Shown: positions 1 through 64,000 of the stretch, one piece after another
How positions within the stretch are numbered: the stretch's first letter is position 1
Layout of the letters: each line of letters opens with the position of its first letter
Source: Marinobacter sp.
GTDB taxonomy: Bacteria; Pseudomonadota; Gammaproteobacteria; Pseudomonadales; Oleiphilaceae
NCBI GenBank assembly: GCA_014359475.1
Contig: JACIZI010000007.1
Coordinates: forward strand, 62,001 to 126,000
DNA length: 64,000 nt
Reading direction: 5' to 3'
The notes under the pieces: generated by a model
Database searches by the model: none
What the model was told of the DNA's origin: nothing
The model's input: only the letters and a program-made list of their open reading frames with translations
Made by a program: the position numbers and the translations under genes

Positions 1-35
1 GATGGAAGCTCCAGCCCGAAGAAAAGTCGTGGCAT
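1..35 (-). CDS. thpR: 2'-5' RNA ligase / RNA 2',3'-cyclic phosphodiesterase, N-terminus only
   Basis: Reading leftward from an ATG at 35 gives MPRLFFGLELP and then leaves the window. This matches the very conserved first strand of the LigT/ThpR family (usually M-R-L-F-F-A-L-E-L-P), which hydrolyses 2',3'-cyclic phosphates on RNA in the cytosol. A weak AGAGGT lies about ten bases upstream. Only eleven residues are visible, so neither of the two HxTx catalytic motifs can be checked. An alternative frame starting at 174 on the same strand also runs open to the edge but resembles nothing I know. The stretch 36-283 between this gene and the lipoprotein holds no other gene I can support. Confidence 0.5.
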   Translation of the reverse strand, partial: MPRLFFGLELP

Positions 36-283
36 ACAGATGTACCTCTGAGACTGATTTTATCAAAGTGCACTGCGGCGGGCACATTTCCCCCATGCTG
101 CATCACCCGGAATTCGGACTTATGGATGCCCTGGCTCGCCCATGCCATTCCCAGTCGCCGGAGTGGTTCGTCCATGGGTTCAGGTTTATCAGTCCGTACC
201 TTCACGCTCCGATACGGAAAGAGGAAAGATGCATGCGCAAATGGGACCAGGCGACTTTTGAACGATCATTCCGATCCAGGGGG

Positions 284-742
284 CTAGTGGGTTCCGTAGG
301 TCGGATATACCGAAGGCGCAAGGGTGGGTTCACACCCTGCGACATTCCGGGCTTGTTTGTGAGGATGCAGGTACCAGCGTTTTCCTGCTTTGGTGAAGGT
401 GTCACTTGTCACCTCAAAGGTGGCTGTGGTTACCGTTGCCGGAATGGGGGTGCCGTCGGCATGGCGGTAGACGCAGCTGGTCTCGAGCCGGAGTGGCGTG
501 GAGATGGGGAGCGTGATAAAACCGTCCTCCCTGACCGACGGGGCCTGGCCATTGACGGACACGACTTTGAGACAGGGGCCGAAATGGATTTTACGGAGAT
601 CTTTTATGTACTCCTTCAAGCAATGTTGGGCGCTGAGGAGCACCGTGCCCGGGGCAATATCATCGCCTTCTGTTTCGGAGGGCAGCAACTGACAGCCGCT
701 CAGAATGAAAAGCGCCGAGAGGAAAGGCAGTAGGCGTGGCAT
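284..742 (-). CDS. small putative lipoprotein of unknown function
   Basis: A 152-residue protein with a clear type II signal peptide: positively charged start, hydrophobic stretch and the lipobox L-S-G-C with the lipidated Cys at about residue 17. A GGGAG ribosome site lies close upstream of the ATG at 742. The mature part is hydrophilic, contains four further cysteines (in HCL, GPCL, TSCVY and AGCEP contexts) that could form two disulfides in the periplasm, and has no domain I recognise. The residue after the lipidated Cys is Gln rather than Asp, which favours outer-membrane sorting by the usual Lol rule. It lies on the same strand as its neighbours but is separated by short gaps, so operon membership is unclear. 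A long open frame on the opposite strand over the same bases looks like a shadow. Confidence 0.6.
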   Translation of the reverse strand: MPRLLPFLSALFILSGCQLLPSETEGDDIAPGTVLLSAQHCLKEYIKDLRKIHFGPCLKVVSVNGQAPSVREDGFITLPISTPLRLETSCVYRHADGTPIPATVTTATFEVTSDTFTKAGKRWYLHPHKQARNVAGCEPTLAPSVYPTYGTH

Positions 743-787
743 GATGGTCTCCCTGCAGTGCTTCTCTCCGGAAACGTCCGGGGACCC

Positions 788-1006
788 TTACTCGAAGGTC
801 CTGGGCCGCAGGACGTCGGGTTTCAGGAAAGGCTTGTCGCCGGTGTTGTCGTGATCGCCCAGTAACTTTCCGTTGACTACTGTTCCATAATTCGTGTGCT
901 TGTGGAAGTTAAAGTATTTCTCACGGGTCTCTTTCACATCAGCGGTATAACGCCGATCCTGAGTACCTTTCTGGGAGTTGATGTAGTTGGCAACCAGACG
1001 GGACAC
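788..1006 (-). pseudogene. C-terminal remnant of a thiosulfate dehydrogenase (TsdA-type diheme cytochrome c)
   Basis: The 72-residue frame aligns from end to end with the last 70 residues of the intact TsdA-like cytochrome at 15262-16284: both share the pattern NSQ-x-x-x-Q-D-x-R-Y, then V-K-E-T, then the tail K-L-L-G-D-H-D-N-T-G-D-K-P-F-L-K-P-D and L-R-P-R-(S/T)-F-E. Both CXXCH haem sites and the whole N-terminal 270 residues are missing. The homology stops exactly where the gamma-glutamyltransferase gene ends (stop codon at 1006-1008), so the break looks like a deletion or recombination that joined an old tsdA tail to this locus. The DNA has diverged well away from the 15.3-kb copy, so this is the tail of an older paralogue and not a fresh duplication. 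The GTG at 1006 is probably not used. Confidence 0.75.
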
Positions 1007-2592
1007 TAAAGCGCCGCGACCGAACCGTCGCTGCGGGGATCGGCCGCGCCTTCGAGTATGCCGTCGGGCCGTCTTACCAGTGCGCCGGCATGTCCCATGG
1101 TGTCGCTGAAGTCTTCATCCAGAACCTCCACCACATGACCGGCACTGCGAAGCTGATCCACCAGCGCCGGATCAAACCGGCGCTCGAGCTTGAGCGAGGT
1201 GGTCACATCGCCCCAGGTCCGTCCGAGTAGCCAGCGCGGCGCGGTTACCGCCTGCTGCAGAGGCTGATTGAAGAGGGCATAGCGGCTGAACACCATGGCC
1301 TGGGTCTGGGGCTGGCCTTCGCCGCCCATGGTGCCGTAACTCATGGTGCGACCGTCATCGAACAGGGCCATGGCCGGGTTCAGCGTGTGGAAAGGCTTGC
1401 GGCCGGGCTCCAGAGCCTGCAAGGAGCCCGGAGCCAGGGAGAAGCTGATGCCCCGGTTCTGCCAGTGGATCCCCGTGTCCCTGAGCACGACCCCGGAGCC
1501 AAACTCCCAGAAGATACTCTGGATAAAACTGACGGAACGACCGTCACTGTCCATGCAGCCCATCCAGATGGTATCGCCGGGCTGGGCCGGATCAGGCCAC
1601 GGCAACGCCCGTGCCGGATCAATCTCGCCAGCCAGCCTGGACAAAAGGTCGGCGGTCAGGAAGCTGACAGGAGCCTCGGGCACCCGATCGGGGTCGGTTA
1701 CGATCCGGTCACGGACCCGGAAGGCACGTTTGGTGGACTCCACCAGACCGTGAACATAATCAAAACTTTCGGCCCGGGATACGCCCAGACGCTCGAAAAT
1801 GCCCAGAATCATCAACGCCGCGAGGCCCTGTGTCGGCGGCGGCAGGTTGAAAATCCGTACGCCGGGTAACTGAACCTGAAGCGGATCCACTCGCATGGCC
1901 TGATAGCCCGCCAGATCGTTACGGGTCAGGGGACTGCCCAGACGGGACAGTTCCGCGCCAATGGCGGTCGCCAGTTCCCCGCGATAGAAATCGTCCAGCC
2001 CGGCCCGTGCCAGCTGTTCGAAGGTACCGGCAAGCGTCGTTTGCTTCAGCAGTGACCCGGTCACCGGGCTGCCACCGCCGGGCATGAAGGTCTCTGCGAA
2101 ACCGGGCACGGATTCCAGCTGCGAGCGCTTTTCTGCGGTCAGCCGCGACTGGCTCTCGGTGACCACAATACCGTCGCGGGCATGGGCTATGGCCGGCTCC
2201 AGCAAGCGGGATACGGGCAACGCCTTGCCCCAGGGTGCGGCTACCGACAGGGCCTGTTGCCAGCCGGCAATCGTGCCGGCGCTGGTCAGCGCAGCCAGCG
2301 GGCCGCGGGAGGGGATGGTTTTGTGACCCGCGTAAAAATCCAGGGTGGCCGCACCGGCCGCACGGCCGCAGGCGTCAATGGCCACCGGCTCCTTGCCGGG
2401 TTCGTGGATCAGCCAGAAGCCATCGCCACCGATGGAATTCATGTGGGGATAGACGGTGGCAATGTTTGCTGCTGCCGCTACCATGGCCTCAACAGCGTTG
2501 CCGCCTTCTTTGAGAATGTCCCGTCCTGCCTGAGCCGCCAGATGATGCGGGGCTACAAACAGGCCCTTGTTCGAGTAAACGGTTTTCAGCAT
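1006..2592 (-). CDS. gamma-glutamyltransferase family protein (Ntn hydrolase)
   Basis: A 528-residue member of the gamma-glutamyltransferase/acylase superfamily, which cleaves or transfers gamma-glutamyl or related amide groups after self-processing at an internal Thr. The N-terminal part shows the family pattern N-A-V-E-A-M-V-A-A-A and G-G-D-G-F-W. The probable nucleophile is the Thr of G-D-T-I-W near residue 340, followed by the subunit-type motif S-F-I-Q-S-I-F-W-E-F-G-S-G. The C-terminal Y-G-T-M-G-G-E-G-Q-P-Q-T-Q-A is also typical. No signal peptide is evident, so it is likely cytoplasmic, like YwrD-type relatives and unlike classical periplasmic GGT. AAGGAGAG precedes the ATG. It is the last intact gene of a minus-strand group with a TauE-type exporter and a TRAP transporter, suggesting uptake and hydrolysis of an amide or gamma-glutamyl compound. 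Confidence 0.85.
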   Translation of the reverse strand: MLKTVYSNKGLFVAPHHLAAQAGRDILKEGGNAVEAMVAAAANIATVYPHMNSIGGDGFWLIHEPGKEPVAIDACGRAAGAATLDFYAGHKTIPSRGPLAALTSAGTIAGWQQALSVAAPWGKALPVSRLLEPAIAHARDGIVVTESQSRLTAEKRSQLESVPGFAETFMPGGGSPVTGSLLKQTTLAGTFEQLARAGLDDFYRGELATAIGAELSRLGSPLTRNDLAGYQAMRVDPLQVQLPGVRIFNLPPPTQGLAALMILGIFERLGVSRAESFDYVHGLVESTKRAFRVRDRIVTDPDRVPEAPVSFLTADLLSRLAGEIDPARALPWPDPAQPGDTIWMGCMDSDGRSVSFIQSIFWEFGSGVVLRDTGIHWQNRGISFSLAPGSLQALEPGRKPFHTLNPAMALFDDGRTMSYGTMGGEGQPQTQAMVFSRYALFNQPLQQAVTAPRWLLGRTWGDVTTSLKLERRFDPALVDQLRSAGHVVEVLDEDFSDTMGHAGALVRRPDGILEGAADPRSDGSVAAL

Positions 2593-2654
2593 TTTTCATC
2601 TCTCCTTAATCCGGTGTTCCGTTTGCCAGACCCGCAAGGCCTGGCTGACCCCAC

Positions 2655-3491
2655 TCAGTAAATCAGGCCGTAAAACATACGGATCGAGGTGATCAACAGA
2701 AACAGTGCAAACAGTTGCCGCAGCCGCTTGGCATTAATGGCGTGTGCCAGACGGGCTCCCTTGGGCGCCATGAACATGGTGGCCGGGACAATCAGTGCCA
2801 GCCCGATGAGGTTAACGTAGCCCACGGATAACGGTGGTCGGTTTTCTACGCCCATGCCATTGATCAGAAAACCAATCGCACCGGGCAGGCTGATGACCAG
2901 GCCCAGTGCGGCACCAGTGCCCACCGCCCGGATCATTGGCGTTTTAAAGGCGCTGAGAACGGGCACACTGAGGGTACCGCCACCAATGCCCATCAGAGTG
3001 GAAATGCCGCCAATGAAAAATGCAATGATACCCGTGCCAATGGGGCCTGGCAGGCCGTCACGTATGCTGAAGCCATCTTTTTTAAACGCCATGTTCAGGG
3101 CCACCAGCAGAGCAATCGTGGCAAATACCGCGGTCAGTTCCACGCCACTGGCGTAGCCACTCAGAATCGCGCCAAGGATGACCCCCACAATGACGCCGGG
3201 AATCAGTTGCTTGAGCAACGCCGTATCCAGACTGCCTCGTTTGAAGTGGGATCGTGACGACATGATCGAAGTGGGGATGATGGTGGCCAGCGAAGTGCCC
3301 ACGGCCACATGCATGCGGACGGCCTCATCAATGCCCAGGAGAGTGAACAGGTGGTACAGCACAGGTACGATCACGATACCCCCGCCCACGCCGAGCAGGC
3401 CTGCCATTATGCCGGCAATGATGCCCGTTGTGACCAGCGACAGCGCCAGCGCCAGCAGCCAGCCGATGGAGTGGTCAGACAGTATAGCCAT
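2655..3491 (-). CDS. TauE/SafE-family membrane transporter (anion exporter family)
   Basis: A 278-residue inner-membrane protein with about eight hydrophobic segments and the two internal TauE repeats, seen as G-L-L-G-V-G-G-G near the N-terminus and L-M-G-I-G-G-G-T after the midpoint. Family members move sulfite, sulfoacetate or other small organosulfur and carboxylate anions. I place the start at the ATG at 3491, which has GAGGAC ten bases upstream; a TTG at 3506 would extend it by five residues. It sits between the TRAP permease and the gamma-glutamyltransferase-like gene on the same strand with short gaps, so it is probably cotranscribed and may export an anionic by-product such as a sulfur compound released by the hydrolase. 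The substrate is not evident from sequence. Confidence 0.85.
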   Translation of the reverse strand: MAILSDHSIGWLLALALSLVTTGIIAGIMAGLLGVGGGIVIVPVLYHLFTLLGIDEAVRMHVAVGTSLATIIPTSIMSSRSHFKRGSLDTALLKQLIPGVIVGVILGAILSGYASGVELTAVFATIALLVALNMAFKKDGFSIRDGLPGPIGTGIIAFFIGGISTLMGIGGGTLSVPVLSAFKTPMIRAVGTGAALGLVISLPGAIGFLINGMGVENRPPLSVGYVNLIGLALIVPATMFMAPKGARLAHAINAKRLRQLFALFLLITSIRMFYGLIY

Positions 3492-3513
3492 GATATAAGT
3501 CCTCAATTGGGGG

Positions 3514-4839
3514 CTACCAGCCGATGGCGTCCGGCAGCCAGGTGACCAGCAGCGGAAACTGGAAGATAACGATTAAAGCCAGCAACTGAAGCGACACAAA
3601 CGGTATCGCGCCAACATAGATATCGCGGGTCGTCACCCCCGGTGGCGTCACGCCCTTGAGGAAAAACAGGGCCCAGCCGAATGGCGGAGTCAGGAACGAC
3701 ATCTGCAGGTTCATGGCCACCATGATCGCGAGCCAGACCATGTCGGTGCCGTAGTTTATAAACACCGGCAGAAACATGGGAAGCGCAATGTAGGAAATTT
3801 CGATCCATTCCAGGAAAAACCCCAGCACAAACAGCAGGGCCATCAGGAACAGGACGGCACCGAATTCGCCGCCCGGCAGCATCTCGAACAGACTGTGAAC
3901 CATCTGTTCACCCCCCAGACCCCGGAACGACAGCGAGAAGGGCTGGGCACAGAGCAGGATGAAAAATACCATCGCCGAGATCACCAGTGTGCCGTGGAGG
4001 GTCTCCCGGATCAGCTTGCGATCCAGGCCCCGGGCAACCAGCGCGATCAGCAGCGCCCCGAGGGCACCCATGGAGGCCGCTTCGGTGGGCGCGGCGACAC
4101 CGCCGACAATCGAGCCAAGGACAGCAAAGACCAGCAACAGGGGCGGTGCTACATGCATGACCAGGTTTTTGGCCAGCTGTTTGCCACTGGTCTGCGCCCG
4201 TTCCTCAGCGGGGATGGCCGGGACCATGTTCGGTTTGAGCCAGCCCAGCAGCAGCATGTACATCATGTAAATGATAGCCAGCACCAGGCCCGGAATGAAC
4301 GCAGCCGCAAACAGGGTGCCCACGGATTTGCCGACAATGTCCGACAGCAGGATCAACACCAGGCTCGGGGGGATAATCTGCCCCAGGGTGCCGGATGCGC
4401 AAATGGTGCCGCAGGCAACACTGGGTGCATAGCCCCGCCGCAGCAGCGCCGGCAGTGTCAGCAGGCCGACGGTCACCACGGTGGCACCGACAATGCCGGT
4501 GGAGGCCCCCATCAGCACGCCGACCAGAATAATCGCCATACCCATGCCGCCGTTGAGACCACCCATGGCCTTGCCGATGGTTTCCAGCATGTCCTCGGCG
4601 ACTTTGGATTTCTCCAGTGTCACGCCCATGAACACGAACAGCGGAATCGCCAGCAGCGTGTAGTTGGTGACCACGCCATAAAGGCGGGCGGGCATCAGGT
4701 TGAACAGACTCGGTCCGAAGCCCAGGTAGCCCGCAACGAAGCCTGAGACTGCCAGGGAAATAGCCACCGGAATGCCCAGCAGCATCAGTCCCAGGAAGCC
4801 GCCAATCATACCCAGCACCAGCCACTCGTCACCGGTCAT
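3514..4839 (-). CDS. dctM: TRAP transporter large permease subunit (DctM)
   Basis: A 441-residue integral membrane protein with about twelve hydrophobic segments, the length and pattern of the DctM subunit of tripartite ATP-independent periplasmic transporters. It carries the sodium-driven transport path and works with the small subunit and the periplasmic binding protein encoded just upstream. Landmark stretches include G-A-S-T-G-I-V-G-A-T, G-Q-I-I-P-P-S-L-V-L and N-L-Q-M-S-F-L-T-P-P-F-G, all common in DctM. Its ATG overlaps the end of dctQ by four bases (4836-4839), so translation is coupled. Confidence 0.93.
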   Translation of the reverse strand: MTGDEWLVLGMIGGFLGLMLLGIPVAISLAVSGFVAGYLGFGPSLFNLMPARLYGVVTNYTLLAIPLFVFMGVTLEKSKVAEDMLETIGKAMGGLNGGMGMAIILVGVLMGASTGIVGATVVTVGLLTLPALLRRGYAPSVACGTICASGTLGQIIPPSLVLILLSDIVGKSVGTLFAAAFIPGLVLAIIYMMYMLLLGWLKPNMVPAIPAEERAQTSGKQLAKNLVMHVAPPLLLVFAVLGSIVGGVAAPTEAASMGALGALLIALVARGLDRKLIRETLHGTLVISAMVFFILLCAQPFSLSFRGLGGEQMVHSLFEMLPGGEFGAVLFLMALLFVLGFFLEWIEISYIALPMFLPVFINYGTDMVWLAIMVAMNLQMSFLTPPFGWALFFLKGVTPPGVTTRDIYVGAIPFVSLQLLALIVIFQFPLLVTWLPDAIGW

Positions 4840-5378
4840 GCATTGCCTGCCGTTGACTTGGTTTCTACTGTGGTTCGTGGTTTTTCGCGATGACGCAGCA
4901 GCTTTATGGAGTTCAGGCAGTCGGCAATGCCCTGCAGGGCCAGCAGGATGAACCCGAGGGGAAGGAATGCCTTGAGAAGGTACCGCATGGTCAGGCCACC
5001 CGGGTCCGGCGATCCCTCGCCCAGTTGATAGGACTGGGCGACATAATCCAGCGCCAGTCTGGTAATGATCAGGCCGATGGCGACCGTCAGCGCCGATGCC
5101 AGCAGATCGACTATCGCCTTGGTCCGGACACTGAAATGGTCATACAGAAAATCCACGCGCACATCGGCGCGATGCTTCATCGAGTAGGAGAGCCCCAGCA
5201 GAGCAATGGGCGAGATCAGATGCCATTCCAGCTCCTGCAGAGAGACCGGACCGATAGAAAACAGATAACGGAGAATGACATTGGTGGCAACCAGCAGAAC
5301 CAGGGCCAGCACGCAAACCCGTGCCAGCCCGCCCATCAGTTCCACCAACCATTCAATACGCTTGATCAACACGGTCAT
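4836..5378 (-). CDS. dctQ: TRAP transporter small permease subunit (DctQ)
   Basis: A 180-residue protein with four hydrophobic segments and the E-L-E-W-H-L motif characteristic of DctQ. It joins DctM to form the membrane complex of the TRAP transporter. The C-terminal tail after the fourth segment is basic and hydrophilic. The gene lies 18 bases after dctP and overlaps dctM by four bases, so the order P-Q-M is the standard operon arrangement. Confidence 0.92.
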   Translation of the reverse strand: MTVLIKRIEWLVELMGGLARVCVLALVLLVATNVILRYLFSIGPVSLQELEWHLISPIALLGLSYSMKHRADVRVDFLYDHFSVRTKAIVDLLASALTVAIGLIITRLALDYVAQSYQLGEGSPDPGGLTMRYLLKAFLPLGFILLALQGIADCLNSIKLLRHREKPRTTVETKSTAGNA

Positions 5379-5396
5379 GGCTAGTGCCCCGTCTGG

Positions 5397-6491
5397 TTAC
5401 AGTTTCAGGAACGGTTCTTCGCTCAGCGAAGCCCACTCCTCGTGCTTCTTGCGGAACGCCATGAACGAGTCATGCACCTTACGGGTCAGCGGATCGGCCG
5501 CGGCCATGGTTTCCAGGGTGTCGAAGGTGACCTCACGCAGTCGGTCAACAATGGGTGTGGGCAGTGGCTGCGCGATAACCCCTTCGTTCTCGACCAGGTC
5601 CTTCAGCGCATCGGAGTTCACCGACTCGGACCAGGACAGACTCTCGACCACACTCGCTTGCGCGGCGGCCTGAATGATCATCTGCAGGTCCTTGGGCAGG
5701 CTTTCCCATGTCTTCAGATTGATCAGCAGCTCGGTGACGTTTGTGGGTTCGTGCCAGCCGGTGGTGTAGTAGTACTTGGCGGCCTTGTGCAGACCCAGAC
5801 GACGATCCTGGTAGGGACCCACGAATTCGGCCGCATCGATAACGCCGCGTTCCAGCGCCGGGAAGATTTCGCCGCCCGGCAACAGGCGGACGGTGACCCC
5901 CAGCTGGCTGTAGACTTTGCCCGCCAGCCCCGGAATCCGCATTTTCAGACCGTCCAGGTCTTTCACGGTTTCCAGGGGTTTACGGAACCAGCCGGTCATT
6001 TGTACGCCGGTGTTGCCCATCGGGAAGGCAATCAGGCCGTGCTCTTTGTAGATCTCATGCCAGAGCTTCAGGCCATCGCCCTGATACAGCCAGGCGTTCA
6101 TGCCCTGGGTGTTCATGCCGAACGGCACCGTGGTGAAGTACTGGGCGGCCGGAATATTGCCGGCCCAGAAATAGGCGTTGGCGGCGTTCATCTCAACGGT
6201 GCCGGACGAGACCGCGTTGAAGCCCTCCAGGGCAGGGATCAGTTCGCCGGCGGCGAAGTGCTGAATGTTCAGCCGGCCACCGGACATCTCGCTAACCTTT
6301 TTGCAGAAGTCCATCGGCGAACCCGGGCCCTGCACGTAAAACGGCGCGCCGGGCGGATAGGCGTTGGTCATTTTCAGGTTGAAGGACTCTTTGGACACGG
6401 CGGCGCGGGCCATGCTGGAGGCGCCCAGGGTCAGGCCTGTCGCCGTGGATGCCAGCGCAGCGCCGAGGAACTTTCGACGGTCTATGCTCAT
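5397..6491 (-). CDS. dctP: TRAP transporter substrate-binding protein (DctP, TakP-like), Tat-exported
   Basis: A 364-residue periplasmic binding protein. It starts with a twin-arginine signal (D-R-R-K-F-L then a hydrophobic stretch and A-R-A-A cleavage region at about residue 30), so it is exported folded through Tat. The central M-R-I-P-G contains the Arg that in DctP proteins salt-bridges the substrate carboxylate, and the region F-V-G-P-Y-Q-D-R-R-L-G-L-H and Y-Y-T-T-G-W-H-E-P is close to the 2-oxo-acid/monocarboxylate TakP branch. A monocarboxylic or 2-oxo acid is therefore the likeliest ligand, but this is inference. It is the first gene of the dctPQM operon and has a 363-bp upstream region. 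Confidence 0.9.
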   Translation of the reverse strand: MSIDRRKFLGAALASTATGLTLGASSMARAAVSKESFNLKMTNAYPPGAPFYVQGPGSPMDFCKKVSEMSGGRLNIQHFAAGELIPALEGFNAVSSGTVEMNAANAYFWAGNIPAAQYFTTVPFGMNTQGMNAWLYQGDGLKLWHEIYKEHGLIAFPMGNTGVQMTGWFRKPLETVKDLDGLKMRIPGLAGKVYSQLGVTVRLLPGGEIFPALERGVIDAAEFVGPYQDRRLGLHKAAKYYYTTGWHEPTNVTELLINLKTWESLPKDLQMIIQAAAQASVVESLSWSESVNSDALKDLVENEGVIAQPLPTPIVDRLREVTFDTLETMAAADPLTRKVHDSFMAFRKKHEEWASLSEEPFLKL

Positions 6492-6854
6492 GGTTTGTAT
6501 CTCCTCAAAACCTGCGGATCATGATGGCCCTGGTGGCGCCATCGGTCTGATAGCCCTACGCAGTTGCCGTGCCAATGCCTAGAAATGAAAAATGTATTTG
6601 ATTTTCAGAGGCTTGATGTTGTTTGTTTTGAGAGGAGCGGGTTTGCAGGTTGCCTCGGGATGAGGCGCAAATGTGAGCCAAACGATTTACAAATGATTCG
6701 GCTGCTTATAAAACCGGCATTTTTGCAGCGGTTTGCCATCGAAAATGGGTACAAGTGAGACCGGAATCTGTCCGTCGGCTTCCATTTGTAAACCCTTGCC
6801 CCGTTTGTGTCCCTCCGCCCTGTTTTGGAGCGCGCTGACGGGGACTCTGCAGGT
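6492..6854 (-). promoter_or_regulatory. 363-bp intergenic region before the TRAP operon with a spaced inverted repeat
   Basis: No gene is supported here. It should carry the promoter of the minus-strand TRAP/TauE/GGT group. It contains TTTACAAATG at 6686-6695 and its exact reverse complement CATTTGTAAA at 6783-6792, about nine helical turns apart, plus a related TTTACAAAC at 6855-6863 overlapping the stop codon of the Lrp-type gene. Paired AT-rich sites spaced over about 100 bp are what Lrp/AsnC octamers often wrap, so these may be binding sites of the regulator encoded next door. The region is also noticeably richer in A and T than the flanking genes. Confidence 0.45.
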
Positions 6855-7343
6855 TTACAAACGTGCGCCGCCGCGCCGGTGTTTCACCCGCTTGAGCAGG
6901 GCACTGGACTCGACGGAGATGATATCGTCACGCTCGAACAGGCAGGTGCGGACGAACTCATTGAAGGTTTCGTAGCTGTCGGTGAGGGTATGGATGTGCA
7001 GGCTTTTCAGGTCGGTCATGATGTACAGGCTGACCACTTCCGGGCGGGCGGCGAGCTCCCGGGCCACCACCTCAATGTTCTGGGGCCTGGCCTTGACGTC
7101 CACGAAGGTCGAGATGATCTTGCCCAGCTTTTCCGGATTCACCACGACGGTGAATTGCTCGATAATGTCTTCTTCCACCAGTGCATTGACCCGGGTGCGG
7201 GCGTAGGCCCGGGAGACATTAAGCTGCCGGGCAATATCCGCATAGGACGTGCGACCGTCCTTGATCAGGATGTTGAGCAGAGCGCTGTCAGTCTTGTTCA
7301 TGGGGTGGTTATCCTGCGCCATGGGTGAGTGTACCTGAGACAT
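6855..7343 (-). CDS. Lrp/AsnC-family transcriptional regulator
   Basis: A cytoplasmic DNA-binding regulator of up to 162 residues. The N-terminal winged helix-turn-helix reads D-S-A-L-L-N-I-L-I-K-D-G-R then D-I-A-R-Q-L-N-V-S-R-A-Y-A-R-T-R-V, and the C-terminal half is the RAM ligand-binding/oligomerisation domain ending in a V-E-S-S-A-L-L-K-R pattern. Three in-frame starts exist (7343, 7322, 7301). The family normally begins just before the helix D-S-A-L-L, so M-N-K-T-D at 7301, with AGGATAA upstream, is quite possible. It is immediately upstream of and on the same strand as the dctPQM-TauE-GGT group, so it is the likely regulator of that group in response to an amino acid or amino-acid-like effector. 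Confidence 0.88.
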   Translation of the reverse strand: MSQVHSPMAQDNHPMNKTDSALLNILIKDGRTSYADIARQLNVSRAYARTRVNALVEEDIIEQFTVVVNPEKLGKIISTFVDVKARPQNIEVVARELAARPEVVSLYIMTDLKSLHIHTLTDSYETFNEFVRTCLFERDDIISVESSALLKRVKHRRGGARL

Positions 7344-7498
7344 AGCAACACCCGCGCCAGTTGGCCGGGCCGGGAAGGCCCGGTGCCGGGCATCGTCACC
7401 AGGATCAACCGCAAGAGCGTGACCGTGCCGGATGAGGATGGTGCGACGCAGTACACAGAGCTGAATTCATGAGCTCGACGCTCGCTACATACAGCGGC

Positions 7499-8815
7499 TC
7501 AAGTTGCTGCGGTTTCGGAAGCGAGCGGCAATCGGAGCAGCCAGTCCATCCCGCCACCCTGGTTGTAACTGGAAAACATGGAGCCGCCGTACTGGCTCAC
7601 GACCATGTCGACAATTGCCAGCCCGAGTCCGTGACTCTCCAGCCTGGAGCGGCCAATTCCGGATTTGTCCCGGGCACATTCGTCTATGCCTGTATCGTGG
7701 ACTAACATCTGCACCGTTGGTGTACTGGTACCGCGTTCGTCCGCCGGGCAGTCAAGCACCAGTTCACACGCCGAGGTTGAATGCTTTAAAGCGTTTTCGA
7801 CCAGATTTCGAAGAGCCACAATCGCCAGTGCCTGGGGCATTGCGATCCGGCCATCTGAACACCGATTCTCCAGCCGGACCCGGTCCTGTCCAGGTAAATC
7901 TTCCAACACGCCGTCGATCACATCCGCCACTGCACAATCTTCACAAGAGGCTCCCCCTCGGCGTTCCATTCGTGAAAGTAACAGCAACTGCTCGGTCACT
8001 GTTTGTAACCGCGCTACGCCTTTTTCGGCATTGGCCAGCGCCTGCTGCTGGCGCTCACCTGATACCCGACCAGCAACCTGCAAATGGGTTTTGATGCCGG
8101 CCAGCGGCGTGCGAAATTCATGGGCGGCGCTATTGGCAAAGCGCTGTTCCCAGGCCATGGTAGTGGCGACTCGCCCGAACAAACTGTTCAGTGTCTCCAC
8201 AACCGGGGTCAGTTCAGCCGGGGACCCTTCGACCTGGACCGGATCGAGGTTTTCGGGGGTGCGCCGGCGCAACTGATCGTGCAGGGCCTGCAGTGGGCTG
8301 AGCCCTTTGCGTACGCCCCACCAGAGCACTGCCAGTCCGCCAATCAAGGCCAGGGTGAAGGGGACAACCATCACCAGAATGATGCTGTTTGTCAGCGACT
8401 CCCGCTCAGACATTCGGTCGGCGGTGGTAATGAACGTACCATTCTGCTCAAGCGTATAGAGTCGCCACTGCTGATCACCTGTGCCACGGGTACTGAATCC
8501 GGGCCGCGCATCCTGCAGCAACTGACCCTGCATGCCTTTCGTCTGCAACAGCACCTCACCGCTGGCAGCCTGGATCTGGCAGGCAACGCCTTCCGCCTCT
8601 GGCGACATCAGGAGCGGGTTGCTTTGGGAGGAAAGCAGCATCTCCGGCTGCCGGGTGATGAGGCCCGCCACCATCGTGGCCGAGGCTGCAAGACGCTGAT
8701 CCAGTGTTTGCGATACCTGCTTGTCGAGGTGCAGGTACATCAGCATCGCGACGGATAGCCAGAGCATCAGGAACGCACTGCCGAGGGACCAGAGCAGGCG
8801 GCGCTGAAGGCTCAT
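7499..8815 (-). CDS. dsbS: sensor histidine kinase, DsbS-like
   Basis: A 438-residue inner-membrane sensor kinase. Transmembrane segments are at about 9-29 and 143-167, enclosing a periplasmic domain of about 110 residues with a single cysteine (A-C-Q, residue 79). HAMP-like linker, then the phosphoacceptor S-A-A-H-E-F-R-T-P-L (His 232), N box N-L-V-E-N-A-L-K-H-S (about 337-346) and G box G-L-G-L-A-I-V follow, so the kinase core is intact. The gene overlaps the response regulator by four bases. The pair is divergent from dsbD-tlpA-dsbG, the same arrangement as PA2480-PA2479 next to PA2478-PA2476 of Pseudomonas aeruginosa, described as DsbRS responding to copper and controlling the Dsb genes. 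The symbol is assigned on synteny. Confidence 0.8.
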   Translation of the reverse strand: MSLQRRLLWSLGSAFLMLWLSVAMLMYLHLDKQVSQTLDQRLAASATMVAGLITRQPEMLLSSQSNPLLMSPEAEGVACQIQAASGEVLLQTKGMQGQLLQDARPGFSTRGTGDQQWRLYTLEQNGTFITTADRMSERESLTNSIILVMVVPFTLALIGGLAVLWWGVRKGLSPLQALHDQLRRRTPENLDPVQVEGSPAELTPVVETLNSLFGRVATTMAWEQRFANSAAHEFRTPLAGIKTHLQVAGRVSGERQQQALANAEKGVARLQTVTEQLLLLSRMERRGGASCEDCAVADVIDGVLEDLPGQDRVRLENRCSDGRIAMPQALAIVALRNLVENALKHSTSACELVLDCPADERGTSTPTVQMLVHDTGIDECARDKSGIGRSRLESHGLGLAIVDMVVSQYGGSMFSSYNQGGGMDWLLRLPLASETAAT

Positions 8816-9498
8816 GATGTGTTTTCCTTCGGCTGGGTGGGTGGCGGTCCCAGCCGGTAGCCAAGACCGCGCTCGGTAATCACCACGTCCCGGTAGAGTT
8901 TTCGTCGCAGGTGGTGGATGTGGACATTCAGGGCATTGCTCTCGACACTGGTGCCCATGCCGTAAAGACCGTCTTTGAGCTGCTCTTCCGACAACACTGC
9001 CCCACGGGCATTAATGAGTTTACCCAGCAACGCAAGTTCACGCCGTGACAGGGACACGGACACTCCCCCAAGCAGCACCTTGCCAGAATCGGGGTAGACC
9101 TGAAGCTCGCCATGGCGAACCTCAGGCACCGCTCGTCCCGCCGCACGACGCACCAGCGCATTGAGGCGGGCCGCCAGCTCGTCCAGATCAAAAGGCTTGA
9201 GCACGTAATCGTCTGCGCCCGCTTCCAATCCATGCACCCGATCTTCGACCGCATCCCGGGCGGTCAGAATCAGAATCGGTATGGTCACTCCCTGCCGGCG
9301 CCAGGCTGACAACAACCCCATACCGTCGCCGTCCGGCAGACCCAGATCCAGAATCACCACGTCGCACTCAAACTGCGCCAGGGCCGCCCTGGCTTCCCGG
9401 GCGGTGCGTACCCGGTCCATGGTGCAATGGTGCAGCTCCAGGCCGGCCTCAAGACCGGAGGCTACCAGATCGTCGTCTTCTATCAGTAGTACATGCAG
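8812..9498 (-). CDS. dsbR: OmpR-family response regulator, DsbR-like
   Basis: A two-domain response regulator of about 228 residues. The receiver has the acidic triad E-D-D-D near its start, the phosphoacceptor Asp in V-I-L-D-L-G-L-P (about residue 51), T in I-L-T-A and K in L-K-P-F (about 101). A winged-helix OmpR/PhoB DNA-binding domain follows, ending in the usual G-L-G-Y-R-L. The start is a problem. The family begins with two or three residues before V-L-L-I-E-D-D, but no ATG, GTG or TTG exists in frame until a TTG at 9630 inside the start of divergent dsbD. A good GGAGGGG lies before an ATA-GAT-ATC-CTG run, so I place the start at CTG 9498, with ATA as the alternative. It should activate dsbD-tlpA-dsbG from the shared 9499-9620 region. 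Confidence 0.8.
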   Translation of the reverse strand: MHVLLIEDDDLVASGLEAGLELHHCTMDRVRTAREARAALAQFECDVVILDLGLPDGDGMGLLSAWRRQGVTIPILILTARDAVEDRVHGLEAGADDYVLKPFDLDELAARLNALVRRAAGRAVPEVRHGELQVYPDSGKVLLGGVSVSLSRRELALLGKLINARGAVLSEEQLKDGLYGMGTSVESNALNVHIHHLRRKLYRDVVITERGLGYRLGPPPTQPKENTS

Positions 9499-9620
9499 GA
9501 TATCTATTCCCCTCCGTTTCGACCGGCGGATGTCCGGCGTTAATGCTGACTTAATCCAGCCACCACAGACTGCTGCTCCAGGATCGAACCAGTCATCACC
9601 TGAACAAACGGGAGTAGTGC

Positions 9621-11450
9621 GTGCGAGCAATCCGACTCTGGATACCGATCTTATCCGTTCTCATGGTTTTAGCAACTAGCTGGCCGGCAGCCGGTCAGTC
9701 CCTTTTGGGCGGCGGCGATGACTTCCTGCCGCCACAGGAAGCCTTCCAGTATGAGCTTGAGGACAATGGGGATGGCACGCTGACTCTGCGCTGGGAGATC
9801 GCGCCGGAATACTACCTTTACCGCAAACGCATGACCATTGAGGGTACCGACGGTAACCTGGGTGACATCCGTTATCCCGGGGGCACCGTTATCCGTGACG
9901 AATTCTTCGGCGAGTCGGAGGTGTTCTACAACCGGGCCGAGATCCTGATCCATTCCGGCAATGCCAGCGCACTCAGTCTTGGCTGGCAGGGCTGTGCCGA
10001 TGCCGGCCTTTGTTATCCGCCGCAATCCGCTGTGGTGGATTTCAACGGTAAGTCGACAGAGAACCCGGGCACGGGCCCTGCCCCGCCAGCAGAGGGTTCG
10101 CCAAAGATCGGTAGCTCCGCGCCGGCCAGTGACAACGAACTGGCCGGTGATCAGTCGCTGACCCGGCAACTGGCTACGAGTGGTCTGTTCTGGAATCTGG
10201 CGGTGTTCTTCGGACTGGGGCTGCTGCTGGTGTTCACCCCGTGTGTACTGCCGATGATTCCGATATTGTCCACCGTGATTGTAGGCCAACATGCGGGCCA
10301 AGGCAGGGCCTTTGTGCTGTCAAGTGTCTATGTGGTTGCCATGGCGGTCACCTACTCAATGCTCGGGGTCGCCGCAGCGCTAGCCGGTGCCAACCTTCAG
10401 GCAATGCTCCAGGCACCGGTGTTCATCGTTTCCATTGCGGTGGTGTTCGTGTTGCTGGCGCTATCCATGTTCGGCCTTTATGAACTGCAACTGCCGCCTT
10501 TTCTGCGCGACCGGCTGGCCCGGGCCAACAGCCGGCAGGAGGGTGGCAGTCTGGCCAGTGCCGGAGCCATGGGTGTGGTTGCCGCGCTGCTGGCCAGCCC
10601 GTGCATGACCGCCCCGCTGGCAGGTGCGTTGATCTACATTGCGGACACAGGCGATGCCACGCTTGGCGGCTTGGCTCTGCTGTCGCTGGGTCTGGGCATG
10701 GGCGCTCCGTTGATTGCCTTGGCGACCATGGGGTCCGGATTACTGCCAAAACCCGGTGGATGGATGAATGGGGTCAAGGCGGTGTTTGGCTTCATTCTGC
10801 TGGGTACCACTGTGTACTTCCTCGACCGCATTCTGGATGATGCTCTGGTCCTGGCGCTCTGGGGTGCGTTAACCATCGCCCTGGGCCTCTCGCTCTGGCA
10901 CATCGCCCGTGCCGCCAACGGAACGTTACCGCTGCGCACGCTAACCGCCAGCGCTGGGGTAGTGGTCACGTTCTGGGGTGCCTTGATGATGATCGGGGCG
11001 GCGGCTGGTGGCAGCCAGCCCTGGCAACCACTGAGCGGGTTGGTTGCCGCAGGCAACGTCAGCGCGGCCAGCCAAAAGCAGCATGCAGACTTCGATGGTT
11101 TTAAATCGGTGGCCGATCTGGAGCAAGCGGTTGCTGAGGCCGGCGCAAAAGGCCGATGGACACTGGTCGACTTCTACGCCGACTGGTGTGTGTCCTGCAA
11201 AGTTATCGAAGAAGAAGTGTTCGGTGATTCCGCCGTGATCGCTGCGCTGTCCGACATGCAGCTACTGCGCGCCGACGTGACCGCCAACGACGCCCTGGAT
11301 CAGGCGGTAATGAAACACCTGCAAGTGGTTGGTCCGCCCACCATTCTCATCATCGGGCCGGATGGTCGGGAATACCGGGCGCAACGCACCACCGGCGAAG
11401 TATCCGCCAACGTGTTCCTGGACCGCCTGGCCCAGGCACGCGAATCCTGA
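9621..11450 (+). CDS. dsbD: thiol:disulfide interchange protein DsbD
   Basis: A 609-residue inner-membrane reductant conduit that passes electrons from cytosolic thioredoxin to periplasmic thiol proteins. It begins at GTG 9621 with GGGAG seven bases upstream, followed by a signal peptide of about 26 residues. The N-terminal periplasmic domain has the redox pair in G-C-A-D-A-G-L-C-Y (about 125-131). A central block of about eight hydrophobic segments contains the two conserved membrane cysteines (F-T-P-C-V-L-P and L-A-S-P-C-M-T). The C-terminal thioredoxin-like domain has W-C-V-S-C at about 522. All six catalytic cysteines are present. It is followed after ten bases by the TlpA-like gene, so the three Dsb genes form one operon. 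Confidence 0.95.
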   Translation: MRAIRLWIPILSVLMVLATSWPAAGQSLLGGGDDFLPPQEAFQYELEDNGDGTLTLRWEIAPEYYLYRKRMTIEGTDGNLGDIRYPGGTVIRDEFFGESEVFYNRAEILIHSGNASALSLGWQGCADAGLCYPPQSAVVDFNGKSTENPGTGPAPPAEGSPKIGSSAPASDNELAGDQSLTRQLATSGLFWNLAVFFGLGLLLVFTPCVLPMIPILSTVIVGQHAGQGRAFVLSSVYVVAMAVTYSMLGVAAALAGANLQAMLQAPVFIVSIAVVFVLLALSMFGLYELQLPPFLRDRLARANSRQEGGSLASAGAMGVVAALLASPCMTAPLAGALIYIADTGDATLGGLALLSLGLGMGAPLIALATMGSGLLPKPGGWMNGVKAVFGFILLGTTVYFLDRILDDALVLALWGALTIALGLSLWHIARAANGTLPLRTLTASAGVVVTFWGALMMIGAAAGGSQPWQPLSGLVAAGNVSAASQKQHADFDGFKSVADLEQAVAEAGAKGRWTLVDFYADWCVSCKVIEEEVFGDSAVIAALSDMQLLRADVTANDALDQAVMKHLQVVGPPTILIIGPDGREYRAQRTTGEVSANVFLDRLAQARES

Positions 11451-11460
11451 AGGAGACCCC

Positions 11461-12267
11461 ATGTTGAGCATTAACGTTGGACCACTCGCTTTGCCCCTGG
11501 GCCAGGCACTGCTGCTTATCGCGTTTATCGTCGCCTTGATCGTCGGTGCGATGGTCGGCCGCAAAAGCCGCATTGCCATCGCCGGACCGCTGTCGGACAT
11601 CTTTCTGGCGGCCATGCTGGCCGCGCGCATCGGCTTTGTCATCCGCTATTTCGAGCATTACCAGAGCGATATTTTAGGGATAATCGATATCCGGGACGGT
11701 GGCTTTGACATGCTTGCCGGGCTTGTCGGTGCGCTCGTCATACTCGGCTGGAAACTCTGGCGCCACCCTGCGATCCGAGTGCCGCTTGGCAGTGCGGCCG
11801 CCGCCGGCCTACTGACCTGGGGCACGGTGTCACTGCTGATTATCCTGATGGAGGGGCAGTCCCGGGAGGTGCCGGAGTCGTCCTTTGCTCAGCTGGACAG
11901 CAGTCCGGTCACTCTGTCGCAAGTAGCTGATGGTAAACCCATGGTGGTGAATCTCTGGGCCAGTTGGTGCCCGCCCTGTATCCGCGAGATGCCGGTGCTG
12001 GACGAAGCCCGGAAAGACAACCCTGACATTACTTTTGTCTTTGTTAACCAGGGCGAACAGCCCGAAACCATTGTGCGTTTCCTGAACCAGCACAACCTCA
12101 CCCTGGACAATGTGTTAACTGATATCCGCTCCAGCCTCGGCCGGACTACCGGCAGCCACGCCTTGCCGACCACCCTTTTCTACGATGCCCAAGGGCGGCA
12201 GGTGAACGCCCATCTGGGCGAGCTGTCTGCCGCCTCGCTGGCCCATAACCTTGAACGCTTTGACTGA
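11461..12267 (+). CDS. TlpA/DsbE-type membrane-anchored thiol-disulfide oxidoreductase
   Basis: A 268-residue protein with an N-terminal membrane domain of about four hydrophobic segments (residues 5-125, faintly like prolipoprotein transferase helices) and a C-terminal TlpA thioredoxin fold with the active site W-C-P-P-C at about 167-171 and the cis-Pro loop H-A-L-P-T-T. It should face the periplasm and receive electrons from DsbD. AAGGAG precedes the ATG at 11461 and dsbD ends at 11450. The same three-gene order (dsbD, this type, dsbG) is seen at P. aeruginosa PA2478-PA2476. The multi-pass anchor is longer than that of CcmG/DsbE of cytochrome c maturation, so I do not call it ccmG. Confidence 0.85.
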   Translation: MLSINVGPLALPLGQALLLIAFIVALIVGAMVGRKSRIAIAGPLSDIFLAAMLAARIGFVIRYFEHYQSDILGIIDIRDGGFDMLAGLVGALVILGWKLWRHPAIRVPLGSAAAAGLLTWGTVSLLIILMEGQSREVPESSFAQLDSSPVTLSQVADGKPMVVNLWASWCPPCIREMPVLDEARKDNPDITFVFVNQGEQPETIVRFLNQHNLTLDNVLTDIRSSLGRTTGSHALPTTLFYDAQGRQVNAHLGELSAASLAHNLERFD

Positions 12268-12292
12268 CACCAACCCGACTCGGAGACTGCCA

Positions 12293-13078
12293 ATGAAATC
12301 TGTGAACGTCTTACTGAAACCCACCTTGCTGACCGTGACCCTCGTGACCGCCAGTCTGAGCCTGCCGGCGTGGGCCCAAAGCTATCCGCCTGCAGTACAG
12401 CAACTGATAGACCGCGGTGTATCCATCGATGGTTCCTTTGATGCTCCCGGCGGCATGAAGGGCTATGTCGGTAACATGCAGGGCCGTGCCGTGGCTTTTT
12501 ACCTGACCGAGGACAAAGACCATGTAATTGTCGGCCCCATGCTTAACGCCAAGGGCGAAAACCTGACCGAGTCAAAGATCCAGGAGCTGGTACTCGGGCC
12601 GCAGAATGAAAAAGCCTGGAGCCAGTTAAAAGACGCTGACTGGGTACTTGATGGCAGTGCCGATGCGCCTGTGGTGGTATACACCTTCACCGACCCCAAC
12701 TGCCCCTTTTGTCACCGGTTCCGGCAAGCCGCTGAGCCCTGGATTAATGCCGGCCGGGTACAACTGCGCCATATCCTTGTGGGCATCCTGAAAGAGGACA
12801 GCCTGCCCAAGGCCGCCACTATTATCGGATCGGAAAACCCGAGTGCGGCGTTGGCTGAAAATTACGACCGATACAGCGAGGGCGGCATTACGGTGGACCG
12901 ACAGATCGTCAGCGCCCATGCCAGGCGAGTGCAGGCCAACAACCAGCTGATGTCCGGCCTTGGTCTGAGTGCCACGCCGAGCACCTACTACCGTGACAGT
13001 GCCGGCGACGTGAAGATGAAGCAGGGCGCGCCCCGGCCCGGAGAAATGGAAAGTATCATGGGTAGCAAGAGGCCTTGA
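12293..13078 (+). CDS. dsbG: thiol:disulfide interchange protein DsbG (periplasmic isomerase/chaperone)
   Basis: A 261-residue periplasmic DsbC/DsbG-family protein. The signal peptide ends near S-L-P-A-W-A-Q. An N-terminal dimerisation domain (about 27-85, with F-Y-L-T-E-D) leads to a thioredoxin fold with the active site N-C-P-F-C-H at about 137-140 and the cis-Pro loop S-A-T-P-S-T. In DsbG-type proteins this fold reduces sulfenic acids and isomerises disulfides using electrons from DsbD. I chose the ATG at 12293 because it places the hydrophobic signal correctly; the frame is open further upstream into the previous gene. It closes the dsbD-tlpA-dsbG operon. Confidence 0.92.
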   Translation: MKSVNVLLKPTLLTVTLVTASLSLPAWAQSYPPAVQQLIDRGVSIDGSFDAPGGMKGYVGNMQGRAVAFYLTEDKDHVIVGPMLNAKGENLTESKIQELVLGPQNEKAWSQLKDADWVLDGSADAPVVVYTFTDPNCPFCHRFRQAAEPWINAGRVQLRHILVGILKEDSLPKAATIIGSENPSAALAENYDRYSEGGITVDRQIVSAHARRVQANNQLMSGLGLSATPSTYYRDSAGDVKMKQGAPRPGEMESIMGSKRP

Positions 13079-13354
13079 GCACTGCTTAATGCCGCCGCTG
13101 CGGCCTGGCGCTGCTGGTATACTGTCTGTACCGGCGCATGGGTCGCTCACTAAAACCGCTCGCACCGCCCTCGGCTCGATGAGGCCATCGAGCAGCAAAT
13201 CATGGCCCTGCACAGCGACCACGCTATTGAGGAGCGGAGTCGCTGATTCAGGATGATGACGGTTGTCCATATCCTGTAGGATAATAACCAACTGCGTGCC
13301 GTATAAAGCAGCTCCAATGAAGGCGCGTCCCGAAACCAAGGACAGGGTAGCCCC
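13079..13354. other. 276-bp intergenic region, promoter of the diguanylate cyclase
   Basis: No gene is supported. A small GC hairpin (GCCGC-CGCT-GCGGC) near 13091 lies just after dsbG but has no T-run, so it is not a convincing intrinsic terminator. AT-richer stretches around 13270-13320 (for example GGATAATAA and GTATAAAG) are candidate promoter elements for the following plus-strand gene. A 31-codon plus-strand stretch around 13155-13245 is open but resembles nothing I know. Confidence 0.35.
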
Positions 13355-15076
13355 ATGGTACGACAGCTTTCCCTGATCTCCCTGCTCCTGCTGTGCCTGG
13401 GCGGCCATGCCTCAGCCGCGGTGGTGCTGGATTCGCCGGTCGTCAACCTGACTGACTTCCCCATGGCCACCTTCATTGACGAAACCGAAACCATGGCGTT
13501 CGAGGCGGTCCGGAGCCAGGCGTTTACGCCATCCAGTAACCGGGTCTCGCTGGGAACCGAGGCCAGGACCACCTGGTCGCGCATCGGACTGGTTAACCAC
13601 TCGGGTCAGGACCTTGAGCTGTTCCTGCACCACCCCTACGCCTACCACAATCGCCAGGTCGCCTTCTTCCTGGAGGATGGCGATACTCTGGTGGAACGCA
13701 AGGTCCTGGACCTGGACCAGGCCAGCGACAGTCCCTTGATGTACCGGGGCAGCGCCGTCTATCCGTTCCGTCTGGAGGCCGGTCAGAGCCGGACCCTGTA
13801 TGTCCGGAGCGTGTCCTACTCGCACCAGTGGTTCACCCTGCTGCTACTGGATGAAGACCGCTCCAGGCGGGCCCTGATCGGCAGCCATATTGACATTGCT
13901 CTGCTGATCGGAATTCTGCTCGCGCTGATCGTGTACAACTTCCTGCTGTACCTGGTCTCCGGCATGAAGGAGAACATCCTCTACGCCTTCTACCTGATTT
14001 CCGGGGCCGTCTGGATCGCCTTGTCCTATGGACTGCTGGCCCAGGTGTTCAATGTCTACGGCGCCGGCGTGTTTCGCCTGCACCTGTCACTGATCACCAT
14101 GCCTATCTTCCTGATCCTCTTCATGATGGCCATCTTCGAGACCCGGCGCGACTACCCGACGGAGCACCGTTGCCTGCAGCTCATGCTGTTGCCATTGCTG
14201 GCGGACCTGGTGTACGGCCTGTTCGACATCTACGGTGCCCTGAAGCCCGCAAGCTCCCTGGCGGCCCTGATGATGGTGGTAACCGTGTCCGTGAGCATAT
14301 CCCTTTACCGCAAAGGCAACCCTCTAGCCAAATACTTCCTGATCGGCCACTCCTGTTTCCTGTTGTTCAACGGTATGGCGGTCCTGTTCTACAAGGGCAT
14401 GATCGACTTCACCTACCTCGCCAGCCACGGTGTTGGCATTGGCATTACCCTGGAGGCGCTTATGCTGGCCTTCATCATTGCCTACCGAATCCGGATTCTT
14501 GAGGACATCAAGGCATCCCAGGCCGATCTCAGACTTCAGGCCCTGACCGACCCCCTCACCAGGCTCTACAACCGGCGCCATTTCTTTACCGAGGCCGGCA
14601 ACCTGGCGGACATCGCCAGACAGCAGAAAACGCCCCTGTCGGCCCTGATCATGGACATTGACCATTTCAAGGCGGTGAACGACAGCCACGGCCACGCCGT
14701 TGGCGACCGAGTACTGGTGGAACTGGCCCAGGTGCTGAGAAGCGGCAGCCGGTCCAGCGACCTGATTGCCCGTTTTGGCGGAGAGGAATTCGTGATCCTG
14801 CTGCCGAATTGCGGCCAGGAACAAGCGGCGACCGTGGCCGAGAACATCCGCCAGGCTGTCGCCGACAAGGCAATGGACCTTGACGGTGGCCGGCAGCTTC
14901 ACTTCACCATCAGCCTGGGCGTGGCCGAACTGGACCTCGGTGCGGAGGAGTCCGTCAATGTCATGCTCAACCGGGCCGACCAGGCTCTGTACCAGGCTAA
15001 ACGGGCGGGCCGCAATCAGGTGCGCGTCTATACCGGGAATGGCGATGTCGAGAGCTATACCGGCCAGCAAGTCTGA
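13355..15076 (+). CDS. membrane diguanylate cyclase with 7TMR-DISM sensor
   Basis: A 573-residue inner-membrane signalling protein that makes cyclic di-GMP. Order of parts: signal peptide (about 1-22), a periplasmic 7TMR-DISMED2-type carbohydrate-binding-like domain (about 23-165), seven transmembrane helices (about 175-380), a short linker helix and a C-terminal GGDEF domain (about 400-560). The active site R-F-G-G-E-E-F (near 475) is intact, and the D-P-L-T-R-L-Y-N-R-R substrate-binding helix is present, so it should be catalytically active. I do not see an RxxD inhibitory site at the usual position five residues before the GGEEF. GGACAGGG lies before the ATG. It stands alone, facing the convergent tsdA gene. 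Confidence 0.92.
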   Translation: MVRQLSLISLLLLCLGGHASAAVVLDSPVVNLTDFPMATFIDETETMAFEAVRSQAFTPSSNRVSLGTEARTTWSRIGLVNHSGQDLELFLHHPYAYHNRQVAFFLEDGDTLVERKVLDLDQASDSPLMYRGSAVYPFRLEAGQSRTLYVRSVSYSHQWFTLLLLDEDRSRRALIGSHIDIALLIGILLALIVYNFLLYLVSGMKENILYAFYLISGAVWIALSYGLLAQVFNVYGAGVFRLHLSLITMPIFLILFMMAIFETRRDYPTEHRCLQLMLLPLLADLVYGLFDIYGALKPASSLAALMMVVTVSVSISLYRKGNPLAKYFLIGHSCFLLFNGMAVLFYKGMIDFTYLASHGVGIGITLEALMLAFIIAYRIRILEDIKASQADLRLQALTDPLTRLYNRRHFFTEAGNLADIARQQKTPLSALIMDIDHFKAVNDSHGHAVGDRVLVELAQVLRSGSRSSDLIARFGGEEFVILLPNCGQEQAATVAENIRQAVADKAMDLDGGRQLHFTISLGVAELDLGAEESVNVMLNRADQALYQAKRAGRNQVRVYTGNGDVESYTGQQV

Positions 15077-15261
15077 CTGGCCCGGTCTGAAATCGCCCGG
15101 CGGCGGCCACCGACACCTGATCTGTCGGCACAGGCGTCCGGTTCGGGAACAGGCGAGGCCCCGCGGCTCAATTATCAACATTTCATCGAGCTACGGCATC
15201 ACGCCAGCTGAGAAAATACATTTCGACTGCGCGGAAAATAGATCTGTCCCGATTTTCCCTG

Positions 15262-16284
15262 CTACTCGAAACTTCTCGGCCGAAGATTGTCTGGCTTCAG
15301 GAATGGTTTGTCGCCGGTGTTGTCATGATCACCCAGAAGTTTGCCGTCACTCTCCCGGATTTTTCCATACATGGAGTGTTGGTGGAAGTTTTTATGCTTT
15401 TCGGCGGTTTCCTTGACCTCCCCAGTGTAGCGCGGGTCCTGGGGGCGTTCCTGGCTGTTCATGTAATAGGCAATATCCCAGGCCTGCTGGTCTGACAATG
15501 AATGGGGCTGGCCCAGCGGCATGTTATTCTTGATGAAGCCGGCGGCGGTGAAGATCCGTACCATGCCGGCACCCCAGTTATTGGAGTTATTGCCCCACAA
15601 TGCCGGGTAAACCGTCTGGCCATCAACGCGGAGACCCGAACCATCTTCCTGGTGGCAAACGGCACATTGCTCCTGGAACAACCTTTCACCGTTGGCGTAG
15701 CTCAACTTTCCAGGCCGTTCAGGTGCCGGGAATCCTCGGCCGTAGATGGACTGTTTGGGATACATTTCCACACCGCTGGCCAGCCAGGTGTGGTAGGTCG
15801 CCAGGGCTACCATGTCATCACTACCGTAGGCGGGCGGTTTGCCGTTCATGGAGTAGGCAAAACAACCGGCTATGCGTTCTTCCAGAGTGTTTACGTGGCC
15901 ATTCTTGCCCCGATAGTCAGGCAGTGTGACCGCCGCTGGCCAGATCGGAGCACTGAACGGCACGCGCCCTGCGCCAAGGTGGCAGCTGGAGCAGTTCATG
16001 TTGTTGAAGACGTTCTTCCCGCGAAGCTGCTGGGTATTGGTGAACAGATCGTAGCCGCGGCGAATGACCCGTTTGAGTTCGGGGTGAATGTCAGCGTCTT
16101 CAAGATCCTCCATGGTGGGAGGAATGTGCACCAGTTGGTCCTCTTTGGGGGCCGGAAAACCCATTTCAGTCAGGGTCTCAATGTATTGCTGGATCTCGGC
16201 ATCGCTGGCGTAGTCGTTGGCAGCCGCAGTGGAGGAGAGCAAGACGGTTCCCGACAACGCTACCTGAAAAAATTTGCGAATCAT
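15262..16284 (-). CDS. tsdA: thiosulfate dehydrogenase TsdA, diheme cytochrome c
   Basis: A 340-residue periplasmic diheme cytochrome that couples two thiosulfates to tetrathionate (and can run in reverse). It has a signal peptide ending about residue 22, haem sites N-C-S-S-C-H (98-102) and Q-C-A-V-C-H (207-211), and the family-specific T-L-E-E-R-I-A-G-C-F-A-Y-S-M-N-G in which Cys 141 is the unusual axial ligand of the catalytic haem. Methionines that could ligate haem 2 are present in the last third (N-N-M-P-L-G). It follows tsdB by 14 bases, the classic tsdB-tsdA order. A decayed relative of its C-terminus lies at 788-1006. Confidence 0.88.
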   Translation of the reverse strand: MIRKFFQVALSGTVLLSSTAAANDYASDAEIQQYIETLTEMGFPAPKEDQLVHIPPTMEDLEDADIHPELKRVIRRGYDLFTNTQQLRGKNVFNNMNCSSCHLGAGRVPFSAPIWPAAVTLPDYRGKNGHVNTLEERIAGCFAYSMNGKPPAYGSDDMVALATYHTWLASGVEMYPKQSIYGRGFPAPERPGKLSYANGERLFQEQCAVCHQEDGSGLRVDGQTVYPALWGNNSNNWGAGMVRIFTAAGFIKNNMPLGQPHSLSDQQAWDIAYYMNSQERPQDPRYTGEVKETAEKHKNFHQHSMYGKIRESDGKLLGDHDNTGDKPFLKPDNLRPRSFE

Positions 16285-16298
16285 GTCCTGGAACTCCT

Positions 16299-16946
16299 TT
16301 ATTCGGCCACAGGGCTCTGGTTTGCAAGCCAGACGGCTACGGCATGAATGTCTTCATCGCCCATGCGTTTGGCGATGCTGCCCATCAGGTTTTGAGGATC
16401 ATTGTTACGGGTGCCTTCTTTCCAGGCCTTGAGCTGGGCCTCGATGTATCCGGCATGTTGACCGGCAATGCCCGGGAAGGCCTCGCCGGCGCCCCGGCTG
16501 CCAGGCCCATGGCAACTTCTGCAGGCGACAATGTACTGGGACCAGTCACCACGTTCGGCAATCTGCTTGCCGCGCTCCAGCACCCCTTCGGAAGCATTTT
16601 CACCGCCCTGGCCAGGTGTCGGTTCCATCCGGGCATAGTAGGCTGCCACATCGGCTAGCTGCTGTCCGTTCAGCATATTGACGAAAGGCATCATGGTTGC
16701 GCTTTGCCGTGAGCCGCTCTTGATGTCGTTGTATTGTTTAATGAAGTACCGGGCGTTCAAGCCCGCCAATCGAGGCCAGGATTGGCCACCCTCAATATGC
16801 TTGCCACTGCCATCCGCCTGGTGGCAGGTAGCACAAGGGGTAACCAGCCCCGCCCCACGCTCCGGATCGCCTTCTGAAGCTGCCTCCACAACGCTGGCAC
16901 AGGCGACCAAGCCCAGCGCAGCAAGTGTTATTGGGAAATACCTCAC
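16299..16946 (-). CDS. tsdB: diheme c4-type cytochrome, electron acceptor of TsdA (TsdB-like)
   Basis: A 215-residue periplasmic cytochrome with two similar halves, each with one haem: P-C-A-T-C-H at 38-42 and A-C-R-S-C-H at 141-145, and matching later Met ligands in M-M-P-F-V-N-M and N-L-M-G-S-I-A-K-R-M. A signal peptide covers about residues 1-22. The fold is cytochrome c4, which in TsdBA systems takes electrons from TsdA toward the terminal oxidase. It starts at GTG 16946 with AGAGGAG seven bases upstream. A perfect palindrome lies 33 bases upstream of that start. Isolated from its neighbour it would only be called cytochrome c4; the tight linkage to TsdA gives the specific role. Confidence 0.85.
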   Translation of the reverse strand: MRYFPITLAALGLVACASVVEAASEGDPERGAGLVTPCATCHQADGSGKHIEGGQSWPRLAGLNARYFIKQYNDIKSGSRQSATMMPFVNMLNGQQLADVAAYYARMEPTPGQGGENASEGVLERGKQIAERGDWSQYIVACRSCHGPGSRGAGEAFPGIAGQHAGYIEAQLKAWKEGTRNNDPQNLMGSIAKRMGDEDIHAVAVWLANQSPVAE

Positions 16947-16978
16947 GATCAGGCTCCTCTCTCATTGCGCGTGTATTT

Positions 16979-16996
16979 CATAAGGATACCCTTATG
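16979..16996. promoter_or_regulatory. 18-bp palindrome upstream of tsdBA, candidate operator
   Basis: CATAAGG-ATAC-CCTTATG is a perfect inverted repeat with a four-base spacer. Overlapping it is a second repeat ATGC-TTATA-GCAT (16994-17006). On the minus strand a TTTACA-like box at 17028-17033 and TATGCT/TATAAG boxes just before the palindrome resemble a promoter, so a repressor bound here would block tsdB transcription. The divergent gcdH start is 75 bases to the right, so control of that gene is possible too. No regulator gene is adjacent. Confidence 0.5.
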
Positions 16997-17070
16997 CTTA
17001 TAGCATAGAAGAATATTCCAGTTTCTTGTAAATACCATCAAGACACAGTCAACAAACGGAGACAACCGAC

Positions 17071-18252
17071 ATGGCCAACCAAGCAAGCTTCAACTGGGAA
17101 GACCCCCTGTTGCTGGACCAGCAACTGACTGAAGATGAGCGCATGGTGCGTGACAGTGCCCGCCAGTTTGCCGAAAGCAAACTTCGGCCCCGGGTGCTGA
17201 ACGCCTTCCGCAACGAACAGACCGACCCGGAGATTTTCCGGGAAATGGGCGAGAACGGCCTGCTGGGTTGCACCATTCCCGAGCAGTACGGCGGCAGTGG
17301 CCTGAACTACGTGTGTTACGGTCTGGTTGCCCGGGAAGTGGAGCGGGTTGACTCCGGTTACCGTTCCATGATGAGTGTGCAGTCCTCCCTGGTGATGGTG
17401 CCCATCCACGAATTCGGCAACGAGGAAACCCGCCACAAGTACCTGCCGAAGCTTGCCTCCGGTGAGTGGATCGGCTGTTTCGGGTTGACCGAGCCGGACC
17501 ACGGTTCCGATCCGGGCAACATGGCCACACGTGCCCGCAAGGTGGACGGCGGCTACCGGCTCACCGGCAACAAGATGTGGATCACCAACAGCCCCATCGC
17601 CGACGTCTTTGTGGTCTGGGCCAAGGACGACGAGGGTCAGATCCGGGGCTTTGTGCTGGAGAAGGGCTGGGAAGGCCTGAGCGCGCCGGCGATTCACGGC
17701 AAGGTGGGCCTGCGCGCCTCGATCACCGGCGAGATCGTGATGGACGGGGTATTTGTTCCGGAAGAAAACGCCTTCCCTGAGGTGCGAGGCCTCAAGGGAC
17801 CGTTCACCTGCCTGAACTCCGCCCGTTACGGCATTTCCTGGGGTGCCCTGGGCGCTGCCGAGGATTGCTGGCACACCGCCCGTCAGTATGTACTGGATCG
17901 CAAACAGTTCGGGCGGCCCCTGGCGGCCAACCAGCTGATCCAGAAGAAGCTGGCGGACATGCAGACCGACATCACCCTGGCCTTGCAGGGCTGTCTGCGC
18001 CTCGGCCGCATGAAAGACGAAGGCACCGCGGCGGTGGAAATCACCTCGCTTATGAAACGCAATTCCTGCGGCAAGGCCCTGGATGTTGCCCGCCTGGCCC
18101 GGGACATGCTCGGCGGCAACGGCATCAGTGATGAGTTCGGCGTGGCCCGGCACCTGGTGAATCTGGAGGTGGTGAACACATACGAAGGCACCCACGATGT
18201 GCACGCCCTGATTCTGGGTCGGGCTCAGACGGGGATTCAGGCGTTCTTCTGA
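17071..18252 (+). CDS. gcdH: glutaryl-CoA dehydrogenase
   Basis: A 393-residue FAD enzyme that oxidises and decarboxylates glutaryl-CoA to crotonyl-CoA in lysine, tryptophan and benzoate-type catabolism. Typical features: the N-terminal [22 protein letters not shown] as flavin loop, K-M-W-I-T-N-S and C-terminal [17 protein letters not shown] with the catalytic Glu at about 372. This last motif is highly specific for GcdH within the acyl-CoA dehydrogenases. It is divergent from tsdB and is followed by three more plus-strand catabolic genes. The CoA transferase that often accompanies gcdH is not next to it. Confidence 0.94.
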
Positions 18253-18311
18253 GTAGCCGGCATCCTTACCAGTGCTCAAAACCCGGAATAACGATTGATA
18301 GAGGATCCATG

Positions 18312-19145
18312 ATGTCTCGCTCTCCCGAAGACTGGATTGGCAAGCAGGAATCCTGCCGTGACCGCCTTGATCCCTCGCATGCGGCGCGCATTGCGGCGAT
18401 GCTGGACCGCCCTTTTCCTCAGGAAGGCGACGCCCTGGCACCATTATGGCACTGGGCGTTTTTCCAGATTCCGGTACCACCTTCCGGGACCGGAGCGGAT
18501 GGCCATATTGCTCCGGGTGGCTTTCTGCCGAAATCCGAGGGTAACACCCGGATGTGGGCCGGTGGCCGTGTTCAGTTCCATCAGTCACTGACCATCGGGC
18601 AGTCGGCGCGGCGTGAGTCCCGCATCAAGGCGGTCAATGAAAAAAATGGTCGCTCCGGCAAGTTGCTGTTCGTCACAGTGAAGCATGAGTACCGGCAAAA
18701 TAATGCGTTGTGCCTGAGCGAGGAACAGGACATTGTCTACAAGGCCGCGGCCGCACCACGGCTGTCGCTGGACAAGCCGGTTGCTGAAGCCCGGTGGAGT
18801 CAGCCGGTTACCCCGTCCCCCCTGTTGTTGTTCCGTTATTCCGCGATCACTTTCAATGGTCACCGGATCCATTACGATCACCCCTACACCACTCGTGAAG
18901 AGGGTTATCCGGACCTGGTTGTCCATGGCCCGCTGATTGCGACGCTCATGGTACAGGCCTTTGTCGATGCCAATCCGGGACTCAGAGCGGTGCGCCTGTC
19001 TTACAGGGGATTGCGCCCCTTAACCGTTAACAAATCGTTCCGGGTTGAAGGGCGACTTGCCCACGCAGGCAAGGCAGAGCTCTGGGCCGCTAACGAAGAC
19101 GGCCCGGCTCATGAGGCAGAACTTGAATTCGAGGAGAAAAAATAG
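18312..19145 (+). CDS. itaconyl-CoA / mesaconyl-C4-CoA hydratase-like hotdog protein
   Basis: A 277-residue double-hotdog protein of the MaoC/FAS1-like dehydratase (HTD2) group. The C-terminal hotdog carries F-N-G-H-R-I-H-Y-D, then P-Y-T and V-H-G-P-L, the active-site pattern of the enzymes that hydrate itaconyl-CoA or mesaconyl-C4-CoA to citramalyl-CoA. GAGGA lies six bases before the second of two adjacent ATGs, hence the start at 18312. The gene abuts an acyl-CoA dehydrogenase (19146) and is followed by a citramalyl-CoA lyase-like gene (20410), which supports a C5-dicarboxylate role. Substrate specificity among C4/C5 enoyl-CoAs cannot be fixed from sequence. Confidence 0.75.
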   Translation: MSRSPEDWIGKQESCRDRLDPSHAARIAAMLDRPFPQEGDALAPLWHWAFFQIPVPPSGTGADGHIAPGGFLPKSEGNTRMWAGGRVQFHQSLTIGQSARRESRIKAVNEKNGRSGKLLFVTVKHEYRQNNALCLSEEQDIVYKAAAAPRLSLDKPVAEARWSQPVTPSPLLLFRYSAITFNGHRIHYDHPYTTREEGYPDLVVHGPLIATLMVQAFVDANPGLRAVRLSYRGLRPLTVNKSFRVEGRLAHAGKAELWAANEDGPAHEAELEFEEKK

Positions 19146-20309
19146 ATGAATAATTCATCCCCGCAGACGTTTGAGGATATTCGCGAGGGGGTCCGTGGCC
19201 TGTGTGCCGAGTTCGATGCGGCCTATTGGCGTGGCGTGGATGAGCGCAAAGCCTTTCCCGAGGCCTTTGTTGAGGCAATGACTCGTGCCGGCTGGTTGGC
19301 CGCGATGATTCCCGAGGAATATGGTGGCTCCGGCCTCGGCGTCTCCGAGGCCTCGGTCATTCTGGAAGAAGTCAACCGTGCCGGCGGTAATTCCGGCACA
19401 GTCCATGGTCAGATGTACAACATGTTTACCCTGTTGCGTCATGGAAGTGAGGAGCAAAAGCAGAAATACCTGCCAAGAATTGCTGCAGGTGAGCTGCGTC
19501 TGCAGTCCATGGGGGTTACTGAACCGACCACCGGTACCGATACCACCGGAATAAAGACAATGGCAGCGCGTCAGGGCGACAAGTATGTGGTGAATGGCCA
19601 GAAAGTCTGGATCTCACGGATCCAGCATTCTGACCTGATGATCCTGTTGGCCCGCACTACCCCGCTGGCAGAGGTGGAACGAAAGGCCGACGGCATGTCG
19701 ATCTTCATTGTGGACCTGCATGAAGCTATTGGTAGCGGGCTCACGGTGCAACCGATTGCCAACATGGTCAATCATGAAACCAATGAGCTGTTCTTTGATA
19801 ACCTGGAGATTCCCGCCGAGAACCTGATTGGCGAGGAAGGCAGGGGGTTCCGCTATATTCTCGACGGGCTCAATGCCGAACGGGCACTGATTGCGGCTGA
19901 GTGTATTGGCGACGGTCGATGGTTTATCGACAAGGCGCGCCATTACGCCAGGGAGCGTGAAGTGTTTGGTCGCCCGATCGGCAAGAATCAGGGCATCCAG
20001 TTCCCCATCGCCAAGGCCCACATCAATGTCGAAGCGGCGGATCTGATGCGCTGGCGTGCCTGTGAGGAATACGACAGTGGCCGCAACGCGGGCGCGAGTG
20101 CCAATATGGCCAAGTACCTGGCTGCGGAGGCGTCCTGGGAAGCTGCTAACGTGTGTTTACAGACACACGGCGGATTTGGTTTTGCCACTGAATACGACGT
20201 GGAGCGGAAGTTCCGGGAAACCCGTTTGTACCAGGTGGCGCCCATTTCCACCAACCTGATTCTGTCATACGTGGCGGAGCATCTGCTGGAGCTGCCCCGC
20301 TCGTTCTGA
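19146..20309 (+). CDS. acyl-CoA dehydrogenase family protein
   Basis: A 387-residue FAD acyl-CoA dehydrogenase. It shows G-V-T-E-P-T-T-G-T-D-T-T as flavin loop, G-Q-K-V-W-I-S and L-N-A-E-R-A-L-I-A-A-E-C-I-G. The Glu of N-A-E-R is at the helix-G position used as catalytic base in isovaleryl- and long-chain enzymes, while the C-terminal Y-E-G-T-type Glu is absent (V-A-P-I-S-T-N). It begins one base after the hydratase stop codon, so the two are coupled. It is a close paralogue of the island protein at 29147-30313, sharing for instance E-P-T-T-G-x-D-T-T and G-R-P-I-G-x-N-Q-G-(I/V)-Q. It may oxidise a branched or C5 dicarboxyl-CoA feeding the hydratase. Confidence 0.85.
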   Translation: MNNSSPQTFEDIREGVRGLCAEFDAAYWRGVDERKAFPEAFVEAMTRAGWLAAMIPEEYGGSGLGVSEASVILEEVNRAGGNSGTVHGQMYNMFTLLRHGSEEQKQKYLPRIAAGELRLQSMGVTEPTTGTDTTGIKTMAARQGDKYVVNGQKVWISRIQHSDLMILLARTTPLAEVERKADGMSIFIVDLHEAIGSGLTVQPIANMVNHETNELFFDNLEIPAENLIGEEGRGFRYILDGLNAERALIAAECIGDGRWFIDKARHYAREREVFGRPIGKNQGIQFPIAKAHINVEAADLMRWRACEEYDSGRNAGASANMAKYLAAEASWEAANVCLQTHGGFGFATEYDVERKFRETRLYQVAPISTNLILSYVAEHLLELPRSF

Positions 20310-20409
20310 CATCCGCCAGCCTGGCTACTTCTCTCCCGACCGAATCGGCCAGTGGAAACGTGATGGCGTGGTCCGACATCAACACAATACAGGAAACAGG
20401 AAGCTGATC

Positions 20410-21243
20410 ATGACCGCAGGCAGAGATCTGAAAACCATGCTCTTCGTGCCGGCCTCCCGACCGGAGCGCATCCCCAAGGCGATCGCAAGCGCTGCCGGTG
20501 CGGTCATTGTGGACCTGGAGGACGCGGTTCCTGCAGCGGCCAAGGACTCCGCGCGTGAGTCGCTGGAGGCGTTCCTTCGTGACCATGAAGAGGCAGGGGT
20601 TTTCGTGCGCATCAATGCCCGGGGCACTGCGGGCTTCGAGGCGGATCTGGCACTGTGTGCACGTCACGCCAATGTCGTCGGCATTATGTTGGCAAAGGCC
20701 GAATCAGCGGAGGATGTCCGGGTTGTCGCTGGTGCCGGGAAGCGCATCATCCCCCTGATCGAATCAGCACGTGGTCTGGTTGCCCTCAACGACATCGCCG
20801 CGGTGCCAGAGGTTGAGCGACTGAGCTACGGGGGTCTGGACCTCAGCGATGACCTCGGCCTCGAAGGTAATACCAGCGCCGCAGAAACGGTTATGGACCA
20901 GTGCCGTTATCAGCTTCTGGTCAGTTCCCGCGCAGCGGGTTTACTGGCACCCATTGACACCGTTTTCCCGGTTCTCGATGACGAGGAAGCATTACTGTGC
21001 CGTGCGCGCCGGGCCCGGAATATGGGGTTTGCCGGCATGCTGTGCATTCATCCCGGGCAGATTGCTCCGGTGCAAGCCGGATTTTCCCCGGACCCGGATC
21101 AGGTTGCATGGGCGCGCAAGGTCATGGAGGCCGCCCGGTCGGGTGGCGGGGCGTTCAAGGTCGATGGCCAGATGGTCGATGCCCCGGTCATTGCAATGGC
21201 AAGAAGCATCCTCGAGCGAGCCGGATCGGGTCTCGACAAATAA
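20410..21243 (+). CDS. CitE-family CoA-ester lyase, citramalyl-CoA lyase-like
   Basis: A 277-residue TIM-barrel enzyme of the HpcH/HpaI/CitE family. The start L-F-V-P-A-S-R-P-E-R and the following V-I-V-D-L-E-D-A-V (metal-binding Glu/Asp) are diagnostic, as are F-V-R-I-N and L-S-Y-G-G-L-D-L-S-D-D-L-G. C-terminal C-I-H-P-G-Q is also conserved. In this family single-chain proteins cleave citramalyl-, malyl- or beta-methylmalyl-CoA into acetyl- or propionyl-CoA plus an alpha-keto acid or glyoxylate. Located after an itaconyl/mesaconyl-CoA hydratase-like gene, cleavage of citramalyl-CoA to acetyl-CoA and pyruvate is the most likely reaction. AGGAAG precedes the ATG at 20410. Confidence 0.85.
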   Translation: MTAGRDLKTMLFVPASRPERIPKAIASAAGAVIVDLEDAVPAAAKDSARESLEAFLRDHEEAGVFVRINARGTAGFEADLALCARHANVVGIMLAKAESAEDVRVVAGAGKRIIPLIESARGLVALNDIAAVPEVERLSYGGLDLSDDLGLEGNTSAAETVMDQCRYQLLVSSRAAGLLAPIDTVFPVLDDEEALLCRARRARNMGFAGMLCIHPGQIAPVQAGFSPDPDQVAWARKVMEAARSGGGAFKVDGQMVDAPVIAMARSILERAGSGLDK

Positions 21244-21392
21244 CCGGATCCCGAGCCGGCCGCTGCTTATCTATCGACAGGGCGATACTGGCGACCGGTC
21301 CTGTTGCCCCGCCGGTCCGGCAGGAGCCGCTGGCCGCCGTGTTCGTAAATCTGACTCGGTTCGTCGTTCAGAGTGACATCCCTGGCTCATCT

Positions 21393-22172
21393 TCAGCATT
21401 TAAAAGCCGGCTTGCGCCGGCTCTCGAAAGCATCAAGCCCTTCGGCAACGTCATCGCCGGGTAGTGCCCGCACTGCTGCGTCCCGCTCGAGCCGCATCTG
21501 CTGGTCTATCGTCATGTCCGCACCTTCACGGACCAGGCGTTTCATTTCGGCAATACCAGGGCGTGAGCGGGTAGCGATGGTCTGGCAATAGTCCAGCGCG
21601 GCCTTGTGCAGTTCTGCATCCGGCACAATATAATTGACCAGGCCGGCCTCCCTGGCTTCGTCCGCCTTGAGCCAGCGCGCCGAGAACATCAGGTCGAGTG
21701 CCCGGCGCTGGCCCATCAACCGCGTCAGCCGCTGCGAACCGCCCCAGCCGGGGATCAGGCCGAATTGCGCGTGCTGATCGCCGAATTGCGCGGTCTCGGC
21801 GGCAAAGCACACGTCGCAGGCCAGCATCAGCTCGATCCCGCCGGCCAGACACAGCCCCTGCACGGCCACGACGACAGGGAGGGTGCTCGTTTCGAGCGCG
21901 CGGAGGTTTTTCATGCCAAAGGCGATGAAATGATCCAGTGCGGCCGGGTCGTTTAATTTGCCCTTCACTTCGGTGAGATCGGCGCCGGTGCAGAAGTGCT
22001 TGCCCTGCGCACGAATGAGAATCGACCGGACTTCCCGATTCGCCTCGAATTCCATGCGCGCGGCGGCGATGCGGTCATGCACGTCCAGTGACAGGCAATT
22101 GAATTTCTCCGGGCGCGCCAGTTCGATGATGCCGACGCTGCCTTCAATGAAGGCGTCGATCACGCCACTCAT
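21393..22172 (-). CDS. enoyl-CoA hydratase/isomerase (crotonase), island operon 1
   Basis: A 259-residue crotonase-fold protein. The oxyanion-hole segments are G-K-H-F-C-T-G-A-D-L and C-L-A-G-G-I-E-L, and the catalytic Glu position lies in L-I-P-G-W-G-G-S-Q-R, where the first usual Glu is not obvious but the second-loop G-x-G-G-x-Q-R is normal. It overlaps the upstream acyl-CoA dehydrogenase by four bases (22169-22172) and shares its operator at 23393. In the context of an AliB-like dehydrogenase and a BadH-like dehydrogenase it is a candidate for a cyclohex-1-enecarboxyl-CoA hydratase (BadK role). It is convergent with the CitE-like gene, marking the left edge of the island. Confidence 0.8.
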   Translation of the reverse strand: MSGVIDAFIEGSVGIIELARPEKFNCLSLDVHDRIAAARMEFEANREVRSILIRAQGKHFCTGADLTEVKGKLNDPAALDHFIAFGMKNLRALETSTLPVVVAVQGLCLAGGIELMLACDVCFAAETAQFGDQHAQFGLIPGWGGSQRLTRLMGQRRALDLMFSARWLKADEAREAGLVNYIVPDAELHKAALDYCQTIATRSRPGIAEMKRLVREGADMTIDQQMRLERDAAVRALPGDDVAEGLDAFESRRKPAFKC

Positions 22173-23350
22173 TTTGCCGCTCCCTTTGCCTTCTTGTCAT
22201 ACTGGAGCGCGATCCGCCCGACCTTTTCGCGGGCAATCACCAGCTTCTGGATTTGCGCGGTGCCGTCGCCGATCTGCAGGCCGAGCACGTCGTTGTAACG
22301 CTGATGGTGGGGCAGGTCAGTAGTATAGCCGTAGTGCCCATGCAGGATCAGGCACTGATGCAGGATCTCGCAGGCGGTCTTTGGCAGGTACCATTTGCAC
22401 ATCGCCGCCTCGGCGGTATGGGGCAGGCCGCGGTCGCGCAAATCCAGCGTGTAATAGCAAAGCTGGCGCATCATGGTCAGTTGGGTTTCGGCCTCGGCGA
22501 GGGGGAAGCTGACGCCCTGATATTGCACGATGGGTGCGCCGAACGCCTCGCGTTCCCGGACATACGCCCAGGTCTCGTCCACCGAGGCCTGCGCCGCGCC
22601 CAGACATTCCAGCCCGATCAGCGCCCGGGAATAGTCGAACCCCGACATGATCGTGCCAAAGGCGCGATCCTGTTCGGCCATCATGTTTTCGGCCGGCACG
22701 AAGACGTCGTCGAAAAACACCGATCCACGCCCGACAGGCTTGGTGCCGATGTCGTCAAAATGCGTGCGGCTGATGTCGTCCTGGTTCAGATCGACAAAAA
22801 AAGCGCTGACCCCGCGAGAGCCCCCGTCAGGATCGCCCGTACGCGCAAAAACAACGGCTGCGTCGGCCTGGCTGGCAAAACTCATGGATGTCTTTTCGCC
22901 GCTCAGTCGCCAGCCGTTGCCTGACTTTTCGGCCCTGAGCGTCAGGTTCGCCGCATCCGATCCGCCACGTGGCTCCGTCAGGCCCAGGCCGATGACGACA
23001 TCACCGGAAATAACCTTGGGCACCCATTCCGATGCGATCTCCCTGGGGGCGTGCCTGGCCACCATCCCTCCCATGAGGGAGCCCAGCAGCTGCACATAAC
23101 TTGCATTGAAATCCGCATAGGCAATTTCTTCGACAATGAGGCCCGCAGTGACCGAGCTTTCGCCAAGCCCGCCGAATTCCTCCGGCAGATCCGGCGCAAT
23201 CAGACCCAGCGCGCCCATTTCCCGGATCAGCGCACGATCAAGGACGTGGCCGCGTGCGCGCTCCTGGTAACCGGGCGCCAGTTTTTTCGTGGCGAATCGC
23301 TTCGCGGTTTCGCGAAACGCCTTTTGATCTTCTGTTGGCTGGAATTGCAT
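22169..23350 (-). CDS. acyl-CoA dehydrogenase, cyclohexanecarboxyl-CoA dehydrogenase (AliB)-like
   Basis: A 393-residue FAD acyl-CoA dehydrogenase starting at ATG 23350, with GGAGAGG eight bases upstream. The flavin loop is G-L-G-L-T-E-P-R-G-G-S-D-A. The helix-G position is Ser (F-D-Y-S-R) and the C-terminal loop reads I-G-D-G-T-A-Q-I-Q-K near residue 362, giving Asp where most members have the catalytic Glu of Y-E-G-T. The G-D-G-T form occurs in the group that includes dehydrogenases of cyclohexanecarboxyl-CoA, and the nearby BadH-like gene supports that reading; the exact substrate is inference. It heads a two-gene minus-strand operon with the crotonase gene, and the palindrome at 23393-23410 lies 42 bases upstream. 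Confidence 0.8.
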   Translation of the reverse strand: MQFQPTEDQKAFRETAKRFATKKLAPGYQERARGHVLDRALIREMGALGLIAPDLPEEFGGLGESSVTAGLIVEEIAYADFNASYVQLLGSLMGGMVARHAPREIASEWVPKVISGDVVIGLGLTEPRGGSDAANLTLRAEKSGNGWRLSGEKTSMSFASQADAAVVFARTGDPDGGSRGVSAFFVDLNQDDISRTHFDDIGTKPVGRGSVFFDDVFVPAENMMAEQDRAFGTIMSGFDYSRALIGLECLGAAQASVDETWAYVREREAFGAPIVQYQGVSFPLAEAETQLTMMRQLCYYTLDLRDRGLPHTAEAAMCKWYLPKTACEILHQCLILHGHYGYTTDLPHHQRYNDVLGLQIGDGTAQIQKLVIAREKVGRIALQYDKKAKGAAK

Positions 23351-23392
23351 CGGCGCGCCTCTCCATGAAGGAAAATGTGTCCCAGTGAAAAA

Positions 23393-23410
23393 ACCTAACA
23401 AATGTTAGAA
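23393..23410. promoter_or_regulatory. island operator O1 (before the 22169-23350 dehydrogenase)
   Basis: ACCTAAC-AAAT-GTTAGAA: the right half matches the island consensus TTCTAAC-N4-GTTAGAA at seven of seven bases and the left half at five of seven. It lies 42 bases upstream of the minus-strand start at 23350, in the expected promoter position. Likely bound by the tandem TetR protein encoded at 25343. Confidence 0.7.
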
Positions 23411-23565
23411 TATAGATCAAGCTGAGTTTCGGTGAGAATGTTGACCATGGAGGATGTGCGGATGGAGGGGAGGCGGAGGGTGCGCAGATAGAGGGAAAGC
23501 TGGGGGTGCACGCTTTGCTTTCACCTCTCCGCGCGCCCATCCCCCTCCGCTGTGCAGCCGTCAGC

Positions 23566-24420
23566 TCACTGGACGAAAGCAGCCCGATTCCCGGCGACGA
23601 AATCGCGGAAGCGACGGGCCGGGCGCCCAAGCACGTCGCTGATCGTGGTCTCGGTGCCGGCGAGATAGCCCTTTGGGGCGAGGGAGGCGAGTTCCACCAT
23701 GGCGGCGGCGACCTCTTCCTGCATCCCGTCGGCGATCATGGCCGCCCTGGAGGCCTCCGCCGACAAGGGCATGCAGGTGACGGATCGTCCGGTCGCCTCG
23801 GACAGAACCGTGGCAATCTCCTCACCTGTCAGGGCCTCGGGGCCGGTCAGGCCATAGATCTTGCCTTCGTGCCCCGGTCCGGTCAGCGCCTCTGCGGCGA
23901 CGTCGGCGATGTCGCGGGCATCGACCCAGGCCACCGGTCCGCCCAGACCGTCGTAATAAACCGCGTCCTTCGCAATGTTACCGGCCTGCCACAGCAGGTT
24001 CTGCATGAAATAGGTCGGCTGGACAAAGGTCCAGTCAAGCCCGCTTTCCTTCACCCGTTCCTGGGTTTCGGAATGCCATTTTCCGAAGGTCACCCTGGCC
24101 TTGGGCGACGCGCCCAGACCGGTGGCCAGAACGACATGGCGAACACCCGCGGCTTTTGCCGCCTCGATCACGTTCGCTTTCCAGCGGCGCATGTCCGGAT
24201 GGGCGGGCGTCACCAGATAGATCTTTTCGGCACCGGTACATGCCTTTTCCAACGTGGCAGGGTCGGAGAAATCGGCGGTGACGGCCTCACACCCTTTGGC
24301 CCTGAGGGAAGCGACCTTCGCCGGATCGCTGGTGACTGCGCGCAGTTTCACGCCCTTGGACAGAAGCGTATCGACAAGGGGCGCGCCGGTGGTGCCGGTC
24401 GCGCCGAAGACGGTTATCAT
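23566..24420 (-). CDS. NmrA-like NAD(P)-binding atypical short-chain dehydrogenase
   Basis: A 284-residue Rossmann protein of the NmrA/QOR2 type. It starts with the nucleotide-binding M-I-T-V-F-G-A-T-G-T-T-G-A-P-L and shows the substrate-cleft segments typical of NAD(P)H-binding proteins such as quinone oxidoreductase 2 (W-H-S-E-T-Q-E and Q-P-T-Y-F-M-Q-N-L-L). The classical SDR Tyr-x-x-x-Lys is absent. The start at 24420 has AAGGAA upstream. It lies 52 bases after the BadH-like gene on the same strand, so the two probably form an operon driven from the 25300 operator. Such proteins can be redox sensors or reductases; its part in the pathway is unknown. Confidence 0.75.
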   Translation of the reverse strand: MITVFGATGTTGAPLVDTLLSKGVKLRAVTSDPAKVASLRAKGCEAVTADFSDPATLEKACTGAEKIYLVTPAHPDMRRWKANVIEAAKAAGVRHVVLATGLGASPKARVTFGKWHSETQERVKESGLDWTFVQPTYFMQNLLWQAGNIAKDAVYYDGLGGPVAWVDARDIADVAAEALTGPGHEGKIYGLTGPEALTGEEIATVLSEATGRSVTCMPLSAEASRAAMIADGMQEEVAAAMVELASLAPKGYLAGTETTISDVLGRPARRFRDFVAGNRAAFVQ

Positions 24421-24472
24421 GGCGTTTCCTTTCGCAGATCTGCAACGGGTTTCATCGCTTGGGGTTGCGGGC

Positions 24473-25234
24473 TCAGCCGTGCATCGACAAGCCACCTGAG
24501 ACCGAAATCACCTGGCCGGTGATGAAGCCGGCATCGTCCGACGACAGGAAACAGATGATTCCGGGGTAGTCTGCCGGCTGCGCCAGGCGCTTCATCGGAA
24601 TGGCCCGCTTGAGGCCTTCGGCGATCTTTTCTCCGGACTCGCCCTGAGCGATCTGGGCGAACAACGGCGTATCGGTCGGCCCGGGCGCAACCGCGTTCAG
24701 CTGAACGCCCTTGCGAGCCAGTTCCCGCGCTACCGTTTTGGTAAACGAGATAATGCCACCCTTGCAGGCAGAATAAACCGCTTCGCCCGATGAGCCGACG
24801 CGACCGGCATCGGAGGCAATGTTGACCACGCGGCCGCCCCCGTTTTTGACCATGCCGGGAAGCACCGCATGATGCATGTTCAACGGGCCATAAAGGTTGA
24901 TGTCGATGACCTTTTTCCAGAGGTCGGCATCGGTGTCGAGGAACGGCTTGATCTCATCCCATCCTGCGTTATTCACCAGCACGTCGATCGGGCCCCCGGC
25001 TTCGAATTCGGCCACCGCCTTGTCGACCTGGCCGCGGTCGGTGATGTCCGCCTTGAAAGCTTGCGCTTTGCCTCCCGAGCCCTGGATGATCCGGGCCGTT
25101 TCCTGCGCGCCCTCTTCGTTCAGGTCAAACACCGCAACCTCGGCACCTTCTTCGCCGAAGCGTTCGCAAACCGCGCGCCCTATGCCACTTCCGCCGCCGG
25201 TGACGATCACCCGTTTTCCATTCAGTCCTCGCAT
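24473..25234 (-). CDS. badH: short-chain dehydrogenase, 2-hydroxycyclohexanecarboxyl-CoA dehydrogenase (BadH)-like
   Basis: A 253-residue classical SDR. Cofactor motif T-G-G-G-S-G-I-G, N-N-A-G-W-D, catalytic Ser in N-I-A-S-D-A and Y-S-A-C-K. Several longer stretches agree closely with what I remember of Rhodopseudomonas palustris BadH: L-N-M-H-H-A-V-L-P-G-M-V, G-R-V-G-S-S-G-E-A-V-Y, A-P-G-P-T-D-T-P-L-F and the tail S-D-D-A-G-F-I-T-G-Q-V. BadH oxidises 2-hydroxycyclohexane-1-carboxyl-CoA to the 2-keto compound before ring opening. I place the start at ATG 25234; an upstream extension to 25333 would run through the operator and is unlikely. A general FabG-like role is the alternative. Confidence 0.78.
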   Translation of the reverse strand: MRGLNGKRVIVTGGGSGIGRAVCERFGEEGAEVAVFDLNEEGAQETARIIQGSGGKAQAFKADITDRGQVDKAVAEFEAGGPIDVLVNNAGWDEIKPFLDTDADLWKKVIDINLYGPLNMHHAVLPGMVKNGGGRVVNIASDAGRVGSSGEAVYSACKGGIISFTKTVARELARKGVQLNAVAPGPTDTPLFAQIAQGESGEKIAEGLKRAIPMKRLAQPADYPGIICFLSSDDAGFITGQVISVSGGLSMHG

Positions 25235-25299
25235 GCAGAAATCCCCCTGTCCCGCTAACACCTTGAAAATGAAGTTGATTTTAAGTGCCGAACAAGTTA

Positions 25300-25317
25300 T
25301 TCTAACAACCTTTAGAT
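25300..25317. promoter_or_regulatory. island operator O2 (between badH-like gene and tandem TetR gene)
   Basis: TTCTAAC-AACC-TTTAGAT: the left half matches the island consensus fully and the right half at five of seven. It is 65 bases from the minus-strand start at 25234 and 25 bases from the plus-strand GTG at 25343, so one site could control both the BadH-like operon and the regulator itself. It is the least perfect copy, as is common for autoregulatory sites. Confidence 0.68.
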
Positions 25318-25342
25318 TTTTTGCAAAGGACACCTTTGAAAA

Positions 25343-26704
25343 GTGGCAGCCAAGCGAAAACAGCGACTGGTACCAAAGCCTGATGCAATCAGGAAAGCCG
25401 ACGATGAGCTGAGTAAATCAGAGAGAACGCGCGAGTGCGTCCTCGCTGCGGCCGGCCGCCTATTCCGGCAAGAAGGCTTCTACGCGACAACGATGCGCGA
25501 CATCGCCGAGGAATCCGGAATAGAAGCGGGAAGCATCTATTACCATTTTCAATCCAAGGATGAGATTCTGAACGAGGTTCTCGATCGGGGCGTGCGGCAA
25601 CTTTACGAGAAGGTCCGTGAGATTACCCGCTCGGCGAGAAGAAATTCTGAGGATTTTCGCAAGACGTTTGCTTTGCTCATCGAAACACACCTGACCTGTT
25701 TGTTGACTGACAGCGACTTCACCTCTGCCAATATCCGCAACTACCCGATGCTGTCGGATAAGGCGCGCGCGCCGCACCGTGAGTTGCGTGCAGCCTACGC
25801 GGAGGCCTGGAGCCGTTTTCTGGAAGACGGGAGGCGTGCTGGCCGCCTGAGAAGTGACGTTTCCGTTTCTGCGATCCGCCAGTTCATATTAAGTGCAATG
25901 AACTGGACCGTTGAATGGTATGACATCGACCGGTATCCGGTGCATACCCTCGCGGAACGCATGAGCAAACTGTTACTTGACGGAATGTGCGTGCGCCACA
26001 GAGCTGACACGGAGGGGCAGAAGGAGAGCGCATCCACCATATTCGCCAGGGCGCCTGAACCGGTCGGCAAGGCGGCACATACCCGCGCGAAAATCCTGAG
26101 GGCGGCAGCACGCACGCTCAGGGATAATGGTTACAAGGCGACCACGCTGAGACAGATCGTGGCAGAAGCGGATATGAAAGCGGGCAGCGTCTATTACCAT
26201 TTCAAGTCCAAAGAAGCGATCGTGGATGAGGTTCTGGATGCCGGATTGAGGGATTTGCTATCGGGTGTCAGCGCCGCGATCGAAGAATATCATGAGCCAT
26301 ATGACCATCATGCCAGGATCGCGACTGCGATCCGGACCCATCTTGATTTTCTTTTCAGGGCAAGCGAATTCACTTCTGCAAACATCAGAAGCTACGGGAT
26401 GCTTCCCCCACATCTCAAGGAGAGGCACCGGAAAGTGCGTCATTTGTATGGACAGCTGTGGGACAAGGTTCTCCGCGAAGCGCAGGAAGACGATGCCATC
26501 AGGTCGGATATCAAAATTGTGCCCCTGCGTCAGGTGATGTTGGGTGCCCTGAACTGGACGGTGGAGTGGTTTGATCCGGACAAGGCGGGAAAACAGGGGT
26601 ACCTCTCACTGCCCGAGTTTTCCGACATGCTCATCAGGCTCCTTTTTGAGGGGATCTGCGACCGGAGTCACGCGGCTTACCCAGAACAAACAGCAGCGCA
26701 GTGA
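25343..26704 (+). CDS. tandem TetR regulator: two complete TetR proteins fused in one chain
   Basis: A 453-residue protein, about twice the usual TetR length. The first unit has its helix-turn-helix at about 30-76 (A-T-T-M-R-D-I-A-E-E-S-G-I then S-I-Y-Y-H-F) and a ligand domain to about 215. A linker of about 30 residues leads to a second unit with its own helix-turn-helix at about 247-289 (A-T-T-L-R-Q-I-V-A-E-A-D then S-V-Y-Y-H-F) and ligand domain. The two ligand domains are alike, sharing F-T-S-A-N-I-R-(N/S)-Y-x-M-L and N-W-T-V-E-W-(Y/F)-D, so the gene arose by internal duplication. The frame is uninterrupted. Start at GTG 25343 with AAAGGA upstream. As a single chain it could form a pseudo-dimer on one operator. 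It probably represses all island units, released by an acyl-CoA. Confidence 0.9.
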   Translation: MAAKRKQRLVPKPDAIRKADDELSKSERTRECVLAAAGRLFRQEGFYATTMRDIAEESGIEAGSIYYHFQSKDEILNEVLDRGVRQLYEKVREITRSARRNSEDFRKTFALLIETHLTCLLTDSDFTSANIRNYPMLSDKARAPHRELRAAYAEAWSRFLEDGRRAGRLRSDVSVSAIRQFILSAMNWTVEWYDIDRYPVHTLAERMSKLLLDGMCVRHRADTEGQKESASTIFARAPEPVGKAAHTRAKILRAAARTLRDNGYKATTLRQIVAEADMKAGSVYYHFKSKEAIVDEVLDAGLRDLLSGVSAAIEEYHEPYDHHARIATAIRTHLDFLFRASEFTSANIRSYGMLPPHLKERHRKVRHLYGQLWDKVLREAQEDDAIRSDIKIVPLRQVMLGALNWTVEWFDPDKAGKQGYLSLPEFSDMLIRLLFEGICDRSHAAYPEQTAAQ

Positions 26705-26719
26705 TCGACACCGCTGCGA

Positions 26720-27121
26720 TCACACCAGCAGGAAGTGGTACAGCCCTTCCGCGATCGGTTTCTCCCGGGCCGTCTGCCAGCTGATTACACTGACGCTCGC
26801 GATGCGCTTTCCTTTGCGGGTAACATTTGCACACGCATACAGCGGCCCCTTCACGGCAGGTCTGAGATAATCCACGGTAAGATTGATCGGTTTGGCGGGC
26901 GCTTCCGCGAAATCGGGGCGCACCGCTATGGCGGCGATGGCTTCCATCAAGCTTGCGATTATCCCGCCGTGGTAATACTCCATGACCGGGTTTCCGATAT
27001 GGCGTGATTCAAAGGTCATCTCTGCCGCGGCGTGAAGGTTGTCCAGGCTCTGGACTTCGAAGTTAAGAAATCGGAAGAACGGAACACGGGATACGTTGGC
27101 ATTGACGGTTTGCAAGTCCAT
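26720..27121 (-). CDS. PaaI-type hotdog thioesterase, second of a pair
   Basis: A 133-residue single hotdog domain. H-G-G-I-I-A-S-L-M-E shows the PaaI/YbgC-like central helix with the catalytic acidic residue, and V-D-Y-L-R-P-A is the conserved strand. Such enzymes hydrolyse acyl-CoA thioesters and can relieve CoA sequestration. It begins at the stop codon of the preceding thioesterase gene (ATG 27121, or GTG 27124), so the two are translationally coupled. The pair may form a heteromer. It is convergent with the tandem TetR gene, 15 bases away. Confidence 0.8.
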   Translation of the reverse strand: MDLQTVNANVSRVPFFRFLNFEVQSLDNLHAAAEMTFESRHIGNPVMEYYHGGIIASLMEAIAAIAVRPDFAEAPAKPINLTVDYLRPAVKGPLYACANVTRKGKRIASVSVISWQTAREKPIAEGLYHFLLV

Positions 27122-27603
27122 CACGAGGCTTTTCCTTTTCTGATCGCTTCAAACATGCTGGTTTCACCGTGCGTCAGGGCAAACGAGGCGGACCCACGGG
27201 CGATTTCCGCATCCTCATGGCCATCGAACCAGATGCTGCCGGAATTAAACGCAATATGCCGGGTTTGCCGAAAGCAATGCGCACGGACGATGATATCCGC
27301 GCGGGAATGGGCGGGACGCAGGTAATCAACTCTGAGGTCAAGAGTGGCCATGGTGCTGACACCCTCAATGGCCACAAAGTTCGCAAGCCCGAAGACACTG
27401 TCCAGAAGGGCCGTCAGGATGCCACCATGAAGCAGGGTCTGCTCCCTGTCGACGCAAAAGTCCGGGTTGAAGGGCATCCGTACCTTAACGCCTTCGGTCG
27501 ATACCTCTTCGATCTCCAGCTCCATATGACTAATCAGCCCTTTGCCGCGCGCATTCCACATCTGCGCGATTTGCTCCCTCTTCTTCTGTGTGATGTCAGA
27601 CAT
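27121..27603 (-). CDS. PaaI-type hotdog thioesterase, first of a pair
   Basis: A 160-residue hotdog protein. H-G-G-I-L-T-A-L-L-D-S-V-F-G contains the catalytic-Asp helix of PaaI-family thioesterases, and V-D-Y-L-R-P-A-H is the partner strand. The two adjacent thioesterases share this architecture but differ in length (an N-terminal helix of about 25 residues is extra here). Start at ATG 27603. Upstream lies a remnant frame and then operator O3 at 27910, which may serve as a divergent control site for this pair and the CoA-transferase operon. Confidence 0.82.
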   Translation of the reverse strand: MSDITQKKREQIAQMWNARGKGLISHMELEIEEVSTEGVKVRMPFNPDFCVDREQTLLHGGILTALLDSVFGLANFVAIEGVSTMATLDLRVDYLRPAHSRADIIVRAHCFRQTRHIAFNSGSIWFDGHEDAEIARGSASFALTHGETSMFEAIRKGKAS

Positions 27604-27748
27604 GCGATCTTTCCTTTAGCGTCCCGTGTTCCGTGAAGCGGGGCTTTGGTTTTTTCGATAAACGCGACATCCGGTCCCCATGATCGACGATCTGGCGCTG
27701 TTTATCGGTCAGCGAACAGTTTGCCCGGATGGTGTCCAGGTCAGCCAT
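27596..27748 (-). pseudogene. possible N-terminal scrap of an acyl-CoA dehydrogenase
   Basis: A 50-codon frame from ATG 27748 reads M-A-D-L-D-T-I-R-A-N-C then S-L-T-D-K-Q-R-Q-I-V-D, which looks like the first helix of an acyl-CoA dehydrogenase, where C-S-L-T-D-x-Q-R-x-I-V-D is common. After about thirty residues the resemblance ends and the frame closes just inside the next gene. I read it as a truncated gene left by a deletion, although a short leader peptide is possible. The rest of the 27604-27945 gap holds operator O3 and nothing else I can identify. Confidence 0.35.
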
Positions 27749-27909
27749 GGCCGCCTGGTTGTGCCTGGATAATCTTCTTCTTCCCGAAAGAATGCTATCT
27801 GCAGCGTCAACTAAAATCAAACGCATGTTCGAAAATATGTCAAGGCAGGTTTCCGGCATCACACTTCATCACCCCCATGTCTTGAGGTTTGTCTTCCACG
27901 ACGCTAAGG

Positions 27910-27927
27910 TTCTAACAAGCGTTAGAA
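27910..27927. promoter_or_regulatory. island operator O3 (before the CoA-transferase operon)
   Basis: TTCTAAC-AAGC-GTTAGAA is a perfect match to the island consensus in both seven-base arms. It lies 18 bases upstream of the plus-strand ATG at 27946, overlapping the likely promoter or start of transcription, and about 300 bases from the divergent thioesterase pair. Confidence 0.78.
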
Positions 27928-27945
27928 TAATAACATGGAGAGCGG

Positions 27946-29169
27946 ATGACCAGCCCACTGCATCAACTGAAAATCATCGAACTTGGCCATGTTATCGCCG
28001 GGCCTCTTTCGTCAGCTCTGCTCTCTGATTTCGGTGCGGATGTCATCAAGATCGAGGCGCCCGGCCGGACGGACATGATGCGCGACCTCGGCCCCAAGGC
28101 AGAGGACGGGGTCGGCGTCTGGTGGAAGACCCTTGCCCGCAACAAGAAAATTCTGAGTCTGGACTGGAAGTCGGACGAAGGCAGGAACATCCTGCGCAGG
28201 CTGGTTGAAGGTGCCGACGTGCTGGTCGAAAATTTCCGCCCCGGTGTGCTTGAGCGGGCGGGTGTCGGGCCGGACACGTTGCATGAGTGGAACCCGGATC
28301 TGGTTGTGCTGCGCGTGTCGGGTTACGGACAGGAGGGCCCGATGCGGGATGTGCCCGCTTTCGGGCGTGCGGCAGAGGCCATGAGTGGTCTCGCCCACCT
28401 GACCGGCTATGCTGACGGACCGCCGATGCATCCTGGATTTCCCGCGGCCGACAGCACCACAGGATTGATGGGCGCTTTGGGCATTATGATCGCATTGTTT
28501 GCCCGGGAAAAAGGGGTTGCGCGCGGTCAGGTTGTCGATCTTGCGGTGTTTGAGACGCTGCTTCGGTTGATGGACTATCCGGTGCCCGCGTTGACGGGCG
28601 CGAACCTTTCACCCCGGCGCAATGGCTTGCGCCAGCCGATGGATTATGCACCTGGCGGCATGTTCCGCACGTCCGACGGGGTGTGGCTGACCGTTTCCGC
28701 AGGCAGCGCAGAAACGGCCCAGCGACTGCTGCGGGCGGTGGGCGGAGAGGCGCTGGCCGAGGACCCGCGGTTTGCGAGCCTTGACCTGATGTCCCGGCAT
28801 ATGGCCGTGGTCTTTGATGCCATCAATGATTTCGTCACGCAGCGCACGCTTGCCGAGGTTGAGGCGGAATTCGCCCGCCATGATGCGGTTGCCTCACGGG
28901 TGCTGAGCGTCGAAGAGATCACGACGAATGAGCAGATACGCCATCGCGGAGACATCCTGTCGGTCGCGGGCGAGCAGACCCGGGTTGTCGGTCCGGTCCC
29001 GCACCTGAGCGCCACGCCAGGGGAGTTGCGCTGGCTGGGGCGGCCACCGGGAGCGGACACCCGCGATATTCTGCGCGATCTTGGTTATGACGACGCCCAC
29101 ATCACAGCCCTGCATGAGGCAGGGTTTGTGGGACAGGAGGCACGTAGTGACTTTTCGGATGACCAATGA
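27946..29169 (+). CDS. CaiB/BaiF-type class III CoA transferase
   Basis: A 407-residue family III CoA transferase. Conserved parts: I-E-L-G-H-V-I-A-G-P near the start, D-F-G-A-D-V-I-K-I-E, V-E-N-F-R-P-G-V-L, and the catalytic Asp in A-A-D-S-T-T-G at about 170. These enzymes move CoA between carboxylic acids, so it could activate the island's acid substrate without ATP, taking CoA from succinyl-CoA or an acyl-CoA. This fits the absence of an acyl-CoA ligase in the island. It is the first gene of a plus-strand operon behind operator O3 and overlaps the next dehydrogenase gene by 23 bases. Confidence 0.9.
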   Translation: MTSPLHQLKIIELGHVIAGPLSSALLSDFGADVIKIEAPGRTDMMRDLGPKAEDGVGVWWKTLARNKKILSLDWKSDEGRNILRRLVEGADVLVENFRPGVLERAGVGPDTLHEWNPDLVVLRVSGYGQEGPMRDVPAFGRAAEAMSGLAHLTGYADGPPMHPGFPAADSTTGLMGALGIMIALFAREKGVARGQVVDLAVFETLLRLMDYPVPALTGANLSPRRNGLRQPMDYAPGGMFRTSDGVWLTVSAGSAETAQRLLRAVGGEALAEDPRFASLDLMSRHMAVVFDAINDFVTQRTLAEVEAEFARHDAVASRVLSVEEITTNEQIRHRGDILSVAGEQTRVVGPVPHLSATPGELRWLGRPPGADTRDILRDLGYDDAHITALHEAGFVGQEARSDFSDDQ

Positions 29170-30313
29170 GCAGGAAGAAATTCGCAGCCAGATCCTGCGA
29201 ATATGTGCGCAGTTTGACGATGACTACTGGTTGGAGCGGGATCGTACCGGTGATTTCCCTCATGAGCTGCACAGAGCGATGGCCGATGGCGGGTGGCTGG
29301 GAATCGCCATGCCGGAAGCGGTCGGCGGTGCCGGCCTGGGGATTACCGAGGCGACCATCATGATGCAGGCGATCGCGGAGTCGGGGGGTGGCGCCAGCGG
29401 GGCCTCGACGGTGCACATGAATATATTTGGCCTCAACCCGGTAGTGAAGTTCGGAACCGATGAGCAACGCGCCCGAATGCTGCCCCCCTTGATCGCCGGT
29501 GATGAAAAGGCCTGTTTCGCCGTGACCGAGCCGACGACGGGTCTGGATACTACGAAGCTGAAAACCATGGCCGTGCGACAGGGCGACCGATATGTCGTGC
29601 ATGGCCAGAAGGTTTGGATTTCGACCGCCCAGGTGGCCGACAAGATGTTGCTTCTGGCAAGGACCACACGGCTCGAGGATGTGACCGACCCGACCGAGGG
29701 TTTGAGCTTGTTCTATACGGATCTCGACCGCAATTTCGTGGATGTGCGTGAAATCGAGAAGATGGGGCGCAAGGCAGTCGATTCGAATGAGGTGTTTATC
29801 GACGGCCTGCCGATTCCGGCCCGGGACCTGATCGGGGAAGAGGGCAAGGGCTTCCGGCAGATCCTGCACGGATTGAACCCCGAACGCATCCTCGTGGCTG
29901 GCGAATGCATTGGCATCGCGCGCAACGCTCTGGCGCGTGCGGCGCAATACGCCAACGAGCGTGTGGTCTTCGGGCGGCCGATCGGCCAGAATCAGGGCGT
30001 TCAGCATCCGCTGGCTCAGGCCTGGGCACGGGTGGAAGCTGCCAATCTCATGGTGATGCATGCCGCCGCCCTTTACGATTCGGGAGAGGCGTGCGGGGTG
30101 GAGTCGAACGCCGCCAAGCTTCTGGCCGCAGATGCTGCTGTGGAAGCCACCGAAGCGGCGCAGATTACCTTTGGCGGCTTCGGGTACGCCAAGGAATATC
30201 ATGTTGAGCGTCTGGTAAGGGAGGCACTGCTGTTTCGCATCGTGCCCGTGACACCACAGATGCTTTTGTCTTTCATCGCGGAAAAGGCGCTTGGGCTTCC
30301 CAAGTCTTACTGA
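29147..30313 (+). CDS. acyl-CoA dehydrogenase, island operon 5
   Basis: A 388-residue FAD acyl-CoA dehydrogenase. I choose GTG 29147 because AGGAGG sits six bases before it; ATG 29159 is the alternative. Flavin loop A-V-T-E-P-T-T-G-L-D-T-T and helix-G Glu in L-N-P-E-R-I-L-V-A-G-E are as in the paralogue at 19146-20309, and the usual C-terminal Y-E-G-T Glu is again missing. The two genes come from the same subfamily, which often acts on branched or alicyclic acyl-CoAs. The start lies inside the CoA-transferase gene, so the pair is coupled and the dehydrogenase probably acts directly on the thioester made by that transferase. Confidence 0.86.
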   Translation: MTFRMTNEQEEIRSQILRICAQFDDDYWLERDRTGDFPHELHRAMADGGWLGIAMPEAVGGAGLGITEATIMMQAIAESGGGASGASTVHMNIFGLNPVVKFGTDEQRARMLPPLIAGDEKACFAVTEPTTGLDTTKLKTMAVRQGDRYVVHGQKVWISTAQVADKMLLLARTTRLEDVTDPTEGLSLFYTDLDRNFVDVREIEKMGRKAVDSNEVFIDGLPIPARDLIGEEGKGFRQILHGLNPERILVAGECIGIARNALARAAQYANERVVFGRPIGQNQGVQHPLAQAWARVEAANLMVMHAAALYDSGEACGVESNAAKLLAADAAVEATEAAQITFGGFGYAKEYHVERLVREALLFRIVPVTPQMLLSFIAEKALGLPKSY

Positions 30314-30332
30314 CCAGAAGCGACGGGCGAGT

Positions 30333-30500
30333 CTAGCAGCCTGTCGGGCTTAAGTAATCGTCGCGAGCAAGGTGGCAAAGCGAGCGCAGATTTTCTGGAT
30401 TTTGAGGCGCATAGTGGTTCTATGCAACGAAAAAGCCGGGAAATATGAGCCGCTTTCCCACCGGCGCAGTAGATTAGCCTTAAGTCCGACAGGCTGCTAG
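30333..30500. mobile_element. 168-bp MITE-like element with 22-bp terminal inverted repeats
   Basis: The left end (30333-30354) and right end (30479-30500) are inverted copies of each other with one mismatch in 22; both begin CTAGCAGCCTGTCGG when read inward, apart from that mismatch. The interior has no gene but contains a hairpin (GCATAG-TGGTT-CTATGC, 30409-30425). CTAG at both ends is itself palindromic and could be a four-base target duplication. The structure is that of a non-autonomous miniature transposon mobilised by a full-length relative elsewhere. It lies between the stop codon at 30313 and operator O4, so it separates the two plus-strand operons and may affect read-through. Confidence 0.75.
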
Positions 30501-30563
30501 TAAGCCGTACCGGCTGCGGGTCCTCCCAGGGCGGCGCCGGCGCTGTCACGGGATTAACTATTA

Positions 30564-30581
30564 TTCTAACATATGTTAGAA
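30564..30581. promoter_or_regulatory. island operator O4 (before the transglutaminase-acyl-CoA dehydrogenase operon)
   Basis: TTCTAAC-ATAT-GTTAGAA is a perfect 18-bp palindrome including the spacer and is the strongest copy. It ends 12 bases before the ATG at 30594, directly adjoining the GGAGGG ribosome site, so a bound repressor would block transcription start or early elongation. Confidence 0.8.
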
Positions 30582-30593
30582 AGCGGAGGGTAA

Positions 30594-31313
30594 ATGGCAA
30601 AATCCACAGACAACCTGCCGACAGAGGCGGAGCGCTATCTCATGCCATCGCACTTTGTAGAAAGCGATAGCCTTGAAGTACAGGACTTCGTGTCCTCTGC
30701 ATTGCGCGATCTCCCGCCGGATGCGTCCGAACGGGACAAAGCGATCCGTTTGTTCGAGGCGGTTCGCGATGATATCCGATACGATCCCTATTGCTTATCC
30801 CTGGACGAAGACTCCTATCGGGCCAGTCGGGTGGCCGGGACAGAGGCGGCGTTTTGCGTTCCCAAGGCGATTCTGCTTGCGGCCTGCCTGCGTGCGGTCG
30901 GTATTCCCGCCGCTCTGGGGTTTGCGGATGTGCGCAACCACCTGAATACCCCCAAGTTGCAGGAACTCATGGGGACCGACCTCTTCATCTATCACGGCTA
31001 CGTTCAATTGTGGCTGGAAGGAGCGTCTTACAAGGTCACGCCTGCGTTCAATATGGAGCTATGTGAACGCTTCGGGGTCAAACCGCTGGTCTTCGACGGG
31101 TATCACGATGCCCTGTTCCATGAGTTCGATGAAAAGAACCACCGGCACATGGAATATGTGAAAGACCGGGGGCTATATTTCGATGCTCCGATCCGGGAAT
31201 TCATCACGGCATTCAAGGAAACCTACCCGAAACTGGAGGCCTTCAGCCAGGCCCGGTTTTCCGGGGGTGCGAGGGGGTACGATTGCGGCTTTTCCGAGGA
31301 GGGGGCCTCTTGA
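30594..31313 (+). CDS. transglutaminase-like cysteine protein in the acyl-CoA operon
   Basis: A 239-residue protein with a transglutaminase/arylamine-type core. The catalytic Cys is in A-F-C-V-P-K-A (about 86), followed by A-A-C-L-R-A-V-G-I-P-A and A-D-V-R-N-H-L, and the probable His is in Y-H-G-Y-V-Q-L-W-L. The third acidic residue would fall in the V-T-P-A-F-N strand, where Asn replaces the usual Asp. No signal peptide, so it acts in the cytosol. Family members in bacteria are poorly characterised; possible roles are amide or thioester hydrolysis or acyl transfer. It is first in a four-gene operon with two acyl-CoA dehydrogenases and a crotonase, immediately downstream of operator O4, so a part in the same pathway is likely. 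Confidence 0.75.
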   Translation: MAKSTDNLPTEAERYLMPSHFVESDSLEVQDFVSSALRDLPPDASERDKAIRLFEAVRDDIRYDPYCLSLDEDSYRASRVAGTEAAFCVPKAILLAACLRAVGIPAALGFADVRNHLNTPKLQELMGTDLFIYHGYVQLWLEGASYKVTPAFNMELCERFGVKPLVFDGYHDALFHEFDEKNHRHMEYVKDRGLYFDAPIREFITAFKETYPKLEAFSQARFSGGARGYDCGFSEEGAS

Positions 31314-31341
31314 AATACCTTCATGATGCAGCGAAAACAAA

Positions 31342-32463
31342 ATGACACAGACTGATATGCTTTCCAGCGACCAGGACGACCTTCGCTTGCTGCGTGAGAG
31401 CGCCCGCACCCTGTTTGAACGGGCTGGCGGAAGCGGAAGGGCCAGAAAACTGCGTGATGCCGGTGGCACCTGGGACCCGGAGATGGTCCGCGAACTGGCC
31501 GCGGCCGGGGTTCTCGGTGTGACGGTGCCCGAAGTGAATGGCGGGCTGGGCATGGGGCTGGCCGCCGCGGGTGTTATCGCTGAGGAAGTCGGCCGGGTGC
31601 TTGCCCCCGAACCGGTGGTAATGACGGTCGGGCTGAGCCTTGGTCTTCTGCGCCGGCTTTGCCCGGATCATCCGAGGGTGGCGCAACTGATCAGCGGTGA
31701 CACGGTCCTGGCGGTGGCCTGGCAGGAACGCGGCGCGGGTGGTGCGCCGGGCGATGCGGCATGCCGCTACGCAGATGGCAAGCTGACCGGAAGCAAGGCC
31801 TGGGTCGTCGGCGCGCCCGGGTCACAGGGTTTCCTTGTTGTGGCCGAGGGGGCTGATGGTCCGGTTCTGGCCCTGACCGAGGCCACCGCAAACGGATGTT
31901 CCGTCGACCAGCGCGTGCAGGCCGACGGGAGTGCAATGGGTGAGCTTTCGTTTTCGGCAACTCCGGCCGAGGAACTTGCCCGGGGCAACGCCGTAACAGA
32001 GGCGCTCAGCGACGCAATCAGCGATACAACGGCGCTTGCCGCGGCCGAGCTCGTCGGCCTGAGCGATCGCGCTTTTGAAATCACTCTGGACTACATCAAG
32101 ACCCGTGAGCAGTTCGACAAGCCCATCGGTTCCTTCCAGGTCCTTCAGCATCGCGCCGTGGATCTGAATGTCATGCGTGAGGTTGCACAGGCGGGCGTGC
32201 GCGAGGTTCTGGCCCGAATGGATTGCGAAACGGATCCGGGGGTCCGCAAGCGGCTCGCCAGCCGCGCCAAGGCGCGCGCTGTCACGGCCGCAAAGAAGAT
32301 CACGCGGGATGCGGTTCAGCTGCACGGGGCCGTTGGCTATACCGACGAATTCGATATCGGGCTTTATCTGAACCGGGCGCTGGTACTGTCGGCCTGGTTG
32401 GGCGACGACGCCTATCACAGGCGGATGTGGTTCAAGGCACGTGAACAAGAGGGGGCGGCATAA
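31342..32463 (+). CDS. acyl-CoA dehydrogenase subunit, probable heteromer partner
   Basis: A 373-residue acyl-CoA dehydrogenase homologue of the shorter, diverged type (L-L-R-E-S-A-R-T-L-F at the start, D-Y-I-K-T-R-E-Q-F-D-K-P-I-G-S-F-Q-V-L-Q-H in the middle, Q-L-H-G-A-V-G-Y-T-D-E at the end). The flavin-loop T-E-P-x-x-G-S-D motif is missing, and no catalytic Glu is evident at either standard position. Its stop codon overlaps the start of a second dehydrogenase gene. Such unequal adjacent pairs form alpha2beta2 heterotetramers in steroid and ring catabolism (the FadE26-FadE27 type), in which this kind of subunit supplies half of each flavin site. Confidence 0.83.
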   Translation: MTQTDMLSSDQDDLRLLRESARTLFERAGGSGRARKLRDAGGTWDPEMVRELAAAGVLGVTVPEVNGGLGMGLAAAGVIAEEVGRVLAPEPVVMTVGLSLGLLRRLCPDHPRVAQLISGDTVLAVAWQERGAGGAPGDAACRYADGKLTGSKAWVVGAPGSQGFLVVAEGADGPVLALTEATANGCSVDQRVQADGSAMGELSFSATPAEELARGNAVTEALSDAISDTTALAAAELVGLSDRAFEITLDYIKTREQFDKPIGSFQVLQHRAVDLNVMREVAQAGVREVLARMDCETDPGVRKRLASRAKARAVTAAKKITRDAVQLHGAVGYTDEFDIGLYLNRALVLSAWLGDDAYHRRMWFKAREQEGAA

Positions 32464-33614
32464 TGGCGGACTGGAACACAATGAGTGATGCGGAATTCCG
32501 CAAGGAAGTGCGCCGCTTCTTTGAAACAGAATACCCCGAAGAGCTGCGCCATCTGCCGCACCGTCCGAAATTCGCCGAGGTGGAGCATTGGCACCGCAAG
32601 CTGCACGCCAGGGGCTGGGTGGCTCCGGCCTGGCCTGCTGAATATGGCGGCATGGGGCTGAATGCCGCCAAGCTGCTGATCTTTTACGAAGAACAGCAAC
32701 GCTGGGGTGTGAACCGCGGGCGCGACATGGGTGTGCAGATGGTCGGCCCGCTGATTATCAAGTTCGGCACCCGGCAACAGAAAGACTATTGGCTGCCGCG
32801 CATCCTCAGCTGCGAAGACATCTGGTGCCAGGGCTATTCCGAGCCCGGAGCCGGGTCCGATCTGGCCAGTCTGCGTACCCGCGCAGACATCGATGGCGAC
32901 GACTTCGTCATCAACGGGCAGAAGACCTGGACCACGATGGCGCATGACGCCACCCATATCTTCATGCTGGTGCGGACCGATCCGGGGGCGCCAAAGAAGC
33001 AGCAGGGTATCAGCTTCGTGCTGGCGCCGATGGACCAGCCCGGGGTGGAGGTCCGTCCTATCCGGACACTTGCGGGAGAAACCGAGTTTTGCGAGGTCTT
33101 TTTCGACAATGCCCGCACGCCCTGCGAGAACCTCGTCGGCGAGCTGAACAAAGGCTGGACAATGGCCAAGGCGCTGTTGAGTTTCGAGCGTATCTTCATC
33201 GGTTCTCCAAGCCTTGCCCAGAACGCCCTGGGGCAGCTGGAAAGCTTTGCCCGGTGCCGCGGCGCATTTGACGATCCGGTGTTCTGTGACCGCTTTGCCC
33301 AGGCCGCCCTCGACGTTGAAGACCACGCCGCGCTTTATGCCCGTTTCGCGGATCAGCTTAAGCGTGGCGAAACGCTGGGTGCGGATGTCTCGATGCTGAA
33401 AATCTGGGTAACTGAATGCTTCCAGCGTATTACCGAGCTGAGGATCGAGGCCGCCGGCCCGGATGGCGCCACAATAAGTCCGCTGCAGGTCGGCAACGTC
33501 AGCGTGGACATCCTGGCGAGCTTCTACAAGGCCCGACCGACAACGATCTACGGTGGGTCGAACGAGATCCAGCGCAACATTCTTTCCAAGGCCGTCCTTG
33601 GATTACCAGGCTGA
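32463..33614 (+). CDS. acyl-CoA dehydrogenase subunit, probable catalytic partner
   Basis: A 383-residue acyl-CoA dehydrogenase that carries what its neighbour lacks: the flavin loop Y-S-E-P-G-A-G-S-D-L, the K-T-W-T-T strand and L-S-F-E-R-I-F-I-G with a Glu at the helix-G catalytic position. The C-terminal I-Y-G-G-S-N-E-I-Q-R-N-I has Gly where many members have Glu. These complementary features are what heterotetrameric acyl-CoA dehydrogenases show. The ATG overlaps the previous stop by one base. It likely introduces a double bond into a bulky or cyclic acyl-CoA. Confidence 0.86.
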   Translation: MADWNTMSDAEFRKEVRRFFETEYPEELRHLPHRPKFAEVEHWHRKLHARGWVAPAWPAEYGGMGLNAAKLLIFYEEQQRWGVNRGRDMGVQMVGPLIIKFGTRQQKDYWLPRILSCEDIWCQGYSEPGAGSDLASLRTRADIDGDDFVINGQKTWTTMAHDATHIFMLVRTDPGAPKKQQGISFVLAPMDQPGVEVRPIRTLAGETEFCEVFFDNARTPCENLVGELNKGWTMAKALLSFERIFIGSPSLAQNALGQLESFARCRGAFDDPVFCDRFAQAALDVEDHAALYARFADQLKRGETLGADVSMLKIWVTECFQRITELRIEAAGPDGATISPLQVGNVSVDILASFYKARPTTIYGGSNEIQRNILSKAVLGLPG

Positions 33615-33647
33615 ACTCAAACTAACATTCAACGAAGGAACAGAACT

Positions 33648-34457
33648 ATGTCGGACCGTTATGCACAATACAACAAGCTGAAATTTGACTATCCGGCGGA
33701 TCGCGTCCTGCGCATTACCTTTGACCGGCCCGAGTCTTTTAATTCAGTCGATGCGGAAACCCATACCCAGATGACGGATATGTGGATCGATATCGACCGC
33801 GACCCCGACATCAATGCGGTGATCGTGACCGGCGCGGGCAAGGCCTTTTCGGCGGGCGGCGACTTCAGCCTGATCGAGAACATGATCGGGAATTCCCAGG
33901 AGATCATGAAAACCTGGAAAGAGGCCAGGGGCCTCGTCTATAACATTATCAACTGCAACAAACCCATCATTTCCGCCATCAACGGTCCGGCCGCGGGTGC
34001 GGGTCTGGTCGTTGGCCTCCTGGCGGACATCTCCATCGCCGGCAAAAAGGCAAAGATCGTCGATGGCCACCCGCGCCTGGGCGTTGCAGCCGGTGATGTG
34101 GCGGCCATCATCTGGCCACTGCTGACCTCGATGGCCAAGGCGAAATACTATCTGATGACCTGCAAGCCGGTTTCCGGTGAAGAGGCGGAGCGCATAGGCC
34201 TGGTGTCGCTGTGCGTCGAGGATGACGAATTGCAGAAAATCGCGCTGGATACGGCGGTTGAGCTGGCTAACGGCTCGCAAAGCGCTATCCGCTGGACCAA
34301 GTATTCTCTCAACAACTGGCTGCGTCAGGCCGGTCCCATCTTCGATGCCTCGACCGCACTGGAAATGCTCGGCTTCATGAGTGAAGACGTCAAGGAAGGG
34401 GTGCTGTCGCATCGCGAAAAGCGTGCACCGAACTTCCGCAAAGACTGCCCGCTTTAA
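33648..34457 (+). CDS. enoyl-CoA hydratase/isomerase family protein, last island gene
   Basis: A 269-residue crotonase-fold protein. The first oxyanion segment is A-F-S-A-G-G-D-F and the second N-G-P-A-A-G-A-G-L. At the catalytic loop it has R-L-G-V-A-A-G-D in place of the P-E-x-x-x-G-x-x-P-G-x-G-G of true hydratases, so Asp rather than Glu is near the substrate. The S-A-G-G-D start and this Asp recall ring-forming or ring-cleaving crotonases (MenB, BadI) more than ordinary hydratases, although it is not close to BadI overall. It could therefore be the ring-opening hydrolase of the island, which otherwise lacks one. AAGGAAC precedes the ATG. Confidence 0.78.
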
Positions 34458-34695
34458 TAAAAGAATGGCCAGGGAGGCATGGTCATGGCTATGTTGAAGT
34501 TCCCGGATCACCCCTGGCAAAAATCCTGAAGATGCACAGGCTATGCAAAACCGTACGATCTTCAGCAGTAGTCACGAGCGGCGCCTTGATGTCATGAATC
34601 CGGTTATCACCCGCTTCCTGTGACTCGGCTGCTCATCCGGCAATCCGGGTGCCTTGGGCGGCCGGGGGTGCACAACAAGAAAGGAAGGAGTTCAC
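34458..34695 (+). other. 238-bp junction between the island and the following operon
   Basis: No gene is supported. Two inverted repeats are present: GCCAGGG at 34469 against CCCTGGC at 34512, and CTGAAGAT (34526-34533) against ATCTTCAG (34558-34565). Neither is followed by a T-run, so I do not call a terminator. The last 25 bases carry a strong AAGGAAGGAG ribosome site for the next gene. The promoter of the 34696 operon must lie here; I saw no copy of the island operator. Confidence 0.4.
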
Positions 34696-36141
34696 ATGAC
34701 TGGTATTACCGCTTACGGTGCCTATATTCCCCGGACTCGCCTGCAGAAGTCTGCTATTGCTGATGCCAATGACTGGTTTGATGCCAGCCTGCGTGGTCTG
34801 GCCAGGGGTGAGCGTAGCGTCTGCAACTGGGACGAAGACACTATCACCATGGCTGTGGAAGCTGGCCAGGACTGCTTGTCCGTTCTCGATGCCGGTTCCG
34901 TCAATACTCTGTATCTGGCCTCAACCACTCTGCCATTTCTGGACCGTCAGAACTCGGTGGTCGTCACTCAGGCACTTAATCTGGGCGACGATCTTCGCAC
35001 CATGGATGTCGCGGCGTCCCAGCGCGCCGGCACCTCGGCCCTGATTGCCATGCTTGAGTCCGGACCGAGCCCGGGAAATGCCCTGCTGGTGGCCTCCGAG
35101 CACCGTCGCAGCAAGTGTGGCTCGCGGGCGGAAATGCTGTGGGGCGATGGTGCTGCGGCTGTTTCGGTGGGAAATGAGGACGTGATTGCGGACTACCTGG
35201 GCAGCGAAACCTATGTTACTGACTTTGTAGACCATTACCGTGGTGAAGATTCCACCATTGACTACGAGTGGGAAGAGCGCTGGATTCGCGACGAAGGTTA
35301 CCTGAAGAGTGTTCCGCTGGTGGTGTCACGGCTTCTGGATAAGACCGGCGTGAAGCCATCCGACATTGCCCACTTTGTTCTGGCCTGCGATCAGGCCCGT
35401 ACTCCTGGTGCCGTCGCCAGGAAAATTGGTATTTCCGCCGACGCCGTGATCGACAACCACATCGGGGATCTGGGCGTCGCCGGCGTTGCGCATCCGATTC
35501 TGTTGCTCACCGAAGCGCTGGAGAAAGCCAAAACCGGTGACCTGATCCTGCTGACTGGTTTCGGGCAGGGTAGTGATGCCGTGCTGTTGCGCGCAACTGA
35601 TGCGCTCGCCGGCAAGCGTCCGGTAACAGGCTTCAGTGGTGCTCTGGCTCGTCGCCGTGAAGATGCCAATTACAACAGGTTCCTGAGCTTCAACAACCTC
35701 GTGGACCGTGAGGTCGGCAAGCGTGGCGAGCTGGACAAGCAGAGTTATCTGGCGGCCATGTACCGACGCAAGGACCTGCTCACCGGATTCATCGGTGGCA
35801 AGTGCCGCAGCTGCGGCACCGTGCAGATTCCCAGGGAAAAATATTGCGTTAACCCTGAGTGTGGTGCCCTGGACAGCCAGGATGATCACCCGATGTCTGC
35901 CGTCAAGGGTCGCGTGATGACCTGGACTGCCGACCGCCTGACCTTCGACTGGAACCCGCCGGCGTACTTTGGCCTGGTGGAGTTTGAGGGCGGTGGTCGC
36001 CTGATGATGGATTTCACGGAAGTTGAGCCGGACACCATGGATACCGGCGTTGAGGTTTCCGTGCACTTCCGTATCCGGCAGTTCGACAACCAGCGTGGCT
36101 TCCGGAAGTACTTCTGGAAGGCCACTCCGGCTCAGCAATAA
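34696..36141 (+). CDS. HMG-CoA-synthase-like thiolase-fold protein fused to DUF35 zinc-ribbon/OB domain
   Basis: A 481-residue two-part protein. Residues 1-335 follow the HMG-CoA synthase/KAS III thiolase fold (T-A-Y-G-A-Y-I-P near the start, W-G-D-G-A-A-A-V, G-F-G-Q-G-S-D-A at the end). Residues 360-480 are DUF35: a zinc ribbon C-R-S-C-G (about 370) and C-V-N-P-E-C (about 385), then an OB fold. At the place where condensing enzymes have the nucleophilic Cys, this protein reads D-V-A-A-S-Q-R-A-G-T-S-A-L with no Cys, so ordinary Claisen chemistry is doubtful. DUF35 proteins usually bring thiolase-like partners together; a thiolase gene follows 28 bases later, so the two products probably work as a complex, perhaps for retro-aldol or thiolytic side-chain cleavage. 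Confidence 0.82.
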   Translation: MTGITAYGAYIPRTRLQKSAIADANDWFDASLRGLARGERSVCNWDEDTITMAVEAGQDCLSVLDAGSVNTLYLASTTLPFLDRQNSVVVTQALNLGDDLRTMDVAASQRAGTSALIAMLESGPSPGNALLVASEHRRSKCGSRAEMLWGDGAAAVSVGNEDVIADYLGSETYVTDFVDHYRGEDSTIDYEWEERWIRDEGYLKSVPLVVSRLLDKTGVKPSDIAHFVLACDQARTPGAVARKIGISADAVIDNHIGDLGVAGVAHPILLLTEALEKAKTGDLILLTGFGQGSDAVLLRATDALAGKRPVTGFSGALARRREDANYNRFLSFNNLVDREVGKRGELDKQSYLAAMYRRKDLLTGFIGGKCRSCGTVQIPREKYCVNPECGALDSQDDHPMSAVKGRVMTWTADRLTFDWNPPAYFGLVEFEGGGRLMMDFTEVEPDTMDTGVEVSVHFRIRQFDNQRGFRKYFWKATPAQQ

Positions 36142-36169
36142 CTCACGCAGCGACGACAGGTGATGAACA

Positions 36170-37369
36170 ATGGCTAGTGGAATCAAAGATAAAGCAGTGA
36201 TCCTTGGAATGGGCTGCAGCAAGTTTGGTGAGCGCTGGGATGCCAGCCCTGCCGACCTGATGTCCGAAGCGTTTGAGGAAAGCCTGGCGGATGCGGGTAT
36301 CGACAAGAACCAGATCGAGATGGCCTGGTTCGGTGCCGGTATCGATGCCTACAACGTGGGCTCCAGCGCCATGCCGCTGTCCATCGCCCTGCGTTTGCCC
36401 AACATTCCGGTGACCAAGGTCGAGAACATGTGTGCCACCGGTACCGAGGCCTTCCGTGGCGCGGTTTACGCCGTTGCTTCCGGTGCTTGTGATATTGCCC
36501 TGGCACTGGGTGTGGAGAAGCTCAAGGATGTGGGGTACGGCGGTCTGCCACAACGTACCCGGGGCGTGGAGAATGACATGTACTGGCCCAACCTGTCTGC
36601 GCCGGGCGCTTTCGCGCAGCTCGCCAGCGGTTACCGTGCCAGACACGGTGTCGACAAGGGCGATCTGAAGCGTGCCATGGCCCACGTCTCCGTGAAGAGC
36701 CATGCGAATGGGGCCAGGAACCCCAAGGCCCACCTGCAGCGCGAGATCACCGAAGAACAGGCCATGAATGCCCCGTACATTGCCGAGCCGATCGGGCTGT
36801 TTGACTGTTGTGGTGTGAGTGACGGCGCCGCCTGTGCGATTGTCTGTACTCCGGAAATTGCCCGCGCCCTTGGCAAGGCCGACCTGGTATCTGTCAAAGC
36901 CTTGCAGCTTGCCGCCTCCAACGGTGAAGAAGCCAGCTTCAGCCAGTGGGACGGATCCTATCTGAAGACCACCCGCATCGCGGCCCAGCGGGCCTACGAC
37001 GAAGCGGGTATCCGCAAGCCCCGGGAGGAAGTCAGTATGACCGAAGTGCATGACTGCTTCTCGATCACCGAGCTGGTCACCATGGAGGACCTGCAATTGT
37101 CGGACGAAGGTCAGGCGGTGCGGGACGTGCTCAACGGAGACTTCGATGCCGATGGCCGCATTCCCTGCCAGATTGACGGCGGCCTCAAGTGCTTCGGACA
37201 CCCGATCGGTGCTTCAGGTCTGCGGATGATCTACGAGAACTACCTGCAGTTCCATGGCCGAGCCGGCGACCGCCAGCTGAAAGGTCCGCGGCTGGCGCTG
37301 AACCACAACCTGGGTGGCTTCCCGCATCAGAACATCTGCAGTATCTCGATCATCGGTCGCTACCAGTAA
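36170..37369 (+). CDS. SCP2/thiolase-family acetyl-CoA acyltransferase
   Basis: A 399-residue thiolase of the SCP-x type. The acyl-accepting Cys is in E-N-M-C-A-T-G-T (residue 88). Later catalytic elements are E-V-H-D-C-F-S (about 295), typical of the SCP2 branch with His-Asp-Cys, and C-F-G-H-P-I-G-A-S-G (about 342-350) with the second His. These thiolases cleave branched or bulky 3-ketoacyl-CoAs, or with a DUF35 partner act as aldolases. It follows the DUF35 fusion gene and completes the thiolytic step of the cycle encoded by this operon. Confidence 0.88.
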   Translation: MASGIKDKAVILGMGCSKFGERWDASPADLMSEAFEESLADAGIDKNQIEMAWFGAGIDAYNVGSSAMPLSIALRLPNIPVTKVENMCATGTEAFRGAVYAVASGACDIALALGVEKLKDVGYGGLPQRTRGVENDMYWPNLSAPGAFAQLASGYRARHGVDKGDLKRAMAHVSVKSHANGARNPKAHLQREITEEQAMNAPYIAEPIGLFDCCGVSDGAACAIVCTPEIARALGKADLVSVKALQLAASNGEEASFSQWDGSYLKTTRIAAQRAYDEAGIRKPREEVSMTEVHDCFSITELVTMEDLQLSDEGQAVRDVLNGDFDADGRIPCQIDGGLKCFGHPIGASGLRMIYENYLQFHGRAGDRQLKGPRLALNHNLGGFPHQNICSISIIGRYQ

Positions 37370-37379
37370 CGTGGTTCAT

Positions 37380-37408
37380 CCGGGACAGCACTCCGTTGGC
37401 GGTCCCGG
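37380..37408 (+). repeat. intercistronic stem-loop 1
   Basis: CCGGGAC (37380-37386) pairs with GTCCCGG (37402-37408) across a 15-base loop, in the gap between the thiolase gene and the methylsuccinyl-CoA-dehydrogenase-like gene. No T-run follows. Confidence 0.55.
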
Positions 37409-37446
37409 TCCGTTTCTCCCAATCCACAGGGTCAGGAAGGTTGAGC

Positions 37447-39114
37447 ATGAGTGTCGGTGAACAGGCTGCGGCCCTCGAACTTGCAAACAGCAGCGTCAAC
37501 ACGGTTGAGCAGTCGGTCCGTCAGGGACTGAAGAACCTCAAGGCGTTCAGCACCGTGGACGGCAAGCTGGATGGCGACCTGCTGGACCGCCATCAGCTGG
37601 GTTGTTACGAGCTCGCATTCTGTACCGCGGAGCTGGTGGCCGCCCGGGAGGTGTGCGCCTATGCCCGCAAGGTGGGTGATGACGACCGCCTTGCCGCGGA
37701 TACCGCGCTGGCGTTTACCGCGGAAGCCGTCAGCTCGGCACTCCAGCGCCTGATGGCCAGGGCCACGGATCTGGGGCTGGATGTTGCCGAGGTGTCGGCA
37801 TTGTATGGCGACAGTGCTGTCCGCACCCTGCGTGCCAGTTACGGCAGTGCGGAGTTTCTGGCTGGCATCGGCGGGGCTGTCTCCGAGCGTGGTAGCAGCC
37901 GCCTGCCTACTCTGCTCAGTGAAGACAAGGAAATGGTCCGCGACATGTTTGCCCGTTTCGGTGCCGGTGTGGTTGCGCCGCTGGCGGAGAAAATCCACCG
38001 CCATGACCTCGACATTCCTGATGAGATTCTCAACCAGGCCGCAGAGCTCGGCTGTTTCGGAATCAGCATTCCGGAACGGTTTGGTGGCCTGCAGCCGGAC
38101 GACCGCGACGACAGCCTCGGCATGATCGTGGTCACCGAAGAACTCTCCAGGGCCTCCCTCGGTGCCGCCGGTTCGCTGATTACCCGTCCGGAAATCGCGG
38201 CCAAGGCCTTGCTGCATGGCGGTACGCCGGCCCAGCAGGAAACCTGGCTGCCGCAGATTGCCTCTGGCGAGAAGCTTTGCGCGATCGCCATTACCGAGCC
38301 GGACTTCGGTTCGGACGTGGCGTCGCTGGGGCTGAAGGCTACGCCGGTGGACGGCGGCTGGGTACTCAACGGCAGCAAGACCTGGTGTACCTTTGCCGGC
38401 AAGGCCGGCCTGCTGCTGGCGATGGCCCGCAGCGAGCCGGATCCGGCCCTGGGACACAAAGGGCTGAGCCTGTTCCTGGTGGAAAAGCCGGCGGCGGCCG
38501 GCCATGAGTTCCGCCACCAGCAGCCCGGAGGCGGGGTGATCCAGGGCAAGGCCATCGCCACCCTGGGCTATCGTGGCATGCATTCCTATGACGTGTTTTT
38601 CGAGGACTACTTTGTCCCCGCCGATCGCCTGATTGGCGAGGAAAACGGCCGTGGTAAAGGCTTTTACCTGACCATGGCCGGCTTTGCCGGCGGTCGTATC
38701 CAGACTGCGGCCCGGGCCACGGGTGTCATGCAGGCGGCCTTCGAGAAGGCGTTGAGTTATTCCCGTGAACGTAAAGTCTTTGGCAACCCGGTCGGTGACT
38801 ACCAGCTTACCCGGGTGAAGCTCGGTCGCATCATGGCTACCCTGACCGCATCCCGCCAGTTCAGCTATGCCATAGCAAGGATGATGGACCAGGGCGCCGG
38901 CCAGATGGAAGCGAGCCTGGTCAAGCTGTTCAGTTGTCGCGCAGCGGAGTGGGTAACCCGCGAAGCCATGCAGATTCACGGCGGTATGGGGTATGCCGAG
39001 GAAACGGCCGTGAGCCGTTATTTCGTCGATGCCCGTGTGCTGTCGATTTTCGAAGGTGCCGAGGAAACCCTGGCACTCAAAGTGATTGCAAGAAACCTGG
39101 TGGCCAATGCCTGA
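37447..39114 (+). CDS. acyl-CoA dehydrogenase with N-terminal extension, methylsuccinyl-CoA dehydrogenase-like
   Basis: A 555-residue acyl-CoA dehydrogenase. The catalytic part (about 160-555) is complete: A-I-T-E-P-D-F-G-S-D-V, K-T-W-C-T-F-A, R-E-R-K-V-F-G-N-P-V-G-D-Y-Q-L and the C-terminal I-F-E-G-A-E-E-T-L with the base Glu at about 535. In front is an extra mostly helical domain of about 160 residues. Length and layout match (2S)-methylsuccinyl-CoA dehydrogenase of the ethylmalonyl-CoA pathway, which forms mesaconyl-C1-CoA. The Mct-like gene three positions downstream handles exactly that product. I chose ATG 37447; the frame is open upstream through the previous gene. A general branched-chain role is the alternative. 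Confidence 0.8.
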   Translation: MSVGEQAAALELANSSVNTVEQSVRQGLKNLKAFSTVDGKLDGDLLDRHQLGCYELAFCTAELVAAREVCAYARKVGDDDRLAADTALAFTAEAVSSALQRLMARATDLGLDVAEVSALYGDSAVRTLRASYGSAEFLAGIGGAVSERGSSRLPTLLSEDKEMVRDMFARFGAGVVAPLAEKIHRHDLDIPDEILNQAAELGCFGISIPERFGGLQPDDRDDSLGMIVVTEELSRASLGAAGSLITRPEIAAKALLHGGTPAQQETWLPQIASGEKLCAIAITEPDFGSDVASLGLKATPVDGGWVLNGSKTWCTFAGKAGLLLAMARSEPDPALGHKGLSLFLVEKPAAAGHEFRHQQPGGGVIQGKAIATLGYRGMHSYDVFFEDYFVPADRLIGEENGRGKGFYLTMAGFAGGRIQTAARATGVMQAAFEKALSYSRERKVFGNPVGDYQLTRVKLGRIMATLTASRQFSYAIARMMDQGAGQMEASLVKLFSCRAAEWVTREAMQIHGGMGYAEETAVSRYFVDARVLSIFEGAEETLALKVIARNLVANA

Positions 39115-39142
39115 ACGGTGGTCACGCCAGAATCGAATGAAC

Positions 39143-39159
39143 GGCAGTTCTGAACTGCC
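39143..39159 (+). repeat. intercistronic stem-loop 2
   Basis: GGCAGTT-CTG-AACTGCC, a perfect seven-pair stem with a three-base loop, in the gap between the dehydrogenase gene and the SDR gene. No T-run follows. Confidence 0.55.
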
Positions 39160-39206
39160 ATAAGCCAGACAGAGAGCGGACAACAAGAGACCTGTAGGAG
39201 GGTGTC

Positions 39207-40127
39207 ATGAGCGATAAAAAACTGCTGGAAGGTAAGGTCATCGTCGTTACCGGTGCCGGTCGTGGTATCGGCCGTGCGACCGCACTGATGCTGGCAGAAA
39301 GTGGCGCCAGGGTTGTGGTTAACGACATTGGTGGCAGCTCAGACGGCTCTGGCACTGATGCCACCCCGGCACAGGAAGTGGTCGATGAGATCAAGGCGGC
39401 TGGGGGCGATGCGGTGGCCAGCTTTGACAGCGTGACTTCCTGGGAAGGTGGTCAGAAGATCGTGCAGTCTGCCATCGACCATTTCGGCCGTATCGATGGC
39501 GTTATCAACAACGCGGGTAATCTGCGTGACGGGATCTTCCACAAGATGACCGAGGAAGACTTTGACGCAGTCCTGGCGGTGCACCTGAAAGGTACTTTCA
39601 ATGTCAGCCGTGCTGCAGCTCCCATCTTCCGGGAGCAGGGCAGCGGCACCTTTGTCAACATGACGTCCACTTCCGGCCTGATTGGTAACTTCGGCCAGGC
39701 CAACTACGCGGCGGCCAAGATGGGCATCGTGGGTCTGTCCAAGTCCATGGCCCTGGATATGCAGCGCTTCGGGGTAACCTCCAACTGCATCGCGCCATTC
39801 GCCTGGAGTCGGTTGATCGGCAGCATTCCTACTGACAGTGAGGAACAGAAAGCCCGGGTTGCCAAGATCCAGAAGATGACCCCGGACAAGATCGCCACCC
39901 TGGCGGTGTCCCTGTGCAGCGACCAGGCAAAGAACGTTACCGGCCAGATCTTCGGCGTGCGTAACAATGAAATCTTTCTGTTCAGCCAGCCGCGCCCGTT
40001 CCGTTCTGCCCACACGTCCGAGGGCTGGACTCCGGAGACGGTACTGAACCGCGTGCTGCCGGCCTTCGAAGCGGATTTCTATCCCCTGAGCCGCTCCGCG
40101 GACGTGTTCAGCTGGGACCCGTTCTGA
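39207..40127 (+). CDS. short-chain dehydrogenase, MFE-2-type (3R)-hydroxyacyl-CoA dehydrogenase
   Basis: A 306-residue SDR. NAD motif T-G-A-G-R-G-I-G, N-N-A-G, and Y-A-A-A-K catalytic pair. The longer cofactor loop V-V-V-N-D-I-G-G-S with an inserted G-S-G-T-D-A-T-P-A and the following A-V-A-S-F-D-S-V are hallmarks of the dehydrogenase half of peroxisomal multifunctional enzyme 2. The protein has about 50 extra C-terminal residues compared with FabG. It should oxidise (3R)-hydroxyacyl-CoA made by the MaoC-type hydratase encoded next. AGGAGG lies before the ATG. Confidence 0.88.
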   Translation: MSDKKLLEGKVIVVTGAGRGIGRATALMLAESGARVVVNDIGGSSDGSGTDATPAQEVVDEIKAAGGDAVASFDSVTSWEGGQKIVQSAIDHFGRIDGVINNAGNLRDGIFHKMTEEDFDAVLAVHLKGTFNVSRAAAPIFREQGSGTFVNMTSTSGLIGNFGQANYAAAKMGIVGLSKSMALDMQRFGVTSNCIAPFAWSRLIGSIPTDSEEQKARVAKIQKMTPDKIATLAVSLCSDQAKNVTGQIFGVRNNEIFLFSQPRPFRSAHTSEGWTPETVLNRVLPAFEADFYPLSRSADVFSWDPF

Positions 40128-40152
40128 TCCCGCTCTGATACTGCAGAATCGA

Positions 40153-40172
40153 TCCGGCCCTGCAGGGCCGGA
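40153..40172 (+). repeat. intercistronic stem-loop 3, perfect 20-bp palindrome
   Basis: TCCGGCCCTGCAGGGCCGGA is a perfect palindrome, in RNA an eight-pair GC stem closed by a TGCA loop. It lies in the gap between the SDR gene and the hydratase gene. No T-run follows, so it is more likely an mRNA-processing or stability element than a terminator. Confidence 0.6.
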
Positions 40173-40213
40173 CACCTGTACCGCCCGGACAGTCACAATA
40201 AAGGAGCGCCCCG

Positions 40214-41071
40214 GTGGCCATCGATTACGATAAGCTGATGAATCGCAAGTTCGAGCGTCTCGAACACACCTACACCGAAAAAGACACCATCCTTTACGCG
40301 CTTGGTGTGGGCATGGGTATCGATCCCCTCGATGAAGACTGCCTGAAATTCGTCTACGAAGATGGCCTGAAGGCGATGCCCAGCATGGCCAACATACTGG
40401 CCTACCCCGGTTTCTGGGCGAAAGAGCCGGATACCGGGATCGACTGGGTGAAGATTCTGCACGCCGGCCAGGAAATGATCATGCACCAACCGCTGCCCGT
40501 ATCCGGCACGGTTGAAGCTACCACTAAAATCAACGAAATCATCGACAAGGGTGAGGGTAAAGGGGCGCTGATTCTGTCTGAGCGTACCGTCAGGGACCCT
40601 GCAACGGGTGAAGACCTCTGTACCCTGATCACCACCACCATGGCCCGGGGCGACGGGGGCTTTGGTGGCCCTTCGGTTGCGTCTCCGAAGCCGGACCCCG
40701 TTCCAGAACGTGAACCGGATCTGGTCTGCGACCTCCCGACCTTGCCCATGTCTGCACTGATCTACCGACTTTCCGGCGACTACAACCCGCTGCACGCCTC
40801 CCCGGCAGTGGCGCAAGCCGCCGGATTCAAGGCCCCGATCCTGCACGGGCTGTGCACCTTCGGTGTGGCTACGCATGCCATTCTGAGAACGCAATGTGAC
40901 TACGATCCCGCCCGCTTACAGCGGATTCGTTTGCGGTTCTCCGCACCTGTATATCCGGGCGAGACCATCCGCACGGAAATCTGGCGTAATGGTAATGAAG
41001 TGGCATTCCGTTGCCGGGTGACCGGGCGCGACCTGGTGGTGATCAATAACGGTTACGCTGAAGTCAGCTGA
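40214..41071 (+). CDS. MaoC-type 2-enoyl-CoA hydratase 2
   Basis: A 285-residue double-hotdog protein like the hydratase 2 part of MFE-2. The C-terminal hotdog has the catalytic G-D-Y-N-P-L-H (Asp and His) and A-P-I-L-H-G-L-C-T-F-G. The N-terminal hotdog is degenerate, as usual, and shows the substrate-binding stretch Q-P-L-P-V-S-G-T-V. It adds water to trans-2-enoyl-CoAs to give (3R)-hydroxyacyl-CoAs, which the SDR upstream can oxidise. Start is GTG 40214 with AAAGGAG upstream. Confidence 0.9.
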   Translation: MAIDYDKLMNRKFERLEHTYTEKDTILYALGVGMGIDPLDEDCLKFVYEDGLKAMPSMANILAYPGFWAKEPDTGIDWVKILHAGQEMIMHQPLPVSGTVEATTKINEIIDKGEGKGALILSERTVRDPATGEDLCTLITTTMARGDGGFGGPSVASPKPDPVPEREPDLVCDLPTLPMSALIYRLSGDYNPLHASPAVAQAAGFKAPILHGLCTFGVATHAILRTQCDYDPARLQRIRLRFSAPVYPGETIRTEIWRNGNEVAFRCRVTGRDLVVINNGYAEVS

Positions 41072-41082
41072 TGATTTGTCCG

Positions 41083-41107
41083 GTCGCCGGGCGAGTGGCC
41101 CGGTGAC
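41083..41107 (+). repeat. intercistronic stem-loop 4
   Basis: GTCGCCGGGC (41083-41092) pairs with GCCCGGTGAC (41098-41107) around a five-base loop; nine Watson-Crick pairs and one G-T pair. Located in the gap after the hydratase gene, with no T-run. Confidence 0.55.
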
Positions 41108-41139
41108 TGCAATGTTTCTACAGCCAGGAATCAAGCTTC

Positions 41140-42366
41140 ATGCAGAACATTCTTTCAGGCCTTCGAGTCGTTGAGGGGAGCGCTTTTGTGGCCGCGCCCT
41201 CCGGTGGGATGACGCTGGCACAACTGGGTGCAGACGTTATTCGGTTTGATCCCATCGGTGGCGGTATCGATTACCAGCGTTGGCCGGTGACCGCGGATAA
41301 CAAGAGCCTGTACTGGCACAGCCTTAACAAGGGCAAACGCTCCATTGCTGTGGACTTCCGGCGGCCTGAAGGCCAGGAACTGCTGACGCGGCTGATTACC
41401 CAGCCAGGGGACGAGGCCGGACTGTTCCTGACCAATTTCCCTGCCAAAGGATGGATGGCTTACGAACGCTTGAAGGAGTACCGGGAAGACCTGATTTATC
41501 TGAATCTTGTGGGCGACCGTCACGGTCGCGGGGCACTCGATTATACGGTCAACTGTAAGGTGGGTTTCCCGGCACTTACCGGCAACGGTAAGAGTGGGGG
41601 GATTCCTCCGCTGAACAATCCGTTGCCCGCCTGGGATGTGATTACGGGGCAACAGATCGCCCTGGGGCTGCTGGCGGCTGAGCGTCATCGTAGCCGGACC
41701 GGGCAAGGGCAGCTGGTGCGCATAGCGCTGGCGGATGTTGCACTGGCGACTCTCGGCAACCTCGGGTATATCGCCGAGATGATGATCAATGGCGAGGAGA
41801 GGGAAGCTATCGGCAATAACATCTTCGGCACCTACGGCCATGATTTTGAGTGCCGGGATGGTGAGCGGGTGATGGTTGTCGGTGTCAGTCCGAACCAGTG
41901 GCGGGCGCTGGTAGACGTGACAGGTACCGGGCCAGAGATTGCCGCCTTGCAGCAGCGCCTGGGCCTCGACTTCCGAAAGGAGGGCGACCGTTACAAAGGC
42001 CGGGATGGTATCACTGACATATTCCGCCCCTGGTTTTCCGCTCGCCGGTTCGGGCAGGTGGCCACGGAACTGGACAATGCCGGTGCCTGCTGGGGTAAGT
42101 ATCAGACTATCCGGGAAGTTGTTGAGAAGGATATCGACTGCTCCGTGGACAACCCATTGTTTCAGATGGTCGAGCAGCCTGGGGTCGGGGAATACCTGAT
42201 GCCTGGCCACCCATTGCGCTTTACCTCCGTGGATCGGGATCCGGTACGACCCGCGCCAGCACTTGGGGAACACACCGAGGAAATCCTGGCAGACACTCTC
42301 GGCCTTTCTTCAGGCGAGATTGCCAGGCTTTTTGATGAGAAAATCGTGGCCAGTTCAAACAAATAA
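41140..42366 (+). CDS. mct: 2-methylfumaryl-CoA isomerase-like CoA transferase (Mct)
   Basis: A 408-residue family III CoA transferase homologue, distinct from the CaiB-like protein at 27946. The opening L-S-G-L-R-V-V-E-G-S-A-F-V-A-A-P with G-G-M-T-L-A-Q-L-G-A-D-V-I-R-F-D-P, then W-P-V-T and L-N-K-G-K-R-S-I-A, D-Y-T-V-N, L-P-A-W-D-V-I-T-G-Q (catalytic Asp) and the late V-E-Q-P-G-V-G-E-Y-L-M-P-G agree closely with what I know of the Chloroflexus enzyme that moves CoA within mesaconate from C1 to C4. That intramolecular reaction links methylsuccinyl-CoA oxidation to citramalyl-CoA formation. Neighbouring genes provide a methylsuccinyl-CoA dehydrogenase-like protein, supporting the call. Confidence 0.82.
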   Translation: MQNILSGLRVVEGSAFVAAPSGGMTLAQLGADVIRFDPIGGGIDYQRWPVTADNKSLYWHSLNKGKRSIAVDFRRPEGQELLTRLITQPGDEAGLFLTNFPAKGWMAYERLKEYREDLIYLNLVGDRHGRGALDYTVNCKVGFPALTGNGKSGGIPPLNNPLPAWDVITGQQIALGLLAAERHRSRTGQGQLVRIALADVALATLGNLGYIAEMMINGEEREAIGNNIFGTYGHDFECRDGERVMVVGVSPNQWRALVDVTGTGPEIAALQQRLGLDFRKEGDRYKGRDGITDIFRPWFSARRFGQVATELDNAGACWGKYQTIREVVEKDIDCSVDNPLFQMVEQPGVGEYLMPGHPLRFTSVDRDPVRPAPALGEHTEEILADTLGLSSGEIARLFDEKIVASSNK

Positions 42367-42370
42367 AAAA

Positions 42371-42402
42371 CCAGACTGCAGCAATACAGCCGGAGAGTCT
42401 GG
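42371..42402. repeat. intercistronic inverted repeat 5
   Basis: CCAGACT (42371-42377) and AGTCTGG (42396-42402) around an 18-base loop, just after the Mct-like gene. On the minus strand it is followed by a T-run (the A-run 42364-42370), so it could act as a terminator for antisense transcription. The rest of the 182-bp gap to 42549 holds no gene I can support. Confidence 0.45.
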
Positions 42403-42548
42403 AGCTGGCGAGAGGCGTTCGGCCCGGAATTTTACTGGTCCGAGCGTCTGGGAATGGCAGTTGCCTCCGGAATCAACGCCCATGGCATCAACCACGGCGC
42501 TGGCTGTACCCGGGATCTTGTGTCCCAATAACCTGATCGGGAGAGACC

Positions 42549-43331
42549 ATGAAAACCTTCGAAGATGTGATTGTTGAGTGGCATGGACATGTAGCACTAG
42601 TGGAGATTTGTCGTCCGCCGCTGAACTTTTTTGATGTGACGCTGATTGAGCATCTCGCTGAGACTTTCGAGACTCTGGACCAAAAGGATCATTGCCGTGC
42701 CATTGTGTTGGCTGCGAAAGGCAAGGCTTTCTGTGCGGGTGCGGATTTTTCATCCGGCGGGGGTGACCTGTTCAAGCCTGAAAGCGATAACAATGCGGTC
42801 ACTCTGTATAGGGCCGCCGCGAGATTGTTCCGTTGTCGAAAGCCGGTGGTGGGCGCCATTCACGGTGCCGCCATCGGTGGAGGGCTGGGGTTGTCACTGG
42901 TGCCGGACTTCCGGGTCATCTGCCCCGAAACACGCTTTGCCGCCAACTTTGTTCAGCTCGGTATTCACCCGGGGTTTGGCATCAGCCTGGTCCTTCCGCG
43001 GCTTATCGGCCAGCAGCAGGCGCAGTTAATGCTGCTCACCGGTCGGCGGATCAAGGGAGAGGAAGCCCTGGCGTCTGGCCTTGGGGACAAGCTGGTCGCG
43101 TCGGACAGGGTTCGCGACGAGGCGATAGCGCTAGCCACCGAAATTGCCCGATGTGCACCCCTGGCGGTGGAATCGACCCGCGCGACGCTGCGTCAGGGCC
43201 TGGCCGAGGAGTTGCCGGCCAGGCTTGAGCATGAATTCGCCGAACAGGCCTGGCTGGCTGAAACGGCTGACCACAGAGAGGGCCTGGCAGCGGTCAAAGA
43301 GCGGCGCCCGGGGCAGTTTTCCAGGTCTTGA
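42549..43331 (+). CDS. enoyl-CoA hydratase/isomerase family protein
   Basis: A 260-residue crotonase-fold protein. Oxyanion-hole segments are A-F-C-A-G-A-D-F and G-A-A-I-G-G-G-L, and the catalytic region I-H-P-G-F-G-I-S lacks both glutamates of classic crotonase, so it may be an isomerase or a hydratase for an unusual substrate. It closes the operon that begins at 34696 after a 182-bp gap. AGAGACC precedes the ATG. It is convergent with the CinA-like gene. Confidence 0.83.
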   Translation: MKTFEDVIVEWHGHVALVEICRPPLNFFDVTLIEHLAETFETLDQKDHCRAIVLAAKGKAFCAGADFSSGGGDLFKPESDNNAVTLYRAAARLFRCRKPVVGAIHGAAIGGGLGLSLVPDFRVICPETRFAANFVQLGIHPGFGISLVLPRLIGQQQAQLMLLTGRRIKGEEALASGLGDKLVASDRVRDEAIALATEIARCAPLAVESTRATLRQGLAEELPARLEHEFAEQAWLAETADHREGLAAVKERRPGQFSRS

Positions 43332-43386
43332 AGAATCGGTGATGCCCGGAACCCCGTATCGCCTGTCGAACGCATGGTGCCAGACA

Positions 43387-44118
43387 CTAAGCCCCCAGCA
43401 ATTCCCGCAGGCGGCCCATGCCTTTGACCACTTCCTCAGGCGCACCCCTGAGCGTCAGCTCCACCTTTCGCTCGCCTTCAGCGTCAGGAAGGCAGGCAAG
43501 GCGCAGCCCCGGGAACTCTTTCAGAAGCACTTCCATGAGCGGAATAAGCGGGCCCTCGGAAGTATCGGTGAGGAGCAGCGTCTGGCTGACTTCGCGGCCC
43601 GGAGCCTGCAGGGCGGCGTAGTGGTGATCGAGCACCCATTCCACCATGGGCCAGGCCATTTTGGGAAAACCGGGGACAAAGTGATGATTGCGGATCGAGA
43701 ATCCCGGAATGCGATTGATGGGGTTTGGAATGATCTCGCTGCCCGCGGGGAATTCGCCCATGCGAAGATGATGGTCATTCAGTTTTTCCCCGAGCCGGGC
43801 CCGGATTTCAACTTCTGCCTCCGGGTGAAGCGTAATGGGTACGCCAATGGCCGCAGCTGCGCACTGGCGGGTCATATCATCGGGTGTTGCGCCTATCCCA
43901 CCGAAACTGAAAACAATGTCGCCGGTCTCAAGAGTCTCAGCGAGCGTTCGTGTAATCAGATCCGGATCATCACCTACCATCCTGACCCAGGATAGCTCCA
44001 GCCCCCGCTCCGCGAAGCGGGGAATCATCGCTGGCAGATGAGCATCCTGTTTCCGGCCGTTCAGAAGCTCGTCACCAATCAGAACCAGGCCAAACCGGGG
44101 TGTCAATGTGTCGGTCAT
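43387..44118 (-). CDS. CinA-like molybdopterin-binding (MoCF fold) protein
   Basis: A 243-residue protein consisting of the N-terminal COG1058 domain of CinA: G-D-E-L-L-N-G-R-K-Q-D near the start and S-F-G-G-I-G-A-T-P-D-D-M-T-R as the nucleotide-binding loop. The C-terminal amidohydrolase domain of full-length CinA is absent. Relatives bind ADP-ribose or nucleotide-like ligands. I choose ATG 44118 over a TTG six bases upstream. It follows the PuuD-like gene by 20 bases on the same strand and is probably cotranscribed with it. Confidence 0.85.
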   Translation of the reverse strand: MTDTLTPRFGLVLIGDELLNGRKQDAHLPAMIPRFAERGLELSWVRMVGDDPDLITRTLAETLETGDIVFSFGGIGATPDDMTRQCAAAAIGVPITLHPEAEVEIRARLGEKLNDHHLRMGEFPAGSEIIPNPINRIPGFSIRNHHFVPGFPKMAWPMVEWVLDHHYAALQAPGREVSQTLLLTDTSEGPLIPLMEVLLKEFPGLRLACLPDAEGERKVELTLRGAPEEVVKGMGRLRELLGA

Positions 44119-44138
44119 AGTCAATTGCCTCGCACCGG

Positions 44139-44963
44139 TTAGCTGTTGCTGAGCGCCTCACCAAGTCGCTCGCGCTGTTTATCCGCTGCTGCCGCCGTAA
44201 GGGCAATGAACAGGCCAAACTGGCCTTCGCTCTGGGGCATGAATTCAGGGTGCCACTGAACGCCGATAACGAAAGGGTAATCCCTGTGCTCCACCGCCTG
44301 GGTCACACCGGTAGGCTCCTCCCGGGCAACTATTCGCAAGCCCTCGCCCGGCTCGTCGATGGCCTGACTGTGGAGTGCGTTGACTTTGCAGGGGTTGCAC
44401 TCAAGAATTTTCAGCAGGCGGCTGCCTGGCTCGAGTTCCACCTTTTTGCGGGGCAGTACACTGCGGATCTGTGGTGTTTCGGTATAGAAATCGGTCAATG
44501 CCTGATGGAGGGTACCTCCCAGCGCCACATTGATCAGCTGCGCACCCCGGCAGATACCGAGCAGGGGTATGCCCTCATCCAGCCCTTTGCGGATGAGCCC
44601 GAGCTCAAGGTCGTCCCGGTCCGAATCCTTTTTGGCTGCGGTGTGGCCACTCAGCAGACGGCGCACCAGGTAGATAAGGGGAAAAAGCAGCAGAATCACC
44701 AGTTTCCGCCGGAGCGTCTGGCGCTCCCGGGCTGCCTCGAATACCTCTTCCATCCGCTCCTGGCCGTAGAGCTGGGGGGCCACGTCGGCGCCCCCACCAA
44801 TGACCAGACCGTCCAGATCTTCGATCCGGCGGCGACGGGAGGGCGTGATCCAGCAGACCCGCGCCCCTGCCTTTTTCAGAAGCCATCGAGTAGCCCACCA
44901 GGCTGCACGCCCGCCACGGTCAGGACCGGTTACGCCAATCAGTGGTTTCTTTTTTCTGTTCAA
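44139..44963 (-). CDS. gamma-glutamyl-GABA hydrolase (PuuD)-like class I glutamine amidotransferase
   Basis: A 274-residue peptidase C26 protein. The nucleophile elbow is G-I-C-R-G-A-Q and the catalytic His-Glu pair is in V-Q-W-H-P-E-F. The N-terminal L-I-G-V-T-G-P and G-L-V-I-G-G-G-A-D-V are typical of the PuuD group that removes gamma-glutamyl residues from polyamine intermediates. Unusual is a strongly hydrophobic stretch (L-V-I-L-L-L-F-P-L-I-Y-L-V, about 95-115) flanked by arginines, inserted where relatives have a soluble loop. A TTG at 44963 has AAGGGAG five bases upstream, so I start there; the frame is open to 45092 without a better site. Confidence 0.8.
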   Translation of the reverse strand: MNRKKKPLIGVTGPDRGGRAAWWATRWLLKKAGARVCWITPSRRRRIEDLDGLVIGGGADVAPQLYGQERMEEVFEAARERQTLRRKLVILLLFPLIYLVRRLLSGHTAAKKDSDRDDLELGLIRKGLDEGIPLLGICRGAQLINVALGGTLHQALTDFYTETPQIRSVLPRKKVELEPGSRLLKILECNPCKVNALHSQAIDEPGEGLRIVAREEPTGVTQAVEHRDYPFVIGVQWHPEFMPQSEGQFGLFIALTAAAADKQRERLGEALSNS

Positions 44964-45157
44964 GCCAGCTCCCTTGTCCGGAAAACATGTTCTGCCGAGC
45001 CTACCCAATCCGGGCAGAGAGATACAGTTTAGCTCAGACACGTGACACAGTTTCTTTCTTCGGCCTCCTGCTCCGGCCCCTGGCAGGACCAAATCGAATC
45101 AGGTAGTTTCAGAGCATCGGAACCTTTCATTCATCATCCGGAGCTGCGGACCAGATC

Positions 45158-46018
45158 ATGACAGACGAAACGCCGAAAGCTCATGATGCCACCACGGCCG
45201 CCAGGCATTTTCTGCGATTCTCACGCCGCGTCGTCAGCAATTTCCTGCATAATCGTGGCATTCTTCTGGCAGGAGGTGTGGGCTACAACATCCTTCTTTC
45301 TGCTGTCCCGATGCTCGCGATACTGGGTGTACTGCTGACCCAGGTGGTAAACGAAGCGCAGCTGATGGAGGTAATGAGCGTCCAGGCCCGGCATCTCGCG
45401 CCGGCCCACGCAAGCCTGGTGCTTGAGGCAGTGCAAGCCTTCATGGAGTCGAGCGATATCATAGGCGTAGTGAGTATTCCGGTTCTGCTGTTCTTCAGCT
45501 CCTTCGCGTTTCGCATGCTGGAAGATTCCATGGCCATTATCTTCCACCAGCCGGACAACCCACACCGCAGTTTCTGGGTGTCCGCTATCCTCCCCTATGC
45601 GTTCATACTGGTCCTGGGTATCGGTCTTCTGACAATAACCGTGCTGTTTGCAATTGTCAGTACGATCTATGAAAACCCGGCGTTCGTCCTTGACATACTG
45701 AGCTTCGTCAGTGTTTTTCTTCTTTTCAGTGCCATATACAAGGTGCTGCCCATCGTGCGCATCGCCCCCAAACGGGCGGTGGTGGGTGGTCTGGTCGCGG
45801 CTATTCTGTGGGAAGCAACGCGGCTGCTGCTGATATACTACTTCCGCAACATATCTCTGGTCGGCGCTGTCTATGGCTCACTGGCTACCATCATAGTGGT
45901 ACTGATAAGTCTCGAAATCGCCGCCATCATCCTCCTGCTCGGTGCCCAGGTGATCGCTGAACTGGAACGCAGCGCAAGGCATGGGCTACCCTGGTATGAA
46001 TCGCCCGGCTCTCAATAG
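45158..46018 (+). CDS. YihY/BrkB-family inner-membrane protein
   Basis: A 286-residue protein with about six transmembrane segments. It has the family landmarks N-R-G-I-L-L-A-G-G-V-G-Y-N in the first third, and the later P-x-x-R-I-A-P-K-R-A-V-V-G-G and V-Y-G-S-L-A-T-I-I-V-V-L. The family was once called ribonuclease BN by mistake; its transport or structural role is not known. It is preceded by a short promoter region shared with the divergent PuuD-like gene. Confidence 0.88.
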   Translation: MTDETPKAHDATTAARHFLRFSRRVVSNFLHNRGILLAGGVGYNILLSAVPMLAILGVLLTQVVNEAQLMEVMSVQARHLAPAHASLVLEAVQAFMESSDIIGVVSIPVLLFFSSFAFRMLEDSMAIIFHQPDNPHRSFWVSAILPYAFILVLGIGLLTITVLFAIVSTIYENPAFVLDILSFVSVFLLFSAIYKVLPIVRIAPKRAVVGGLVAAILWEATRLLLIYYFRNISLVGAVYGSLATIIVVLISLEIAAIILLLGAQVIAELERSARHGLPWYESPGSQ

Positions 46019-46092
46019 CTCAAAGCTGGTGGGCGAGTAGCCTTGAAAACAGGCCGGTTATGGCCGGGGATAGCTTAGAAGTCTTCTCGTCC

Positions 46093-46269
46093 CTACTCAA
46101 GGGAGGACAGATCCGCAGGTGTCTCCTGGCGCTTTGTCAGGTAATGCCTGGCCGCCCCCAGAAAATGAAGACCTATGAGGATGGGCAAGACGTAGGTGCC
46201 CAGGTAGATGTGCACGATTTCAGCTGGCTCGTGCAGAATGCCCAGTGATTCCAGTGGCAGAGAAACACT
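46093..46269 (-). pseudogene. C-terminal scrap of a b-type cytochrome membrane protein (b561-like)
   Basis: The minus-strand frame ends H-E-P-A-E-I-V-H-I-Y-L-G-T-Y-V-L-P then I-G-L-H-F-L-G-A-A-R-H-Y-L and a short charged tail. This resembles the last helix and C-terminus of cytochrome b561-type proteins, where two His ligands and a terminal R-H-Y/K-H-H segment occur. There is no start codon with a ribosome site, and the preceding bases run into an unrelated hairpin (AAATCGC-TTGC-GCGATTT near 46290). I read it as a truncated gene beside the tRNA. The rest of the 46019-46392 gap contains only this and the tRNA terminator. Confidence 0.4.
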
Positions 46270-46353
46270 TTCGCCACGCTGCGGCGCCCAAATCGCTTGC
46301 GCGATTTGTCGAACGCAGGTTCTTACCAAAGCTGACGATCAAACCGTCTTTCA

Positions 46354-46380
46354 CAAAAAAGCCCCGCTTTTGCGAGGCTC
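46354..46380 (-). terminator. rho-independent terminator of tRNA-Arg
   Basis: On the minus strand AGCCTCGC-AAAA-GCGGGGCT forms an eight-pair stem with one G-T pair, followed by a run of six T. It lies about 13 bases after the encoded CCA of the tRNA. Confidence 0.85.
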
Positions 46381-46392
46381 TTTTGAGAAAGA

Positions 46393-46469
46393 TGGCCCGC
46401 CCGTCAGGATTCGAACCTGAGACCTTCGCCTCCGGAGGGCGACGCTCTATCCAGCTGAGCTACGGGCGG
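46393..46469 (-). tRNA. tRNA-Arg (anticodon CCG)
   Basis: A full cloverleaf can be drawn on the minus strand: acceptor CCGCCCG/CGGGCGG, D arm GCTC/GAGC, anticodon stem TCGCC/GGCGA with loop CTCCGGA (anticodon CCG), five-base variable region, T arm TCAGG-TTCGAAT-CCTGA, discriminator G and an encoded CCA. It reads CGG arginine codons. I see no integrated element on either side and no second copy of its 3' end nearby. Confidence 0.95.
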
Positions 46470-46544
46470 AACGAAAGTCAGCGGTGTGCTGATTTCGAGT
46501 GCGCAATCTTACGTGCGAAGCTTCCGTCTGTCCAGTCCCCCGGG

Positions 46545-47090
46545 TCAGTCTCGTGCCCCCAGGTATTCCGGACGAATTGACAGAATGCGGTTTTCGTTGC
46601 CGAGGGTGACGTCGCCGTCCTGGATATTGACTTGCAGGGTCATGGTGCGTTCCATCAGCGACGGAAGTTCTGCTGTGGCTTCGTCGGGCAGGTTGATCAC
46701 CGTCACATTGTTGTAGCGCTCCAGTTTGTTGCCGTGTTTGTCCCACCAGATGCGGGCCTGTCGTCCGCCGTAGGCATACACAATGACTTTGTCGGCGCGG
46801 TTGCTGGCTTTGCGGATGCGGTCTTCGTCCGGCAGGCCCAGTTCTATCCAGAGCGTGATGTGACCGGTCAGGTCCTTTACCCACAGTTCCGGCTCGTCGT
46901 CGGTGCTCAGGCCGCGGGTAAATGTGAGGTTGTTATCGGCGCTCAGGGCGAAGGCCAGCAGGCGGATCATCATCCGCTCGTCAGTCTCCGAGGGATGCTG
47001 TGCGAGGGTGAGGGCATGGTCCGCATAATAATGGCGGTCCATGTCGGCAATGCCGAGGCTGGCTTTGTAGATGGTTGCTTTCAGTGCCAT
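46545..47090 (-). CDS. yaeQ: YaeQ-family protein
   Basis: A 181-residue cytosolic protein beginning M-A-L-K-A-T-I-Y-K, the usual YaeQ start, with D-R-H-Y-Y, H-P-S-E-T-D-E-R-M-M-I-R-L-L and D-E-P-E-L-W-V-K-D-L-T-G as family signatures. The fold is related to PD-(D/E)xK nucleases; the E. coli and Salmonella proteins were studied as RfaH suppressors but a function is not settled. The frame is open upstream to 47162, but ATG 47090 gives the conserved start. Confidence 0.92.
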   Translation of the reverse strand: MALKATIYKASLGIADMDRHYYADHALTLAQHPSETDERMMIRLLAFALSADNNLTFTRGLSTDDEPELWVKDLTGHITLWIELGLPDEDRIRKASNRADKVIVYAYGGRQARIWWDKHGNKLERYNNVTVINLPDEATAELPSLMERTMTLQVNIQDGDVTLGNENRILSIRPEYLGARD

Positions 47091-47170
47091 GGGAGTCCCT
47101 GCCGTTTGGAATGGTGGAATGCTACCGCTATTGGCGAAAAAATACACCATCGGGGGTTGCATTTACGCCT

Positions 47171-47189
47171 GCAAATGACAATACTTATC
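47171..47189 (+). promoter_or_regulatory. candidate Fur box upstream of bfd
   Basis: GCAAATGACAATACTTATC matches the 19-base Fur consensus at 14 of 19 positions by my count. It ends 31 bases before the bfd start. Repression by iron-loaded Fur is the usual control of bfd, whose product is needed to release iron from bacterioferritin under starvation. Confidence 0.5.
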
Positions 47190-47220
47190 ACTAACGTTTC
47201 GTTGTCAGTGAGTCAAAATC

Positions 47221-47427
47221 ATGTATGTCTGCCTCTGTCATGGCGTAACCGACCGGGAAATTCGTGAAGCCGCCGAAAACGGTGTCTCTTCCATGCGCCA
47301 GCTGGGGAAAGAGCTGGGCGTGGGCCGTCAGTGTGGTCGCTGTGCCTGTATGGCGAGGGAGATTCTCCGGGAGCATCGCTCACCGGATTTTCTGCGTATG
47401 GCGGACTTGCTGGCCAAACCGGCCTGA
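47221..47427 (+). CDS. bfd: bacterioferritin-associated ferredoxin
   Basis: A 68-residue [2Fe-2S] protein with the four ligands at C4, C6 (V-C-L-C-H-G) and C38, C41 (Q-C-G-R-C), the Bfd pattern C-x-C...C-x-x-C. It docks on bacterioferritin and reduces its haem to release stored iron. The gene sits directly upstream of bfr in the same direction, 92 bases away, and behind a candidate Fur site. Confidence 0.94.
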   Translation: MYVCLCHGVTDREIREAAENGVSSMRQLGKELGVGRQCGRCACMAREILREHRSPDFLRMADLLAKPA

Positions 47428-47519
47428 CATTCCCGCAGTCTGTTCCCATTTGTCATTTTTTCTTACAACGTTAAGGGCTATCCTTGTGGTCAGCTTGACC
47501 AAATGCAAGGAGATTGCCG

Positions 47520-47996
47520 ATGAAAGGCGACAAGAAGGTTATCCAGTATCTCAACAAGGTGCTGGCCAACGAACTGACTGCGATTAACCAGTACTTCCTC
47601 CACTCCCGCATGTACAAGGACTGGGGGATCACCAGGCTGGCGGACAAGGAATACGAAGAGTCCATCGACGAGATGAAGCATGCGGATCAGCTCATTGAGC
47701 GGATTCTGTTCCTGGAGGGCCTGCCCAACCTGCAGGATCTTAACAAGCTGCTGATCGGCGAGAACGTGGAAGAGATGCTCAACTGCGATCTCAGGCTGGA
47801 GCTCACCGCCCACGCGGACCTGAAAGAGGCCGTGCTTTATTGTGAAGAGGTGCAGGACTATACCAGCCGTGAGCTGTTCCGCAGCATTCTCGACAGTGAG
47901 GAAGAGCATATCGACTGGCTGGAAACCCAGCTCGACATGATCAGCAAGATGGGCATCCAGAACTATATTCAACTTCAGTCTTCAGCCGCGGAGTAA
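47520..47996 (+). CDS. bfr: bacterioferritin
   Basis: A 158-residue iron-storage subunit that assembles as a 24-mer. All ferroxidase ligands are at the canonical numbers (E18, E51, H54, E94, E127, H130) and Met52, the haem ligand between subunits, is present, so this is a haem-binding catalytic subunit. AAGGAG precedes the ATG at 47520. It follows bfd, its reductant. Confidence 0.96.
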
Positions 47997-48002
47997 TGAG
48001 TC

Positions 48003-49364
48003 ATGACAATGGATCTGTCCTGTTTCAAGGCGTATGACCTGCGCGGTCGTGTGCCGGACCAGCTCAACCCGGAACTGGCCGAGCGAATCGGTCGGGCTTA
48101 TGTAGACATTACCGGCGCCAGAAAGGTGGTGGTAGGCTATGACATCCGCCTGTCCAGTCCTGAAATTGCGGAGGCGTTGGCGTCCGGGTTGATGGCTGCC
48201 GGTGCCGATGTGTTCGATATCGGTCTGTGCGGCACCGAGCTGGTGTATTTTGCCACGGCCCACTACAAAATGGACGGTGGCATCATGGTCACCGCCAGTC
48301 ACAACCCCAAAGATCACAATGGCATGAAGATGGTGGGGCCCGGGTCCAGGCCGATAAGCTCCGACAATGGCCTGAACGAGATCCGTGACCGGGTTCCTGA
48401 GCCCTTCAGTAACGCGCCTGAGCAGGGCCGTTATGAGCCACTGGAGGTGATGAGCTCCTACATCGATCATCTGCTGGGTTATGTGGATGCCGTCAGCCTG
48501 AAACCTCTCTCTCTGGTGGTCAACGCCGGCAACGGCGGAGCGGGGCTGGTGATTGATGAGCTGGAACAGCACCTGCCGTTTGAGTTCATCAAGCTGCAGC
48601 ATGAGCCGGACGGGCATTTTCCCAATGGGGTGCCCAACCCGATTCTGCCGGAGAATCGCGCCGTCACGGCCGATGCGGTGGTCGAGCATGGTGCGGCCAT
48701 GGGGATTGCCTGGGATGGCGATTACGACCGCTGTTTCTTTTTCGATGAGAATGGCCGCTTTATTGAGGGCTATTACATTGTTGGCCTGCTGGCAGATCAG
48801 TTCCTGCGCAAGACAGGGGGTGGCAAGGTCATCCACGACCCGCGCCTGACCTGGAATACTCTGGAACTGGTGAAAGCCGCCGGTGGCGAAGCCGTCGAGA
48901 GCAAAACCGGCCATGCCTTCATCAAGCAGCGCATGCGCGAGGAAGATGCAGTGTATGGCGGCGAGATGAGTGCCCACCACTATTTCCGCGATTTTGCCTA
49001 CTGTGACAGTGGCATGATTCCCTGGCTGCTGCTTGCTGAGCGCCTGTGCCAGTCCGGCCAGTCTCTGTCATCTCTGATTGATGCCCGCATTGAGGCGTTC
49101 CCGGCCAGTGGTGAGATTAACCGCACCATTGCCGATCCCCCCGGGGTGATTGCCGCCATCGAGGCCACCTATGGCCCGGGGGCTGTCAGTGTCAAGCATG
49201 TGGATGGATTGAGCGTGGAATTTGCCGACTGGCGCTTCAACCTGCGAATGTCCAATACCGAGCCGGTGGTGCGCTTGAACGTGGAATCCCGGGGTGACCG
49301 GGCTCTGATGGAAGAGAAAACCTCCGAGCTGCTGGCGGAAATGGATCGCCTCAACAAGGCGTGA
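48003..49364 (+). CDS. manB: phosphomannomutase / phosphoglucomutase
   Basis: A 453-residue alpha-D-phosphohexomutase interconverting mannose 6-phosphate and mannose 1-phosphate for GDP-mannose and surface polysaccharide. The four landmarks are complete: phosphoserine loop T-A-S-H-N-P-K-D-H-N-G-M-K (Ser about 98), Mg loop D-G-D-Y-D-R-C-F, sugar loop G-E-M-S-A-H-H and phosphate loop R-M-S-N-T-E-P. The opening F-K-A-Y-D-L-R-G-R is like E. coli CpsG/ManB. No other polysaccharide genes are nearby; it starts seven bases after bfr. Confidence 0.93.
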   Translation: MTMDLSCFKAYDLRGRVPDQLNPELAERIGRAYVDITGARKVVVGYDIRLSSPEIAEALASGLMAAGADVFDIGLCGTELVYFATAHYKMDGGIMVTASHNPKDHNGMKMVGPGSRPISSDNGLNEIRDRVPEPFSNAPEQGRYEPLEVMSSYIDHLLGYVDAVSLKPLSLVVNAGNGGAGLVIDELEQHLPFEFIKLQHEPDGHFPNGVPNPILPENRAVTADAVVEHGAAMGIAWDGDYDRCFFFDENGRFIEGYYIVGLLADQFLRKTGGGKVIHDPRLTWNTLELVKAAGGEAVESKTGHAFIKQRMREEDAVYGGEMSAHHYFRDFAYCDSGMIPWLLLAERLCQSGQSLSSLIDARIEAFPASGEINRTIADPPGVIAAIEATYGPGAVSVKHVDGLSVEFADWRFNLRMSNTEPVVRLNVESRGDRALMEEKTSELLAEMDRLNKA

Positions 49365-49365
49365 T

Positions 49366-49385
49366 GCCAGTCAACGACTGGCTTT
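49366..49385 (+). terminator. stem-loop after manB, weak terminator
   Basis: GCCAGTC-AAC-GACTGGC, a perfect seven-pair stem, begins two bases after the manB stop codon and is followed by only three T. It separates manB from the convergent pldA gene. Confidence 0.5.
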
Positions 49386-49390
49386 CAGGT

Positions 49391-50569
49391 TCAGAGCCAG
49401 TCGTTGATCATGATGCCCAGTCCGAATCGTTCAATCCGCTTGTTGTAGTCGATCAGGCTTTCCCCATACCCGTTGTAGTACTGGAAGAAGCCTTTCACCG
49501 TGTCGCCCATGGGGAAGCTATAGCCCAGTTCCACCGAGGTTTTGTTGTTGTCAGAGCGCAGGTTGTTCATCAGCCGGGCTGACAGGGTGCGATCTTCCCC
49601 GAGCTTTCGGATCACGTAATAGTTGCCGTGCCCGAGGTAGCGCTCAATGTCCGGGTTGTCGTCTTCACGGCGGCTTTCCGGTATCCGCCACCAGGGTTGT
49701 ATTATGAATAACCAGCGGTTGTAGCTGTAGGCGGCAGAGCCCACCACGCGGTTCCAGCTGCGGGAGCGGGGGTCCGACTGGCCGTTGGACTCATGGTTGA
49801 GGCCCAGGGTCACCCCGTTGAGGGTGCCGGGGCCGATGTCCAGGTTGGTCTGGTAACGAAGGAACAGCTCCGGCTCGTAGTTGGTCTCCCGGAAAGGGGC
49901 GGAGCCTTCCCTGTTGTACACCTGCCAGAAAGACCGCTGGGTATAACCAAACCACAGGGTCGTGCGGTTATCCAGCATGCCGGTCAGCAATGGCACCTTG
50001 AAGCTGATCTGGTATTTCGCCTCTTCCCGGTCAACAGTGTAATCGTAATGGCTAGCCCCCTGGCTGGGACTGGTGGGGATGTCGTTGGGCTCCTTGACCC
50101 AGGTAGCCGGCATAATGTAGGTCGGACGGTGGCTCAGGAAGCTGCCGGAGAATGAAAATATTGCCTCTTCCGCCGCCATATAGCGATTGACCAGGCTGCT
50201 CATCACGCCGCTATCTTCATCCCCTGGCGCTGCTTTTTCTGTTGTCGCGTTGGTGTCGGGGACCGGATCGCGCGTATCTGGCGGCTGCAGTGTCGCGGTT
50301 TGCTGTTCAACCGTCTCAATGCGCTCGTCTTCTGCCGTCTCGCGCGCCTTGTCCGGATCCCGCAAATGGTCGTAACAGGCCAGGCGTTTCACTCCCTGGC
50401 GGATCAGGGCGCAGTCTTCTTCGGTCAAATCCTGCAGGGCCCTTTCCGACGGGAGAGGCGCCTGGTCCTGAGCGTGCAAGGGTAGCGCCGTGGCCAGTAA
50501 CAGGGTCGCTGTGGTCAGGCGGCTATGGTTCCATCGGGACAGTACATTCCGGTCAGTGCGGGGAGGCAT
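49391..50569 (-). CDS. pldA: outer-membrane phospholipase A
   Basis: A 392-residue outer-membrane protein. The signal peptide ends at L-H-A-Q. A long N-terminal part of about 110 residues with a proline-rich linker precedes the beta-barrel of about 270 residues. The catalytic signature N-H-E-S-N-G-Q-S...S-R-S-W-N-R contains the His, Ser and Asn of OmpLA. It hydrolyses misplaced phospholipids in the outer leaflet when dimerised with calcium. Compared with E. coli PldA the N-terminal extension is longer. I choose ATG 50569 over an upstream TTG. The preceding membrane-protein gene ends at its start. Confidence 0.92.
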   Translation of the reverse strand: MPPRTDRNVLSRWNHSRLTTATLLLATALPLHAQDQAPLPSERALQDLTEEDCALIRQGVKRLACYDHLRDPDKARETAEDERIETVEQQTATLQPPDTRDPVPDTNATTEKAAPGDEDSGVMSSLVNRYMAAEEAIFSFSGSFLSHRPTYIMPATWVKEPNDIPTSPSQGASHYDYTVDREEAKYQISFKVPLLTGMLDNRTTLWFGYTQRSFWQVYNREGSAPFRETNYEPELFLRYQTNLDIGPGTLNGVTLGLNHESNGQSDPRSRSWNRVVGSAAYSYNRWLFIIQPWWRIPESRREDDNPDIERYLGHGNYYVIRKLGEDRTLSARLMNNLRSDNNKTSVELGYSFPMGDTVKGFFQYYNGYGESLIDYNKRIERFGLGIMINDWL

Positions 50570-50570
50570 A

Positions 50571-50900
50571 TCAGGTGTTCCCTGTTTCAAGGCTCATCCA
50601 GGTGCCCGCGACTGCGTAGATCCACACTCCGGTTAATGTCACTGCGAGCAACGCGAAGATCAGTTTGTTGCGAAAGGTATGTCCGCTTTCGGCACTGGCA
50701 ATCCAGCGCAGGTACATCAGCCCGGTAAAACTTGCAAAAACGCCCAGACTGGCCAGTGCCGGCACCAGCAGCCAGGCAGGAGACGCATTCGCCGCCTGGG
50801 CGGGCTCTCCCACGGAGGAGAGCCACGCCATGGATGCGACGAGAACGGCCAGGGAAATGAATTCAGTGGCAAGAAGTCGTTTGCGCCAGGGCTGCTGCAT
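50571..50900 (-). CDS. small inner-membrane protein of unknown function
   Basis: A 109-residue protein with three hydrophobic segments (about 13-32, 43-67, 80-102) and short charged loops. I do not recognise a family. It begins at ATG 50900 and its stop codon lies two bases before the pldA start, so the two genes are probably cotranscribed; whether it works with PldA is unknown. Confidence 0.65.
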   Translation of the reverse strand: MQQPWRKRLLATEFISLAVLVASMAWLSSVGEPAQAANASPAWLLVPALASLGVFASFTGLMYLRWIASAESGHTFRNKLIFALLAVTLTGVWIYAVAGTWMSLETGNT

Positions 50901-51088
50901 CTGAATGCTCCGTCTGTGAGCGGGGATTTGGCACATACTAGCCGGTTTGTCGCGATTTAATAAGTTACGGAATAGTAGCGGATTTGGCGCAGATCAAGCC
51001 ATGAAATGGCAGATTGGTTTTTTTGCCGGGGCGCAACGGCTATAATGCGCTCACCAAAAGATTAGAACGCCCAATTGTGAGGTGCACT

Positions 51089-51508
51089 GTGAAGATGAAG
51101 AGAGTCCTGGCTGCTGTACTGGTCGGTTTCGGCCTGACTGCAGGTGCCGTTGTGGCAAGTGTTGATGATGAAATTCGTAAGCGTATCGAGCCGGTGGGCC
51201 AGGTTTGCCTGCAGGGTGAGGATTGCGGCAATGCAGCCCCGGCCTCTGCCGAGGCCAGCTCAGGGCCTCGTTCCGGTGCAGAAGTTTATGATGCTGTATG
51301 TATGGCCTGCCATTCAACCGGCGCTGCCGGTGCACCCAAAATTGGTGATGCGTCCGCCTGGGCACCGCGCATCGAGCAGGGCATGGACACTCTGATCAAT
51401 CACGCTCTCAACGGCTTTAATGCCATGCCGGCCAAGGGTGGTTGTGCCAGCTGCCCCGAGGAGGAGATCAAGGCCGCCGTCGAGCACATGGTCTCCAAGA
51501 GCCAGTAA
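51089..51508 (+). CDS. cytochrome c5-type monohaem protein
   Basis: A 139-residue periplasmic protein. It starts at GTG 51089 with GAGGTG five bases upstream, a signal peptide to about residue 23, a low-complexity linker rich in Ala and Ser, and a c5 domain with the haem site V-C-M-A-C-H. The later G-G-C-A-S-C holds the two cysteines that form the disulfide typical of cytochrome c5, and N-A-M-P-A-K-G provides the Met ligand. It carries electrons between the bc1 complex and terminal oxidases. A strong terminator follows. Confidence 0.92.
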   Translation: MKMKRVLAAVLVGFGLTAGAVVASVDDEIRKRIEPVGQVCLQGEDCGNAAPASAEASSGPRSGAEVYDAVCMACHSTGAAGAPKIGDASAWAPRIEQGMDTLINHALNGFNAMPAKGGCASCPEEEIKAAVEHMVSKSQ

Positions 51509-51525
51509 AGCCAGCGGATTCCAGG

Positions 51526-51551
51526 AAAGCCCCCGGTTCCGGGGGCTTTTG
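51526..51551 (+). terminator. rho-independent terminator of the cytochrome c5 gene
   Basis: AAGCCCCCGG-TTC-CGGGGGCTTTT: an eight-pair GC stem followed by TTTT, 18 bases after the stop codon. On the minus strand the A-rich flank also gives CTTT, so it may help end rep transcription as well. Confidence 0.85.
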
Positions 51552-51554
51552 CGG

Positions 51555-53573
51555 TCAGGCGCCCAGGTCCCCCAGTAGCGCACTGAGTGTCGCCTTGCCT
51601 TTCTTCTGGTTGGCTTCCACATCCAGGTCGCCGGTGCCTTCCCAGCGCAGGTCTTCTTCCGGCAGTTCGTCCAGGAAACGGCTGGGGATGGTTTCAATCT
51701 TCTCGCCGTACTGTTTGCGTTGGGCTGCGTAGGTCAGTGTCAGCGTCTCCCGGGCGCGGGTAATGCCCACGTACATCAGCCTCCGCTCTTCCTCTATGTT
51801 GTTTTCCTCGATGCTGGAGCGATGGGGCAGTATTTCTTCCTCCAGGCCCATGATGAATACATGGGGAAACTCCAGACCCTTGGAGGCGTGCAGGGTCAGC
51901 AGCTGTACCTTGTCGCTGTCATCTTCTTCTTCCCGTTGTTCCATCAGGTCGCGCAGCACCAGGCGGGTGATGGCATCCCCGATGCTCATTTCGTCAGCGG
52001 TGCCCCTGTCATCCTCCAGCATGCGGCGTATGGACTCCACCAGATACCAGATGTTCTCCATGCGACGCTGGGCCTGCTTCGGTGTGCCTGCGTGCTGGTG
52101 CAGCCATTCCTCGTATTCGATGTCGGTGAACATCTGCTTGATAACCGGCACCGGGTCTTCCGTGTAGAGTCGTTCGCAGGTGCGGTTCACCCAGTGGGCA
52201 AAGCGGCGCAGCCGGTCCAGTCCCTTTTCGGATACATGCGCTGCGGCACCGATATCCCCCATGGCGCGGGTCAGGCTGACATCCCGGGAGCGTGCGTAGT
52301 GGGTGAGCTGCTCCAGTGTGCGGGGACCGATTTCCCGGCGCGGCACATTCACCACCCGCAGGAAGGCGGCATCGTCATCCGGGTTCACCAGCAGGCGCAG
52401 GTAGGACATGGCATCCTTGATCTCGTTGCGTGAGAAGAAAGATTGCCCCCCGGAAATACGATAGGGAATCTGGTAGGCCTGCAACTTCATCTCCAGCAGC
52501 CGGGCCTGATGGTTGCCCCGGTAGAGCACCGCGAAGTGCTTAAACGTCAGGCCCTTTTTCAGTTTCTGATCGAGTATTTCCGTGGCAATCCGCTCTGCCT
52601 CCGCGTCTTCATTGCGGCATCGTACGACGCGGATCTCGTCCCCCACGGTATGGTCACTCCACAATGCCTTCTCGAATACGTGGGGGTTATTGGCGATGAC
52701 CGTGTTGGCGCTGCGCAGGATGCGGGCCGTGGAGCGGTAGTTCTGTTCCAGTTTGACGATCTTCAGGCTGGGGAAGTCTTCCTTCAGCTGTGCCAGGTTC
52801 TCCGGCCGTGCACCGCGCCAGGCATAGATCGATTGATCGTCATCGCCTACCACGGTGAACGCCGCCCGCTGGGCCACCAGTTGCCTGACCAGCTCGTACT
52901 GGCACAGGTTGGTGTCCTGGTATTCGTCCACCAGCATGTAGCGAATCTTGCGCCGCCATTTGTCCAGAATGTCCGGGGCCTGGCGAAACAGCTGTACGGG
53001 CAGCAGGATCAGATCGTCAAAATCCACCGCATTGTAGGCTTTCAGGTATTCGTTATAGTGCTTGTAGATCAGCGCAATGCGTTGTTCACGCTCGTCGGCC
53101 GCTTTGCTCCAGGCTTCCTGGGGGCTTTTCATGGCGTTCTTCCAGGAGGAGATGGTCATCTGGATGTCCGACAATTCGTCGCCGGCATCGGCACTGGCTT
53201 CGCGGATCATCAGATCCTGTAACAAAGCTTTGGCATCCTCGGCATCGAAGATGGTAAAGCCAGGGTGGTAGCCCAGGTGGGGGTGCTCCTCGCGGATGAT
53301 GTTCAGGCCCAGGTTATGGAAGGTGGACACGATCAGTCCCCGGGTCAGCTTGCGATCCACCAGCCGGCCGACCCGCTCTTTCATTTCCCGGGCGGCCTTG
53401 TTGGTGAAGGTGACTGCCGCAATGTGCCGGCCGGGAATGCCCATGTGCTCGATCAGCCAGGCGATCTTGCGTGTTATCACGCTGGTCTTGCCGCTGCCTG
53501 CACCGGCCAGCACCAGCAGGGGACCATCCACATAGCGTACTGCTTCCTTTTGTCGGGGGTTGAGCTGGGTCAC
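51555..53573 (-). CDS. rep: ATP-dependent DNA helicase Rep
   Basis: A 672-residue superfamily 1A helicase, the usual Rep length, which clears proteins ahead of replication forks. Motif I is A-G-A-G-S-G-K-T (about 23-30), motif Ia A-V-T-F-T-N-K-A-A, motif II V-D-E-Y-Q-D-T-N, motif III G-D-D-D-Q-S-I-Y-A-W-R-G, motif IV Q-N-Y-R-S, motif V T-L-H-A-S-K-G-L-E-F and motif VI V-G-I-T-R-A. The opening M-T-Q-L-N-P-R-Q and the short C-terminus after motif VI fit Rep rather than UvrD. Convergent with the cytochrome c5 gene. Confidence 0.94.
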   Translation of the reverse strand: MTQLNPRQKEAVRYVDGPLLVLAGAGSGKTSVITRKIAWLIEHMGIPGRHIAAVTFTNKAAREMKERVGRLVDRKLTRGLIVSTFHNLGLNIIREEHPHLGYHPGFTIFDAEDAKALLQDLMIREASADAGDELSDIQMTISSWKNAMKSPQEAWSKAADEREQRIALIYKHYNEYLKAYNAVDFDDLILLPVQLFRQAPDILDKWRRKIRYMLVDEYQDTNLCQYELVRQLVAQRAAFTVVGDDDQSIYAWRGARPENLAQLKEDFPSLKIVKLEQNYRSTARILRSANTVIANNPHVFEKALWSDHTVGDEIRVVRCRNEDAEAERIATEILDQKLKKGLTFKHFAVLYRGNHQARLLEMKLQAYQIPYRISGGQSFFSRNEIKDAMSYLRLLVNPDDDAAFLRVVNVPRREIGPRTLEQLTHYARSRDVSLTRAMGDIGAAAHVSEKGLDRLRRFAHWVNRTCERLYTEDPVPVIKQMFTDIEYEEWLHQHAGTPKQAQRRMENIWYLVESIRRMLEDDRGTADEMSIGDAITRLVLRDLMEQREEEDDSDKVQLLTLHASKGLEFPHVFIMGLEEEILPHRSSIEENNIEEERRLMYVGITRARETLTLTYAAQRKQYGEKIETIPSRFLDELPEEDLRWEGTGDLDVEANQKKGKATLSALLGDLGA

Positions 53574-53725
53574 GGTTACCGCCTGACTGGTGGGTGTAAT
53601 GGATAGTGCTATGGGAAAGCGGGTAAATAGCTGTTTATTCTACATCAGGTAGCAGTCCACCAACTATCAGCTATGCTTGGTCCACGGGAACTTGTTTTTA
53701 ATCAGGGAGAAACGGTCGTTTCACA

Positions 53726-55462
53726 ATGAGCCTGCCTATGGAAACTCCGGAATCGGAACGAATCCGGCTATTGGTGCTGACCCCGGAATACAGGGATTTC
53801 CTGTGGCTGGGATATCTGTTGGAGCAGGATCCTGCAATGGCTCCGGAGTTAACATGGTGTCCGGATCTTATCGATTGCGAGGATCTGTTGTCCAATGCCC
53901 AGTTTGACGTGATTCTCTGGGACTGCATTTTCCATGGTGGGTCGGAAACCGAGTTTCTCCGGTACCTCACCGTTTCCGGCCGGGAAAGGCCGGTCATTGC
54001 GCTCGGCGCGGATCCGGAATACCGGTTGGCACCGCCCATGCTCGCTGCGGGAGCGGCAGATTATCTTTGCCGCCAGGGTCTGGATCGGTGGAACCTGTGC
54101 AGGGCGGTGCGTTGCCTCTGGTACCGGGAGCAGCTGACCGGTCCGGAAGCCAGTCATCTTGGCCGGGAAGTGGCCAGCGGCTTTATTAACCGGGATCTGT
54201 TCTTTGACCGGCTGCAGCAGGCGTTGCTGCGTGCCGGGCGGGCGGGTCATAGCCTGGCCCTGCTGCATATCAATCTGGATGATTTTCGTACCCTCAATGA
54301 ATCCTTCGGCTACCAGAAAAGCGACCAGTTGATGCTGAAGCTGGCGGAGCGTATTCGCCAGCATCTGCGACGCTCGGACTCGCTGATGCGTATCGGCGGA
54401 GATGAGCTGGCGATCATCGCGGAGATGGTGGAAGACTCCCTGGATATTTCCCGCATTATCCGCAAGGTGGTGAATGCCCTGAATGACCCGCTGACCGTGG
54501 ATGGCCAGAATGTGGTGGTCAGTGCCAGCCTCGGCGTGGCCACCTATCCGGAGGCCGGTGATAACCCGGAAAACCTGCTGCGCAGGGCCAGCCGGGCCAT
54601 GTTTGAGGCCAAGCGCGATCCGGGCACCAGCTACCGGTTCTATGACCAGCAGCTGCATATCGCGGCGGGTTATCAGCTGCGACTGGAGGCGGACCTGCGT
54701 AACGCAATCCGGGGCGGTGAGCTGGAACTGTATTTCCAGCCGCGTATCGATCTGGCTACTGATGGCGTGAGGGGGCTGGAATGCCTGCTGCGCTGGAATC
54801 ATCCTGAGCGGGGAATGATTTCCCCGGATGAATTCATTCCCGTGGCTGAACGCAGTGGCCTGATTGTGCCCATTGGCTACTGGGTGATCGAACAGGCCTG
54901 CAAACGGCTGCAGGATGCTGCGGATCTCGGCTATCCCGGGCTGGTGCTGGCGGTCAATCTGTCATTCCGCCAGTTCCATGACCGCAAAATGACCGAAACG
55001 ATCTTCCGCATCATTTTCAACGCCAATGTGGATACCAGTCTGCTGGAGCTGGAACTGACTGAGAGCGCCATGATGCACGACCCGGAATATGCCCAGCGCT
55101 GCCTCCGGGAGCTGAGCCAGTTGGGTATCAGTTTTGCGCTGGATGATTTCGGCACCGGGTTCTCCTCCCTCAGCAATCTGCAGCACCTGCCCATCTCTCT
55201 GGTGAAGATCGACAAGAGCTTTGTGCAGGAACTGGGCAAGTCCGCGGATGCCGAGCACATCATCAGGGCCATCATCAGCCTGGCCCACAGTCTGCAGATG
55301 GGGGTGGTGGCCGAGGGGGTGGAAACCGAGGGACAACTGGAGTTCCTGCGCCAGCAACACTGCGATGAAATCCAGGGCTATTTGTACGCCCGCCCGATGC
55401 CCTGGGACGACCTTGTGCAATTCCTGAGCAATCGTAACAGCGCGGCTTGCCTGCAGCAGTAA
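53726..55462 (+). CDS. cyclic di-GMP signalling protein: receiver-like, GGDEF and EAL domains
   Basis: A 578-residue cytosolic protein. Residues 1-140 look like a response-receiver fold but lack the clear phosphoacceptor context. A GGDEF domain (about 150-310) has R-I-G-G-D-E-L, so the last signature residue is Leu. An EAL domain (about 325-570) has E-C-L-L-R-W in place of E-A-L-L-R-W, with [22 protein letters not shown] and E-G-V-E-T all intact. Metal ligands are thus kept, so phosphodiesterase activity is likely, while cyclase activity is uncertain. Divergent from rep with about 150 bp between, upstream of tex. Confidence 0.88.
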
Positions 55463-55509
55463 GCCGCTGTACCTTTGCGCACTGGTCCAGAGACATCGGA
55501 AGAGGTTCC

Positions 55510-57833
<2,324 letters not shown>

Positions 57834-57834
<1 letters not shown>

Positions 57835-59387
57835 TGCCCCAGTCCCGTCATCACCTGTTCCGCCAGCTTGCGGACCACCAGTGGGAGGGATTCCTGAAGG
57901 GAGTAGAAAAGGAAGGCTTGCGGGTGGATACCAATGGCTTCATTGCCCAGACCCCGCACCCGGAGGCGCTGGGCTCGACCCTGACCCATCCGCGCATCAC
58001 CACCGATTACTCCGAAGCTCTGCTGGAGCTGATTACCCCGGTATGCCGTAGCACCGGGGAGATGATGGCCTCGTTGCGCCAGATTCATCAGTTTGTGCAG
58101 CAGAATCTGGGGGATGAGGTGTTCTGGGCCGCCAGCATGCCCTGTGAACTGGATGGTGATGAGAGCATTCCCATTGCCGAATACGGCACCTCCAATATCG
58201 GCAAACTCAAGCATGTATATCGCCAGGGTCTGGCGGTGCGTTATGGTCGGATGATGCAGAGCATCGCCGGTGCTCATTACAACCTGTCGCTGCCCGACAG
58301 CTTCTGGCGTTTCTGGCAGGACGCACTGAATAACCGGGACAGCCTGCAGGACTTCAAGTCAGAACAGTATTTCTGGCTGATCCGCAACTTTCGTCGCCGC
58401 AGCTGGCTGCTGATGCTGCTGTTTGGCGCTTCCCCGACGCTGGATGCCAGTTTTGTGGCGGGTGTAAAGCACAATCTGGACCGCTTTGCGCCGGACACCT
58501 GGTATGGCCGTAATGCCACCTCCCTGCGGATGGGGGACCTCGGTTACCACAATAACGCCCAGGCCTCGCTGGATATCTGTTTCAATGAGCTGAGCACCTA
58601 TACCGCCACCCTGGACCGGGCCATCCACACCAACTGGCCGCCCTACGCAAAGATCGGCACCCGCCGTGGCGACGAGTTTATCCAGATCAATACCAACGTG
58701 CTGCAGATCGAGAACGAGTACTACAGCGCGGTGCGGCCCAAGCGCACCACCCGTTCAGGGGAGAAACCGATCCAGGCGCTGGAAGCCCGGGGCGTGGAGT
58801 ATGTCGAAGTGCGTTGCCTGGATCTGGACCCGTTCTCGCCATTGGGTATCAGTGAAGCCCAGGTGGATTTTCTCGACCTGTTCCTGCTTGATTGCCTGCT
58901 CAGCGACAGCCCGCGGGTCGATGATGACGAATGCCGGCGGCTGGATGACAACTACAAGGATGTCATCAGCCAGGGACGGGACCCGTCGCTGAAAGTGTGC
59001 CGCGGAGGTCAGCGCCAGGCGGTGCGGGAGGCAGCAACCGGGCTGGTGGACGAACTGGCCTCCCTGGCCGAAGAACTGGATAGCCTGGATGGTGGTCATC
59101 GTTACCGGGATGCCTTGCAAACGCAGCGGCAAAAACTGGGAACGGATGGCCAGGTGCCTTCGGCAAGAGTCCTGCAGTCCATGGAAGACTCCGGGCTGGG
59201 GCACAGGGAGTGGGCCATGGAAATGTCCCGCCGGCATCAGCAGACATTGCGTGAGGAGTCGCTGGCTCCGGATCGGGTCGCGGATTTCGAGCGAATGAGC
59301 CGCGAATCGCTGGCGGAGCAGAAAGCCATCGAGGCCGGCTCCACCCAGCCGTTTGCACAGTTCCTGGAGGAATATCTGCGTTCCTGA
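57834..59387 (+). CDS. gshA: glutamate-cysteine ligase
   Basis: A 517-residue cytosolic enzyme for the first step of glutathione synthesis, of the gammaproteobacterial GshA type. Recognisable are G-V-E-K-E-G-L-R-V near the start (catalytic Glu and Arg), D-Y-S-E-A-L-L-E-L-I-T-P, M-P-C-E-L and I-Q-I-N-T-N-V-L-Q-I-E-N-E-Y-Y. The length is that of E. coli GshA. Its ATG overlaps the tex stop by one base, so the two are coupled. Confidence 0.95.
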
Positions 59388-59431
59388 GCGGGGCAGGTCG
59401 CGACGACGATCTGCTCTCCCGCACCGCCTGA

Positions 59432-59896
59432 TTAGCGCTGGATCACGAACTCAGTAAACAGCACCTCATCAACCTGTTCACCGGTCTGCTGGGCTTCCAG
59501 CACCGCATTGATGCGTGCCTTTGCGGTCTCGCTGAGGTACTGTCGCCCTTCATTGCCGCTGATCTTCTGCAGGTCAGTCTGCTCACCGAACAGCATCACC
59601 AGTTCATGCCGAATCCTAGGCATGTGGGCTTCCACGGCCGGCCGTGTTGTGTCGCTTGAGGCGCGCAGGCTGACCGTCGCTTTCAGGTAACTGATCTTTC
59701 CTTGCGCCGGCCCGACGTTGGTAATGAATGCCGGTTCCATCTCGATGTAATCCGTTACCCGGTTTTCTTCCCTTTCCGGCTCGGCGGCCTCCTCGCCTTC
59801 TTCCTGCGCCCAGGCATTGGTGCCGAGACTGAGCAGCAGGGCAAACAGGAGTGTCAGCAGAGGGGGTTGCGGAGCATTCATAGGCTTGAAGTTCAC
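59432..59896 (-). CDS. FliL-domain protein with cleavable signal
   Basis: A 154-residue protein with a hydrophobic N-terminus ending A-W-A-Q (a probable signal peptidase I site), an acidic linker and a C-terminal FliL domain (Y-I-E-M-E-P-A-F-I-T-N, Y-L-K-A-T-V-S-L, V-E-A-H-M-P-R-I-R-H-E-L-V-M-L-F, then V-D-E-V-L-F-T-E-F-V-I-Q). True FliL is anchored by an uncleaved helix and lies in a flagellar operon. Here there are no flagellar genes nearby, so this is a stand-alone relative acting in the periplasm. An ATG at 59881 is an alternative start. Convergent with gshA. Confidence 0.82.
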   Translation of the reverse strand: MNFKPMNAPQPPLLTLLFALLLSLGTNAWAQEEGEEAAEPEREENRVTDYIEMEPAFITNVGPAQGKISYLKATVSLRASSDTTRPAVEAHMPRIRHELVMLFGEQTDLQKISGNEGRQYLSETAKARINAVLEAQQTGEQVDEVLFTEFVIQR

Positions 59897-60014
59897 CTTG
59901 GTTTAGGGTTAAGTGACCGGGGTTCCGAGAATTCCGGAACTTTCTGATATCGGAGAATAGCAGCACTGCTACTGGTATGCAGCACCTGCCGGACACGCAC
60001 GAGGAATGGCCCGG

Positions 60015-60518
60015 ATGTCGAGAGTTGTATTTCTGCTGATTTTTATTGTGTGTGCCGCCCTGCTGGGCGCGGCTTTCTATATGGAGTACGTGATGGGTCT
60101 CGAGCCCTGTCCCTTATGCTGGCTGCAGCGTTATGCCTTCATGGGAACCGGTGTGGTGGCCCTGCTGGGAGCATTGCACGGGCCGGGCCGTTTGGGCGTG
60201 CGTATTTACGGATTTTTCTTGCTGTTGACCGCCGGTGCCGGCCTGGGGATCGCCGGTCGCCAGTTGTGGCTGCAGAACCTGCCGGCGGATCAGGTGCCCG
60301 CCTGCGGTCCCTCTGTGGAGTATATGCTGGAGGTGCTGCCCTGGACCGAGGTGCTGTTGACGGCCCTGCGGGGCACGGGCGATTGCGCTGAAGTGGTTTG
60401 GCGCTTTCTGGGGCTGAGCATTCCCGGCTGGACTGCCGTGTTTTTCTCGCTGATGGTGATTGCGGGTCTGGTCATGATGTTCCATACCCGCGCTGATGCC
60501 AGGTGGAAGATCAGCTGA
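60015..60518 (+). CDS. dsbB: disulfide bond formation protein DsbB
   Basis: A 167-residue quinone-linked oxidase of DsbA. Four transmembrane helices and two periplasmic cysteine pairs: E-P-C-P-L-C (C32, C35) and A-C-G-P near 97 with D-C-A-E near 125. The Q-R-Y after the first pair, part of the quinone site, is present. The second ATG (60015) is preferred because GAGGA is only one base from the first. Divergent from the FliL-like gene. Confidence 0.94.
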   Translation: MSRVVFLLIFIVCAALLGAAFYMEYVMGLEPCPLCWLQRYAFMGTGVVALLGALHGPGRLGVRIYGFFLLLTAGAGLGIAGRQLWLQNLPADQVPACGPSVEYMLEVLPWTEVLLTALRGTGDCAEVVWRFLGLSIPGWTAVFFSLMVIAGLVMMFHTRADARWKIS

Positions 60519-60602
60519 AACGGTTGCCTGCCCTTGCGGGCTTGGGGTAATTTGGAAGCCTCACAACAACGATAGAGCAAAACAGGAATCTGGGGAGCTG
60601 TT

Positions 60603-61085
60603 ATGTTGGAAAATTGCCGGAATGCCAGGGAGCGCTGGGGCGGTGTAAGCGAGCTGATTGACCGCTGGCTCAAGGAGCGCCAGGAGTTGCTGGTGCAGTA
60701 CTGTGACCTTTCGTCAAAGAGCGATGAGCAGGCTTCAGAAACCTTGCAAAAACAGTTCGAGAGGTTCTGTGAAGTATTGATGGATTACATCTCGGCCGGG
60801 CACTTCGAGGTTTATGAACAGCTTATCCGGGAGGCTGACGAGTTTAACGACGGTGGTCGTGAGCTGGCGGAAAAGTTATATCCCGGATTGCAGAAAACCA
60901 CGGAGCAGGTACTGAATTTCAATGATCGGCTGGATGGCAAGGCGCTTTCCGGCGGGCAGCTGGATGACCTGTTTGCCCAATTGTCAGAGCTGGGCCAGGC
61001 TCTGGAAACCCGGTTTGAGATAGAAGATTTTATGATCGAGCACCTGCACAACGCCCACGCAGACAAGGTGCTGTCATCGGCCTGA
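60603..61085 (+). CDS. rsd: Rsd/AlgQ anti-RNA polymerase sigma-70 factor
   Basis: A 160-residue all-helical cytosolic protein. E-R-W-G-G-V-S-E-L-I-D-R-W-L-K-E-R-Q at the N-terminus is the family signature; it is followed by L-Q-K-Q-F-E-R-F-C-E-V-L-M-D-Y-I-S-A-G-H-F-E-V-Y-E, also conserved. Rsd sequesters sigma-70 in stationary phase; the Pseudomonas orthologue AlgQ affects alginate and siderophore expression. Follows dsbB in the same direction at 84 bases, convergent with the FKBP gene. Confidence 0.92.
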   Translation: MLENCRNARERWGGVSELIDRWLKERQELLVQYCDLSSKSDEQASETLQKQFERFCEVLMDYISAGHFEVYEQLIREADEFNDGGRELAEKLYPGLQKTTEQVLNFNDRLDGKALSGGQLDDLFAQLSELGQALETRFEIEDFMIEHLHNAHADKVLSSA

Positions 61086-61152
61086 TGGCGCGGGGCGTTG
61101 AGGATCGGGTTATGCGGGTCTCCGCCCTGGTGGCGAAGACCCGGTGCCCGGA

Positions 61153-61872
61153 TCAGGATTCCGGATTCACTTCCAGCAGTTCCACGTCAAAAATCAGCGT
61201 TTCGTTTGGCCCTATCCGCTGGTTGCCGCCCTGGCCATAGGCCAGGTCCGCCGGGATATAGAGCTTGTAACGGCTGCCTTCAGGCATCAGCTGCAATCCC
61301 TCGGTCCAGCCCGGAATCACCTGCTCCAGCCTGAAGGTTACCGGCTCGCCCCGTTCCCGGGAGCTGTCGAATACCTCACCGGAGATCAGTTCGCCAGTGT
61401 AGTGCACCTTCACCGAGTCGTCGGTTGTGGGTTTTTCGCCGTCGCCTTCCTCGATCACTTCATACTGCAGGCCGGAATCGGTGGTTTTTACACTCTCTTT
61501 CCGGGCATTCTCCGCCAGGAAAGCTTCGCCGGCCTCCTTGTTCTTGCTGGCCAGTTCTTCCGTCTTTGCTGCCTGCTGCTCCTGAAGCTGCATCTGGTAA
61601 GTCATCAGTGCTTCCTGAATTTCCTCCTGGCTCAGTCGGGCCTGGGCATCATCCCCGGAGTTGCCGTGCCGGAACCCCTGCAGGAACTGGTCCATCTTCA
61701 GCTCGGGCAGGTCGTTGCGCATACGCTGGCCCAGTACCAGGCCCATGCCGTAGCTGACCTTCTGGTCGGTGGTTTCCAGTGCGGCATCTTCCTGGGTTTG
61801 CTGGGCTTCCTGGTTGCTGCAGCCGGCCAGGGCTACACCGGAAACGGCCAGTGCGAGTACCATCTTCTTCAT
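61153..61872 (-). CDS. FKBP-type peptidyl-prolyl isomerase, lipoprotein (FkpA/Mip-like)
   Basis: A 239-residue periplasmic folding factor. Signal with lipobox L-A-G-C (Cys 18), an N-terminal helical dimerisation domain (V-S-Y-G-M-G-L-V-L-G, then a long charged helix rich in Gln and Glu) and a C-terminal FKBP domain (V-H-Y-T-G-E-L, G-E-V-F-D-S-S, I-P-G-W-T-E-G-L-Q-L-M, Y-I-P-A-D-L-A-Y-G). The lipid anchor makes it more like Mip than soluble FkpA. Confidence 0.93.
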   Translation of the reverse strand: MKKMVLALAVSGVALAGCSNQEAQQTQEDAALETTDQKVSYGMGLVLGQRMRNDLPELKMDQFLQGFRHGNSGDDAQARLSQEEIQEALMTYQMQLQEQQAAKTEELASKNKEAGEAFLAENARKESVKTTDSGLQYEVIEEGDGEKPTTDDSVKVHYTGELISGEVFDSSRERGEPVTFRLEQVIPGWTEGLQLMPEGSRYKLYIPADLAYGQGGNQRIGPNETLIFDVELLEVNPES

Positions 61873-61985
61873 GCAGTCGGTCCTTAATTTTTGCCAAGCA
61901 TTGGGTTCGGAATGGGCAAGGTAACTTGTTATTGTGTGTTTTTCTACTGAATATGTCGTAAGGCTGCGCTTGGGCTCCGGAGTGC

Positions 61986-62366
61986 TCAGGTCCCATTCCG
62001 GGGGTGCGAGTCCAGGTCAAAAGGCGCTCTGTAAGGAGCGTCCCAGTCAGGTTCCGGGCTGGCATCCGCAGACGGGGTGTTGGTGCTCTGGGGGCGTTCG
62101 ATGGCGAAGGCATTCCAGGGACCCTCCTCCGGGGGCTGGTCCGCATAGTGCCAGCGCCCCCAGTCATCCTGCCACTTGAAGACGATGTCGGGCCCTTGGG
62201 TGGGGACCGGGGTAGGAACCAGCCCCTCAAAGGCCGGAATGTCCCCCGGCGGGGTTTTTCCGGCTGGGGGTGTGGTGTTTTCCGGGGTGTTGATGCCAAA
62301 AAAGATTAACAGCAACAACACTCCAAGTGCCGGAAACGCGAGCCGGATCAGCCATCGCATGATCAT
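61986..62366 (-). CDS. membrane-anchored protein with a DUF4124-like segment
   Basis: A 126-residue protein with one N-terminal hydrophobic anchor (about 6-25), a Pro-rich linker and a short F-K-W-Q-D-D-W-G-R-W-H-Y-A-D-Q-P-P segment. That segment resembles the Y-x-W-x-D-x-x-G-x-x-x-Y-x-D-x-P core of DUF4124. The protein therefore likely sits in the inner membrane facing the periplasm. Function unknown. Its ATG overlaps the stop of the TIGR02444 gene by four bases, so both belong to one operon. Confidence 0.75.
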   Translation of the reverse strand: MIMRWLIRLAFPALGVLLLLIFFGINTPENTTPPAGKTPPGDIPAFEGLVPTPVPTQGPDIVFKWQDDWGRWHYADQPPEEGPWNAFAIERPQSTNTPSADASPEPDWDAPYRAPFDLDSHPRNGT

Positions 62367-62890
62367 TCCGTTCGTTCTCCCGTTGGTCGGGCGGCGAGCC
62401 AGCCATAAAAACGTGAAGCAAGCTCAGTCAGCTCCGTGTTGGTTATGTGATCTGGTGCAATGGCGCGCAGGTTGCTGGCCAATTGCGCCTGAACCGGTCC
62501 TGTCGCTTTGTCGGCAACAGGCTGATGCCTGGTCAGTTCGCGGTACATCAGGGCCAGCTCCACCTGTTCGGCTTCCAGTTCGGCCCTGGCAATGGCGCTG
62601 CGGACCGGTGCCAGATCCCGGCTTTGCCGGTCCAGTTGCTTTCTCAGCCTGCGCAGTTGACCCGTTACATCGGTGTGCCATTGATCGGCGCGCCGGCTGA
62701 TGCCTGCCGGGCAATCCTGACCACAAGCGGTCATCCAGCAGGCGGCGAGCAGCTTGCTTACATGCCAGCCCTCAGCCTGAAGCGTCAGGCACAGACTTTC
62801 TACCTCCGGCTGCTTCCAGAACCATAAAGCAAAACGCCAGAGGGGGGAGTCCGGTTCCAGTGGTTCCGGGGCTGTGATCAACTTGGTCAT
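62363..62890 (-). CDS. TIGR02444/DUF2390-family protein
   Basis: A 175-residue helical cytosolic protein with L-W-R-F-A-L-W-F-W-K-Q-P-E-V-E near the start, followed by C-L-x-L-Q and W-x-V-S-K-L-L-A-A-C-W. This is the TIGR02444 signature. It is divergent from the YheS-type gene, the usual arrangement in pseudomonads. No biochemical role is known. Confidence 0.85.
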   Translation of the reverse strand: MTKLITAPEPLEPDSPLWRFALWFWKQPEVESLCLTLQAEGWHVSKLLAACWMTACGQDCPAGISRRADQWHTDVTGQLRRLRKQLDRQSRDLAPVRSAIARAELEAEQVELALMYRELTRHQPVADKATGPVQAQLASNLRAIAPDHITNTELTELASRFYGWLAARPTGERTE

Positions 62891-62970
62891 GCAGGCAGCC
62901 CTTTATTCTTCGGGTGTTAATCTGCACATCACGGGTTCTTCCGGGAAGCATCCCTGATAAAATACGCCTT

Positions 62971-64000
62971 ATGCTAACGATATCCAATCTCAGTCTACAA
63001 CGGGGTGGTGTCTGGTTGCTAGAGAATGCCAGCGCCACCATTCAGCCCGGTCAGCGGGTCGCCATTGTCGGGTCCAACGGAGCCGGCAAATCCAGCCTGT
63101 TCCAGTTGCTGCTAAGGCAACTCTCTCCGGAGCATGGGGAGGTGTCGATCCCCGGTGGTTGTCGCATTGCCCATATGGCTCAGGAAGTGGAGTCTTCGAG
63201 TCGGACTGCCCGGGATTATGTGCTGGATGGCGACATTATATTGCGGGAGCTGGAGGCCCGGCTGGCCCGGGCCGAACAGCAGGGCGATGACCTGGAAGCC
63301 GCCCGGCTGCATGGCGAGCTGGATGTTCATGAAGCCTGGTCTGCCCCCCGCCGGGCCGAAGCGTTGATTCGCGGTCTCGGGTTCAGTGATGCGGATGCCG
63401 ATCGCCCCGTATCTGATTTCTCCGGGGGCTGGCGGATTCGCCTGAACCTGGCCCAGGCCCTGATGATGCCTTCGGACCTGCTGTTGCTCGACGAGCCCAC
63501 CAACCACCTGGATCTGGATGCCTGTTTGTGGCTGGAGAACTGGCTGCGGCGCTACCCCGGTACGCTGTTGTTTATCTCCCATGACCGGGATTTCATGGAT
63601 CGCGTGGCGAGCCAGGTCATCCATTTTGATCACCGTGATCTGGTAACCTATACCGGCAATTATTCCGCCTTTGAAGCCCAGCGCAGTGAGCGCCTGGCCC
63701 AGCAGCAGGCGGGCTACGAGCGTCAGCAGGCGCGCATAGAGGAAATTCAGAGCTTCATTGACAGGTTTCGGGCCAAGGCCACCAAGGCCCGCCAGGCCCA
63801 GAGCCGCATCAAGGCGCTGGAGCGGATGGAGAAAATCGCCCCGGCCCACGTCGACTCACCGTTCAGTTTCGAGTTTCCGGTGGCGGACAAGGTCTCCAGC
63901 CCGCTGTTGTCGATTCGCCACGGGTGGGGGGGGCATGGTGAGCGTACCGTTCTGGAAGACATCAACATCACATTGTTGCCCGGCAGCCGTATCGGCTTGC
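62971..64000 (+). CDS. yheS: ABC-F family ATPase, YheS-type, 3' end beyond the window
   Basis: The open frame from ATG 62971 runs to the right edge (343 codons seen of about 630). The first nucleotide-binding domain is complete: Walker A G-S-N-G-A-G-K-S-S (about 35), signature F-S-G-G-W-R-I-R-L, Walker B L-L-L-L-D-E-P-T-N-H-L-D and H-loop I-S-H-D-R-D-F. The long helical linker between the domains (F-E-A-Q-R-S-E-R-L-A to A-L-E-R-M-E) follows, and the second domain has begun. ABC-F proteins act on the ribosome E site; this one has no membrane segments. The start lacks a strong ribosome site. Confidence 0.9.
   Translation, partial: MLTISNLSLQRGGVWLLENASATIQPGQRVAIVGSNGAGKSSLFQLLLRQLSPEHGEVSIPGGCRIAHMAQEVESSSRTARDYVLDGDIILRELEARLARAEQQGDDLEAARLHGELDVHEAWSAPRRAEALIRGLGFSDADADRPVSDFSGGWRIRLNLAQALMMPSDLLLLDEPTNHLDLDACLWLENWLRRYPGTLLFISHDRDFMDRVASQVIHFDHRDLVTYTGNYSAFEAQRSERLAQQQAGYERQQARIEEIQSFIDRFRAKATKARQAQSRIKALERMEKIAPAHVDSPFSFEFPVADKVSSPLLSIRHGWGGHGERTVLEDINITLLPGSRIGL

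Follow-up and report, generated by a model that had tools for sequence, protein, structure and literature searches.

A short palindrome that precedes the catabolic units of a gene island in Marinobacter sp. is very probably the operator of the tandem TetR protein encoded in the same island (25343-26704), a predicted single-chain pseudo-dimer that would have kept an ancestral palindromic operator. The island lies in a 64,000-nt stretch that was analysed as a whole (the window). The initial annotation proposed the tandem TetR as the reader of this palindrome and the island as its regulon; site scans, an upstream comparison of regulator orthologues and co-occurrence across genomes all support this reading.

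Palindromic sites before catabolic units

A search of the window with TTCTAACNNNNGTTAGAA, allowing up to 3 mismatches, recovered five places (23393, 25300, 27816, 27910 and 30564), compared with a mean of 0.48 by chance; none of the 100 shuffled sequences used as control reached five. The pattern search, which assigns no strand, defines five putative operators. Operators 3 (27910..27927) and 4 (30564..30581) match perfectly, while operators 1 (23393..23410, ACCTAAC-AAAT-GTTAGAA) and 2 (25300..25317, TTCTAAC-AACC-TTTAGAT) carry two mismatches each. These four agree in position and arm matches with the sites initially annotated, a list that omitted the place at 27816. This operator 5 (27816..27833, ATCAAAC-GCAT-GTTCGAA, ATCAAACGCATGTTCGAA) has three mismatches and appears decayed. 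The pooled consensus of the palindrome is AWTCTAACR-NN-YGTTAGAWT.

Distances to likely start codons were counted by hand from the open reading frames. Operator 1 lies about 42 nt before the ATG at 23350 of an acyl-CoA dehydrogenase gene (22169..23401, reverse strand), a start choice supported by the G136 orthologue, which aligns from this ATG onward. Operator 2 lies 65 nt before a BadH-like short-chain dehydrogenase gene (24473..25333, reverse strand, likely ATG 25234) and 25 nt before the regulator gene (GTG 25343, forward strand); that these diverging genes have it in common suggests autoregulation. Operator 3 is found 18 nt before a class III CoA transferase gene (27946..29169, forward strand, PF02515), and operator 4 is found 12 nt before a transglutaminase-core gene (30594..31313, forward strand, PF01841), the first of its unit, for which no NCBIfam family was found at E 0.001. 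The spacing of 12 to 65 bases originally given is therefore correct. By their sequence, the sites are real, rare and placed before catabolic units. In a weak promoter scan, three of the four sites overlapped a promoter-like match, in one case on the wrong strand. A 168-bp inverted-repeat element adjoins one site.

Rarity in the genome

The whole genome (G000, 3.69 Mb) was scanned by mismatch count (up to 3) rather than by position matrix, with the pattern read backwards as control. We found 25 places, 5 of them in the island. Since the reversed control gave 109 places, loose matches are not enriched genome-wide; the notable feature is that the best matches are concentrated in the island, and not the number of loose ones. 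The only two perfect sites, 27910 and 30564, are both in the island, as are two of the three sites with two mismatches (23393 and 25300). The third, C12:268669 (TTCAAAC/GGTAGAA), is inside a 267-codon open frame and breaks core letters, though it equals 23393 and 25300 in mismatch count. The locus was examined for 11 of the 20 off-island places; 9 of these lie inside open frames of at least 167 codons and 2 do not. The scan thus supports an island regulon: many equally good sites at unrelated genes would have spoken against it, and nothing outside the island matches the two perfect sites.

A fused TetR with two near-identical heads

The regulator (25343..26704, forward strand, GTG start, 453 aa) contains two TetR_N stretches (PF00440, E 4.4e-35) and two TetR_C_24 stretches. 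It shows two traits of the TetR/AcrR family, the TetR_N helix-turn-helix and a palindromic site before its own gene and neighbouring units. The recognition helices of the two halves are near-identical (EAGSIYYHF and KAGSVYYHF), and nearly all aligned proteins keep the helix in both heads. An AF2 model (pLDDT 82.7, pTM 0.81) found Mce3R (9b7y) as its top PDB match, over 435 columns with TMq 0.60, rmsd 6.8 and 16% identity in the structural alignment.

In a tree of 19 proteins, which includes regulator halves and single-domain relatives, the N halves form one clade (100/98) and the C halves another (100/99), and these clades are sisters (97/94). Bradyrhizobium-type single-domain proteins are the nearest outgroup with a support of 94/90, which is below the star of the tree tool, and they adjoin the same palindrome. 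The tree indicates that a single duplication gave rise to the two halves. An apparent triple TetR in four loci (L109, L110, L113 and L116), where the match spans ~1995 bp, was rejected because the frames have only 435 to 442 codons and a further TetR match lies behind.

Arm ends are mixed (AT) in 37 of 59 unique sites of tandem loci and in 5 of 12 of single-domain loci. By head type, mixed ends occur in 15/18 E/K, 6/9 E/Q and 13/23 E/E loci, and in 2/3 and 1/2 of two further small classes. As these are related sequences, the counts are only suggestive of arm-end asymmetry tracking head type.

Site and regulator in relatives

A sample of 163 same-family genomes, including G000, was searched at up to 1 mismatch. 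The pattern was found in 23 of them: five times in G136, four times in G033 and twice in G000, and among the remaining 160 genomes twice in G007 and once in 19. The reversed control matched more genomes, but never more than three times in any one. Only G136 and G033 have regulator orthologues at 91% identity in this sample, the next-best match being 40% over half the length. Both genomes keep operator 1, and in both operators 3 and 4 are altered only in the spacer; when these two genomes and the window are compared, only the spacer varies in three of the four sites. The site at a duplicated unit in G136 also differs in one arm letter.

In a second sample of 295 Rhodobacteraceae-like genomes, searched for exact TTCTAAC-N4-GTTAGAW, 8 genomes contain the fused TetR and all 8 have 4 to 6 exact sites each, in some cases (G605) in clusters about 100 kb apart. 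The other 287 yielded one exact site in a single genome. The exact pattern is therefore present in 9 genomes, 8 of which have the regulator (Fisher 7e-15, with kinship ignored; the counts are not independent events, because orthologous sites are inherited together). The reversed control was found in 5 of the 295 genomes and in none of the 8 carriers. In a phylum-wide sample the pattern occurred in 3 of 299 genomes, including G000 and G446, and the three sites of G446 lie beside a single-domain relative of the regulator.

The comparison of orthologous upstream regions is in line with the operator initially proposed: of the 50 fused-TetR genes compared, 45 have a site in the 150 bp upstream, whereas the best of 209 rearranged-arm controls reaches 3. 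The five orthologues that have no upstream site each share 49 to 57% identity with the query. Sequence comparison shows that operator and regulator are co-inherited across genera. The sites in same-family genomes, Rhodobacteraceae-like genomes and orthologous loci rule out a regulon restricted to one strain.

Island genes and extent of the regulon

The acyl-CoA dehydrogenase behind operator 1 has TIGR03207 (cyclohexanecarboxyl-CoA dehydrogenase) as its nearest model, with 527.6 bits against a cut-off of 575.35, and is followed by a crotonase-family enoyl-CoA hydratase/isomerase gene (21393..22172, reverse strand; NCBIfam enoyl-CoA hydratase models, below cut-off). The BadH-like dehydrogenase scores 366.8 bits against the TIGR03206 cut-off of 431.2, and beside it lies an NAD(P)H-binding NmrA-like gene (23566..24495, reverse strand, domain match). 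Membership in the bad-ali (cyclohexane carboxylate) cluster is not supported by curated scores, the AliB- and BadH-type enzymes both being below them. Beyond the regulator are two hotdog thioesterase genes (26720..27124 and 27121..27603, reverse strand; domain and family models). The CoA transferase unit includes a downstream acyl-CoA dehydrogenase gene (29081..30313, domain match). Behind the transglutaminase-core gene lie two acyl-CoA dehydrogenase-like genes (31342..32463, domain and family models; 32463..33614, nearest model pimC_large, below cut-off) and an enoyl-CoA hydratase family gene (33648..34457, NF005595), the latter 75% identical to a G446 gene that has the palindrome at its head; all of these are on the forward strand.

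The initial annotation allowed that the thioesterases might be served by the site at 27910; comparison with relatives assigns them instead the decayed operator 5. The region 27663-27852 aligns (82%) to stretches of G136 and G033 that hold ATCAAAC-N4-GTTAGAA, and on plasmids the operator 5 site precedes an operon running from an acyl-CoA dehydrogenase to the thioesterase. We infer that the place at 27816 is the promoter remnant of an operon ending in the two thioesterases, and that the genes between were lost in the window.

Nor does the description of the island as a complete module hold, as relatives have further target operons absent from the window. More operons in G136 and G640 have sites at their heads, and in G640 one also precedes the orthologue of the transglutaminase-like gene. 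On two Sulfitobacter plasmids the operator 1 site occupies the corresponding position, with acyl-CoA dehydrogenase on one side and 2,4-dienoyl-CoA reductase on the other. The island seems to be a reduced copy of a larger Rhodobacterales regulon, which Roseobacter plasmids carry as well. Its GC content of 59.7% (59.4% elsewhere in the window) does not mark it as foreign. The island probably breaks down ring-shaped acids; AtuA-like, hydroxymethylglutaryl-CoA lyase and dienoyl-CoA reductase neighbours prompt the guess of a monoterpene-acid pathway.

Discussion

We propose that a single chain of the regulator adopts the Omega shape of a pseudo-dimer, as Mce3R does, and probably grips both palindrome halves. 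Because its two near-identical recognition helices would fill both arms, one polypeptide could do the job of a TetR homodimer. A -10-like TAGAAT can be read on either strand of the arm GTTAGAAT, so that occupancy would cover the core promoter and repress the catabolic units as well as the regulator itself, until the regulator is released by a pathway-made acyl-CoA, probably that of a cyclohexane-carboxylate-like or isoprenoid-ring acid. The regulator probably arose in a single event, when a single-domain TetR was duplicated and fused, and retained the ancestral palindromic operator. More tentatively, and on balance doubtfully, present lineages might represent steps in a change from a symmetric to an asymmetric operator after that fusion, with more symmetric arm ends under E/E heads and mostly mixed TTC/ATC ends under E/K. 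If true, this would be a natural series from a palindrome reader towards an asymmetric reader of the Mce3R kind.

Tandem chains could instead dimerise, each placing one head per arm (for example two N heads), with the others free or bridging. Mce3R, too, forms dimers of chains through an interface of its own, with two DNA duplexes bound (PMC11667970), and the several operators per island would allow bridging. We nevertheless consider this unlikely: in Mce3R one chain fills one operator (PMC11667970), the regulator model resembles Mce3R over those 435 columns, and both heads keep a recognition helix that free heads would not need. Repression, too, could be wrong in sign, since some TetR-family proteins activate (FasR is labelled an activator in the family-model list); but sites 12 to 65 nt before starts, with a -10-like hexamer in their arms, are a place to block RNA polymerase, and one site serves two diverging genes, which makes activation, alone or combined with repression, highly improbable. 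That the palindromes are chance or structural repeats, such as terminators or mobile-element ends, could draw on the inverted-repeat element beside one site. We discount this almost entirely given the shuffles and the nearness to starts, the rarity in the genome and phylum sample, the rearranged-arm control, and co-inheritance with a single gene in a different bacterial class.

Another TetR might also read the palindrome, with the tandem protein as passenger or co-reader. A single-domain regulator, TetR2, is present in G136, in G033 and in all but one of the 8 Rhodobacteraceae-like carriers of the tandem gene, although among these G695 has a stop in the best TetR2 copy and an intact copy at 63%. 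Co-occurrence alone therefore cannot separate the two. Moreover, TetR2-type genes are preceded by a site with the same CTAAC-N4-GTTAG core, read by eye from upstream sequences, and, judging from the single-domain relatives beside the palindrome, a single TetR may be able to serve it. Against this, two genomes retain palindrome sites and lack TetR2: in G000 no orthologue was found (36% for the best match elsewhere in the genome), and in G516, a 260-contig, 91% complete assembly whose tandem match contains a TGA, none at E 1e-35 besides the tandem gene. The site of TetR2 itself, with C (or G) before CTAAC and the end GTTAGG/T, is unlike WTCTAAC. Its absence from G000 and this distinct site weaken TetR2 as sole reader, and we give a reader other than the tandem protein little credence. 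Most carriers, though not G000, have TetR2 with its own CCTAAC-type site, which qualifies the initial picture of the tandem TetR as the only regulator gene inside the module.

Among the papers listed by searches of open-licence full texts, without RegPrecise motif tables, none was seen to describe the operator or regulator, which is thin evidence of absence. Mce3R is the one studied natural single-chain TetR found in our literature searches, and it reads an asymmetric site; the fused TetRs may be a second natural group, widespread and associated with a palindrome. As single-domain relatives occur next to this palindrome too, the effect of fusion on affinity, stoichiometry and operator symmetry becomes directly askable. 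The operator also allows regulon calling in about 50 loci, mostly from Rhodobacterales, and in 39 plasmid records, which could lead to the genes of an acid-degradation pathway in mainly marine bacteria.

Mce3R of Mycobacterium tuberculosis likewise has two TetR units per chain. In Mce3R one chain forms an Omega-shaped pseudo-dimer; the protein is autoregulated, and its targets are implicated in cholesterol and lipid metabolism (PMC11667970). Its heads and recognition helices differ and its 25-bp operator is non-palindromic (PMC11667970), whereas the fused TetR has near-identical heads and a near-perfect palindrome. Engineered single-chain Tet transregulators fold intramolecularly from two TetR domains placed head to tail (PMC1797012), but are man-made; the fused TetR is natural and its heads are beginning to diverge. 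BadR of cyclohexane carboxylate degradation represses acyl-CoA dehydrogenase and BadH-type genes and has an acyl-CoA effector, but belongs to the MarR family and binds CAA-N4-TTG, a different palindrome; in the passages of that paper on bad-ali clusters, TetR-like regulators are noted only for Gram-positive ones (PMC9795900). KstR of Mycobacterium is a TetR with a palindrome overlapping the -10 and a large lipid-degradation regulon, but is an ordinary homodimer with the core TnnAAC-nn-GTTnnA, whose spacer is 2 and not 4 (PMC1995591). The mrc monoterpene ring-cleavage cluster of Castellaniella resembles the regulon in its BadH-like dehydrogenase, acyl-CoA dehydrogenase, dienoyl-CoA reductase, MaoC and citrate-lyase-like genes, and the main text of its description does not contain the word TetR (PMC4109377).

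Distribution of the palindrome and its proposed regulator

Scanning the window with the pattern TTCTAACNNNNGTTAGAA at up to 3 mismatches found five places, a count that none of 100 shuffles equalled. Four are the palindromes reported in the initial annotation, all recovered where it had placed them (23393, 25300, 27910 and 30564; predicted operators 1 to 4), and the fifth, at 27816, is a decayed site. Genome-wide, the island (the acyl-CoA enzyme units around a tandem TetR regulator) accounts for both perfect copies and for two of the three with 2 mismatches. The third two-mismatch copy lies inside an open frame on contig C12 and breaks core positions that are nearly invariant among the conserved sites. 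At 3 mismatches there was no genome-wide enrichment (25 places, against 109 for a control in which the pattern is read backwards).

The putative operator and its candidate regulator travel together across genomes. The regulator frame (25343-26704, forward strand, 453 aa) matches TetR_N twice and TetR_C_24 twice, and within the 163 genomes of the family its only orthologues are in G136 (91%, complete) and G033 (91%, cut by the contig end), the next-best match being 40% over half the length. At up to 1 mismatch the pattern occurs in 23 of these 163 genomes: five times in G136, four times in G033 and twice in the window's own genome, while among the other 160, G007 has 2 matches and 19 have 1 each. 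The reversed control matched more genomes than the pattern did, but reached at most 3 matches per genome. All five G136 sites fall in one region; allowing up to 2 mismatches across its 58-kb stretch yields seven, confined to 39 kb and placed where units begin. In a Rhodobacteraceae-like sample of 295 genomes the regulator was found in 8 and the exact W-pattern in 9; the 9 include every one of the 8 carriers, which have 4 to 6 places apiece (Fisher 7e-15, kinship ignored), and the ninth genome, G583, is without the regulator and has one place. The reversed control matched 5 of the 295 and none of the 8 carriers. Phylum-wide, the pattern was present in 3 of 299 sampled genomes, namely the window's own, G279 (a single match) and G446, where three sites lie beside a single-domain relative of the regulator.

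Conservation and position of the sites

At least 75 loci in named genome contigs matched the regulator. Among the matches listed, L075-L124 are tandem proteins 47 to 79% identical to the query, mainly from Rhodobacterales, with tandem genes also in Hoeflea, Labrenzia, Mesorhizobium, Acidocella and Sneathiella; after them come the single-domain proteins L126-L132, from Bradyrhizobium and its relatives, at 46 to 50%. A motif count found both heads in 48 of the 50 tandem frames. Of the 50 tandem loci, 45 have a site with up to 2 mismatches in the 150 bp preceding the match start, and the best of 209 other arms made of the same letters reaches 3 of 50; the five loci without an upstream site (L112, L117, L119, L123, L124) are among the more distant ones. 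In the single-domain loci the palindrome is present with at most 1 mismatch in 7 of 7. Pooling the sites yields the consensus AWTCTAACR-NN-YGTTAGAWT; within its core, C, A, A and C hardly ever vary, and 88% of sites retain the T.

When the window, G136 and G033 are compared, three of the four sites keep their arms and change the four spacer letters. At the fourth, a terminal arm letter varies, and in G136 the site of the duplicate of unit 1 also shows a difference in an arm letter. Seven sites were counted in G640 at up to 2 mismatches, standing before the regulator and BadH-like gene, a flavin reductase/acyl-CoA dehydrogenase pair, two ABC-transporter/acyl-CoA-ligase operons, a transglutaminase-MaoC-dehydrogenase operon, a class III CoA transferase and a CoA-transferase/dehydrogenase operon.

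A second TetR protein, TetR2, would be a rival reader of the palindrome. In the Rhodobacteraceae-like sample, 7 of 8 carriers of the tandem gene also have an orthologue of the G136 copy (214 aa, L046:10988-11632), at 76 to 84% identity; one of these orthologues has an internal stop, with an intact 63% copy beside it. TetR2 has a variant site directly before its own gene: about CCTAAC-N4-GTTAG(G/T)TAGG with varying ends, as read by eye in eight upstream regions (G640, G605, G500, L077, G136, L109, L113, L114; loci L160, L164 and L165 are among them). The two kinds of site share an identical core and differ in their outer letters, and the window genome keeps two perfect sites although a genome-wide search found no TetR2 orthologue in it. 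The outer letters therefore probably separate the tandem TetR from TetR2, with cross-talk possible. TetR2-like single-domain genes in three alphaproteobacterial MAGs (L133, L134, L136) have an identical upstream site, GTCTAACGTTAGTTAGAA.

Probable origin and reduction of the island

The nearest tree rows of the window regulator are Paracoccaceae and Roseobacteraceae, while the window genome belongs to a class other than that of the alphaproteobacterial families sampled, so acquisition of this copy from Rhodobacterales is most likely. The tandem gene is present on 39 plasmid records, 13 typed conjugative; these plasmids are large and come from marine Rhodobacterales. On the Sulfitobacter plasmids L166 and L167 an AraC-type regulator gene adjoins an NmrA-like gene. 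In G136, a transposase-like ORF (Mu-transpos_C_2, L072:2299-3837) lies near one island end.

The window lacks close matches to several genes of the G136 region, among them a MaoC-like gene, an AMP-binding ligase, a flavoenzyme resembling 2,4-dienoyl-CoA reductase, TetR2, two carboxylase sets and the ABC-transporter operon. Since most of these genes have orthologues in the G640 region, loss from the window's island is likelier than gain in the relatives. On plasmids, an operon behind ATCAAAC-N4-GTTAGAA encodes, in order, two acyl-CoA dehydrogenases, an SDR, a hydratase and two thioesterases. Its probable remnant in the window consists of the two thioesterases and the decayed site 27816, which lies in sequence sharing 82% identity with the G136 promoter. 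The thioesterases, tentatively assigned to operator 27910 in the initial annotation, would thus belong with 27816, the decayed operator of their own operon.

Just upstream of operator 4, at 30333-30500, lies a 168-bp element with 22-nt terminal inverted repeats (95% complementary), which we take to be MITE-like; the window holds no copies of its arms beyond its own two, and G136 has the ABC-transporter operon in its place. The transglutaminase-core protein (30594-31313) heading the adjacent palindrome-marked unit of acyl-CoA enzymes has no NCBIfam match and an 83% identical orthologue in G640. In G136 contig C1 (L047, 42730-50855 of the 58 kb) the acyl-CoA dehydrogenase/crotonase unit is duplicated with its operator, and between the copies lies an N-terminal regulator fragment (92% identical, residues 2-121 matched).

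Curated models point loosely to cyclohexanecarboxyl-CoA dehydrogenase-like and BadH-like enzymes, both below cut-off. On the plasmids, nearby genes carry annotations for AtuA-like proteins, hydroxymethylglutaryl-CoA lyase, biotin carboxylases and branched-chain-type ABC transporters. The mrc cluster of Castellaniella has comparable gene types (PMC4109377). Our guess at the substrate is a ring acid with isoprenoid branches.

Proposed reading: a single chain on a palindrome

A tree of 19 tandem proteins places the N halves in one clade and the C halves in another, and these clades are sisters (97/94); one duplication and fusion, as read from this tree, thus predates them all. The nearest outgroup in the tree is the Bradyrhizobium-type singles (94/90). 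Both heads and these singles have, with few exceptions, much the same recognition helix, (E/K/Q)AGS(I/V)YY(H/Y)F.

On either strand, the arm GTTAGAAT contains TAGAAT, which resembles a -10 hexamer. Promoter-like matches overlap three of the four sites, in one case on the strand leading away from the target. The regulator at its operator would therefore be likely to block RNA polymerase, acting as a repressor that a ligand would release.

The full-text literature matches listed, thin in coverage, hold no account of the predicted operator or its regulator. TetR regulators and the tandem architecture are already known. What appears to be new, as a variant, is a tandem TetR occurring in nature that goes with a palindromic operator common to its single-domain relatives. 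The predicted structure (pLDDT 82.7, pTM 0.81) has as its best PDB match the M. tuberculosis single-chain TetR Mce3R (9b7y, 435 columns). One Mce3R chain occupies one operator, which is non-palindromic (PMC11667970), and its heads, by our alignment, are unlike each other; the window regulator has like heads and a predicted palindromic operator. Unlike heads with a non-palindrome and like heads with a palindrome would fit one rule, which is why we prefer the reading that one tandem chain sets its two like heads on one palindrome.
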